A stretch of DNA of 39,029 nt. Origin: Bacteroidaceae bacterium. GTDB taxonomy: Bacteria > Bacteroidota > Bacteroidia > Bacteroidales > Bacteroidaceae. The notes beneath the pieces are model-generated. The model saw only the letters and a list, made by a program, of their open reading frames with translations. It did not search any database and was not told where the DNA came from. The position numbers were made by a program, and so were the translations under genes. The stretch spans positions 1 through 39,029 of the forward strand of contig JAKSIS010000019.1 in the NCBI GenBank assembly GCA_024398665.1, written 5' to 3'. Below, piece after piece: positions 1 through 39,029 of this stretch (its first letter is position 1; every line of letters starts with the position of its first letter).

Positions 1-193
1 TCCTTCTTTCTGGTAATCTCAGTAACATCAAATGGCTTACCGTCAATGACATTATCTTGTTCCGAGAGGTGAAGCCTATGACAATAAATACAAGGATAAA
101 CCCCGGGAGGACGACAAATAGAGTGGCTGGGCTAAAGAGGACAAACTTGCAGCCAGAACGCATAGAACGGCATTTCCCTGAAAGTTTGCCGCA
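1..193. other. Left-edge region with coding-like debris, no intact gene
   Basis: No complete gene is visible. On the plus strand the frame from about 50 to the TAG at 119-121 reads LVPRGEAYDNKYKDKPREDDK, a lysine- and acid-rich tail with sensible codons. It continues past the stop as WAKEDKLAA in the same frame, as if a gene end had decayed. On the minus strand, positions 1-64 read EQDNVIDGKPFDVTEITRKK and run off the left edge. That frame has no ATG, GTG or TTG before an upstream in-frame stop near 139. Either stretch could be a remnant of a neighbouring gene, and I cannot name a family. Confidence 0.25.
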
Positions 194-2446
194 TTATTCC
201 ACCACAACCTTGTGGCCGTCGGCCATATAGATGCCTGCGGCAAGGTTGGAATTGGGGACGTTGATTCCGGACAGGCTTGTCACGCGGACAGCGGGATGGC
301 CGTCAATAAGAATCCTGCCGCCGGAAACGGTCACACCATGATGTGACGGACTGGTGGAGACACCGCTCATGAGCGGATTTTCAGCGACCAGAATGCGGGT
401 GAGGGTGGGACTCCATTCTCCCCCGGCAGACAGGCAGGCGGTCTTCAGAGTGAAAGTGGTGTAGGGGTAGTCCGGGTCATGGAATACTGATGCGGTAAGG
501 TCTGTGCCGGTCTTGTAGACTGAACCAGCCGCTTTGCCGTCAGGAGAATCATACCACGAAACCGGATCGCTTCCATCAAGCGTGTAATAAATGGTGCCCT
601 TTCCTGAAACGGAAAGTGTCAGCGCATCGCCTGTTCCAAGCGTGTCTCCGTATGCTGCGGTCCATGTATATGAATCGCTGCCGTTGACCAGGACTGTCGG
701 AGCATCGGTCTTGGGATACCAGCCTTCAGTCTGCAGCTGGGATATCAGTTTCCCCGGTCTTTTGGGGAAATACTCATTCAGAAGTCTCTTGCGTTCGGTC
801 TGAAAATAGGTGTCGGGGGTGAACAGGCTGCCTTTGCTGCTGTACTGGTGCACGTCGCGCCGGTAGTCGCCCCAGCGTGCCGATTCGTCATAGAGCGCCA
901 TGTCAATCTGTTCATACAGGCTGTTCCATGTGGCTGTCACACTGTCTGCCGTTAGCAGTCCGTTGCCATGAGTCAGTGAGTACACACGGTCAATGTAGCG
1001 GTGCAGGAACACTCTGTTCTTGCGCAGGCCGTTGAATATGTCAGTAATCTTTCCCGGACTGGACGGTCTCAGGGAATTGTCATCAATACCCTGGAAAATC
1101 ATTTCGGTATCCCAGCAGAAGAACCTGAAACCGGTTCCGGGATTCTTGCGGTTCACTATGGCCACCCAGTTGTGGTAATCCCAGTCCGTATTGCCGCCAA
1201 ACTGGTTCATTATCATGTAGTCAATGAAATTGTCAATGTCAATGAGTCCGTCCAGCCTGCGGTATATTCTGTTGGAAGTGTCATAATCCTTCAGGTCCGA
1301 TGCATAATGCCTGACACTGTCAACCGTGGCGGTCATCTTCTTCCACAGGTCCTTGCTGCCGCGGAAAAGGCTGTTGTCCTTGTATATGTCATAATCTTCA
1401 GCGCTGCCTCCGAACGTGTACTGGCAGTAATCGTCATCCAGACGTTCGGTAAGATTGTACATGCCCCAGTACATGCCGTTTATGAATACGTGCACATACT
1501 GCCCGCGGCTTGCGGGCCAGCCCAGTTTCTGCTGCGTGGTGCGTGCCCACAGGTCACGTGCGTACTGGGCTATGGTGCGGTTGCTTTCGCTCCAGTGCTG
1601 CCATGAGTTTCCGAAGAAAGACCTTATTATGATATTGTCGAATTTCTGTGCGCCGTCAGTTCCGTACAGGTCATATTTCAGTTTCTTGGGACCGTACTTT
1701 TCCTTGAACATGAGCCGCATGCTGTGCTTGGGGCTCTTTTCCGGCAGGCGGCTGTGGCCTCCATGCAGCTTTATGCCGCAGTTCACCTGCACATCATGTC
1801 CCATTTCTCCGCCTATCAGTTCGAATGAAACCGGCCTTTCCCAGCCGCGTCCGGTCTGGCTGCCAACCGGAGCGCCGGTATGTATGAATATGCCGCCGGT
1901 GTTTTCATCGGCCTCCTCATTGAAGAAATTCCCCTTGTCCGATACTATTGATACTACAGGCAGTTGCCACAGACCCTTGTAGGCCTTGTCTCTGAAACCG
2001 GGGTCAGCTAGCAGTTCGCTGTCCATTCCGTAGTCTGCGGGCGCTTTTCCTGACATCTGCGCAAAATTGCCCCAGGTGCCGGGGTATCCTGTCGGGTGAT
2101 CGGATTGTGAAAGGACTGATTCCGGAAGTATGTATGTCTGTGTTGCAACGTCTGCCGGGTTGAATGTCCAGTCAGCCGGATCTGTGCCCGAGGGAACTGC
2201 AACGGCGCGCACTACGGTGGTTTTCTTTATTCTGAACGAAGAGTCATAGACTTTTGATTTGGCATTTGGGGTGCTGCCGTCAAGCGTGTAGAGTATTGTA
2301 GCGCCAGTGTCTTCAGGACTGCTCAGCATCAGGGGGAAGTGTGTGTCATACACCCCGTGCGGTTTGGAGAATGAAACGGTCTGGCATACCGCCGCGCCTC
2401 CATAGAGCACGGAGAGCAGAAAAGCGGGTATGAGTTTCCATTTCAT
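194..2446 (-). CDS. Secreted CotH-family protein with two chitobiase-C-like domains and a T9SS-like C-terminal tail
   Basis: 750 residues. A signal peptide is clear (MKWKLIPAFLLSVLYGGAAVCQ). A chitobiase/hexosaminidase C-terminal-like beta domain follows at about residues 25-105, with the hallmark ILYTLDGSTP. The CotH fold spans about 160-560 (GIKLHGGHSR, NIIIRSFFGNSW, YVHVFINGMYWGMYNLTERLDD, FFCWDTEMIF). A second chitobiase-C-like domain is at about 600-690 (IYYTLDGSDP). The last 60 residues end LAAGIYMADGHKVVVE, which resembles a Bacteroidota type IX secretion sorting tail. CotH proteins are known as atypical protein kinases in Bacillus spore coats. The substrate here is unknown, and the beta domains suggest polysaccharide or surface association. 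A TATATTTG box lies only five bases before the ATG, so the mRNA may be leaderless. The gene is transcribed alone, and its 3' end faces the left edge. Confidence 0.8.
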   Translation of the reverse strand: MKWKLIPAFLLSVLYGGAAVCQTVSFSKPHGVYDTHFPLMLSSPEDTGATILYTLDGSTPNAKSKVYDSSFRIKKTTVVRAVAVPSGTDPADWTFNPADVATQTYILPESVLSQSDHPTGYPGTWGNFAQMSGKAPADYGMDSELLADPGFRDKAYKGLWQLPVVSIVSDKGNFFNEEADENTGGIFIHTGAPVGSQTGRGWERPVSFELIGGEMGHDVQVNCGIKLHGGHSRLPEKSPKHSMRLMFKEKYGPKKLKYDLYGTDGAQKFDNIIIRSFFGNSWQHWSESNRTIAQYARDLWARTTQQKLGWPASRGQYVHVFINGMYWGMYNLTERLDDDYCQYTFGGSAEDYDIYKDNSLFRGSKDLWKKMTATVDSVRHYASDLKDYDTSNRIYRRLDGLIDIDNFIDYMIMNQFGGNTDWDYHNWVAIVNRKNPGTGFRFFCWDTEMIFQGIDDNSLRPSSPGKITDIFNGLRKNRVFLHRYIDRVYSLTHGNGLLTADSVTATWNSLYEQIDMALYDESARWGDYRRDVHQYSSKGSLFTPDTYFQTERKRLLNEYFPKRPGKLISQLQTEGWYPKTDAPTVLVNGSDSYTWTAAYGDTLGTGDALTLSVSGKGTIYYTLDGSDPVSWYDSPDGKAAGSVYKTGTDLTASVFHDPDYPYTTFTLKTACLSAGGEWSPTLTRILVAENPLMSGVSTSPSHHGVTVSGGRILIDGHPAVRVTSLSGINVPNSNLAAGIYMADGHKVVVE

Positions 2447-2451
2447 ATCCG

Positions 2452-2459
2452 CAAATATA
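2452..2459 (-). promoter_or_regulatory. -7 box of the CotH-like gene
   Basis: TATATTTG on the minus strand, an exact match to the Bacteroidota -7 consensus TAnnTTTG. A T-run about 21 bases upstream could serve as a degenerate -33 element. The box ends five bases before the ATG at 2446, so the start of transcription should fall at or next to the start codon. Confidence 0.5.
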
Positions 2460-2518
2460 CTTCATGCAGTCAGCATATTAAAATGTTCCGGCCGTTTTTT
2501 CCCCTTTCCGGGGCATGA

Positions 2519-2556
2519 CAAACAGGGACAGTCCCTATTCAACAGGGACAGTCCCC
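2519..2556. repeat. Two tandem copies of a GGGACAGTCCC palindrome (REP-like)
   Basis: AACAGGGACAGTCCC occurs at 2521-2535 and again at 2541-2555. Each copy holds the near-perfect palindrome GGGAC-A-GTCCC. The pair sits between the stop of the ACT gene and the CotH promoter. Short GGGACTGTCCC repeats are common intergenic elements in Bacteroidota and, as I recall, are often linked to REP-associated tyrosine transposases. No transposase is present in this window. It could also act as a weak bidirectional transcript end. Confidence 0.5.
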
Positions 2557-2564
2557 ACCAGACA

Positions 2565-2963
2565 TTACAGTTCCTGCACTATCTGGTTGGCAAGTTCTAT
2601 GTTGTCAGGTCTGATGATCACTCTGGAATACTCCGATGACGAATCGGCAAAGGCGTACATGTATTCGACTGATATGCCTGCAGCGGCAAGGCGTTCCATT
2701 GCGTCGGCCATGGCACCGGGGACATTGCCGCACTCAAGATAGACCACCTGGTTCATGGTCACTGCGTATGAATTGGACTTGATGAGATTGAACGCGCGGT
2801 CAATCTGGCTCCTTTCAACAATGATGCGGGCAATGCCGAAGTCTTCCGTTTCAGATACCGTGAAGGCCTTCATGTTGATGCCGTTGTTGCCAAGAAGACG
2901 GGCAATTTCTGCAAACATGCCCTGTCTGTTCTCGAGAAAAACTGAAATCTGTCTTATAAGCAT
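2565..2963 (-). CDS. Tandem ACT-domain protein
   Basis: 132 residues. Two ACT (amino-acid-binding) modules are visible. The first, about 1-66, starts IRQISVFLENRQGMFAEIARLLGNNGIN, the typical first strand and helix with the ligand-loop glycine. The second, about 70-132, contains GAMADAMERLAAAGISVEYMYAF. There is no catalytic domain. Free-standing double-ACT proteins usually sense amino acids or aromatic acids. Here the gene starts 20 bases downstream of paaK on the same strand, an arrangement I recall from other Bacteroidales. It probably tunes or accompanies the aryl-CoA ligase. The ligand is inferred, not seen. Confidence 0.8.
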   Translation of the reverse strand: MLIRQISVFLENRQGMFAEIARLLGNNGINMKAFTVSETEDFGIARIIVERSQIDRAFNLIKSNSYAVTMNQVVYLECGNVPGAMADAMERLAAAGISVEYMYAFADSSSEYSRVIIRPDNIELANQIVQEL

Positions 2964-2983
2964 ATCCGATGGAAGTTTGAAGG

Positions 2984-4285
2984 TTATTCGAATTTGCGGT
3001 GGTCAATGGCACGTTTGGCCTTGCCGGTGGAACGTTCAATGGTGCCCGGCTGGACAATCCTGATGTTGGGCTGTATTCCTACCACGCTCTGTATCCTTGA
3101 AGTGAGGCGCTGGCGCAGACGTACCAGCAGGTTGATCTGGTCAGTGTAGAATTCAGGCTTGACTTCAACCTGAATGTCAAACGTGTCGGTGTTGTTCACG
3201 CGGTCCACCTCAATAAGGAAGTAGGGTTCATATTCCGGGAATTCAAGCAGTATGGATTCAATCTGTGACGGGAACACGTTCACGCCGCGTATTATCATCA
3301 TGTCATCGCTGCGGCCCAGAATCTTGCCCATCCTGACGCAGGTGCGCCCGCAGTCGCATATGTCATAGTTCAGTGACGTAAGGTCACGGGTGCGGTAGCG
3401 TATCATCGGCATTCCCCACTTGTCAAGCGTGGTGAACACCAGTTCGCCCTTCTGGCCGGGTTCGACAGGCTGCAGGGTGACGGGGTCTATTATTTCCGGA
3501 TAGAACAGGTCCTCCCATATGTGCGTACCGTTCTGGCATTCGCATTCGCCGCCCACGCCGGGACCGCTTATCTCAGTGAGACCGTATATGTCATAGGCCT
3601 TTATGCCCAGCTGTTCCTGCAGTTCACGGCGCATTTCAGCGGTCCACGGTTCAGCGCCGAATATGCCTATGCGCAGTTTCAGATTCCTGGCATCGATGCC
3701 CATCTTCCTTATGGTTTCAGCCATGTAGAGGGCATATGATGGGGTGCAGGCAATGGCTGTAGAACCGAAATCCTGCATGAGCTGTATCTGTTTCTGGGTG
3801 TTGCCGCTGCTGGTGGGTATGACAGTGGCGCCTATTTTCTGGACTCCGTCATGTGCGCCAAGTCCGCCGGTGAAAAGACCGTATCCGTATGATATCTGTA
3901 CCAGGTCGCTTTTGCCCAGACCGAATGCCGTGAAACAGCGTGCCACGGCTTCTGACCAGTTGTCAAGGTCCTGGCGGGTGTAGCCCACGACAATGGGTTT
4001 GCCTGTGGTGCCCGATGATGCGTGCAGTCTGATTATATCGGACATGGGGACAGCCATGAGTCCGAACGGATAGTTGTCCCTGAGGTCCTTTTTTATTGTA
4101 AAGGGCAGTCTGGTTATGTCATCGATCGATTTGATGTCATCGGGGTGCACGCCGTGCTCATCGAACCTTGTCCTGTAGAAAGGTGAGTTTTCATAGGCAT
4201 GCCTGACAATCCGTTTCAGTTTTTCCCCCTGCAGTTCACGCATCGCATCACGTGACATGCATTCCATTCTTTCGTTCCAAATCAT
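2984..4285 (-). CDS. paaK: Phenylacetate-CoA ligase
   Basis: 433 residues, an adenylate-forming enzyme that activates phenylacetate (or a related aryl acid) to its CoA thioester with ATP. Visible motifs are the P-loop SSGTTGKPIVVGYT, the adenylate-binding IYGLTEISGPG, YRTRDLT, and the hinge/C-terminal GRSDDMMIIRGVNVFPSQIES, all typical of PaaK. I chose the ATG at 4285 (MIWNERMECMSR), which matches the family N-terminus. An in-frame TTG at 4306 lies almost at the predicted transcription start (-7 box TAAATTTG at 4317-4324), so it is unlikely. The gene is divergent from tsaD and followed by the ACT-domain gene, probably as a two-gene operon. In gut anaerobes the enzyme is linked to aromatic amino acid breakdown or arylacetate salvage. 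The exact substrate is not readable from the sequence. Confidence 0.9.
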   Translation of the reverse strand: MIWNERMECMSRDAMRELQGEKLKRIVRHAYENSPFYRTRFDEHGVHPDDIKSIDDITRLPFTIKKDLRDNYPFGLMAVPMSDIIRLHASSGTTGKPIVVGYTRQDLDNWSEAVARCFTAFGLGKSDLVQISYGYGLFTGGLGAHDGVQKIGATVIPTSSGNTQKQIQLMQDFGSTAIACTPSYALYMAETIRKMGIDARNLKLRIGIFGAEPWTAEMRRELQEQLGIKAYDIYGLTEISGPGVGGECECQNGTHIWEDLFYPEIIDPVTLQPVEPGQKGELVFTTLDKWGMPMIRYRTRDLTSLNYDICDCGRTCVRMGKILGRSDDMMIIRGVNVFPSQIESILLEFPEYEPYFLIEVDRVNNTDTFDIQVEVKPEFYTDQINLLVRLRQRLTSRIQSVVGIQPNIRIVQPGTIERSTGKAKRAIDHRKFE

Positions 4286-4316
4286 CGTCAGAAATTGTGT
4301 TATCAAGTAATCGGTG

Positions 4317-4347
4317 CAAATTTACAGAATATTTGCGGTAACTTTGC
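4317..4347. promoter_or_regulatory. Divergent paaK/tsaD promoter pair
   Basis: On the minus strand TAAATTTGCACCG (-7 box 4317-4324) faces paaK. On the plus strand TAACTTTGC (4339-4347) faces tsaD. The two -7 boxes are only 14 bases apart, so the polymerases must compete for one short stretch. I see no clear TTG -33 element at consensus spacing for either promoter. Confidence 0.6.
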
Positions 4348-4366
4348 AGCCCGAAAGGAAAATGCA

Positions 4367-5389
4367 ATGGAAGACGTTTATGTTCTCGGTATAGAATCGT
4401 CCTGTGACGACACTTCAGCTGCCGTCATGAAGAACGGTGAACTTCTGTCCAATGTCGTGGCAAGCCAGAAGGTTCATGAAGAATATGGTGGGGTGGTGCC
4501 CGAACTGGCTTCAAGGGCGCACCAGCAGAACATTGTTCCGGTGGTCGATACCGCGTTGAAAAGGGCTGGAATAGAAGCGGACCGGCTCAATGCGGTGGCT
4601 TTCACCCGCGGTCCGGGACTTATGGGGTCGCTTCTTGTGGGCGTATCCTTTGCAAAAGGTTTCGCGCGCTCGCTGGGCATTCCCATGATTGAAGTCAACC
4701 ACCTGCAGGGGCATATCCTGGCCCATTTCATAAAGGAACCGGGCGTGGAGCATGAAACGCCAGCGTTCCCGTTCCTGTGCCTGCTGGTATCAGGCGGCAA
4801 TTCACAGATAGTAAAGGTGTCGTCATACAGCAGTATGGAGATACTGGGACAGACCATTGACGATGCCGCCGGCGAGGCCATGGACAAGTGTTCGAAAGTC
4901 ATGGGATTCGGGTATCCCGGAGGTCCTGTGATAGACCGTCTGGCACGTCAGGGCAATCCCGATGCATACAAGTTCAGCAAGCCTGTGGTGCCCGGATACG
5001 ACTACAGTTTCAGCGGCCTGAAGACATCGTTCCTGTACAGTCTGCGTGACTGGGTGAAGGACGATCCCGATTTCATTGAACACCACAAGGAGGACCTGTG
5101 CGCATCGCTGGAAAAGACCATAGTGGACATACTCATGAAGAAACTGCGCCAGGCGGCAAAGGATACGGGCATCAGGGAGATTGCTGTAGCCGGCGGCGTT
5201 TCAGCCAATACCGGTCTCAGGGAGGCATTCCAGGACCACGCCCGCAGGTACCGCTGGAAGGTGTACATACCAAAGTTCTCATACACCACTGACAATGCCG
5301 CAATGATTGCCGCAACAGGTTATTTCAAGTACCTTGACAAGGATTTCTGTGACATTGACGTGCCCATTTTCTCCAATACCAGACTTTGA
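4367..5389 (+). CDS. tsaD: tRNA N6-adenosine threonylcarbamoyltransferase TsaD
   Basis: 340 residues, the usual length. With TsaB and TsaE it transfers the threonylcarbamoyl group to A37 of ANN-decoding tRNAs (t6A). Motifs are GIESSCDDTS at the N-terminus, the metal-binding pair H112 and H116 in NHLQGH, LVSGGNSQ, DDAAGEAMDK, GYPGGPVIDRLA, FSGLKT, GGVSANTGLR and TDNAAMIA. The start is the ATG at 4367 (MEDVYVLGIES), preceded by an AAAGGA-like site. The open frame extends upstream to 4295 but would begin before the promoter, so that start is rejected. The gene is single, followed by a 134-base gap with its own promoter for rpmB. Confidence 0.97.
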   Translation: MEDVYVLGIESSCDDTSAAVMKNGELLSNVVASQKVHEEYGGVVPELASRAHQQNIVPVVDTALKRAGIEADRLNAVAFTRGPGLMGSLLVGVSFAKGFARSLGIPMIEVNHLQGHILAHFIKEPGVEHETPAFPFLCLLVSGGNSQIVKVSSYSSMEILGQTIDDAAGEAMDKCSKVMGFGYPGGPVIDRLARQGNPDAYKFSKPVVPGYDYSFSGLKTSFLYSLRDWVKDDPDFIEHHKEDLCASLEKTIVDILMKKLRQAAKDTGIREIAVAGGVSANTGLREAFQDHARRYRWKVYIPKFSYTTDNAAMIAATGYFKYLDKDFCDIDVPIFSNTRL

Positions 5390-5444
5390 GTTCATAATAT
5401 TATTTAAAAGGAATTGCCGGGTATGAAAAATATGGGTGAAATGT

Positions 5445-5475
5445 TTGGCGGAGTGAAAAAAATGATGTTATTTTG
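5445..5475 (+). promoter_or_regulatory. Promoter of the rpmB-rpmG-DUF4295 operon
   Basis: TTG at 5445-5447, a 21-base spacer, then TATTTTG at 5469-5475 followed by CACC. This is one base short of the TAnnTTTG consensus. It predicts a 5' leader of roughly 40 bases before the rpmB ATG. No leader hairpin or L28 autoregulatory site is obvious. Confidence 0.5.
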
Positions 5476-5523
5476 CACCCTGTTTTGAGAACACAGCAAT
5501 AAAACAATAAAAATAAGATAGAT

Positions 5524-5784
5524 ATGTCAAGAATTTGTCAGATCACCGGAAAGAAGGCAATGGTTGGCAACAATGTCTCTCATTCAAAGCGCAGAACCAA
5601 GAGGACATTTGACGTCAATCTGTTCACTAAGAAGTTCTTCTACGTGGAAGAGAACTGCTGGATCAGCCTCAAACTCAGTGCTGCCGGCCTGAGAATCATC
5701 AACAAGAAGGGTCTTGATGCCGCTCTCAAGGAGGCTGTTGCCGCCGGATATTGCGACTGGAAGGACATCAGAATTATCGCGTAA
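5524..5784 (+). CDS. rpmB: 50S ribosomal protein L28
   Basis: 86 residues. The L28 signature [29 protein letters not shown] covers residues 5-33, followed by the basic rRNA-binding region and a C-terminal helical part ([22 protein letters not shown]). The classical zinc-ribbon cysteines are largely absent. It is the first gene of a three-gene unit with L33 (21 bases downstream) and a DUF4295 protein. Confidence 0.97.
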
Positions 5785-5805
5785 CAACAGTTAAGGAGTA
5801 ATACT

Positions 5806-5994
5806 ATGGCTAAGAAAGTAAAAGGCAACAGGGTACAGGTTATTCTGGAATGCACTGAGCACAAGGACAGCGGTATGCCGGGCACTTCCCGCTATATCAC
5901 CACCAAGAACAGGAAGAATACTCCTGAGAGACTGGAACTCAAGAAGTACAACCCCATTCTCAAGAGGATGACAATCCATCGCGAGATCAAGTAA
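5806..5994 (+). CDS. rpmG: 50S ribosomal protein L33, zinc-independent type
   Basis: 62 residues with the L33 pattern [41 protein letters not shown]. Only one cysteine (C16) is present, so the two CxxC zinc knuckles of the C+ form are missing. This is a C-minus L33 that does not need zinc. It lies between rpmB and the 48-residue DUF4295 gene, with 12 bases to the next start, and is surely co-transcribed with them. Confidence 0.95.
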
Positions 5995-6006
5995 TACTGC
6001 AATACT

Positions 6007-6153
6007 ATGGCAAAGAAAGTAGTTGCTACCCTGCGTACCGGCAAGGTTTCAATGAGCAAGGTCATCAAGATGGTGAAGTCACCCAAGACCGGCGCTTACA
6101 TGTTTACAGAACAGATCGTTACTGAAGAACAGCTCAAGGACGCCATCAAGTAA
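6007..6153 (+). CDS. DUF4295-family small basic protein (48 residues)
   Basis: Begins MAKKVVATLRTGKVSMSKVIKMV and ends EEQLKDAIK. It is a short lysine-rich protein with a central KTGAYMFTEQIV strand pair. I recognise it as the Bacteroidota-specific DUF4295 family, which nearly always follows rpmG. It starts 12 bases after the L33 stop and is followed by a strong terminator. The position, size and charge suggest a ribosome-associated or assembly role, but the function is not established. Gene finders that use a 60-residue cutoff would miss it. Confidence 0.88.
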   Translation: MAKKVVATLRTGKVSMSKVIKMVKSPKTGAYMFTEQIVTEEQLKDAIK

Positions 6154-6177
6154 GGCGCTTTCAAGTATCAAGTATAG

Positions 6178-6217
6178 GGCGGGACAACCTGGAAACGGCT
6201 GTCCCGCCTTTCTTTTT
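6178..6217 (+). terminator. Rho-independent terminator of the ribosomal protein operon
   Basis: Perfect nine-base stem GGCGGGACA / TGTCCCGCC (6178-6186 and 6200-6208), a 13-base loop, and then TTCTTTTTG. It closes the rpmB-rpmG-DUF4295 unit 24 bases after the last stop. Confidence 0.9.
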
Positions 6218-6257
6218 GCCCGTATCCGGCGGGGTCTTATGTGTTTTCCGCCAACTG

Positions 6258-6289
6258 TTGCATTTCTCACCTTATTTATATAACTTTGC
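6258..6289 (+). promoter_or_regulatory. Promoter of the ftsY-rimO-HU operon
   Basis: TTG at 6258-6260, a 20-base spacer, then TAACTTTGC at 6281-6289. This is a full match to the Bacteroidota TTG-N19/21-TAnnTTTG layout. It leaves a leader of about 40 bases before the ftsY ATG. Confidence 0.75.
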
Positions 6290-6333
6290 AATTTGGGTCC
6301 GTGATATTTCAAAACGGGGCCGGAATTGCTTAT

Positions 6334-7293
6334 ATGGGTTTGTTTTCAATATTTTCCAAGGAGAAGAAGGAAGTGCTTGACAAAGGTCTGGAAAAGACCA
6401 AGACAAGCGTGTTTTCAAAGATAGCCCGTGCCATTGCGGGCAAGACTCAGGTCGATGATGAGGTTCTGGACAATCTTGAAGAGGTTCTCATCACATCCGA
6501 TGTAGGCGTTGAGACAACCCTGAAGATAATAGAACGCATACAGCAGCGTGTGGCCCGTGACAAGTACATGGGTACAGATGAACTGAACGGCATTCTCCGC
6601 GATGAAATACGTTCCCTTCTCTATGAGAACAATCCCGATGATGACAGCGAACCGTTCTCCGTACCTGTCTCCCGCAAGCCGTATGTGGTGCTGGTGGTTG
6701 GCGTTAACGGAGTAGGCAAGACGACCACAATAGGCAAGCTGGCCTGTCAGTTCAGGAAAAGGGGCCTCAACGTATACCTTGGCGCCGCTGACACATTCCG
6801 TGCCGCAGCCATAGAACAGCTGCAGGAGTGGGGGCGCAGGGTGGATGCTCCGGTAATACATCAGGCTATGGGTTCTGATCCGGCATCGGTGGCGTATGAC
6901 ACGCTGTCATCGGCCGTAGCCAACAATGCCGATGTGGTTCTCATCGATACCGCCGGACGTCTGCACAACAAGGTGGGTCTGATGAACGAACTGACCAAGA
7001 TACGTGGTGTCATGAACAAGGTCGTCCCGGGCGCTCCTGATGACGTTCTGCTGGTCCTTGACGGATCGACAGGCCAGAACGCGTTCGAACAGGCACGTCA
7101 GTTCACTCTTGCCACGCAGGTTACGCAGCTGGCCGTCACCAAACTGGACGGAACGGCCAAGGGCGGTGTGGTGATAGGCATATCGGACCAGTTCAAGGTA
7201 CCTGTAAAGTATGTCGGTCTGGGTGAGTCAGCTGACAGCCTGCAGGTCTTCAACAGGACTGAATTCGTGGATTCACTCTTCAAACTGGACTGA
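6334..7293 (+). CDS. ftsY: Signal recognition particle receptor FtsY
   Basis: 319 residues, the SRP-GTPase that docks ribosome-SRP complexes at the inner membrane. The N domain is about 1-100. The G domain has G1 at 123-130 (GVNGVGKT), DTFRAAAIEQL, DTAGRL, TKLDGTAKGG and a closing GLGE. The acidic membrane-binding A domain of E. coli FtsY is absent; only MGLFSIFSKEKKEVLDKG precedes the N domain, as in many Bacteroidota. The start is the ATG at 6334, because the open frame upstream (to 6241) would run through the promoter. Its stop overlaps the rimO start by one base (TGATG), so the two are translationally coupled. Confidence 0.97.
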   Translation: MGLFSIFSKEKKEVLDKGLEKTKTSVFSKIARAIAGKTQVDDEVLDNLEEVLITSDVGVETTLKIIERIQQRVARDKYMGTDELNGILRDEIRSLLYENNPDDDSEPFSVPVSRKPYVVLVVGVNGVGKTTTIGKLACQFRKRGLNVYLGAADTFRAAAIEQLQEWGRRVDAPVIHQAMGSDPASVAYDTLSSAVANNADVVLIDTAGRLHNKVGLMNELTKIRGVMNKVVPGAPDDVLLVLDGSTGQNAFEQARQFTLATQVTQLAVTKLDGTAKGGVVIGISDQFKVPVKYVGLGESADSLQVFNRTEFVDSLFKLD

Positions 7294-8609
7294 TGAGAAA
7301 GGGTTGCGTGGATATAATCACTTTAGGTTGTTCAAAGAATCTTGTCGATTCCGAGAAGCTTATGGCGCAGTTCCGTGCCACAGGACTTGAAGTGAGGCAT
7401 GACCCTGAGAAGGTCAGCGCTGAAACTGTAATCATAAACACATGCGGATTCATAGGTGACGCTCAGGAGGAGTCAGTCAACATGATTCTGGAGTGCGGTG
7501 AACTCAAGAAAGCCGGAAAGATAGGCCGTCTGTATGTCATGGGCTGCCTTTCCCAGAAGTTCCACAGCGAACTGCAGCAGGAGATTCCTGAAGTTGACGG
7601 CTGGTACGGCAAATTTGACTGGGACCGTCTTGTCGAAAAGGCAGGACATGAATGGAACCCTGCCATTGCCAACGAACGCATGATAACCACCCCGTCACAT
7701 TACGCATATCTCAAGATAGCTGAAGGCTGCAGCCGCGGCTGTGCCTATTGCGCCATTCCGCTCATGACAGGACCATACCGCTCCCGCAGTCAGGAGGACA
7801 TTCTTGATGAGGCGCACAGACTGGTGGCCAAGGGCGTGAAGGAAATACAGCTCATAGCCCAGGACCTGACTTTCTACGGGTATGACACTGCACGCAAATC
7901 GCAGATAGCTGACCTGGTGAAGCGTCTGTCAGACATTCAGGGCATTGAATGGATACGCCTGCATTACGGTTATCCGAATGACTTTCCCATGGACCTGCTG
8001 GATGTTATCCGAGAGCGCGACAACGTTTGCCGGTACATGGATCTGGCCCTGCAGCATATCAGCGATCCGGTCCTGAAACGCATGAAACGCCATATCACTG
8101 CCGCTGAGACACGTGACCTTCTGGCACGCATACGTGAAACGGTTCCCGGCATACACCTGCGCACCACGCTCATGACGGGCTTCCCCGGCGAAACGGAAGA
8201 TGACTATTCGCAGCTTCTGGACTTTGTCCGCGAACAGCGGTTCGAACGTATGGGCGCTTTCGCCTATTGTGAAGTTGAAGGCACATATTCAGCCCTCCAT
8301 TACAGTGATGATGTTCCCGATGATATCAAGCAGTCACGCCTGTCACGCCTGATGCGTGTGCAGCAGGACATATCGGAAGAACTGAATTCTGCCAAGGTGG
8401 GCCAGGTCCTGAAGACTGTCATTGACCGCCGTGAAGGTGACTGGTACATAGGGCGCACCGAATTCGATTCACCCGATGTGGATCCTGAAGTGCTCATCAG
8501 GGCTGACCGCGAACTGGCTGCAGGACAGTTCCTGAATGTCAGGATCACTGACAGTGACGTCTTTGACCTGTATGCTGAAGTTTTGGACAAACAACCCCAA
8601 TCAATATGA
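7293..8609 (+). CDS. rimO: Ribosomal protein S12 methylthiotransferase RimO
   Basis: 438 residues. A radical-SAM enzyme that adds a methylthio group to the conserved aspartate of ribosomal protein S12. The N-terminal MTTase domain has its auxiliary cluster cysteines at C13 (TLGCSKN), in INTCGFI and in VMGCLSQ. The radical SAM cluster is C146-x3-C150-x2-C153 (CSRGCAYC). A C-terminal TRAM domain spans about 370-438. The GCSKNLVDSE N-terminus separates RimO from MiaB. It overlaps ftsY by one base and the following HU gene by four (ATGA), so it sits in the middle of a coupled operon. Confidence 0.96.
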   Translation: MRKGCVDIITLGCSKNLVDSEKLMAQFRATGLEVRHDPEKVSAETVIINTCGFIGDAQEESVNMILECGELKKAGKIGRLYVMGCLSQKFHSELQQEIPEVDGWYGKFDWDRLVEKAGHEWNPAIANERMITTPSHYAYLKIAEGCSRGCAYCAIPLMTGPYRSRSQEDILDEAHRLVAKGVKEIQLIAQDLTFYGYDTARKSQIADLVKRLSDIQGIEWIRLHYGYPNDFPMDLLDVIRERDNVCRYMDLALQHISDPVLKRMKRHITAAETRDLLARIRETVPGIHLRTTLMTGFPGETEDDYSQLLDFVREQRFERMGAFAYCEVEGTYSALHYSDDVPDDIKQSRLSRLMRVQQDISEELNSAKVGQVLKTVIDRREGDWYIGRTEFDSPDVDPEVLIRADRELAAGQFLNVRITDSDVFDLYAEVLDKQPQSI

Positions 8610-8878
8610 ACAACAAGCAGTTTTTGAATGAGCTGTCAGGGAAATGCGGCATTTCCGCAGACAAGTGCGCCCAGCATGTCGGGACCTTGGTCAATGTCAT
8701 GGAGAAACTGTGGCAGAACGGTGATACTGTCAGTCTGTCCGGGTTCGGTGTGCTTGAGGTGAGAAAAAGGAATGAAAGGGTGTCAGTCAATCCCACCACC
8801 GGCGTGCGCATGCTTGTACCGCCCAAGATTGCTCTGACATACAAGCCCAGTTCAATCCTCAAGGAAAAACTCAAATAA
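8606..8878 (+). CDS. HU-family DNA-binding protein
   Basis: 90 residues. A histone-like HU/IHF protein: N-terminal helices (NKQFLNELSGKCGISADKCAQHVGTLVNVMEKL), then the strand core SLSGFGVLEVRKRNERVSVNPTTG and an arm region with VPPKIALTYKPS. The usual proline at the arm tip (NPxTG context) is retained. It overlaps rimO by four bases (ATGA). The next gene, ten bases on, begins with a second HU domain, so two different HU modules lie side by side. They may form heterodimers, which would place both at the membrane. That is an inference. Confidence 0.9.
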   Translation: MNNKQFLNELSGKCGISADKCAQHVGTLVNVMEKLWQNGDTVSLSGFGVLEVRKRNERVSVNPTTGVRMLVPPKIALTYKPSSILKEKLK

Positions 8879-8888
8879 GCGCGGTCCG

Positions 8889-10076
8889 ATGGAGAAACTT
8901 AACCAGACACAGTTGTCGGAACTGTTCGCTTCCGAGAGCGGAATGTCACGCGCAGCCGCCGAACAGTTCGTGAAGTCATTCTTTGACATCATTGCTGACA
9001 AGGTCATTTCGGACGGGCTTGTCAAAGTAAAGGGACTGGGCACTTTCAAACTGCTCCAGATGGAGGACCGTGAAAGTGTCAATGTCAATACCGGAGAGAG
9101 GTTCACCATAGCCGGTCACCAGAAGATTTCCTTCACCCCGGATGCCGTGCTGAAGGAGACTCTGAACCGTCCGTTCAGCGCATTTGAAACTGTAATCCTG
9201 TCCGATGAACAGGCTGCAGCTCTTGAAGCGATGGAAGAGGGTGGTGCCGCAGTTGTGGAGACAGTGACTGAACTTCCGGAAGAATCCGCAGCTCCGGTTG
9301 GAGAACCCGCTGCCGCTCCGGTTGAAGAGCCCGCTGCCGCTCCGGTTGAAGAACCCGCTGCCGCTCCGGTTGAAGAACCTGCTGCCGCTACGGTTGGAGA
9401 GCCCGCTGCCGGATCAGCCGCTGCAGAACCTGCTGGCCAGGTCCGTGAGATTACACAATCGCGCGGCAAGAGAATAACCCTGAAACTGCTGGTATGGATA
9501 ATTTCCATTGCGCTTGTACTTGGCCTGGCTTATGTGCTGTTCTGGCCGGTAATAGGCAGCCGCCTGCTGGCTGTAATGGACCACAATACTGTCAGGACTG
9601 ATGCCGCTGGGATTGAAGTACCTGAAATTGAACCTGTTGCTGCAATACCCGATACCGCTGTCACCATGCCCGTTACTGTAACTGAAACGCAGCAGGAAAC
9701 GCAGCAGGCCACGGCAAGCGCTCCGGAAGCTGCTCCTGCAGCTGCCGGTGAACCTGCAGAACGCAAGCCTTCCGTGCCTGAAACGCATCCGGCCGCTGCC
9801 GCCACCGCATCAGTACAGCAGGCGTTCAGGCTGAATCAGGCCGATGACGCACGTGATCTGTCCGAATTCACGGCAGCAGACACTGTCAGTTACCGTATGA
9901 CCGGAACGCTGGGCAGGCATGTCATTGAGAAGGGTGAAACCTTGACGATTATTGCAAAGCATACATACGGCACCAAGAAACTGTGGCCGTATCTTGCCGC
10001 ATACAACCATCTGGACAGTTCCAAGTCGCTCAAGGTAGGGGCGGTCATACTGATTCCCAAACTTGAACACAAATAG
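8889..10076 (+). CDS. Membrane-spanning HU / LysM fusion protein
   Basis: 395 residues in four parts. Residues 1-95 form an HU domain (AAEQFVKSFFDIIADKVISDGLVKVKGLGTFKL, NVNTGERF). Residues about 130-185 are a low-complexity linker made of eight-residue repeats of the type PAAAPVEE. Residues about 199-222 form one hydrophobic membrane segment (LLVWIISIALVLGLAYVLFWPVIG). A second Ala/Pro/Thr-rich linker leads to a C-terminal LysM domain at about 344-393 (HVIEKGETLTIIAKHTYGTKKLWPYLAAYN...LKVGAVILIPKL). The expected topology is HU in the cytoplasm and LysM in the periplasm on peptidoglycan, which would tether DNA to the cell wall. It shares an operon with ftsY, rimO and a separate HU. The domains are seen; the tether role is inferred. 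Confidence 0.85.
   Translation: MEKLNQTQLSELFASESGMSRAAAEQFVKSFFDIIADKVISDGLVKVKGLGTFKLLQMEDRESVNVNTGERFTIAGHQKISFTPDAVLKETLNRPFSAFETVILSDEQAAALEAMEEGGAAVVETVTELPEESAAPVGEPAAAPVEEPAAAPVEEPAAAPVEEPAAATVGEPAAGSAAAEPAGQVREITQSRGKRITLKLLVWIISIALVLGLAYVLFWPVIGSRLLAVMDHNTVRTDAAGIEVPEIEPVAAIPDTAVTMPVTVTETQQETQQATASAPEAAPAAAGEPAERKPSVPETHPAAAATASVQQAFRLNQADDARDLSEFTAADTVSYRMTGTLGRHVIEKGETLTIIAKHTYGTKKLWPYLAAYNHLDSSKSLKVGAVILIPKLEHK
9288..9411 (+). repeat. 24-bp in-frame tandem repeat encoding PAAAPVEE
   Basis: About five imperfect 24-base units (GCTGCCGCTCCGGTTGAAGA type) lie head to tail inside the HU/LysM gene. They keep the reading frame and differ at wobble sites, with GGAGAA replacing GAAGAA in the outer units. 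Slippage here would lengthen or shorten the cytoplasmic linker by eight residues per unit. Confidence 0.85.
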
Positions 10077-10142
10077 GTTTAAAATTGAAAAATTTTGGCA
10101 TCGTTTAATCTTTTTCTAATTACACTTATCGGCTATAGGACC

Positions 10143-10150
10143 TATATTTG
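10143..10150 (+). promoter_or_regulatory. -7 box of the Bat operon
   Basis: TATATTTG, an exact TAnnTTTG, 50 bases before the moxR ATG. No clean TTG -33 element is visible 19-21 bases upstream; the area is T-rich (TTTTTCTAAT). The 123-base gap after the LysM-gene stop supports an independent transcription start. Confidence 0.55.
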
Positions 10151-10199
10151 GGGCATTGAATACAAACAACAGCATAAAAGGAAAAAACAATATTGAACT

Positions 10200-11195
10200 A
10201 TGAGTGAAAACGTTGACATCAGGGAACTGAATGAACGCATTGAAAGACAGAGCGCATTCGTTACCAACCTTATGGCCGGAATGGATCAGGTCATAGTGGG
10301 CCAGAAACATCTGGTCGAGTCATTGCTTATCGGATTACTTTCTGACGGGCATATCCTGCTTGAAGGTGTCCCGGGCCTGGCCAAGACACTTGCCATCAAG
10401 ACTCTTGCATCACTTATTGATGCCAGTTTCAACCGCATACAGTTCACCCCGGACCTGCTGCCCGCCGATGTTACCGGTACAATGATCTACAGCCAGAAGG
10501 ACGGACAGTTTGTGGCCAAGAAGGGCCCGGTGTTCGCAAACTTCATTCTGGCCGATGAAATTAACCGTGCTCCGGCCAAGGTGCAGAGCGCTCTTCTGGA
10601 GGCAATGCAGGAGCGTCAGGTTACAGTAGGCGGTGAGACATTCCAGCTGCCCAAACCGTTCCTGGTCATGGCAACCCAGAACCCGATAGAGCAGGAGGGT
10701 ACCTATCCTCTGCCTGAGGCTCAGGTGGACCGTTTCATGCTGAAGGCAGTCATTGACTATCCAAAGCTTGAAGAGGAGAAGAAGATAATCCACCAGCAGA
10801 TACATCATGAAATAGGCTGCGTGAAGCCTGTCATGGGAACTGATGACATTGTCGAGGCACGCAAGGTGGTGGACATGGTCTATCTGGACGAAAAGATTGA
10901 GCAGTACATTGCTGACATTGTGTTCGCAACCCGCTATCCGGAGAAATACGGTCTCAAGGAGATAAAGGAACTCATTGCTTTCGGCGGTTCGCCTCGTGCA
11001 TCGATAAATCTGGCACTCGCATCACGTTCATACGCTTTCATCAAGCGCCGCGGTTACGTTGTGCCTGAAGACGTGCGTGCAATAGCTCATGATGTCCTGC
11101 GCCACCGCATCGGACTCACTTATGAGGCCGAAGCCACCAATGTGACATCGGACGAACTTGTAAGCCGTATACTCAACAAGGTAGAAGTTCCCTGA
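10200..11195 (+). CDS. MoxR-family AAA+ ATPase
   Basis: 331 residues. The MoxR AAA+ core has Walker A GVPGLAKT, Walker B FILADEINRAPAKVQSALLEAMQE, sensor 1 VMATQNPIEQEGTYPLPEAQVDRF, and the C-terminal lid with FGGSPRASINLALASRSYAF (sensor 2 arginine). MoxR ATPases act as chaperones with von Willebrand A partners. Here the partners are the BatA and BatB proteins encoded downstream. Its stop overlaps the DUF58 start by one base (TGATG). It is the first gene of the Bat unit. Confidence 0.95.
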   Translation: MSENVDIRELNERIERQSAFVTNLMAGMDQVIVGQKHLVESLLIGLLSDGHILLEGVPGLAKTLAIKTLASLIDASFNRIQFTPDLLPADVTGTMIYSQKDGQFVAKKGPVFANFILADEINRAPAKVQSALLEAMQERQVTVGGETFQLPKPFLVMATQNPIEQEGTYPLPEAQVDRFMLKAVIDYPKLEEEKKIIHQQIHHEIGCVKPVMGTDDIVEARKVVDMVYLDEKIEQYIADIVFATRYPEKYGLKEIKELIAFGGSPRASINLALASRSYAFIKRRGYVVPEDVRAIAHDVLRHRIGLTYEAEATNVTSDELVSRILNKVEVP

Positions 11196-12064
11196 TGGAA
11201 ACCCAGGAACTGATTGCCAAGGTCCGCAAGATAGAGATCAAGACCCGCGGTCTGTCAAACAATATCTTTGCCGGTCAGTACCACACTGCGTTCAAGGGGC
11301 GCGGTATGGCATTCAGTGAGGTGCGCGAATACCAGTACGGCGATGACGCGCGTGACATTGAATGGAACGTGACGGCAAGAATGAACAAGCCGTATTCCAA
11401 GGTCTTTGAAGAGGAACGCGAACTGACTGTCATGCTTATGGTCGATGTGTCGAACAGTCTGAATTTTGGCACACAGGTCTGCATGAAGCGTGAAATGGTA
11501 ACTGAAATTGCCGCCACCATAGCATTCGCCGCCATTGAAAACAATGACAAGGTGGGCCTGATGTTCTTCAGTGACCGCATTGAGAAGTTCATTCCTCCAA
11601 AGAAGGGACGCAGGCATATTCTCTACCTGATACGCGAACTGCTTGACTTCACACCGGAAAGTGACAGGACTGACATTTCCGTGCCCCTTGAATTCCTTAC
11701 CGGTGCTGTGAAGAAACGCTGTACCGCCTTCCTGCTGAGTGACTTCATTGACAGCCATGACTACCGCAATGCCATGACCATTGCCAACCGCAAGCATGAC
11801 GTGGTGGCCATTCAGGTCTATGACAGACGCATGGAGGAACTGCCCGACGCCGGTCTTATGAGAATGCTGGATTCCGAAAGCGGGCAGGAGATGTATGTGG
11901 ACACGTCATCGAAAGCCGTGCGTGAGGCCCAGAGGAAATGGTGGCTTGAAAGCAGCGCACGCATGAAGGATATTCTCACCCGCAGCCGTGTGGACTGCGT
12001 AAGCGTGCGCACTGATCAGGATTACGTTAAGGCCCTGATGGGACTCTTTGCCAAAAGAAACTGA
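11195..12064 (+). CDS. DUF58 (von Willebrand A-like) protein
   Basis: 289 residues. The DUF58 signature GRGMAFSEVREYQYGDDARDIEWNVTARMNKPYSKVFEEERE is at about residues 35-76. It is followed by a VWA-like fold with the MIDAS-type motif DVSNSLNFG (about 85-93) and a C-terminal half resembling VWA strands (FLLSDFID). No membrane segment is seen, so it is probably cytosolic or peripheral and a MoxR partner. It is translationally coupled to moxR upstream and two bases from the next gene. Confidence 0.92.
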   Translation: METQELIAKVRKIEIKTRGLSNNIFAGQYHTAFKGRGMAFSEVREYQYGDDARDIEWNVTARMNKPYSKVFEEERELTVMLMVDVSNSLNFGTQVCMKREMVTEIAATIAFAAIENNDKVGLMFFSDRIEKFIPPKKGRRHILYLIRELLDFTPESDRTDISVPLEFLTGAVKKRCTAFLLSDFIDSHDYRNAMTIANRKHDVVAIQVYDRRMEELPDAGLMRMLDSESGQEMYVDTSSKAVREAQRKWWLESSARMKDILTRSRVDCVSVRTDQDYVKALMGLFAKRN

Positions 12065-12066
12065 AG

Positions 12067-13146
12067 ATGAGACGATTATTATCATATATTCCATTGGTTC
12101 TCATGCTGCTGGCCCCGTCGGTTTCACGTGCGGGAGATGTAATTGTGGAAGCTTCACTGGATTCCATGATGATGTGGATAGGCCAGCAGACCGGACTTCA
12201 CCTGGGTGTCACATGTGACAGCGGACAGCTTGTAGAATTCCCCCTGTTCAGCGATACGGTTGTAAGCGGGCTGGAAATCATACCTCCGGTCAGGACTGAT
12301 ACGGTGCTGCTTAACCGTGGGGAACGCATGACAGTCACACGCCATTATACTGTGACAAGCTTTGATTCGGCACTTTATTACATTGCACCGGTCGAAGTGA
12401 AAGTTGACGGCCAGCCTCACCTGTCAAACCGTCTGGCCCTGGCATTCATGACGTATGAGATACCGGAAGAGAATGCATCGGACATATACGGCCCCAAGGA
12501 GAACATGAACACTCCGGTCATTTTCAGGGAGGTGATCATGCCGGTGACATTCCTGATCATTTCCCTCATAGCGCTGACAGTCATGTTCTTCCTGCTGCGC
12601 AGGTACAAGGACAACAAACCTATAATAAGGCGCATCAGGGTCGAACCCAAACTGCCCGCCCACACACGTGCGCTGGAAGGCATTGAACGGCTGCGTTCTG
12701 AAGGACGTGCCCATGACGATGATCCCAAGGAATACTACACCCAGCTGACAGACATTGTGCGCCAGTACATAAACGAGCGTTTCGGATTCAATGCCACTGA
12801 AATGACTTCCGATGAGATATTGGAACATCTCAATGAGAGCCGTGACAAGGAATCACTGAAGGAACTGTCCGAACTTCTGACCACTGCCGATATGGTAAAG
12901 TTCGCCAAGATGCGTCCCATGCTGGGTGAAAATGACCGCAACCTGCTCAGTGCGGTTGAATTTGTCAAGGACACTCTCCTGGAGCAGCCTGCCGGTGACA
13001 TGCAGCCCAAGGAGGAAACTGTGGTTATAGAAAAACGGAGCAAAAAGGCACGTATCACTCTGCTGGTCAGCGTTATCGTACTGGCATGCGTTGCTGCTGA
13101 CCTGCTTGGATCGGCATTGTTCCTGTTATATTTGGTACTCTTCTAA
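12067..13146 (+). CDS. Bat-operon membrane protein of unknown function
   Basis: 359 residues. A signal peptide (RLLSYIPLVLMLLAPSVSRA) leads to a periplasmic beta-rich domain of about 130 residues with TVTRHYTVTSFDSALYYIAPVEVKVDG, similar in style to the BatD Ig-like repeats. A membrane segment lies at about 156-178 (VIMPVTFLIISLIALTVMFFLL). A cytoplasmic helical domain with EYYTQLTDIVRQYINERFGFNATEMTSDEI follows, and a second membrane segment closes the C-terminus. The cytoplasmic part resembles the tail of BatD and DUF4381-like proteins. It lies between the DUF58 and batA genes, where other Bacteroidales carry a similar uncharacterised gene. Confidence 0.75.
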   Translation: MRRLLSYIPLVLMLLAPSVSRAGDVIVEASLDSMMMWIGQQTGLHLGVTCDSGQLVEFPLFSDTVVSGLEIIPPVRTDTVLLNRGERMTVTRHYTVTSFDSALYYIAPVEVKVDGQPHLSNRLALAFMTYEIPEENASDIYGPKENMNTPVIFREVIMPVTFLIISLIALTVMFFLLRRYKDNKPIIRRIRVEPKLPAHTRALEGIERLRSEGRAHDDDPKEYYTQLTDIVRQYINERFGFNATEMTSDEILEHLNESRDKESLKELSELLTTADMVKFAKMRPMLGENDRNLLSAVEFVKDTLLEQPAGDMQPKEETVVIEKRSKKARITLLVSVIVLACVAADLLGSALFLLYLVLF

Positions 13147-13158
13147 AAACAAGTGGAC

Positions 13159-14145
13159 ATGACATTTGCAAACAGCGCATATCTGCTACTTCTGCTGCTT
13201 ATCATACCGGCTGTGGTCTGGTATGTGATGAAGGGCCGCAAGAGGAGGGCTTCAATATCGGTTCCTTCCACCGGCATGTTCGCCGCAGTGGGGAAAAGCT
13301 GGAAATGCTATCTTATACACCTGCCTTTCATTCTGGAAATGCTGGCATTCGCCATGCTTGCCGTAATTCTTGCACGTCCCCAGACAACTGACAGGTGGCA
13401 GGATACTGAAATTGAGGGAATTGACATAATGATGTGTGTCGACGTTTCGACCAGCATGCTGGCGCAGGACCTCAAGCCCAACCGTCTTGAGGCGGCAAAG
13501 TCAGTTGCGGCCGAATTCATCAACGGACGTCCCAACGACAACATCGGACTCTCCATTTTTGCCGGTGAGGCGTTCACCCAGTGTCCTATGACTGTTGACC
13601 ATGCAGTTCTTCTGAACATGTTCAATTCCGTAAGCAGCGACATTGCCGCCAGGGGTATCATTGATGACGGAACCGCCATAGGTATGGGTCTTGCCAACGC
13701 AATAAGCCGTCTCAAGGACAGTCAGGCCAAGTCAAAGGTGATAATACTGCTTACTGACGGTTCGAACAACCGCGGTGAGATTTCGCCGCTGACGGCCGCC
13801 GATATGGCAAAGAGTTTCGGAATAAGGGTATATACAATAGGTGTGGGTACAAACGGCACGGCTCCGTATCCGTATGGAGGTACAACAGTCAATATGGCCG
13901 TTGAAATTGATGAGGATGTCCTGCGTCAGATTGCCGCCACTGCAAACGGCCAGTATTACCGTGCCACCAGCAACAGCAAACTGAAGGAGGTCTATGAGGA
14001 GATTGACAAACTTGAGCGTACAAAACTGCAGGTCAAGGAATTCAGCAGAAACCAGGAGGAATACCAGCCTTTTGCGCTGGTGCTGCTGCTCAGCCTGCTG
14101 GGCATAGTGCTTCTCAGGCAGACAGTACTTAGAACAATACCTTAA
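13159..14145 (+). CDS. batA: BatA, membrane-anchored von Willebrand A protein
   Basis: 328 residues from the ATG at 13159. An in-frame GTG at 13153 would add two residues; I prefer the ATG because the family begins close to the first membrane segment. Two N-terminal membrane segments (AYLLLLLLIIPAVVWYVM; LPFILEMLAFAMLAVILARP) are followed by a VWA domain with the MIDAS motif DVSTSMLAQD, a threonine site in GTAIGMGLANAI, and ILLTDGSNN. A last membrane segment is at the C-terminus (FALVLLLSLLGIVLL). In Bacteroides fragilis the bat genes were linked to aerotolerance. The VWA domain faces the periplasm by topology. Confidence 0.93.
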   Translation: MTFANSAYLLLLLLIIPAVVWYVMKGRKRRASISVPSTGMFAAVGKSWKCYLIHLPFILEMLAFAMLAVILARPQTTDRWQDTEIEGIDIMMCVDVSTSMLAQDLKPNRLEAAKSVAAEFINGRPNDNIGLSIFAGEAFTQCPMTVDHAVLLNMFNSVSSDIAARGIIDDGTAIGMGLANAISRLKDSQAKSKVIILLTDGSNNRGEISPLTAADMAKSFGIRVYTIGVGTNGTAPYPYGGTTVNMAVEIDEDVLRQIAATANGQYYRATSNSKLKEVYEEIDKLERTKLQVKEFSRNQEEYQPFALVLLLSLLGIVLLRQTVLRTIP

Positions 14146-14157
14146 AGAAAGACAGTC

Positions 14158-15198
14158 ATGTTCAAACTGAATGATCCGCAATATCTGTATCTGCTGCTGG
14201 CGCTTCCGCTGCTGGTTGCACTTCACATATTTTCGAACATACGTCACCGCCGCCGTCTGAAGGAATACGGTGACCCTGAACTGATAGGAAGACTGATGCC
14301 TCTTGCATCGGACTCAAGACGCAGACTGAAATTCTGGCTGCTTGCGGCCGGGTATGCGTTTGCCTGCCTTCTGCTGGCCAGACCGCAGTTCGGGTCCAAG
14401 CAGGAAACGGTAACCCGCAAGGGAATTGAGACCGTCATTGCGCTTGACATATCGAATTCAATGATGGCCGATGATGTCCAGCCCAACCGTCTGGCAAAGT
14501 CCAAACGGATCATTTCCAATCTTGTAGACCAGTTCAAGGATGACAAGATAGGGCTTATAGTGTTTGCCGGCGACGCTTTTGTCCAGCTGCCTATTACCAG
14601 TGACTTCATTTCAGCCAAGGTGTTTTTGAACACCATTTCGCCGGCGCTCATTTCCCGACAGGGTACTGACATCAGGACTGCAATAGAACTGGCTGAACGC
14701 AGTTTCACCCCGAATGACGGAGTGGGCAAGGCCATAATTGTGATAACTGACGGCGAAGACTTTGAGGGCGGTGCGGTTGAAGCGGCCCAGGCTGCCGCAG
14801 AAAAGGGTTTCATTGTATATGTGCTTGGCGTAGGTCTGCCCACAGGTACGCCCATTCCCGGAGAACGCAGCGGTGAATTCCGCAAGGACAAGGACGGACA
14901 GGTGGTCGTGACCAGACTGAACGAGAGCATGTGCCGTGACATAGCTGCGGCAGGCAAGGGCGCATACTTCTATGTGGACAACAGCAATGCCGCCGAGAAG
15001 GCGCTGCAGAAGGAGATTGACAAACTGGCGAAGGCCGATGTCGAGACCACCGTATATACTGATTTTGATGAACAGTTCCAGATAATCGCGTGGATAATTC
15101 TGGTGCTTCTGGTACTTGAAATCATTGTGGCGGAAAGCCGCAGTACCAGGATGAAGCGCATCAGGCTGTTCAGAACCGATGAAGAAAGGAAGAAATGA
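14158..15198 (+). CDS. batB: BatB, membrane-anchored von Willebrand A protein
   Basis: 346 residues. Same layout as BatA: membrane segment YLYLLLALPLLVALHIF, a basic loop (RHRRRLKEYGD), a second segment ending LLLARPQFG, and a VWA domain with MIDAS DISNSMMADD, TDIRTAIELAE and VITDGEDFEGG. A C-terminal membrane helix (IIAWIILVLLVLEIIVA) and a basic tail follow. The GEDFEGG loop is a BatB marker that BatA lacks. It starts 12 bases after batA and overlaps batC by four bases (ATGA). It probably forms a complex with BatA and the TPR proteins BatC and BatE. Confidence 0.94.
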   Translation: MFKLNDPQYLYLLLALPLLVALHIFSNIRHRRRLKEYGDPELIGRLMPLASDSRRRLKFWLLAAGYAFACLLLARPQFGSKQETVTRKGIETVIALDISNSMMADDVQPNRLAKSKRIISNLVDQFKDDKIGLIVFAGDAFVQLPITSDFISAKVFLNTISPALISRQGTDIRTAIELAERSFTPNDGVGKAIIVITDGEDFEGGAVEAAQAAAEKGFIVYVLGVGLPTGTPIPGERSGEFRKDKDGQVVVTRLNESMCRDIAAAGKGAYFYVDNSNAAEKALQKEIDKLAKADVETTVYTDFDEQFQIIAWIILVLLVLEIIVAESRSTRMKRIRLFRTDEERKK

Positions 15199-15923
15199 GA
15201 AAGATTATTCTGTTCATTATAATGGCCCTGTCCGTCCAGACCGCATTTTCACAGATGTCAGAACGTACGTTCATCCGTGACGGCAACCGCAAATTCAATG
15301 ACAGCCTGTTCATCAAGGCTGAAGAGAACTATCTACGTGCCATTGACCGCAACCCTGGAATGGTTGAGGGATATTATGATCTTGCAAATTCATATCTGGC
15401 CCAGCAGAAACCCAATGAAGCCATTGAACAGTACTCGAAGGCTGTAAGTCTTCTCGAATCTGAAAAGAAGACTCTTGAAGAGGCAGGGCAGTATGACAGC
15501 CGTGAAATGGCCCGCTGCAAGGAGAATCTCTCACATGCATACCACAACGCCGGTGTTGTGTTCCACCAGTGCAACCAGTATGACAAGGCTGTAGGGGCGT
15601 ATAGGAATGCTCTCAGGAACAACCCTAATGATGAGGAGACACGTTTCAACCTGATTCAGGCCATGAAACAGCTGCAGGAACAGCAGCAGAATCAGGACCA
15701 GCAGGACCAGCAGAATCAGGACCAGCAGCAGGATCAGGAGCAGCAACAGCAGGATCAGCAACAGCAGGACCAGGAACAGCAACAGCAGGACCAGCAGGAA
15801 ATGTCCCAGGAAAATGCTGAACAGCTGCTTGAGGCGGCCATGCAGGATGAAAAGGACGTGCAGGAACGCGTCCAGCAGATGATCAAGGTACAACCCAAGA
15901 AACCGTTGGAAAAGGATTGGTAA
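15195..15923 (+). CDS. batC: BatC, TPR protein with a Gln/Asp-rich region
   Basis: 242 residues. A signal peptide (KIILFIIMALSVQTAFSQ) precedes three or four TPR units at about 25-155 (AEENYLRAIDRNPGMVEGYYDLANSYLAQQKPNEAIEQYSKAV; VGAYRNALRNNPNDEETRFNLIQAMKQL). Residues about 156-205 are almost wholly Gln and Asp, with a few Glu and Asn, and are encoded by CAG/GAC repeats. The C-terminus is acidic then basic (ERVQQMIKVQPKKPLEKDW). TPRs suggest a periplasmic scaffold for BatA and BatB. The start overlaps the batB stop (ATGA), and batD follows after one base. Confidence 0.9.
   Translation: MRKIILFIIMALSVQTAFSQMSERTFIRDGNRKFNDSLFIKAEENYLRAIDRNPGMVEGYYDLANSYLAQQKPNEAIEQYSKAVSLLESEKKTLEEAGQYDSREMARCKENLSHAYHNAGVVFHQCNQYDKAVGAYRNALRNNPNDEETRFNLIQAMKQLQEQQQNQDQQDQQNQDQQQDQEQQQQDQQQQDQEQQQQDQQEMSQENAEQLLEAAMQDEKDVQERVQQMIKVQPKKPLEKDW
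15670..15800 (+). repeat. CAG/GAC-rich low-complexity tract inside batC
   Basis: Irregular tandem CAGCAGGACCAG-type units code for QDQQ and QEQQQ blocks. The tract stays in frame. It is prone to slippage, so its length may vary between strains. Confidence 0.8.
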
Positions 15924-15924
15924 T

Positions 15925-17778
15925 ATGAATATATTGAAGAAGACAGGAAAACTGCTTGCTCTGGTCGTGGCTGTCATGATCAGTACCGTGGCGTTTGCAG
16001 ATGAAGTGACGTTCACGGCATCGGCCCCAAAAACTGTCGTGGTAGGGGAACGTTTCAGAATCACATATAAAGTCAATACCAGGAACTACAAGGAGTTCCG
16101 TGCACCGGAAATGAACGGAATCTCAATTCTTGCCGGTCCCAGCACATCGACAAGTTCCGAAATGGTGATTTCAAACGGTAATGTGACCAATTCCACAACT
16201 GTGACTTTTACCTATACTGTAGTTTGTGAAGAGGCCGGCGAATTTACGCTTGACGGTGCTACAATTACGGCTGAAAAGGAAAAGCTCAAGTCTAATTCGC
16301 TTAAAATAAAGGTTCTGCCTCCTGACGAAAGGCCGGCATCATCGGGCCAGCAGCGTCAGGGACAGTCCGGCGGAAGTTCGCGGCAGTCACAGGCACAGGG
16401 CGGTGAGATCAGTTCCGATGAACTCTTCATGCTTGCTACTGTGGACAAGACAACGGTGTATGAGCAGGAGGCCATTCTGCTGTCATTCAAAGTATACAAG
16501 TCTCCGTCAGTGAATCTCAGCAGCCTGAGTACCAACATGCCTGACATCAAGAACTGCAATGTCCAGGAAATAGAACTGCCGCAGCAGCATGAATTCCAGC
16601 TGGAACGTTATAACGGACGCAATTACGCCACCACACTGTGGAGCCAGTATGTTCTGTTCCCACAGCAGTCAGGTGAACTGGAGATACCATCCACTACTTT
16701 CACAGGCGTTGTGATGCAGGAAGTTCCCAGTCAGGACATATTTGAAATGTTCTTCAATGCCGGCCGCTATGTGGAAGTGAAGAAGGAACTTCCCACCAAG
16801 GCTGTAAAAATCAATGTTAAGAGCCTTCCCAGCGGTAAGAGCAGCGCATATTACGGTGGAGTGGGTGACTTTTCGATCAGTTCGACCATCAGTTCGACCG
16901 ATGTCAAGGCCAATGAGGCCGTTACCGTCAAGGTTGTCCTGTCCGGTACCGGCAATCTGAAACTGGTCAAGACTCCGGAAATGAAGTTCCCGCAGGACTT
17001 TGACATTTATGACCCCAAGGTTGAAAACAAATACACCATAAAGGGCGGGCGCCAGACCGGCAACAAGGTGTTTGAATATCTGGTTATTCCGCGTCATGCC
17101 GGCCAGTATACCATTCCTGCATTGGAATTCCAGTACTTTGACACGAAAAGCGGGGAATACAGGACTCTCAAAACTGATGAATACCAGCTGAATGTGGCAA
17201 AAGGCGAGGGTGGGGATGCCCAGACATCAGTTTCATATGTCAGCAAGGAGGATTTGAAGTATGTGGGACAGGATGTCCGCTTCCATGCCACGCCGTCACG
17301 GCTGAAACAGCAGGATGACCTTTTCTTCGGTTCCATGCCGTTCTATCTGTGTCTTGCTCTTCCTGTCGTATTGCTTCTTATACTTGTCCTCCTGTCACGC
17401 AAGCGCATAGCGGACAACGCCAATCAGGCCAAAGTCCGTGTCAGGAAGGCCAGCAGTGCAGCGTCACGCCGCCTGAAGTCAGCCAGAAAACTCATGAATG
17501 AAGGCCGCAAGAACGAATTCTATGACGAAATGATGCGTGCCCTGTTCGGTTATGTCGGTGACAAGCTGTCAATACCCGTTGCTGAACTGTCACGTGACAA
17601 CATTGAGAAATCTCTGCGTGAGCATAATGTGACTGATACCCTTATCCAGAACTTCAAGTCCCTGCTTGACGACTGTGAATTCGCCCGTTTCGCTCCGGGT
17701 GATGACAGTGCGCGCATGGACCGTCTGTATGAGCAGGCATCGGACGTTATAGGACAGATGGAAAACACCATAAAATGA
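15925..17778 (+). CDS. batD: BatD protein
   Basis: 617 residues. A signal peptide (GKLLALVVAVMISTVAFA) is followed by a large periplasmic region of Ig-like beta domains with VTFTASAPKTVVVGERFRITYKVNT, typical of BatD. A Ser/Gln/Gly-rich linker lies at about 135-160. The segment VKANEAVTVKVVLSGTGNLKL is the second conserved block. One membrane segment is at about 472-492 (YLCLALPVVLLLILVLLS), then a basic, helical cytoplasmic tail (RKLMNEGRKNEFYDEMMRALFGYVGDKLSIPVAELSRDNI). It overlaps batE by four bases (ATGA). The family is tied to the Bat complex, but its biochemical role is not known. Confidence 0.92.
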   Translation: MNILKKTGKLLALVVAVMISTVAFADEVTFTASAPKTVVVGERFRITYKVNTRNYKEFRAPEMNGISILAGPSTSTSSEMVISNGNVTNSTTVTFTYTVVCEEAGEFTLDGATITAEKEKLKSNSLKIKVLPPDERPASSGQQRQGQSGGSSRQSQAQGGEISSDELFMLATVDKTTVYEQEAILLSFKVYKSPSVNLSSLSTNMPDIKNCNVQEIELPQQHEFQLERYNGRNYATTLWSQYVLFPQQSGELEIPSTTFTGVVMQEVPSQDIFEMFFNAGRYVEVKKELPTKAVKINVKSLPSGKSSAYYGGVGDFSISSTISSTDVKANEAVTVKVVLSGTGNLKLVKTPEMKFPQDFDIYDPKVENKYTIKGGRQTGNKVFEYLVIPRHAGQYTIPALEFQYFDTKSGEYRTLKTDEYQLNVAKGEGGDAQTSVSYVSKEDLKYVGQDVRFHATPSRLKQQDDLFFGSMPFYLCLALPVVLLLILVLLSRKRIADNANQAKVRVRKASSAASRRLKSARKLMNEGRKNEFYDEMMRALFGYVGDKLSIPVAELSRDNIEKSLREHNVTDTLIQNFKSLLDDCEFARFAPGDDSARMDRLYEQASDVIGQMENTIK

Positions 17779-18584
17779 ATACGGCTATGAAGAAGATCAT
17801 AACAGTACTTTTTGCAATCGCATCAGTTCTGGCAGTAAGAGCCCAGGACACGGAAGGAATGGCAATGATAGCACAGGACAGCATACAGACGGTCCCGACA
17901 CTGGCCGATGCTGACAGCGCATACATACACGGTGACTATCTGACTGCCATCAGCATATATGAAAGCATAATTGAAACCCAGGGCGTGTCGGCAACACTGT
18001 ACATGAATCTTGGAAATGCATGGTACAAGACCGATGAGATAGCCAAGGCCATTCTGAATTATGAAAGGGCCTACATTCTGGATCCGTCAGATCCTGACGT
18101 ACAGTTCAATCTGGAACTGGCGCGTACCAAAACGGTTGACAATGTCAATCCGATGAATGAACTGTTCTTTGTGGTATGGTTCAAGAAACTGCTTGCAGCA
18201 CTTGACATAAACCAGTGGGCACTCATTACGGTGGCAGTCTTCCTGCTGGCTGTGGTGCTGTTTGCAATGTTTCTGTTCTCCAAGAAGATGGCTGCAAAAA
18301 AAATATCGTTTTCTTTAAGCGTCATTTTCTTTGTTTTCTCCATTTTATCCTTTATCTTCGCTACAAGTCAGTTGGGCAGCATACGCAACCGTGACACGGC
18401 TGTCATAATGAGCCCCAGTGTTACGGTAAAGAGCACGCCCAGTGACAGCGGTACGGACCTGTTTATCATTCATGAAGGAAGAAAAGTCCGCATATTGGAC
18501 AGTTCGATGAAAGAGTGGGTGGAAATACGCCTTGAAGACGGAAACACAGGCTGGGTACCCGTAAAGGTAATGGAGATCATTTAA
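17775..18584 (+). CDS. batE: BatE, TPR and SH3-like membrane protein
   Basis: 269 residues. A second in-frame ATG at 17787 (MKKIITVLF) gives a more usual signal peptide, and either start is possible; the first is coupled to batD by ATGA. After the signal peptide come TPR-like helices (YIHGDYLTAISIYESIIE; LYMNLGNAWYKTDEIAKAILNYERAYILDPSDPDVQFNLELA). Two membrane segments span about 147-195. The C-terminal domain is SH3-like (VTVKSTPSDSGTDLFIIHEGRKVRILD...WVEIRLEDGNTGWVP). It is the last classical bat gene, with a PAP2 phosphatase gene 11 bases after it. Confidence 0.9.
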   Translation: MNTAMKKIITVLFAIASVLAVRAQDTEGMAMIAQDSIQTVPTLADADSAYIHGDYLTAISIYESIIETQGVSATLYMNLGNAWYKTDEIAKAILNYERAYILDPSDPDVQFNLELARTKTVDNVNPMNELFFVVWFKKLLAALDINQWALITVAVFLLAVVLFAMFLFSKKMAAKKISFSLSVIFFVFSILSFIFATSQLGSIRNRDTAVIMSPSVTVKSTPSDSGTDLFIIHEGRKVRILDSSMKEWVEIRLEDGNTGWVPVKVMEII

Positions 18585-18595
18585 CACTGGTATGA

Positions 18596-19309
18596 ATGAC
18601 TGATTTTCAGGGTCTCATAGAGACGGACAAGTTGGCCACGCTGTCGGTTAACGGCAGCGGGTCCCTGTTTTGGGATGGTGCGGCCAACCTCTATACATCA
18701 GTCTGGATATGGATACCTTTGGCTTTGATGGCCGTTTACCTTATTCTGAGAAACGTAAGCACCAACAGGCTTGTTCTGGTACTTCTGCTGGTTGTCGCAA
18801 CGGTGGTGTGCTGTGACCAGTTGTCGTCAACGGTGTTCAAACCGCTTTTCCAGCGCCTGAGACCAACCCGTGACCCCAGCATTCTTGATCTTGTAGATAC
18901 CGTAAACGGCTATCGTGGAGGACTTTACGGCTTTTTCAGCGGTCATGCTGCCAATTCTTTCGGTCTGGCGGTGTTTTTCATCCTTATGGTCAAGGATTTA
19001 TGGTTCGGGCTGTCAGTTGGTCTGTGGGCTACACTTAACTCATTGATAAGAAGTTATTTAGGTGTGCATTTTGTGGGCGATATAATTGTCGGTGCACTGG
19101 CCGGAAGTCTTATCGGCTGCATAATGTACCTTATATATAAAATGGTGACGCGAAATGACAGGAGTACATGCGGCATGCATCATGATTCCCAAATCATATA
19201 TACATCATCGGGATTTTTGAGAAAAGACATATATTCGTTCATCTGCATACTGCTTGGAACGTACGGAGTGATTCTCATCACGGCCTGCGTCACACAGGCG
19301 GCGGCTTGA
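18596..19309 (+). CDS. PAP2-family membrane phosphatase
   Basis: 237 residues, several membrane segments. The three PAP2 motifs are present: KPLFQRLRPTRDP (K-x6-RP), FFSGHAANS (xSGH) and RSYLGVHFVGD (R-x5-H-x3-D). Candidate substrates are undecaprenyl pyrophosphate, lipid A phosphate or phosphatidylglycerophosphate; the sequence does not decide. An ATG at 18592 stops after three codons, so the start is 18596. Its position 11 bases after batE implies co-transcription with the Bat operon and hints at an envelope role. Residues after about 190 are less conserved (RNDRSTCGMHHDSQ) and end in one more membrane segment. Confidence 0.88.
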   Translation: MTDFQGLIETDKLATLSVNGSGSLFWDGAANLYTSVWIWIPLALMAVYLILRNVSTNRLVLVLLLVVATVVCCDQLSSTVFKPLFQRLRPTRDPSILDLVDTVNGYRGGLYGFFSGHAANSFGLAVFFILMVKDLWFGLSVGLWATLNSLIRSYLGVHFVGDIIVGALAGSLIGCIMYLIYKMVTRNDRSTCGMHHDSQIIYTSSGFLRKDIYSFICILLGTYGVILITACVTQAAA

Positions 19310-19360
19310 AGGAATTTGATATTTTTAGAAAACAATAACCTGTAAATCAAATAATGCATT

Positions 19361-19618
19361 ATGACCAGACTGATCACATTTAATGAGCTTAGGGAGATCA
19401 AGGCCCAATTGCCTGAAGGCAGCATCCACCGGATTGCAGACGAACTCGGTATGGATGTGGAAACCGTAAGAAATTACTTTGGCGGTTCCAATTACCGCAA
19501 AGGTTCTGCAGTCGGACTGCATATTGAACCGGGTCCAAACGGTGGATGCGTAATTCTTGATGACACGACAGTTCTTGACCGTGCTCTTGAAATTCTGGCT
19601 GAAAACAAGGCCAGATAA
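19361..19618 (+). CDS. Small conserved DNA-binding protein (helix-turn-helix type)
   Basis: 85 residues. IHRIADELGMDVETVRNYFGG reads as a helix-turn-helix, and the second half (GLHIEPGPNGGCVILDDTTVLDRALEIL) is a short beta/alpha tail. I recognise it as a conserved Bacteroidales hypothetical often labelled DNA-binding, but not with a known function. It starts 51 bases after the PAP2 gene with no clear -7 box, so it may share the Bat transcript. A perfect 18-base palindrome lies 28 bases after its stop. Confidence 0.7.
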   Translation: MTRLITFNELREIKAQLPEGSIHRIADELGMDVETVRNYFGGSNYRKGSAVGLHIEPGPNGGCVILDDTTVLDRALEILAENKAR

Positions 19619-19622
19619 ACCG

Positions 19623-19646
19623 TTCAGGAAATTTTGGCCTGAATTT
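19623..19646 (+). terminator. Weak hairpin after the small DNA-binding gene
   Basis: TTCAGG (19623-19628) pairs with CCTGAA (19638-19643), followed by a short T-run. The stem is six bases and the signal modest. A second, better hairpin lies at 19702-19737. Confidence 0.4.
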
Positions 19647-19664
19647 ACATAATAGTTATTATGT
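19647..19664. repeat. 18-bp perfect palindrome
   Basis: ACATAATA-GT-TATTATGT, eight-base arms around a two-base spacer, all A/T-rich. It lies downstream of the DNA-binding gene and before the converging TPR gene. The size and symmetry look like a dimeric regulator site, but its position at a 3' end is odd for an operator. Confidence 0.5.
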
Positions 19665-19701
19665 TAAATAGGTTATATTGAAACATACCCTTTCATAAAA
19701 G

Positions 19702-19737
19702 AAAATGCCGATCCGAATTTTTGGACCGGCATTTCTT
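19702..19737. terminator. Bidirectional terminator between converging genes
   Basis: AAATGCCGATCC (19703-19714) and GGACCGGCATTT (19723-19734) form a 12-base stem with one mismatch and an eight-base loop. A-rich sequence lies on the left and TTTCTTG on the right, so it can work for both the plus-strand gene ending at 19618 and the minus-strand gene ending at 19759. Confidence 0.75.
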
Positions 19738-19758
19738 GTAATTGATGCTTTATAGTGA

Positions 19759-21051
19759 TCAGTTCATTGATTCAAGGAGCTTGTCCATCTCATTGAATTC
19801 CTTGGTCATGTTCAGCTTGTAGTAGATCTCATAGAGACGCATGCCCCAGTTCATCTTGTCATCAGGAGCAAGTTCGCGGTACTTTTCATAGATTGGCATT
19901 GCATCGCGGTAGTACTGCTTTTCATTCTCCAGAATGGTCTTGTACTGCTTGTCACGCGGACTGACCTTTTCATTCTTCTGCATGTAAGCCCTTGCCATTT
20001 CAATGTAGCATATGCCCAGGTTGTTATAGGCCTCCTTCAGGTTTTCATCCTTTGCGATTGCCTGCTTGTACTGTTCAACGGCTGCTTCGAAATTCTTGCC
20101 CTGCTGGTATATGACACCAAGAATGAAATAGTTGTATGACTTTTCAGGATCAGCTTCGATCATTTCCTTTGCGAACTTCTCAAGTTCCTCAGTATCACCC
20201 TTCTTGCTGTAGTAAGAAAGCAGCTTGTCATAGTAGTAGTCAACTGTAGGATACTTCATGAGACCTTCCTTCAGGGTCTTCAGCCAGTTGGCGGTGTCCT
20301 TCAGAGCTCCGTATGCGTCAACTACGAATTCAGTTGAATATTCGCCGTTTGTAGAGTTGCCTGATACGGTTGTGTCCTGTGAAGCAAGGTCATAAAGTCT
20401 GATTACATCATTCCATTTCTCCACTTTGTATGCGCAGAGCTGGTCATAATATGCATAGGTCCACATGTCACCGTCGGAAATGCGTCCTTCCATGTCAGCG
20501 GCCAGCATGGGATGTTCCTTGATCTTGAAGAACAGTTCGAAATAGTCATATGCCGTTGCAAAGTCACCGCGGCGGTTGAAATAGAATATACCGGCGCTGA
20601 TGAGCATTGATACGTTACGTGAAATTTCTTCAGAATGCTTCTTTCTGGTCTCCTGTGTCGTCTTGCCCTTTGAATTGGGAATCTGTTCCAGTGAATCGGC
20701 CTTGAATGCATAGTCGAACCACTTGAGCATGTTCTTGTACATGAGTACGGTGTCACAGTTCTGCTGGTTATAGAGCTTGAGGTTTTCCAGATAGAACTGG
20801 TCCTGATATACATTTGCGGCTACCAGCCATGTCTGATACCAGTCAGCAACCAGCGGATCTTTGATAGCCTGATCAATGAGCCTCTTTGCGGCGTTCTTGT
20901 CACCGTCGGCCTTATCCTGCTGTTCCTTTGCGTCCTTGACGACTTTTTCCGATACTTTCTGGGCCTTCTTGAGTTCCTTTTCAGACATCTGTGCTGAAGC
21001 GGTGCCGGAAAGTGCAAGAGCTGCAACCAATACAAATAAGATCTTCTTCAT
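19759..21051 (-). CDS. Secreted TPR-repeat protein
   Basis: 430 residues. A signal peptide (KKILFVLVAALALSGTASA) is followed by a lysine-rich helical region (KELKKAQKVSEKVVKDAKEQ) and TPR units. The clearest are at about 290-350 (SYNYFILGVIYQQGKNFEAAVEQYKQAIAKDENLKEAYNNLGICYIEMARAYM). It is expected in the periplasm as a protein-binding scaffold. It lies 62 bases downstream of gyrA on the same strand with no good -7 box of its own, so it probably rides on the gyrA transcript. The role is unknown. Confidence 0.85.
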   Translation of the reverse strand: MKKILFVLVAALALSGTASAQMSEKELKKAQKVSEKVVKDAKEQQDKADGDKNAAKRLIDQAIKDPLVADWYQTWLVAANVYQDQFYLENLKLYNQQNCDTVLMYKNMLKWFDYAFKADSLEQIPNSKGKTTQETRKKHSEEISRNVSMLISAGIFYFNRRGDFATAYDYFELFFKIKEHPMLAADMEGRISDGDMWTYAYYDQLCAYKVEKWNDVIRLYDLASQDTTVSGNSTNGEYSTEFVVDAYGALKDTANWLKTLKEGLMKYPTVDYYYDKLLSYYSKKGDTEELEKFAKEMIEADPEKSYNYFILGVIYQQGKNFEAAVEQYKQAIAKDENLKEAYNNLGICYIEMARAYMQKNEKVSPRDKQYKTILENEKQYYRDAMPIYEKYRELAPDDKMNWGMRLYEIYYKLNMTKEFNEMDKLLESMN

Positions 21052-21113
21052 AATCTAAATAGGTTTATCAGTTATTACATTATTAATATTTCATTTCAGG
21101 TGCGATGTTAAAA

Positions 21114-23639
21114 TCACTCTGTCACGGGCGTCCCTGCGGACTCTTCGGACTGGGGGGCTTCTCCACCCTGAACCGTGTCATCCATCTGTTCGGGTTCGCT
21201 GTCAACCTTGCATATGGAACCGATCTGGTCATTACGCTTTTCCAGGTTGATAAGACGTACGCCCTGTGTGGCACGGCCCATTACACGGAAGTCACTGACA
21301 CTGACACGCAGGGTTATGCCGGACTTGTTGATTATGACAAGGTCATTGTCATCAGTAACAGCCTGAATGGAAACAAGTTTGCCTGTCTTGTCCGTAATAT
21401 TCAAGGTCTTGACACCCTTGCCGCCGCGGTTGGTCTTACGGTAGTCCTCAATTTCAGAACGCTTGCCGTAGCCCTGCTCTGAAACGACCATGATTGTCTC
21501 TTCCGGCTGTTCGTCAACGGCAATCATGCCTACCACGCAGTCTTCGCCGTCTTCGTCAAGGGTCATGGCGCGCACACCGGTCGATGTGCGTCCCATGGCA
21601 CGTACTGTGGCTTCGTTGAAGCGGATTGCACGGCCGTTGCGGTTGGCTATGATGATTTCCTTGTTGCCGTCTGTGAGCAGAACGTTGATCACCTTGTCGC
21701 CTTCATTCAGATTTATGGCGTTGATTCCGTTGGTGCGCGGACGCGAATAATTCTCAAGCAGTGTCTTCTTGATTATGCCCTGCTGTGTGCAGAATACAAG
21801 ATAGTGGTTGTTGATGAACTCTTCATCGTTAAGGTTCCTTATGGCGATGTATGCGTTCACGGCGTCATCGGACTCAATGTTGAGCATGTTCTGGATTGCA
21901 CGGCCCTTTGATGTCTTGCCGCCTTCCGGTATGTCATATACCTTGAGCCAGAAACAGCGTCCCTTCTGTGTGAAGAAAAGAATGTAGTTGTGGGTCGTGG
22001 CAGTGAATATGTGCTCAATGAAGTCCTCGTCACGCTTGTCGCTGCCGCGGGACCCTACTCCGCCGCGTCCCTGCAGACGGTATTCCGTAAGTGCCGTACG
22101 CTTGATGTAACCCAGATGTGACATTGTGATGATCATGGGTTCGTCTGCATAGAAGTCTTCAGGATTGAATTCTTCACTTGCATAGACTATTTCGGTCTTG
22201 CGGTCGTCGCCGTAGCGGTCAATGATGGCCTGCATTTCACTCTTGATTACGGCCTTGCACTTTTCAGGGTCATCAAGAATGGACTGGAGCTCCTCTATGC
22301 GGGCCATCACCTGGTTGTACTCTTCGTGAAGCTGGTCCTGCATGAGTCCGGTCAGCTGGCGCAGACGCATGTCCACAATGGCCTTGGCCTGTATGTCATC
22401 CAGTCCGAAACGGTCCATGAGGCCCTGAATGGCATCATTGGGGGTTTTGGCTGTCTTGATTATTCTGATCACTTCATCAATGTTGTCCGATGCGATTATC
22501 AGTCCTTCAAGAATATGCGCGCGTTTTCTGGCTTCCTCAAGGTCAAACTTTGTGCGGCGTATCACCACCTCATGACGGTGGTCGTTGAAGCACTTTATGA
22601 GTTCCCTCAGGTTCAGGCATTTGGGACGGCCGTTGACCAGTGCAATGTTGTTGACTCCGAATGACGTCTGCAGCTGGGTCATCTTGAACAGCTTGTTCAG
22701 GACGACGTTTGCATTGGCATCCTTCTTGACATCAACTACAATGCGCATGCCTTCGCGGTCCGATTCGTCATTGACGTTGCTTATTCCTTCAATCTTCTTG
22801 TCAGTGACAAGTTCAGCAATGAACTTGATGAGTTCTGCCTTGTTGACACCGTAAGGAATTTCAGTGACAACAATCTTGTCATGCTGCGCTCCGGCCTCAA
22901 TTTCAGTCTTTGCACGCATTATGACACGGCCGCGGCCTGTTTCATAGGCTTCACGGACACCGCTCACTCCGTAGATGAACGCTCCTGTCGGGAAATCCGG
23001 TCCCTTGATGTACTGCATCAGTTCATCGACTGTAATGTCAGGGTTGTCAACCATTGCCATGCAGCCGTTCAGAACTTCAGTCAGGTTGTGAGGAGGCATG
23101 TTGGTAGCCATACCTACAGCAATGCCGGACGAACCGTTTACCAGCAGGTTCGGTATGCATGCGGGCAGAACGGTGGGTTCTTCCTCCTTGTTGTCATAGT
23201 TGGGTACGAAATCTACGGTGTTCCTGTTTATGTCCTGCATCATTTCCTCACCAATCTTGCGCAGTCGCACTTCGGTGTAACGCATTGCAGCGGGACTGTC
23301 TCCGTCAATCGAACCGAAGTTGCCCTGACCGTCAACCAGCGGGTAACGCATTATCCACTCCTGTGCCAGGCGTACAAGTGCACCGTATACTGATGAATCT
23401 CCGTGCGGGTGAAAATGTCCAAGAACGTCACCGACCGTACGTGCCGATTTGCGGTAACCCTTGTCTGACGTGTTGCCGTCGCGCATCATGCTGTAAAGGA
23501 TTCTGCGGTGTACGGGCTTAAGTCCGTCACGGGCGTCCGGAAGTGCTCTGGCTACTATCACTGACATTGAATAGTCAATGTATGAGGATTTCATCTCTTC
23601 CTCAATGTTCACCCTGATAATTCTCTCCTGTTCTTCCAA
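21114..23639 (-). CDS. gyrA: DNA gyrase subunit A
   Basis: 841 residues from a TTG at 23639 ([49 protein letters not shown]), which aligns with the family N-terminus. Another in-frame TTG at 23690 would sit at the predicted transcription start and is rejected. No ATG is available before MKSSY. Motifs are the quinolone region [19 protein letters not shown] (serine at the E. coli S83 place, glycine at the D87 place), the catalytic tyrosine in AMRYTE, and a C-terminal beta-pinwheel. The GyrA-box reads QGRGGVG rather than QRRGGKG. The last 25 residues are acidic. It makes ATP-driven negative supercoils with GyrB. Confidence 0.97.
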
Positions 23640-23696
23640 TTTGTTTAATTTTTTTAGTCTGAAAACATGCTTGTGCGGTCTTTCGGCCAAAAGCTC

Positions 23697-23727
23697 CCAA
23701 AGATACTCAAAATAATGCTACCGGCAA
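23697..23727 (-). promoter_or_regulatory. Promoter of gyrA
   Basis: On the minus strand TTG (23725-23727), a 19-base spacer, then TATCTTTTG (23697-23705), a near-consensus -7 box with one extra T. Transcription should begin close to 23690, leaving a leader of about 50 bases before the TTG start at 23639. This spacing is the main argument for the shorter GyrA. Confidence 0.65.
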
Positions 23728-23844
23728 TGTACGCGCGCGCATTTTTAATAAGGTGTTGATAACTTTTGAATGCATTTTCCGTTTGGCACGCTCTTTGTTG
23801 ATATCTTGTCGGGACAAAAGGTTCGTAACCGGCAGGAATCGCAT

Positions 23845-23852
23845 TATATTTG
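23845..23852 (+). promoter_or_regulatory. -7 box of clpC
   Basis: TATATTTG followed by CACCGG, an exact TAnnTTTG, 31 bases before the clpC ATG. No exact TTG at the usual distance. No CIRCE or CtsR-like operator is visible in the gyrA-clpC gap. Confidence 0.6.
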
Positions 23853-23883
23853 CACCGGACGGACTTTATGGTCTGACTGAAAA

Positions 23884-26412
23884 ATGCAAGAAATGGAAAA
23901 ACGCCTATCTGAAAAAATGAATTCGATACTGGTGCTCTGCAAGGAGGAGGCCGAACGTCTCTCCCACCCTGAGGTCATGCCGCACCATCTGCTGCTGGGA
24001 ATGATCCGCGACGGGGAGAACAAGGCTGTGGACATGCTGCGAGGGCTTGGTGTCGATATTTTCGAACTCAAGTCAAGGCTTGAGTCAGTACCATGTGAAC
24101 CTGTGGGAAGTACAGCTGTAAAGGCTTCAATTGAGAATATGGCCCTTTCGCAGACTGTTACCAGGCTGCTTAAAATAGGGATGCTTGAAGCGCGTCTCAT
24201 GAAAAAGGAAGAAGTGTCGCCTGAACATGTTCTTCTTGCCATTTCACGTGACAACTCCAGCAAGGCGGCTGAAATTCTGTCATCATATGATGCCGGTTAC
24301 AGGAATCTGCTGCAGCAGCTCAATGAAGTTCCTGACGTAAGGATGGGTATGGATCTGTCTGAAGATGATGACGATGATGAGGAAACTGCATCCCCGGACA
24401 GCCGCCAGGGAAAGAAGTCTTCCACTGCCACGGCGTCGCGTTCGGGCAGCGGAACCCCAGTGTTGGACAATTTCTCCACTGACATGACCCGTGCCGCCCA
24501 GGAGGGCCGGCTGGATCCTGTCATTGGCCGTGAGAAGGAAATGGAACGTCTGGCGCAGATTCTTACACGCCGCAAGAAGAACAATCCTGTTCTGATAGGT
24601 GAACCGGGTGTAGGCAAATCAGCCATTGTCGAAGGTCTTGCGCAGCGTATTGTACAGCGCAAGGTGTCACGCATGCTGTTCGGCAAACGTGTGCTTTCAC
24701 TGGATATGGCAGCCGTAGTGGCCGGTACAAAATATCGCGGACAGTTTGAGGAAAGGATAAGGTCAATCATTCAGGAATTGAAGAAAAATCCTGACATAAT
24801 TCTTTTCATTGATGAAATCCATACCATAATCGGGGCAGGTTCGGCTCCCGGTTCTATGGACGCTGCAAACATGCTCAAACCGGCTTTGTCACGTGGCGAG
24901 ATACAGTGCATAGGAGCAACGACTGTGGACGAATTCCGCAAGTCGATAGAAAAGGACGGTGCCCTGGAACGCCGTTTCCAGAAGATTATAGTCGAACCCT
25001 CAACGCCTGACGAGACCCTCCGGATTCTTCGCAACATAAAGGACCGTTACGAAGAGCATCATAACGTTACGTATACCGATGAGGCCCTTCAGTCATGCGT
25101 CAGTCTGGCTGAAAGGTATATAACCGACCGTTCGTTCCCGGACAAGGCAATTGACATTCTGGACGAGGCCGGTTCACGTACTCATCTTGGCAATCTGTCT
25201 GTGCCTAAGGAAATTGAAGAGAAGGAAAAGCAGATCGATTCCACCCGTGACGGCAAGAATGACGCGGTAATACGCCAGGACTTTGAACTGGCCGCCCGCT
25301 ACCGTGATTATGAAAAGCAGCTGGAGGGTGAACTGGAGCGCATGCGCAGGGATTGGGAGGAATCCCTGAAGGACCACCGTGAAACAGTGGGCGCTGACAG
25401 CATATCGGAAGTGGTGTCAATGATAAGCGGAATACCCGTCAGCAAGATTGCCAGCGATGAAAGTGAGCGTCTGCGTACGCTTTCCAGTGCGCTCAAGGCA
25501 AAGGTCATTGCCCAGGATTCAGCTGTCGACATTCTTGCAAAGGCTGTGCGCCGCAGTCGTGTCGGTTTGAAAAATCCCAACAAACCTATAGGCACGTTCC
25601 TCTTCCTTGGACCTACTGGCGTAGGAAAGACACTGCTTGCCAAGCAGCTGGCTGAGCATCTGTTCTCCAGTGCCGACGCGCTGATACGCGTTGACATGAG
25701 CGAATTCATGGAGAAGTTCGCCGTGTCACGTCTGGTCGGAGCCCCTCCCGGATATGTGGGGTATGAGAACGGCGGGCAGCTTACTGAAAAGGTACGCCGC
25801 AAGCCCTACTCCATTGTCCTTTTCGATGAAATAGAGAAGGCTCATCAGGATGTGTTCAACATTCTGCTTCAGGTGATGGATGAGGGCCGTCTTACGGACA
25901 GTGACAGCCGTACCGTCGATTTCCGTAACACCATTATCATAATGACGTCGAACATAGGGTCACGCCAGATTCAGGAATACGGAAACGGTATAGGCTTTTC
26001 ATCGGCCGACAACAGTTCCCAGACCCGCCAGGACATTATCCGCAAGGCATTGAACCGGCAGTTCGCCCCTGAATTCATAAACAGGATTGATGAGATAATA
26101 ACTTTTGACCAGCTTGACCGCAGTGCCATAGGAAGGATTGTGGAGATAGAGACGGATCAGGTCCGGCAGCGTGTCGAAGGGCTTGGATACGGTCTCCAGA
26201 TGTCAGAAAAGGCCATGTCATTCCTTGCTGACAAGGGTTACAGCCGCGAATACGGCGCCCGTCCGCTGAAACGTGCGGTTCAGACATACGTTGAGGACAG
26301 GATTGCCGAGGTCCTGATTGAATCGGATTGCCGTCCGGGAATGACTCTTCAGGTCGATGTGACTGAAAACGGTGATGACCTGAAGGTGACAGCCGTGGAG
26401 ATATCGGACTAA
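23884..26412 (+). CDS. clpC: ClpC-type AAA+ chaperone (ClpA/B family)
   Basis: 842 residues. The N domain spans about 1-150 (Clp-N repeats, [29 protein letters not shown]), then an acidic/Ser linker ([20 protein letters not shown]). The first AAA+ module has Walker A at 239-246 (GEPGVGKS) and Walker [13 protein letters not shown] short coiled middle domain with a UVR-like stretch ([22 protein letters not shown]) marks ClpC rather than ClpB. The second AAA+ module has Walker A at 576-583 (GPTGVGKT), pore loop [13 protein letters not shown] and sensor 2 [10 protein letters not shown]. It unfolds substrates for ClpP or disaggregates proteins. An alternative start is the ATG three codons on (23893). 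A terminator separates it from htpG. Confidence 0.94.
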
Positions 26413-26430
26413 AAGGCACATTGTTTGTCA

Positions 26431-26465
26431 AAATGTCAGCCGTCCCGCCGGCTGGCATTTTTTTT
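26431..26465 (+). terminator. Terminator after clpC
   Basis: Stem AAATGTCAGCCG (26431-26442) / CGGCTGGCATTT (26449-26460) with one G-T pair and a six-base loop TCCCGC, followed by a T-run. Termination may be partial, because htpG begins 41 bases later without a recognisable -7 box. Confidence 0.85.
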
Positions 26466-26506
26466 GTTCCATACAGGGCGGAAACAACGTTAAAAATCAA
26501 ATATCT

Positions 26507-28555
26507 ATGCAGAAAGGTAAAATTGGAGTGACCACCGAGAACATTTTCCCGGTAATCAAGCAGTTCCTTTACAGTGACCGTGAAATTTTCCTCCGTGAAA
26601 TAGTGTCAAATGCAGTCGATGCCACCCAGAAGCTGAAGACTCTTGCATCGAAAGGTGAATTCAAGGGTGAAACGGGTGACCTTACCGTACACGTCACAGT
26701 AGGCAAGGACACCATTACGGTCAGTGACCGCGGCATAGGAATGACCGCCGCTGAAATTGACCGCTACATCAACCAGATAGCATTCTCGGGCGCAGGTGAC
26801 TTCCTTGAGAAGTACAAGAATGACGCAAACGCCATTATCGGACACTTCGGACTTGGATTCTATTCGGCATTCATGGTTTCCAAGAAGGTCGAGATTGTGA
26901 CAAAATCATATCAGGAAGGTGCCCAGGCTGTTAAATGGAGCTGTGACGGTTCACCTGAATTCCAGCTGGCTGATTCTGACAAGGCTGACCGCGGAACGGA
27001 CATCATACTTTATATAGACGATGACGCGAAGGAGTATCTTGACGAGAACGCAATACAGGGCCTGCTCAAGAAATACTGCCGTTTCCTGCCCGTAAGCATT
27101 GTCTGCGGAAAGAAGAAGGAATGGAAGGACGGAAAGAACGTTGATACTGATGAGGACAATATAATCAACAGCGTGGAGCCGCTCTGGACCAGAACCCCGT
27201 CAGAACTGAAGGATGAGGACTACAAGAACTTCTACCGCGAACTCTACCCCATGCAGGACGAACCTCTGTTCTGGATTCACCTGAACGTGGACTTCCCATT
27301 CCACCTGACCGGAATTCTGTATTTCCCAAAGATCAAGAGCAATCTCGATTTGCAGAAGAACCGCATACAGCTTTATTGCAACCAGGTGTATGTCACTGAT
27401 TCAGTGGAGGGAATTGTTCCTGATTTCCTCACCCTGCTGCACGGCGTGATAGATTCACCGGACATTCCGCTGAACGTGTCGCGTTCATATCTGCAGAGTG
27501 ACGGCAATGTGAAGAAGATATCGGGCTACATTACAAAGAAGGTGGCTGACCGTCTGGCGGCAATATTCAAGAATGACCGCAAGGAATTTGAAGGCAAGTG
27601 GGACGATGTCAAACTGTTCATTGACTACGGCATGCTTACTGAAGAGGAATTCTACGGCAAGATGGAGAAGGTTGCGCTCCTGAAGGATACCGACGGCAGT
27701 TTCTACACATATGAAGAGTACCGCAAACTGATTGAAACGGCCCAGACTGACAAGAACGGCAACCTGATATATCTGTATGCCAGCAACAGGGATGAACAGT
27801 ACGGATACATTGAAACCGCAAGGAACAGGGGCTACAGCGTCCTTCTCATGGACGGCAGCCTTGACGTTGCCCTGATAGGCATGCTTGAACAGAAATTCGG
27901 CGGCAACAGCCGTTTCCAGCGCGTTGACAGTGACAGCATTGACAACCTCATAGCGAAGGATGAAAACAAATCCGAATCACTGCCGGCTGACCGCCAGAAA
28001 CTTATCACCGCCGTATTCTCAAGCCAGATGCCCAAACTGGAAAAGGCTGAATTCCACGTTGACGCCCAGCCTATGGGCGGACAGGGACTTCCTGTCATGA
28101 TCACCTGCAGCGAATACATGCGCCGCATGAAGGACATGGCTGCCATACAGTCAGGAATGAGTTTCTACGGTGAAATGCCTGACATGTACACTGTCATCCT
28201 GAACAGCGACCACAAGCTTGTCAAGGACATCCTGGCCGATGCCGCAGGGGCATGTGACGGAAAGGTGGCTCCTTACAACGGAAAGCTGGACGCACTCAAG
28301 GCCCGTCAGGCGGAACTGCGCAAACTGCGTGAAGGCAAGAAGGATGAAGATGTCCCCCAGGCTGAAAAGGACGAGATGACGCAGGTTGACAGTGACATCA
28401 GCGCTGCTGAAAAGCAGATTGCCGACATCTGGAAAGAATATGCCGATACGAACAAGATTGTCCATGAACTGATTGATCTGGCTCTTCTTCAGAACGGAAT
28501 GCTGAAGGGTGAACCGCTTGCCGCATTCATCCGCCGCAGCGTGGAACTGCTGTAA
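26507..28555 (+). CDS. htpG: Hsp90-family chaperone HtpG
   Basis: 682 residues, longer than E. coli HtpG (about 624) but usual for Bacteroidota. The GHKL ATPase domain is at about 1-230 with EIFLREIVSNAVDATQKL (catalytic Glu and Mg-binding Asn), DRGIGMTAAEID and GHFGLGFYSAFMV. The middle domain contains SRSYLQSDGNVKKISGYI, and the C-terminal dimerisation domain ends with EYADTNKIVHELIDLALLQNGML. An extended charged stretch (LRKLREGKKDEDVPQAEKDEM) lies near residue 610. The protein lacks the MEEVD tail, as bacterial homologues do. The neighbour clpC suggests a shared stress-chaperone locus. No heat-shock promoter is visible. Confidence 0.97.
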   Translation: MQKGKIGVTTENIFPVIKQFLYSDREIFLREIVSNAVDATQKLKTLASKGEFKGETGDLTVHVTVGKDTITVSDRGIGMTAAEIDRYINQIAFSGAGDFLEKYKNDANAIIGHFGLGFYSAFMVSKKVEIVTKSYQEGAQAVKWSCDGSPEFQLADSDKADRGTDIILYIDDDAKEYLDENAIQGLLKKYCRFLPVSIVCGKKKEWKDGKNVDTDEDNIINSVEPLWTRTPSELKDEDYKNFYRELYPMQDEPLFWIHLNVDFPFHLTGILYFPKIKSNLDLQKNRIQLYCNQVYVTDSVEGIVPDFLTLLHGVIDSPDIPLNVSRSYLQSDGNVKKISGYITKKVADRLAAIFKNDRKEFEGKWDDVKLFIDYGMLTEEEFYGKMEKVALLKDTDGSFYTYEEYRKLIETAQTDKNGNLIYLYASNRDEQYGYIETARNRGYSVLLMDGSLDVALIGMLEQKFGGNSRFQRVDSDSIDNLIAKDENKSESLPADRQKLITAVFSSQMPKLEKAEFHVDAQPMGGQGLPVMITCSEYMRRMKDMAAIQSGMSFYGEMPDMYTVILNSDHKLVKDILADAAGACDGKVAPYNGKLDALKARQAELRKLREGKKDEDVPQAEKDEMTQVDSDISAAEKQIADIWKEYADTNKIVHELIDLALLQNGMLKGEPLAAFIRRSVELL

Positions 28556-28572
28556 CAGAGGCCTGTAAATAC

Positions 28573-28624
28573 AAAAAAGTTGCACAAAACGCATACGATT
28601 CGCGTTTTGTGCAACTTTTTTTGT
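28573..28624. terminator. Very strong terminator after htpG
   Basis: A perfect 20-base stem: AAAAAAGTTGCACAAAACGC (28573-28592) and its complement (28602-28621), with a nine-base loop and T/A runs on either side. It can stop transcription in both directions. Confidence 0.95.
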
Positions 28625-28643
28625 TACATTTGAAATCAGTTAT

Positions 28644-28710
28644 ACAGAAGTTTCGCTTGTGAAACTTCTGTTCCAGCCGTTCGCGGCTGGGTCCTCCCCT
28701 GAGGGGAGGA
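28644..28710. repeat. Three consecutive perfect hairpins upstream of the patatin gene
   Basis: Hairpin 1: 11-base arms ACAGAAGTTTC / GAAACTTCTGT (28644-28654, 28661-28671). Hairpin 2: seven-base stem CCAGCCG / CGGCTGG closed by a TTCG tetraloop (28673-28690). Hairpin 3: eight-base stem TCCTCCCC / GGGGAGGA with loop TGA (28692-28710). Spacers are one or two bases. The CTCCCC/GGGGAG unit resembles a common Bacteroidota intergenic repeat. There is no open frame. Confidence 0.8.
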
Positions 28711-28741
28711 TGTCAGGTAGGGGTCAGAAAATGATATTTTA

Positions 28742-28800
28742 TTCAAGTTTCGCCTTGATGAGCCCTGAATGACAGTAATTTGGAACATGCGAAACTTGAA
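28742..28800 (+). promoter_or_regulatory. Patatin-gene promoter enclosed by 12-bp inverted repeats
   Basis: A TTG at 28755-28757, an 18-base spacer and TAATTTG at 28776-28782 fit a Bacteroidota promoter. TTCAAGTTTCGC (28742-28753) and its exact complement GCGAAACTTGAA (28789-28800) lie directly outside it on both sides. Transcription should start near 28789, so the pair works at the DNA level: as an operator pair, or as a very small invertible segment of 59 bases. A related AAGTTTCGC sequence is in the hairpin at 28644-28671. Confidence 0.5.
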
Positions 28801-28807
28801 ATCGGTT

Positions 28808-31108
28808 ATGTGCAGGCGTGTACTTATATTGCTTATGGGACTTATTCTGGCTTGTATCCCTTCATCGGGCCAGAAGGTGGGACTTGTGCTCAGCGGCGGC
28901 GGCGCCAAGGGCATGGCTCACATAGGTGTGATACGCGCGCTTGAGGAAAACGGAATACCGGTTGACTTCATAGCCGGAACATCAATGGGGGCCGTAATAG
29001 GATCGCTGTATGCCATGGGCTATTCCCCGGATGAAATGGTGAATCTGATCAGGTCCGATGACTTCCGCCGCTGGTACACCGGTGAGAAGGACATGAATTA
29101 CCAGTTCTATTTCAAGCAGATGGCCCCCACCCCTTCACTGGTACAGGCCCAGATAGCTGTGCGTGACTCCATGACCGTAATCCGTCCCATGGTCAACAGC
29201 GTGGTCAATCCGCTTCAGATGAACCTGGCGTTCCTGGACATATATGCAGGTGCCACGGCTGCATGCCGCAGTGATTTCGACAATCTGTTCGTACCGTTCA
29301 GGGCTGTGGCATCGGACGTGTTCAACAAGAATTCCATAGTGCTTGACAAGGGTGATCTTGGAGACGCCGTGCGTGCTTCAATGTCATTCCCGTTCGTTTT
29401 CAGCCCCATCAGAATTGATTCCATAATTGCATATGACGGCGGTATCTATGACAACTTCCCCGTTGACGTCATGATTGAGGAATTCCATCCCGACTTCATT
29501 ATAGGCAGCAATGTGGCATCGGCAAAAGCGGACATGCAGCTGCCCGATGAATATGATCTTGCCGGTCAGGTGCAGAGCATGATTCTCCAGAAGAGCGACT
29601 ACAGCCTTCCGGATTCACTGGGCGTGAAAATTGAACGTGACTATGAGGATGTGGGTCTGCTGGATTTCCACAGGATTGATGAAGTTCATGACCGCGGCTA
29701 CTATTCAGCGGTAATGCTCATTGATTCAATACGCAGCCGCCTTGACGCTTCACGTGATTCAGCTGCTGTGAATGAAGCAAGAACCGCATTCAAGGCAAGA
29801 ATACCGGCTTTCTCCTTCATCGGGGTCGATGTGAACGGCTGCAGTCCGGTCCAGCAGAACTACGTCAGGCAGGAATTCAATACTGATGACGGTGAAACGT
29901 TCGGTTTTGAAGATCTCAAGGCCGGCTATTTCAGGCTTCTCTCCGATGATGCGTTCAGCGATGTCATGCCGCGTGCCGTATGGTCCCCTGCTGACGACGC
30001 CTACCGGCTGGATCTTGACGTCAGCATAGATGACCATCCGACCATATCGTTGGGCGGCTGTCTTTCCACAAGCATCAGCAGCCAGCTATACGGCGGTCTT
30101 TCATACCGGCATATCAGTGAGGCATCGGCCTTGTATCTGCTTGAGGGACAGGCCGGAAAAGCCTATAACAACGCCCAGCTGCTGACACGTCTCGAACTGC
30201 CTACGCGTGTTCCTATGGCATTCTCCATACAGTTCGCCTACAACAACATGAACTATTTCAATTCCAGCTATCTCTTCTCGGAGGACCTGATGCCGGCATT
30301 GAACAAGGAAATTGAATTCTTTTCCAAATTGAAGATGTCACGTCCGTTCATGAACAACTACAAGGCAGTGTTCTCATTCGGCGTGGCGCATCACAAGGAT
30401 TATTATTCGCAGGACAGTCAGATTGACCTGACCAGTTTCAGATATGACAGCAACCGCCATAACATTCTTGGAGGCAGCATTCACTTTACAGGAAGCACAC
30501 TGAATTCCGAACAGTATCCATACAGCGGCCGCAGCGAAACCGTGGCAGCGCACATATATACTGAAAACGACATGTTCCGTCCGCAGAACAGGAAATCGGA
30601 TGACAATCCGTCCGAGGACCGTTCATGGCTTCAGTTCTCAGTGAAAGCCAATGAATACATCACTATGGGCCGCCATTTCTCATTGGGCACATATGTTGAG
30701 GGGTATTATTCTACAAGAAACTTTTCACACAACTACCATTCCACGGTCATGCAGGCAGGGCGTTTCACTCCAACGGTCAACAGCCGTTTCACAATGGATC
30801 CGTCATTCTGCGCCAACGCATATCTGGCAGCCGGACTCAAGCCTGTCCTGATTGTCAACAACGTCTTTCAGGCCAGGGCTGAAATGTACGGATTCTGCCC
30901 CTCCCGCCCCATTGAGAACCATAACGGGACGGCTGTGTACGGCGAACCGCTTACAGGTGCGCAGTATCTGTGCGAACTGTCATTCGTGGCACTGTTCAAC
31001 CGTTTCAGCTGCAATGCATTCGTGAACTTCTCATCGTCCAGGAACAGTTCCGCCACACTGGGACTGACAGTAGGCATACTGATGCCCAATGAATGGTTCA
31101 TAGAATGA
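28808..31108 (+). CDS. Patatin-like phospholipase fused to an outer-membrane barrel
   Basis: 766 residues from the ATG at 28808 (signal peptide CRRVLILLMGLILACIPSSG). Earlier in-frame ATGs at 28769 and 28787 overlap the promoter and inverted repeat, so they are less likely. The patatin domain is at about 20-290 with oxyanion motif GGGAKG, nucleophile S59 in GTSMG, and D210 in YDGG, the Ser-Asp dyad. Next comes a POTRA-like stretch (FSFIGVDVNGCSPVQQNYVRQEF, about 325-400), then a beta-barrel region to the C-terminus with alternating aromatic strands and final strand LGLTVGILMPNEWF. This layout matches type Vd autotransporters such as PlpD and Bacteroidota homologues. Expected role: lipid hydrolysis at or outside the outer membrane. 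GH9 and GH3 genes follow. Confidence 0.85.
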   Translation: MCRRVLILLMGLILACIPSSGQKVGLVLSGGGAKGMAHIGVIRALEENGIPVDFIAGTSMGAVIGSLYAMGYSPDEMVNLIRSDDFRRWYTGEKDMNYQFYFKQMAPTPSLVQAQIAVRDSMTVIRPMVNSVVNPLQMNLAFLDIYAGATAACRSDFDNLFVPFRAVASDVFNKNSIVLDKGDLGDAVRASMSFPFVFSPIRIDSIIAYDGGIYDNFPVDVMIEEFHPDFIIGSNVASAKADMQLPDEYDLAGQVQSMILQKSDYSLPDSLGVKIERDYEDVGLLDFHRIDEVHDRGYYSAVMLIDSIRSRLDASRDSAAVNEARTAFKARIPAFSFIGVDVNGCSPVQQNYVRQEFNTDDGETFGFEDLKAGYFRLLSDDAFSDVMPRAVWSPADDAYRLDLDVSIDDHPTISLGGCLSTSISSQLYGGLSYRHISEASALYLLEGQAGKAYNNAQLLTRLELPTRVPMAFSIQFAYNNMNYFNSSYLFSEDLMPALNKEIEFFSKLKMSRPFMNNYKAVFSFGVAHHKDYYSQDSQIDLTSFRYDSNRHNILGGSIHFTGSTLNSEQYPYSGRSETVAAHIYTENDMFRPQNRKSDDNPSEDRSWLQFSVKANEYITMGRHFSLGTYVEGYYSTRNFSHNYHSTVMQAGRFTPTVNSRFTMDPSFCANAYLAAGLKPVLIVNNVFQARAEMYGFCPSRPIENHNGTAVYGEPLTGAQYLCELSFVALFNRFSCNAFVNFSSSRNSSATLGLTVGILMPNEWFIE

Positions 31109-31151
31109 CAGCGGTGATATATGCAACTAACCAAAACCAACAATAAGTGCA

Positions 31152-33746
31152 ATGAAAAAATCCATTATCGGCCGTGCGGTCACGGTTATGACCGCCGGTA
31201 TTGCAGTCCTGGCTGTGACAGGCTGTGGCGGGACAACCGCAACGGACCCTGATCTCAAACTGAATGACAAGGAGTATTTTGAAGCCCGCGGCGTAAATGT
31301 CCTTGTGTACAGCAACACATTCTCCGGAGGGTTCAATGATGAGAAGAATTCCGGAATTGAGATAATACACCACGGCGTGCGTACCGTACAGGGCGGTGCC
31401 GTGCGTCTGTGCCGCACACCGGAACAGTGGGACCTTGTCCCTTCCACCCCTTCAAGGAAAGTCGATACTGAGAACGGTTCCATTGAAGTTGCCATGCGCT
31501 ATCCGGACTATGATTTCGATTCACGCGTCACAGTTACGGCCAAAGGCAAGGCTGTGGAAATAGCCGTATATCTTGACAAGCCCGTTCCTGAGGAACTGGT
31601 GGGCAATGCCGGGTTCAATCTGGAATTCCTGCCGTCACAGTACTGGAACAAGGCGTATATTGTGGACGGACGTCCCTGCCGCCTGCCGCGCTATGCCGTA
31701 AGCGAGACTGTGGCACGTCCCAACAGCGAAAAGCCGCTGCAGTTCCGCGGATTCCGTACTTATGATGACCGCGGTACAGGCGAATTCGTTGATCCGCTGC
31801 CTCTTGAGACGGGCCATGACATACTCTTCGCTCCCGATGATCCGGAGCGTATGATCCACGTGACAAGCGAAGATGCCGTGCTTGAACTCTATGACGGGCG
31901 CATTCTCGCACAGAACGGCTGGTTCGTACTCCGTTCCGAACTACCTGCAGGCAAGACCGGCAAGGTTATCACATGGACTGTGGAACCGAATCAGATTCCC
32001 GGATGGATACGCGAACCGAACATCGGATTCTCACAGGTAGGATATGTCCCATCACAGCCCAAAATCGCCGTCATCGAACTGGACAAGATGGACAAGCCGC
32101 AGGCAAAGGCATCGCTCATCAGGGTCATGAACGACGGTTCGGAGAAGGTGGTGTTCACCGGCAGTACCGATATCTGGGGTGAGTACTACAAGTACAATTA
32201 TGTGAAGTTCGATTTCAGCGAAGTAAGGGAACCGGGCGTATACCGCATACAGTACGGTGATTTCAAGACCGGCAACTTCATCATTGACCAGTCAGTCTAT
32301 GACAATATATCCGATGCCACCAGTGACGTGTGGATTCCCATTCACATGAACCACATGACCGTGAACGAGGGTTACCGCATATGGCATGGCGAACCGTTCA
32401 AGGAAGGTTATCTGCAGGCTCCTGAAAGCAACCATTTCGACCTTCATTCACAGGGCCCGACAACCGGTACGAAGTACAAGCCTTATGAACTTATCCCGGG
32501 ACTGAACGTGGGCGGTTATTTCGATGCCGGTGACTTTGACATTGAGACCGGTTCGAACATAAGCGTCGTCCGCAGCCTGATTGACGACTGGGAGCTGTTT
32601 CACCCCATGCGTGACGAGACGTTCGTAAGCGAGGAGCAGCGTTACGTAGACCTGCACCGTCCTGACGGCATGCCTGACATCATCCAGTACATACGTCACG
32701 GTGTCCTGAACCTTCTGGCTCAGGCTGAAAACATAGGGTTCATGTCATCGGCCCTGTCTAATTCAGTGCTTGACAACTATCACCATCTGGGTGACGCAGC
32801 CGCCATTACGGACGGTCTGCACTATGATCCCAGCCTGCCCAGGTACGTGAAGTCAAAGGACGGCAAGTCCAGCGGCACTCCTGATGACATGTGGGCGTTC
32901 ACCAACCGCAATCCGTCACAGGACCAGAATGCCGCCACCATGTTCGCAGCCGCAAGCCGTGTGCTTAAGGAATATGATCCGGACCTTGCAGCACGCTGCA
33001 TGAAGGAGTCCAAACGCCTTTCAGCCGAGGCTTCGCAGCTTATGGCCGCACGCCAGAACCGCGGCGGACGTCAGGGCCAGCAGGGAGGCCAGCAGCAGAA
33101 CCGCAGCGGCAACGGCAACAATATGGCCACCAACCTGCAGATGTTCATTTCAACCGGTGAGTCTTCTTACAAGGAGGCGTTTCTGGAGCAGATATGGCCA
33201 GCTCTCGAACGCAGTGCGAACAGCAACATAAGGACAGCACTTGATGCCATTCCGTTCATGGATTCGGACTTCAGGGAAAAAATGAAACCATATGTGGAGA
33301 AATACAAGGAGTATATGGACAACTTTGACACCATCAATCCCTATGGAGTGCCCATTGGTGAAGGCAACTGGGCCGGTAGCGGTTCAGTGGTCAGTTTCGG
33401 TACCACGGCATGCTTTGCCAACCTTTATTTCCCGGAAATAATTGACAGGAGCTACGCTTACAAGGCTGCCGCATTCATGTTCGGATGCCACCCCTACCAC
33501 AACTATTCGCTGGTAGCGACAGTGGGTGCCGCACGTCCCAAGCAGGTGTTCTACGGCAACAACCGTGCTGACTTTTCGTTCATTCCGGGCAACGTGGCCC
33601 CCGGACTGCTGTTCCGCAAGCCCGACCATTTCGAAAACTATGACGACTGGCCTTTCCTTTGGGGACAGAATGAAGGTACAATTGCAGGCAACTGCGGCTA
33701 TCTTATCTTCAGCCAGGCCTTCAAGAATATGGCAAACAATGAATAA
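31152..33746 (+). CDS. GH9 glycoside hydrolase lipoprotein
   Basis: 864 residues. The lipobox VTGC at about residues 22-25 predicts a lipoprotein. After a beta-sandwich region of about 270 residues comes a CelD_N Ig-like domain (IGFSQVGYVPSQPKIAVIEL, about 295-390). The GH9 barrel follows, with the catalytic base pair D458/D461 in GGYFDAGDFD and the acid E841 in GQNEGTIAGN. GCHPYHNYSLVATVGAARPKQV stands where GH9 enzymes have their NPLGRSYVTG/HHR block, so the subsite region differs from classical cellulases. A Q/G/N/R-rich stretch (RQGQQGGQQQNRSGNG, near 640) is an unusual flexible insertion in the barrel. The substrate is probably a beta-1,4-linked glucan or aminoglucan. GH3 follows after 12 bases. 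Confidence 0.87.
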   Translation: MKKSIIGRAVTVMTAGIAVLAVTGCGGTTATDPDLKLNDKEYFEARGVNVLVYSNTFSGGFNDEKNSGIEIIHHGVRTVQGGAVRLCRTPEQWDLVPSTPSRKVDTENGSIEVAMRYPDYDFDSRVTVTAKGKAVEIAVYLDKPVPEELVGNAGFNLEFLPSQYWNKAYIVDGRPCRLPRYAVSETVARPNSEKPLQFRGFRTYDDRGTGEFVDPLPLETGHDILFAPDDPERMIHVTSEDAVLELYDGRILAQNGWFVLRSELPAGKTGKVITWTVEPNQIPGWIREPNIGFSQVGYVPSQPKIAVIELDKMDKPQAKASLIRVMNDGSEKVVFTGSTDIWGEYYKYNYVKFDFSEVREPGVYRIQYGDFKTGNFIIDQSVYDNISDATSDVWIPIHMNHMTVNEGYRIWHGEPFKEGYLQAPESNHFDLHSQGPTTGTKYKPYELIPGLNVGGYFDAGDFDIETGSNISVVRSLIDDWELFHPMRDETFVSEEQRYVDLHRPDGMPDIIQYIRHGVLNLLAQAENIGFMSSALSNSVLDNYHHLGDAAAITDGLHYDPSLPRYVKSKDGKSSGTPDDMWAFTNRNPSQDQNAATMFAAASRVLKEYDPDLAARCMKESKRLSAEASQLMAARQNRGGRQGQQGGQQQNRSGNGNNMATNLQMFISTGESSYKEAFLEQIWPALERSANSNIRTALDAIPFMDSDFREKMKPYVEKYKEYMDNFDTINPYGVPIGEGNWAGSGSVVSFGTTACFANLYFPEIIDRSYAYKAAAFMFGCHPYHNYSLVATVGAARPKQVFYGNNRADFSFIPGNVAPGLLFRKPDHFENYDDWPFLWGQNEGTIAGNCGYLIFSQAFKNMANNE

Positions 33747-33758
33747 CCGGTTTCAAAT

Positions 33759-35987
33759 ATGAAGAAAACAGCATTTCTGGCACTGGCTGTCATGGTATCG
33801 GCATTGTCTTATGCCGGCACCCCGCAGTCCAGACTTACAGCCAACGACAAAAAGATCAATGCGATAATCGCAAAGATGACACTTGAGGAAAAGGTGCAGA
33901 TGCTCCACAGCAAGACCATAATGTCTTCTGAGGGCGTCCCGTCGCAGGGTATTCAGGAGATAAGGTATGCCGACGGTCCGTTCGGCATACGTGATGAGGT
34001 TGGAGACGGTTTCCGCCCCATGAACTGGACAACTGATTCGGCCACCTATTTCCCTACCGGTTCGGCACTTGCCGCAACCTGGTCGCCCGAACTGGCATAC
34101 CGCTACGGTCATGGCATGGGCGTGGAGGGCCGCAAACGCGGCAAGGATGTCATACTGGGTCCGGCAATCAACATACAGCGCCTGCCTGTCGGAGGCCGCA
34201 CGTATGAGTATCTGTCTGAAGATCCGTTCCTTGCGGCTGCACTGGCTGTTGAATACACAAAGGGGTCTCAGGATGCCGGAACTGCAGTCTGCGTGAAGCA
34301 TTTCGCACTGAACAACCAGGAAACGAACCGCGGCAGCGTGAATGTGATTGCCGATGAACGCACCATGCGTGAACTCTACCTGAAGCCTTTTGAGGCCGCT
34401 GTCACGAAGGGCGGCGCAATGGTGGTTATGCCGGCTTACAATAAGGTGAACGGCTACTACTGCTCGGAGAACAACCATCTGCTGAATGAGATTCTGCGTG
34501 GTGACTGGGGATTCAAGGGATTCACCGTATCGGACTGGGGCGGAACGCACAGCACCGTAGGCGCAGCAATGGGCGGACTGAATGTGCAGATGACCGGCGA
34601 CAACTATTTCGGCAAGGCCCTGATTGATTCGGTCAATGCCGGAATTGTACCGATGAGCGTCATTGACAGCAAGGTTCGCGAACTGCTTCGCGTGCGTTTC
34701 GCAATTAAAGCCGTTCCTGCCGATGTCGCCAACCAGAGCACTGCCAGCCAGCCTGAAAGCCGCCGGACAGCGTATGACGTTGCCACAAAGTCAGTTGTCC
34801 TGCTCAAGAATGAAGGCGGCGTGCTGCCCATAAAGCCAAGTGTGAAGAAGATCGCTGTCATCGGACACAATGCCGTTGCACTGACTGCACGCGGCGGCGT
34901 GGGCGCCGGTGTCAAGGCTCCTTATGAAATCACTCCGCTGCAGGGTATTCAGAACCGTGCCGGCAATGTCACTGTAACCTATGCTGAGGGCTATACTCTG
35001 CCCCAGACCGGCGGTTGGGGACGCCAGCAGGCTGCCGCTCCGTCAATGGACCTGGATCTTATGGTCCAGGCAATAAAGGCTGCAAGTGAGGCCGATATGG
35101 TCATATACGTATGCGGAACCAGCAAGAGCATTGAAACTGAAGGAAGTGACCGCAGCGACATAAAGCTGCCGCTTGGTCAGGAGGAACTGATTGCTGCCAT
35201 ATCGGCAGTGAATCCGAACATCGCGACGGTGATAATAAGCGGCGGTCCGTGTGATTTGCAGAAACTGGACAAGTATTCACCCGCTATCGTTCAGGGCTGG
35301 TGGAACGGTCTTGAAGGCGGAAACGCACTGGCTGACATACTGTTCGGCAAGATTGCACCGTCAGGAAAGCTGCCGTTCACCTTCCCCATCAGACTTGAGG
35401 ATTCACCTGCATACGCCATGGGCAATTTCCCGCAGCGTTCGACCGCATCGGCCGGTAACGGTGACCTGTTCACAAACATGTACCGTCAGGACCTGGGCGG
35501 CAACCGCAACGCCGCACGCACCAATACCGTTCCCGATGCCGAATACAGTGAAAAGCTGCTTGTAGGCTACCGCTGGTTCGACACCAAGGAGAAACCTGTC
35601 ATGTACGCATTCGGTCACGGTCTGTCATATGTTGACTTCAACTACGGTACGGCAAAGGCGAACAAGTCCAGCTACAAGGCAAAGGATGTCATCAAGGTCA
35701 CTTTCAATCTGACCAATGAAGGTACAATGGAGGCCGATGAAGTGGCCCAGCTGTATGTCCATTACACTGACTCGAAGATTGAACGTCCCTATAAGGAACT
35801 GAAAGCCTTCAAGCGCGTTACAGTTGGTGCAGGCCAGACCGCTCAGGTTACTCTTGAGGTTCCTGTCATGGAACTCCGTTATTGGGACGAGTCTGTAAAC
35901 GGCTGGGTTCTTGAGGGAGGCAGCATTGAACTGATGATTGGCTCTGCATCGGATGATATCCGTCAGAGTGTCACAGTGAACATTTGA
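33759..35987 (+). CDS. GH3 beta-glucosidase-type glycoside hydrolase
   Basis: 742 residues. A signal peptide (KKTAFLALAVMVSALSYA) predicts periplasmic export. The GH3 N-terminal barrel has YADGPFGIR, GPAINIQRLPVGGRTYEYLSEDP, KHFALNNQETNR and nucleophile D259 in FTVSDWGG. The C-terminal alpha/beta sandwich has VVLLKNEGGVLPI and the stretch CGTSKSIETEGSDRSDIKLP, which supplies the usual acid/base glutamate. An FnIII-like domain (VTFNLTNEGTMEADEVAQLYVHY) closes the protein, and PA14 is absent. It is likely an exo-acting beta-glucosidase or beta-xylosidase that finishes oligosaccharides released by the GH9 lipoprotein, with which it is surely co-transcribed. No SusC/SusD pair is in the window. 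Confidence 0.93.
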   Translation: MKKTAFLALAVMVSALSYAGTPQSRLTANDKKINAIIAKMTLEEKVQMLHSKTIMSSEGVPSQGIQEIRYADGPFGIRDEVGDGFRPMNWTTDSATYFPTGSALAATWSPELAYRYGHGMGVEGRKRGKDVILGPAINIQRLPVGGRTYEYLSEDPFLAAALAVEYTKGSQDAGTAVCVKHFALNNQETNRGSVNVIADERTMRELYLKPFEAAVTKGGAMVVMPAYNKVNGYYCSENNHLLNEILRGDWGFKGFTVSDWGGTHSTVGAAMGGLNVQMTGDNYFGKALIDSVNAGIVPMSVIDSKVRELLRVRFAIKAVPADVANQSTASQPESRRTAYDVATKSVVLLKNEGGVLPIKPSVKKIAVIGHNAVALTARGGVGAGVKAPYEITPLQGIQNRAGNVTVTYAEGYTLPQTGGWGRQQAAAPSMDLDLMVQAIKAASEADMVIYVCGTSKSIETEGSDRSDIKLPLGQEELIAAISAVNPNIATVIISGGPCDLQKLDKYSPAIVQGWWNGLEGGNALADILFGKIAPSGKLPFTFPIRLEDSPAYAMGNFPQRSTASAGNGDLFTNMYRQDLGGNRNAARTNTVPDAEYSEKLLVGYRWFDTKEKPVMYAFGHGLSYVDFNYGTAKANKSSYKAKDVIKVTFNLTNEGTMEADEVAQLYVHYTDSKIERPYKELKAFKRVTVGAGQTAQVTLEVPVMELRYWDESVNGWVLEGGSIELMIGSASDDIRQSVTVNI

Positions 35988-36021
35988 TGGCAGCAAATTT
36001 TGCCGAAAAGTGAAAAAAGTC

Positions 36022-36066
36022 GGTGCAAAGTGTGCTATTGTCAGAAATAACCACTATCTTTGCACC
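36022..36066 (+). promoter_or_regulatory. tRNA-Arg promoter with nine-base inverted repeat
   Basis: The -7 box TATCTTTG (36055-36062) is followed by CACCG, and the tRNA begins 16 bases after the box. GGTGCAAAG (36022-36030) is the exact inverse of CTTTGCACC (36058-36066), so the -7 region is mirrored 36 bases upstream. The only TTG nearby is 14 bases from the -7 box, which is short for a -33 element. Confidence 0.55.
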
Positions 36067-36078
36067 GCTTTTAAGGAT

Positions 36079-36155
36079 GGTTCCGTAGCTTAACTGAATA
36101 GAGCATCTGACTACGGATCAGAAGGTTCCGGGTTTGAATCCCGGCGGAATCACCA
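36079..36155 (+). tRNA. tRNA-Arg(ACG)
   Basis: 77 bases with the CCA encoded. The acceptor stem GGTTCCG pairs with CGGAATC (one G-T). The D arm is GCTT...GAGC, and the anticodon stem TCTGA/TCAGA holds the loop CTACGGA with anticodon ACG, read as ICG after deamination. The T arm CCGGG-TTTGAAT-CCCGG is perfect. It reads CGU/CGC/CGA arginine codons. Its 3' end is a classic integration target, and a tyrosine recombinase end lies at the right edge. Confidence 0.97.
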
Positions 36156-36189
36156 AAAACCCCGCTAGAATATACTCTGGCGGGGTTTT
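36156..36189. terminator. Terminator of tRNA-Arg
   Basis: AAAACCCCGC (36156-36165) and GCGGGGTTTT (36180-36189) form a perfect ten-base stem around a 14-base loop, directly after the encoded CCA. The T-run completes it, and it works in both directions. Confidence 0.9.
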
Positions 36190-36480
36190 AATTTCCAAAG
36201 CCCGAAAAAGGTACCTGTTTGGGCTCAGTGGAAATATAGTAGGTGCGTAAAACTTTTTGGACGCGCTTTCGTGGCTTTCGCCAAAGTGGGATGCAAACAT
36301 ATGGTTTCTGCTTCGTGTAGGGCATATCATTGCCGCTGACCCCTTTATTCCAGCGGTGTCGGTGGCAATCATCCTGGTTAGAACGCTCTGAGAGCAGGTT
36401 CACGCCACCCAGCTTGGCGAAAAGATTCTGTTGGATCTGGAAACTGATCTGTATAGGAAATTAATTCTATCTGTCCAATC
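36190..36480. other. Non-coding stretch after tRNA-Arg
   Basis: I find no gene here. Short minus-strand frames (for example one containing NDMPYTKQKPYVCIPLWRKP, about 36240-36340) have plausible codons in part but match nothing I know. A direct copy of the tRNA 3' end, as expected for an attachment site, was not found in the rest of the window. Confidence 0.5.
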
Positions 36481-36580
36481 AACAGTTCTACATTCATATA
36501 CGTGTGATATACGTGATATCCGTGTGCTTGAACAGTTCTACATTCATATACGTGTGATATTCGTGATATCCGTGTGCTTG
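36481..36580 (+). repeat. 50-bp tandem duplication beside module A
   Basis: Two adjacent 50-base units, 36481-36530 and 36531-36580, differ at one base (A at 36511, T at 36561). Each begins AACAGTTCTACATTCATATA and ends CCGTGTGCTTG, and contains the nested repeat CGTGTGATAT/CGTGATATC. The second unit runs directly into the palindromic module at 36579. Confidence 0.95.
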
Positions 36581-36714
36581 CCAATAATGCATCTGGAAGC
36601 CTTAAAACGGCATTTGTTTGCATTATTGGCATGCAATTTGCCGTTTTCAGCCGATTTGCTTGCCAATACTGCACATAATCGAGCCTACAGGCAATATGGC
36701 TGCAATATTGGCAA
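36579..36714 (+). repeat. Palindromic module A (136 bp)
   Basis: First palindrome: perfect 12-base arms TGCCAATAATGC / GCATTATTGGCA (36579-36590, 36620-36631). Second palindrome: 14-base arms TTGCCAATACTGCA / TGCAATATTGGCAA (36660-36673, 36701-36714) with one mismatch. The gap between them is 28 bases. A further nine-base pair AAAACGGCA / TGCCGTTTT (36604-36612, 36639-36647) offers an alternative fold. The whole module recurs inverted at 38709-38844. Confidence 0.9.
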
Positions 36715-36770
36715 CTATTTCTTCCTCCCCAGCCTATTTTTACACTGAGCCCAGACATGGCACACCTTGA

Positions 36771-37145
36771 CAGTTGCAGCAGCTTGATGTTCACCGGCGG
36801 GCACTTGCAGCATGGAGAACCATTTCTTCTGAAGAGCAGCGCCAATGGAATGTCTATGCTCTGGATGTTCCGTCTCACAGACCGCCGTATGACAATGATA
36901 ATCACATCACCGGACACAACCTGTTCGTCAGCGCATACAGCAGGCTGAAACGTTCTTCGGATGCAAAAACAGCATGGACAGATGTGATTCGGACGGAAAA
37001 GATGGAAACTGATTCTTTTCCAGCTTACCATAGGAAATATGTTTCAAGACATGGGGATAGTTTGCTTTGGATTTTCTACATTCGCGCAGTTAAATTGCAA
37101 TTTACCGGTGCTAATATACCAAATCCAAGGCAAACCGGAAAGTAG
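36771..37145 (+). pseudogene. N-terminally truncated fragment of a hypothetical protein
   Basis: The frame opens right after a TGA at 36768-36770 and has no ATG start (first possible start TTG at 36774). It reads RRALAAWRTISSEEQRQWNVYALDVPSHRPPYDNDNHITGHNLFVSAYSRL, a pattern I know from uncharacterised Bacteroidales proteins (W..LS.EEQ..WN.YA, ISG.NLFVSAYH). After SAY the sequence no longer looks like that family. The beginning is missing and module A lies 56 bases upstream, so this is probably a relic. The family function is unknown. Confidence 0.5.
37060..37135. terminator. Inverted repeat downstream of the ATPase gene
   Basis: GTTTGCTTTGGATTT (37060-37074) and AAATCCAAGGCAAAC (37121-37135) pair over 15 bases with one G-T. 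The palindrome AAATTGCAATTT (37092-37103) sits between them. The structure begins 12 bases after the ATPase stop on the minus strand. It may end that transcript, though it has no clear T-run. Confidence 0.4.
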
Positions 37146-37146
37146 A

Positions 37147-38457
37147 TTATGAATTCAAAAGCTCATCAATCCCCTTCAACAGGAACTCCTCTATACCGAC
37201 ATACATGATGCCCGATTCGTCTGTCCAAGGAATGATGTCATCCTTGACCACCACAATCTTCTGGAACGAGTCATCCACACGCATCAAAGAATTAATCTCC
37301 TGCTCGCGCTTCTCTTTGCTGTCCACATTCAGAGCCGACTGGATATAAATTCGTTTGAAACCTTTGTTCACGATGAAATCAATCTCAAGTTGCGAGTGGA
37401 TGGTTTTGCCATCCCCTGTCTTCCAATGGTAAGGCACCACACCCACATCCACACGGAACCCTCGCGCTACCAGCTCATTATACAGCACATTTTCCATGAT
37501 GTGATTCTCTTCCTGCTGACGGAAATTCAGTCGCGCATTTCTCAGCCCTACATCCGAATAATAGTATTTCAGCGGAGTGCTGATATACGACCGCCCCTTG
37601 ACGTCATACCTCTGCGACTTACAGAGCAGATATGAGTCAACAAAATAGCCAAGATACAGGTCTACCGTATCGCTCTTGATCTTCAGTTTCTGTTCCGTAA
37701 GGAAAGTATTTGCCAACCGGCTTGGATTGGTCAGCGACCCCACAGCCGAAGCCGTAATGTCCAGCAGCGTCTCCAGCACACCCGTGTCAGCCTTTACTTT
37801 ATTGCGCTCAATCACATCGCGGATATAAGTCAGTTGGAAAAGATCCTGCAGATAACGCGCTTTCTCTTCGTGCGACGAGAGCTGCATCGCATACGGCATA
37901 CCGCCATAGTGCCAGAAGTCTCTCCATGCATATCGTTTCTCACCCTCGTATGCAGCATAGAACTCGTTGAATGTAAGTGGACAAACATGTATCTCATCGC
38001 CACGGTCACGAAACTCCGTCACTATGTCCTTCGACAACATCTTTGAGTTCGAGCCCGTAACATACACATCCACATTCGGCAACTTCATCAGTCCCAGCAG
38101 CACATCTACAAAACCAATCAACTCTCCCGATTCAGCTGGCAGATAAGGATTTGGGATGCTTTCCACCTTCTGGATTTCATCCAGTAGCACATAGTACTTT
38201 CTGCGCTTGTTCTTGACTAGTTCACGGATGTATGCGTCCAGTTCCAGCGGATTGCGATATTTCGCATTGGCTGCTTCGTCCAGAGCCAAAATGATGATAT
38301 CTGTAGATTTGACACCTTCCTTCAGAAGATGTTCCACAAATAGTGTATTCAGCAAAAAAGACTTACCACAACGTCTCAAACCGGTAACCACCTTAATCTT
38401 TCCGTTCCATTTCTTTGCAGTAAGCTGCTTCAAATATCTGTCGCGGTTGATAATCAT
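37147..38457 (-). CDS. AAA-family ATPase with C-terminal DUF4143 domain
   Basis: 436 residues from the ATG at 38457 (MIINRDRYLKQLTAKKWNGKIKVVTGLRRCGKSFLLNTLF). The frame extends to 38511, but the added residues look non-coding. An AAA_14-type ATPase has Walker A GLRRCGKS, Walker B YYVLLDEIQ and sensor VYVTGSNSKML. The C-terminal DUF4143 part has LEIDFIVNKGFKRIYIQSAL, similar to a PD-(D/E)xK nuclease core (E/D...D...Q-x-A). Such genes are frequent multi-copy accessory genes in Bacteroidota with no settled function; nuclease-type defence or mobile-element roles are possible. Base use is more A/T-rich than the housekeeping genes. It stands alone between two inverted palindromic modules. Confidence 0.88.
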   Translation of the reverse strand: MIINRDRYLKQLTAKKWNGKIKVVTGLRRCGKSFLLNTLFVEHLLKEGVKSTDIIILALDEAANAKYRNPLELDAYIRELVKNKRRKYYVLLDEIQKVESIPNPYLPAESGELIGFVDVLLGLMKLPNVDVYVTGSNSKMLSKDIVTEFRDRGDEIHVCPLTFNEFYAAYEGEKRYAWRDFWHYGGMPYAMQLSSHEEKARYLQDLFQLTYIRDVIERNKVKADTGVLETLLDITASAVGSLTNPSRLANTFLTEQKLKIKSDTVDLYLGYFVDSYLLCKSQRYDVKGRSYISTPLKYYYSDVGLRNARLNFRQQEENHIMENVLYNELVARGFRVDVGVVPYHWKTGDGKTIHSQLEIDFIVNKGFKRIYIQSALNVDSKEKREQEINSLMRVDDSFQKIVVVKDDIIPWTDESGIMYVGIEEFLLKGIDELLNS

Positions 38458-38569
38458 GCAGGGGATATTTAGATATAAATATACAATAATTTCCGCTTGC
38501 AAAGGTGGCAATTATTTCTCAAACAACAATCAACCAAGGGACATAAATGCATTTATTTGTGGGAAGAAC

Positions 38570-38700
38570 GCGTTTCTTACCCCTTTCCACAGAGCAGCAG
38601 GTGTTCAAGCTGACGCGCCATATCCATGTCTTGATGCTGCTCTCACCGCGGAAGCGTGGGTAACTTTTCCACAGATTGATCAATTCCAAGAGACATACAT
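38570..38700 (-). pseudogene. Fragment of an ECF RNA polymerase sigma factor
   Basis: The minus strand reads LLELINLWKSYPRFRGESSIKTWIWRVSLNTCCSVERGKKR. This is the region 2.3-2.4 pattern of Bacteroidota ECF sigma-70 factors (LWKS.P.FRGES...TWI.R.ALNT..S..RK.KR). The upstream part of region 2 and all of region 4 (the -35-binding domain) are missing. The frame continues to a stop at 38519 without sigma-like sequence. The similarity begins at about 38700, right at the inner border of palindromic module B (38704), so the module or a deletion cut the gene. It cannot make a working sigma factor. Confidence 0.75.
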
Positions 38701-38703
38701 TTC

Positions 38704-38844
38704 TTTGCTTGCCAATACTGCAACCAAAATGTCCGTAGGGCCAATCTTGTGCAATATTGGCAAGCAAATAGCCTGAAACGGGCAAAATCGTTGCCAATAC
38801 TTCAGCGAAATGTGTTTTTGAGCCTTCTGGCTGCAGTATTGGCA
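38704..38844 (-). repeat. Palindromic module B (inverted copy of module A)
   Basis: Outer palindrome: 14-base arms TGCCAATACTTCAG / CTGCAGTATTGGCA (38792-38805, 38831-38844) with one mismatch. Inner palindrome: 19-base arms TTTGCTTGCCAATACTGCA / TGCAATATTGGCAAGCAAA (38704-38722, 38750-38768) with one mismatch. Read on the minus strand from 38844 to 38709, it aligns to module A over 136 bases without gaps. By hand I count 102 identical positions, and the palindrome sizes (53, 28, 55) are the same. Confidence 0.9.
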
Positions 38845-38847
38845 CAA

Positions 38848-38909
38848 CAGCAGGAACATGGTTCTTATACGGCCCTAACAGCAGGAACATGGTTCTTATA
38901 CGACCCTAA
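38848..38909. repeat. 31-bp tandem duplication beside module B
   Basis: Two adjacent 31-base units, 38848-38878 and 38879-38909, differ at one base (GGCCC versus GACCC). Each begins CAGCAGGAACATGGTTCTTA. They abut the outer end of module B, as the 50-bp pair abuts module A. The two duplicated sequences are not related to each other. Confidence 0.95.
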
Positions 38910-38937
38910 AAATATCAGAAGTACTGTATCCTGACAA

Positions 38938-39029
38938 TCAATCGTCATCAAAAGTAATGTAACGTTCGAAAGTGTTAGTTGACTTGTGGCCTGAGCATTT
39001 CCTTACTTCTGCTTCTGTTGGGCATCTCA
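38938..39029 (-). CDS. C-terminal end of a tyrosine recombinase/integrase (partial)
   Basis: Only the last 29 codons are in the window; the rest lies beyond the right edge. They read EVRKCSGHKSTNTFERYITFDDD before the stop. SGHKS...TFERY carries the conserved GH (box II histidine region) and the active-site tyrosine close to the C-terminus, as in phage-type integrases and Bacteroidota mobile-element recombinases. It is probably the integrase of an element at this locus. Whether it belongs to the tRNA-Arg-linked region to its left or to sequence on its right cannot be decided here. Confidence 0.75.
   Translation of the reverse strand, partial: RCPTEAEVRKCSGHKSTNTFERYITFDDD

Follow-up and report, generated by a model that had tools for sequence, protein, structure and literature searches.

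Two 136-nt modules standing in inverted orientation on either side of an ATPase gene of a Bacteroidaceae bacterium are probably REPIN/BIME-like repeats, which would be mobilized by a cognate RAYT and would have arrived independently beside this gene. They lie in a window (the whole stretch of DNA analyzed) of 39,029 nucleotides. As we infer it, the modules would be short non-autonomous elements made up of two distinct hairpins on a fixed 82-bp step, recognized in single-stranded form by their cognate RAYT, a nuclease of the HuH single-tyrosine (Y1) kind whose gene lies elsewhere in the genome. This RAYT would cut at a hairpin, probably in replication while the element is single-stranded, and its cutting may help copies to excise, insert or spread; two copies of different subfamilies would have landed either side of the accessory ATPase gene. 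The repeats, the covariation of their stems, their association with RAYT genes and the correspondence between arms and RAYT were observed in single assemblies, nearly all of them drafts, and no movement was observed.

Layout, arms and fold of the modules

140-190, plus strand: probable decayed hairpin copy (weak match to one hairpin of the module model, 26.5 bits, E 3e-4)
36222-36751: wider repeated unit of about 530 bp enclosing module A, with inverted GGCTCAGTG ends
36481-36580, plus strand: tandem 50-bp repeat, two copies, directly outside module A
36579-36714, plus strand: module A (A subfamily), hairpins 36579-36631 and 36661-36713, 29-bp spacer
37147-38457, minus strand: AAA_14/DUF4143 ATPase gene, an open frame between modules A and B
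38709-38844, minus strand: module B (B subfamily), hairpins 38792-38844 and 38710-38762, orientation opposite to A
38846-38907, plus strand: tandem 31-bp repeat, two copies, directly outside module B

The inverted pair of the original prediction was recovered by a repeat search, its two members of 136 nt (36579-36714 and 38709-38844) being 75% complementary (102 of 136 positions) and enclosing 1994 nt, in agreement with the roughly 2.0 kb proposed. Its layout of two palindromes and a gap stood as well, whereas the lengths of the gap (28) and of the second palindrome (55) did not, as 53 + 29 + 53 was measured; the earlier values arose because a flanking T/A pair was included in the second palindrome. 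The period of a module is 82 bp, and in both A and B successive arms start 40, 42 and 40 bp apart. These TGCCAATAnTGCA arms begin at 36579, 36619, 36661 and 36701 (module A) and at 38710, 38750, 38792 and 38832 (module B), seven of the eight being exact and one carrying a single mismatch. A loose 13-base arm pattern, with two mismatches, matched the window 10 times against 4.9 expected, a count reached by 4 of 100 shuffles; alone it barely exceeds chance in the window, the paired layout being the striking feature.

Folded as single strands, module A gave a z-score of -2.96 (2 of 200 dinucleotide shuffles equally good) and module B one of -3.79 (0 of 200). The first arm paired with the last in the best fold of three of the four modules folded, and the two cores of a module were dissimilar, whether compared directly or inverted. 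A second palindrome, formed by core 1 and the spacer, is interleaved with the first (36601-36612 with 36639-36650 in the window). This helix was present in module A and in seven of eight other A-type rows, and also, by eye, in distant arrays such as that of L209; among the aligned copies examined it was absent from B, C36, C56b, C10 and C60, and it is not put forward as a general module trait.

Copies in the genome and their RAYT-like proteins

Several searches retrieved further copies in the own genome. The pattern TGCCAATA-N28-50-TATTGGCA had 32 matches (reversed control, 0) and a BLAST search with module A had 24, a number in which some places count twice, once for each strand. The covariance-model search, which scored at most 89 first-look candidates per genome, yielded 62 matches over both strands, with at least 27 distinct places among the matches listed; this search, proposed in the original prediction, brought out copies in the own genome and in relatives. 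Eleven of 26 listed places (C35 left out) lay less than 1 kb from the end of a contig, a zone that takes up no more than 8% of the genome; the excess suggests that the repeats probably break the assembly and that the true copy number may be higher. In a stem test on 19 copies, 97.7% of the cells were paired and seven pairs showed double-sided changes, a result reached by none of 500 shuffles; the variation came largely from three copies with other arms. Three arm types with nearly equal spacing were seen among the copies of this genome, namely TGCCAATAnTGCA and the following:

C56:67621 and C10:38630: TGACAACATTGCA arms
C27:7267 and C21:18232: GCCAAACCTGCA arms, with only one clear hairpin at C21:18232

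The closest kin of module A is at C45:13939 (96-97%; 96.8% over 190 bp) and that of module B at C56:67230 (95.8%), with further kin of B at C38 and C73. As judged by their sequences, A and B are different subfamilies, 75% alike, each closer to kin elsewhere. Known REPs have a GT[AG]G foot, which was found in none of the 19 modules; in 16 of these, C[CT]AC, the same motif on the other strand, stood at a constant alignment position within the loop of hairpin 2. By eye, most modules fall into the gaps separating open reading frames. Of 301 genomes from the family, 10 were matched by the exact own-arm pattern (reversed control, 2); in three of these, namely the own genome, G119 and G050, the matches look genuine by eye. 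These exact arms are uncommon across the wider family, and this sample held no convincing copy outside the genus.

The surroundings of the modules are themselves repetitive. The unit at 36222-36751 has a second copy at G000:C45 (about 13900-14381; 99.7% over 309 bp and 96.8% over 190 bp) and a partial copy at C78. An end of the GGCTCAGTG kind was also seen near the copies at C21:30279, C33 and C36, and in C50, where no module was found; the C45 unit has GTTATCAT on either side, in a region of tandem repeats. Sequence resembling the 31-bp repeats at 38846-38907 adjoins the C38 copy. Positions 140-190 probably represent a decayed copy of one hairpin. Elsewhere in the window, a short tandem repeat (9288-9435) and a 49-bp imperfect palindrome (28573-28621) were noted. 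A tRNA gene lies at 36079-36152 and, on the minus strand, one frame at 38937-39029 resembles by eye the C-terminal end of a tyrosine recombinase; together they may possibly mark an integration site. In a search for an empty site, the upstream gene at 33759-35987, glycoside hydrolase-like by eye, was found in seven relatives (71-75% identity), the matches ending with the gene, before the tRNA.

The candidate enzyme is a RAYT-like protein, of which H50, H52 (HuH) and the catalytic Y111 were invariant across 68 sequences. Protein P0001 carries YVLRNP, a Y---NP motif, and the RAYT-like protein was found to have the fold of the E. coli RAYT core. P0001 scored 39 bits against NCBIfam NF047646 (REP_Tyr_transpos; cut-off 80), a family matched at E <= 0.01 by 27 of the 68 aligned sequences. 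P0001 also fell beneath the Pfam cut-offs, and two of the three relatives scanned beside it did not reach Pfam Y1_Tnp at E < 0.01. The proteins are mostly 300-380 residues long; their C-terminal part alone gave a predicted fold (pLDDT 69.7, pTM 0.39) too weak for a structure search, and a profile search of PDB sequences with A3 returned none at E <= 0.1. The protein is filed as RAYT-like, and the repeats are taken to function, presumably, in the manner of REPINs and are not classed as canonical REPs. In the own genome, RAYT loci with repeats within about 1 kb are those of C60, C48 and C66, the modules at C60 standing in direct orientation. The best candidate for the cognate RAYT is the first of these:

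G000:C60:6917-7939: RAYT gene whose flanking modules carry the same arms

The association extends across Bacteroidales. A scan of GTDB genomes gave 152 relatives, of which the best 80 were retained (all titled Bacteroidales, Bacteroidia, Bacteroidaceae, Prevotellaceae or Candidatus Colenecus). A structure-only, sequence-blind scan placed double palindromes no more than 1 kb from the RAYT gene at 47 of these 80 loci and none at 33, with 145 in 157 kb near RAYT versus 5 in 389 kb far from it. By hand count, nine loci, the greater part of them bearing arrays (L161, L179, L190, L200, L203 and L207-L210), accounted for 90 of the 145, the remaining 38 loci holding 55. Their periods were 82 (43 cases), 83 (84), 84 (12) and 93 bp (6, one locus). 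In L161, L179 and L207-L210 the 82-84 bp hairpin unit is repeated in tandem beside the RAYT gene, as is a 93-bp unit in L190. Furthermore, arm sequences vary by RAYT branch and track RAYT identity (r 0.74, 42 RAYTs). Among 27 dispersed modules of seven relatives, drawn from the best of the model listing and hence leaning towards the model, 23 had by eye the arm type of their own RAYT and four had other types; G133 (6 places) was left out, and the 5 places in G297, G119 and G050 were not assigned to a RAYT. L256, one of the 23, is separated from its RAYT by about 5 kb; in L258 and L260 the arms are of mixed type. Within the genus, modules occurred in 18 of 19 genomes with and 6 of 18 without a RAYT at E <= 1e-20, a line chosen post hoc with the data already seen, and in 21 of 26 versus 3 of 11 at E <= 1e-3. 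G288 (5) and G050 (7) have module matches despite the absence of a strong RAYT match; G175 has a RAYT and no module match. Common descent contributes to the relation between arms and RAYT identity, to the arm-type matching and to the co-occurrence. The specificity of arm sequence to each RAYT branch suggests that the arms are probably a specificity code and the fixed spacing a common architecture, and the idea that layout matters over sequence is compatible with this comparison across branches. Of the possibilities first listed, that of REP/BIME-like elements is supported: copies are many and dispersed, their stems covary, and RAYT genes are accompanied by elements of like build.

Cassette inversions and other readings of the modules

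In nine of 95 loci searched (some being the same place twice), a RAYT gene lies downstream of a helicase gene. PIF1 and HRDC domains were found in the one helicase scanned, that of L093; the L149 copy is split into two pieces. This cassette is bounded by modules and lies between acetyl-CoA hydrolase-like and ABC transporter genes (names by eye). Where both flanks are visible, three loci have it one way (L150, L153 and L223) and three the opposite way (L151, L152 and L155); L149 and L086, with one flank visible, are compatible with the L150-type orientation, and L148 shows neither flank. Compared as inverted repeats, the left and right modules were 83-95% alike in five of these six loci and 57% in L151. 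Parsimony by hand on a flanking-gene tree required three flips, or two with weak nodes collapsed, and the sisters L152 and L153 (93% alike in the flanking gene, support 1.0) differ in orientation. In one sister pair the switch point seems, by eye, to fall within the innermost arm. In L148 and L149 a larger rearrangement goes along with a third module, which adjoins a methyltransferase-like gene. The gap between the miaB-like and methyltransferase-like genes holds a module in L155, has one on the methyltransferase side in L148 and L149, has none in L150, L151, L153 and L223, and contains other sequence without module match in L152. This pattern would fit the insertion of a unit slightly exceeding the module, or possibly loss.

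One reading, which seems rather unlikely, is that RAYT, Pif1-HRDC helicase and inverted modules make up a DNA inversion system in one branch. The helicase would bare single strands, the RAYT would cut and rejoin at hairpins, and the cassette, sometimes with neighbouring genes, would flip. If true, a HuH single-tyrosine nuclease, and no serine or tyrosine recombinase, would drive this switch. That inversion has recurred between species at the one locus, together with the apparent switch point, is compatible with such a system and equally with homologous recombination, the latter being the simplest cause of the flips. It is unlikely, too, that the modules are at bottom recombination sites, inverted pairs of which flip DNA via RAYT or homologous recombination, with spread secondary. 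The three-to-three orientations, the likeness of the inverted modules in five of six loci and the difference between L152 and L153 speak for it, but the majority of modules examined lie outside close inverted pairs, homologous recombination between 136-bp repeats would account for the flips with no new mechanism, and L151 has the second orientation with modules that are unlike.

It is very doubtful that the modules are mainly RNA- or DNA-binding signals (terminators, attenuators or one-face operator pairs) multiplied by recombination alone. Their mostly intergenic position, their conserved stems and a step of 82-84 bp, close to eight helical turns, would suit such a role, but at gathering scores Rfam gave no family for the modules, a tRNA being its sole match in the window, and signals of this kind do not predict the RAYT-gene association or the arm/RAYT correspondence.

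The intact ATPase gene between the modules was confirmed as an open frame matching AAA_14 and DUF4143. As to the two putative relics of the original prediction, the frame at 36774-37145, between module A and this gene, had no Pfam match; a 76-bp imperfect palindrome lies in the same interval at 37060-37135, part of which (37093-37133) is 90% like C73:493-533, just past the C73 module. Within the own genome the ATPase matched once, and a comparison with 37 genomes from the genus yielded no close relative (49% identity at best). The 11 loci examined for relatives of the ATPase, mostly distant ones and with flanks of up to about 1.5 kb, showed no module at E <= 0.1. Two of the three DUF4143 genes of the own genome (G000:C11:37147-38457 and G000:C16:1097-2437) have a hairpin copy no farther than about 0.6 kb away, that of C16 having a single hairpin about 0.55 kb off, and the third, at C19, has no module within the 8 kb examined; this closeness is treated as chance, and the ATPase is most likely a bystander. 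The near-identical ends and repeated cargo of a composite transposon were not found, the ends being 75% alike and the ATPase single. Hence the structured-end unit proposed originally, with A and B as ends, the ATPase as cargo and an outside enzyme as mover, is highly improbable: the inverted modules enclosing one intact gene, the hairpins near two DUF4143 genes and the inverted modules bounding another two-gene cassette in relatives speak for it, but A and B belong to different subfamilies with closer kin elsewhere, A sits within a separate repeat common to C45, the ATPase is single, and the relatives' loci and the C19 gene are module-free.

Known systems and significance

Insertion sequences of the IS200/IS605 group (IS608, ISDra2) bear end hairpins; unlike these, the present repeats are a gene-less dispersed family. 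The preferred reading, that of RAYT-mobilized repeats, has its nearest parallel in the REP doublets of Pseudomonas fluorescens, described as RAYT-linked palindrome pairs foldable into one long hairpin (Bertels and Rainey 2011, PMC3116915). Palindrome doublets, dispersed and tandem clusters and the RAYT link are alike, whereas here each half is a palindrome in its own right, with 13-bp arms around a 27-nt core, the halves follow each other at a constant step of 82-84 bp, and their cores are mutually dissimilar. Similarly, HuH and Y---NP motifs are shared with class 2 of Quentin et al. (2018, PMC6006769), whose protein set was collected by Pfam Y1_Tnp at E < 0.01. There, subclass 2.6 is mostly from Bacteroidetes, flanked by 'atypical secondary structures' and of median 179 residues, and subclasses 2.1 and 2.3, with a large C-terminal domain, are given no REPs; the RAYTs of this study, in contrast, are mostly 300-380 residues long, many with cognate repeats. 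The TIRYT/TIRtron has a RAYT-like gene between repeats unrelated to GTAG repeats and termed terminal inverted (De Nocera et al. 2013, PMC3733652); a gene bounded by non-GTAG repeats is common to both, but double hairpins, direct at C60 and in arrays elsewhere, are not. The RAYTs studied are reported to need GTAG to varying degrees and to cut beside the hairpin at CT in E. coli and Stenotrophomonas and at CT and CA in Marinomonas (PMC8266576), whereas the present modules lack the GT[AG]G foot and 16 of 19 have GT[AG]G on the other strand of the second loop. REPtrons are RAYT genes flanked by their own repeats; with cognate repeats no more than about 1 kb away, 47 of the 80 RAYT loci correspond to this type and the other 33 do not. 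In the literature on RAYT repeats with helicase, inversion or Bacteroidales, mostly without subscription papers, no listed paper appeared to describe such an arrangement.

With this finding, REPIN/RAYT biology would come to include a Bacteroidales branch whose RAYT is long and whose repeats are paired hairpins on a fixed 82-84 bp step. Arm sequences that diversify together with the enzyme may provide dozens of natural enzyme/substrate pairs for the reading of hairpins by RAYT. In addition, the helicase-RAYT cassette, occurring in either orientation, would offer a direct route to test the role of RAYT in its host.
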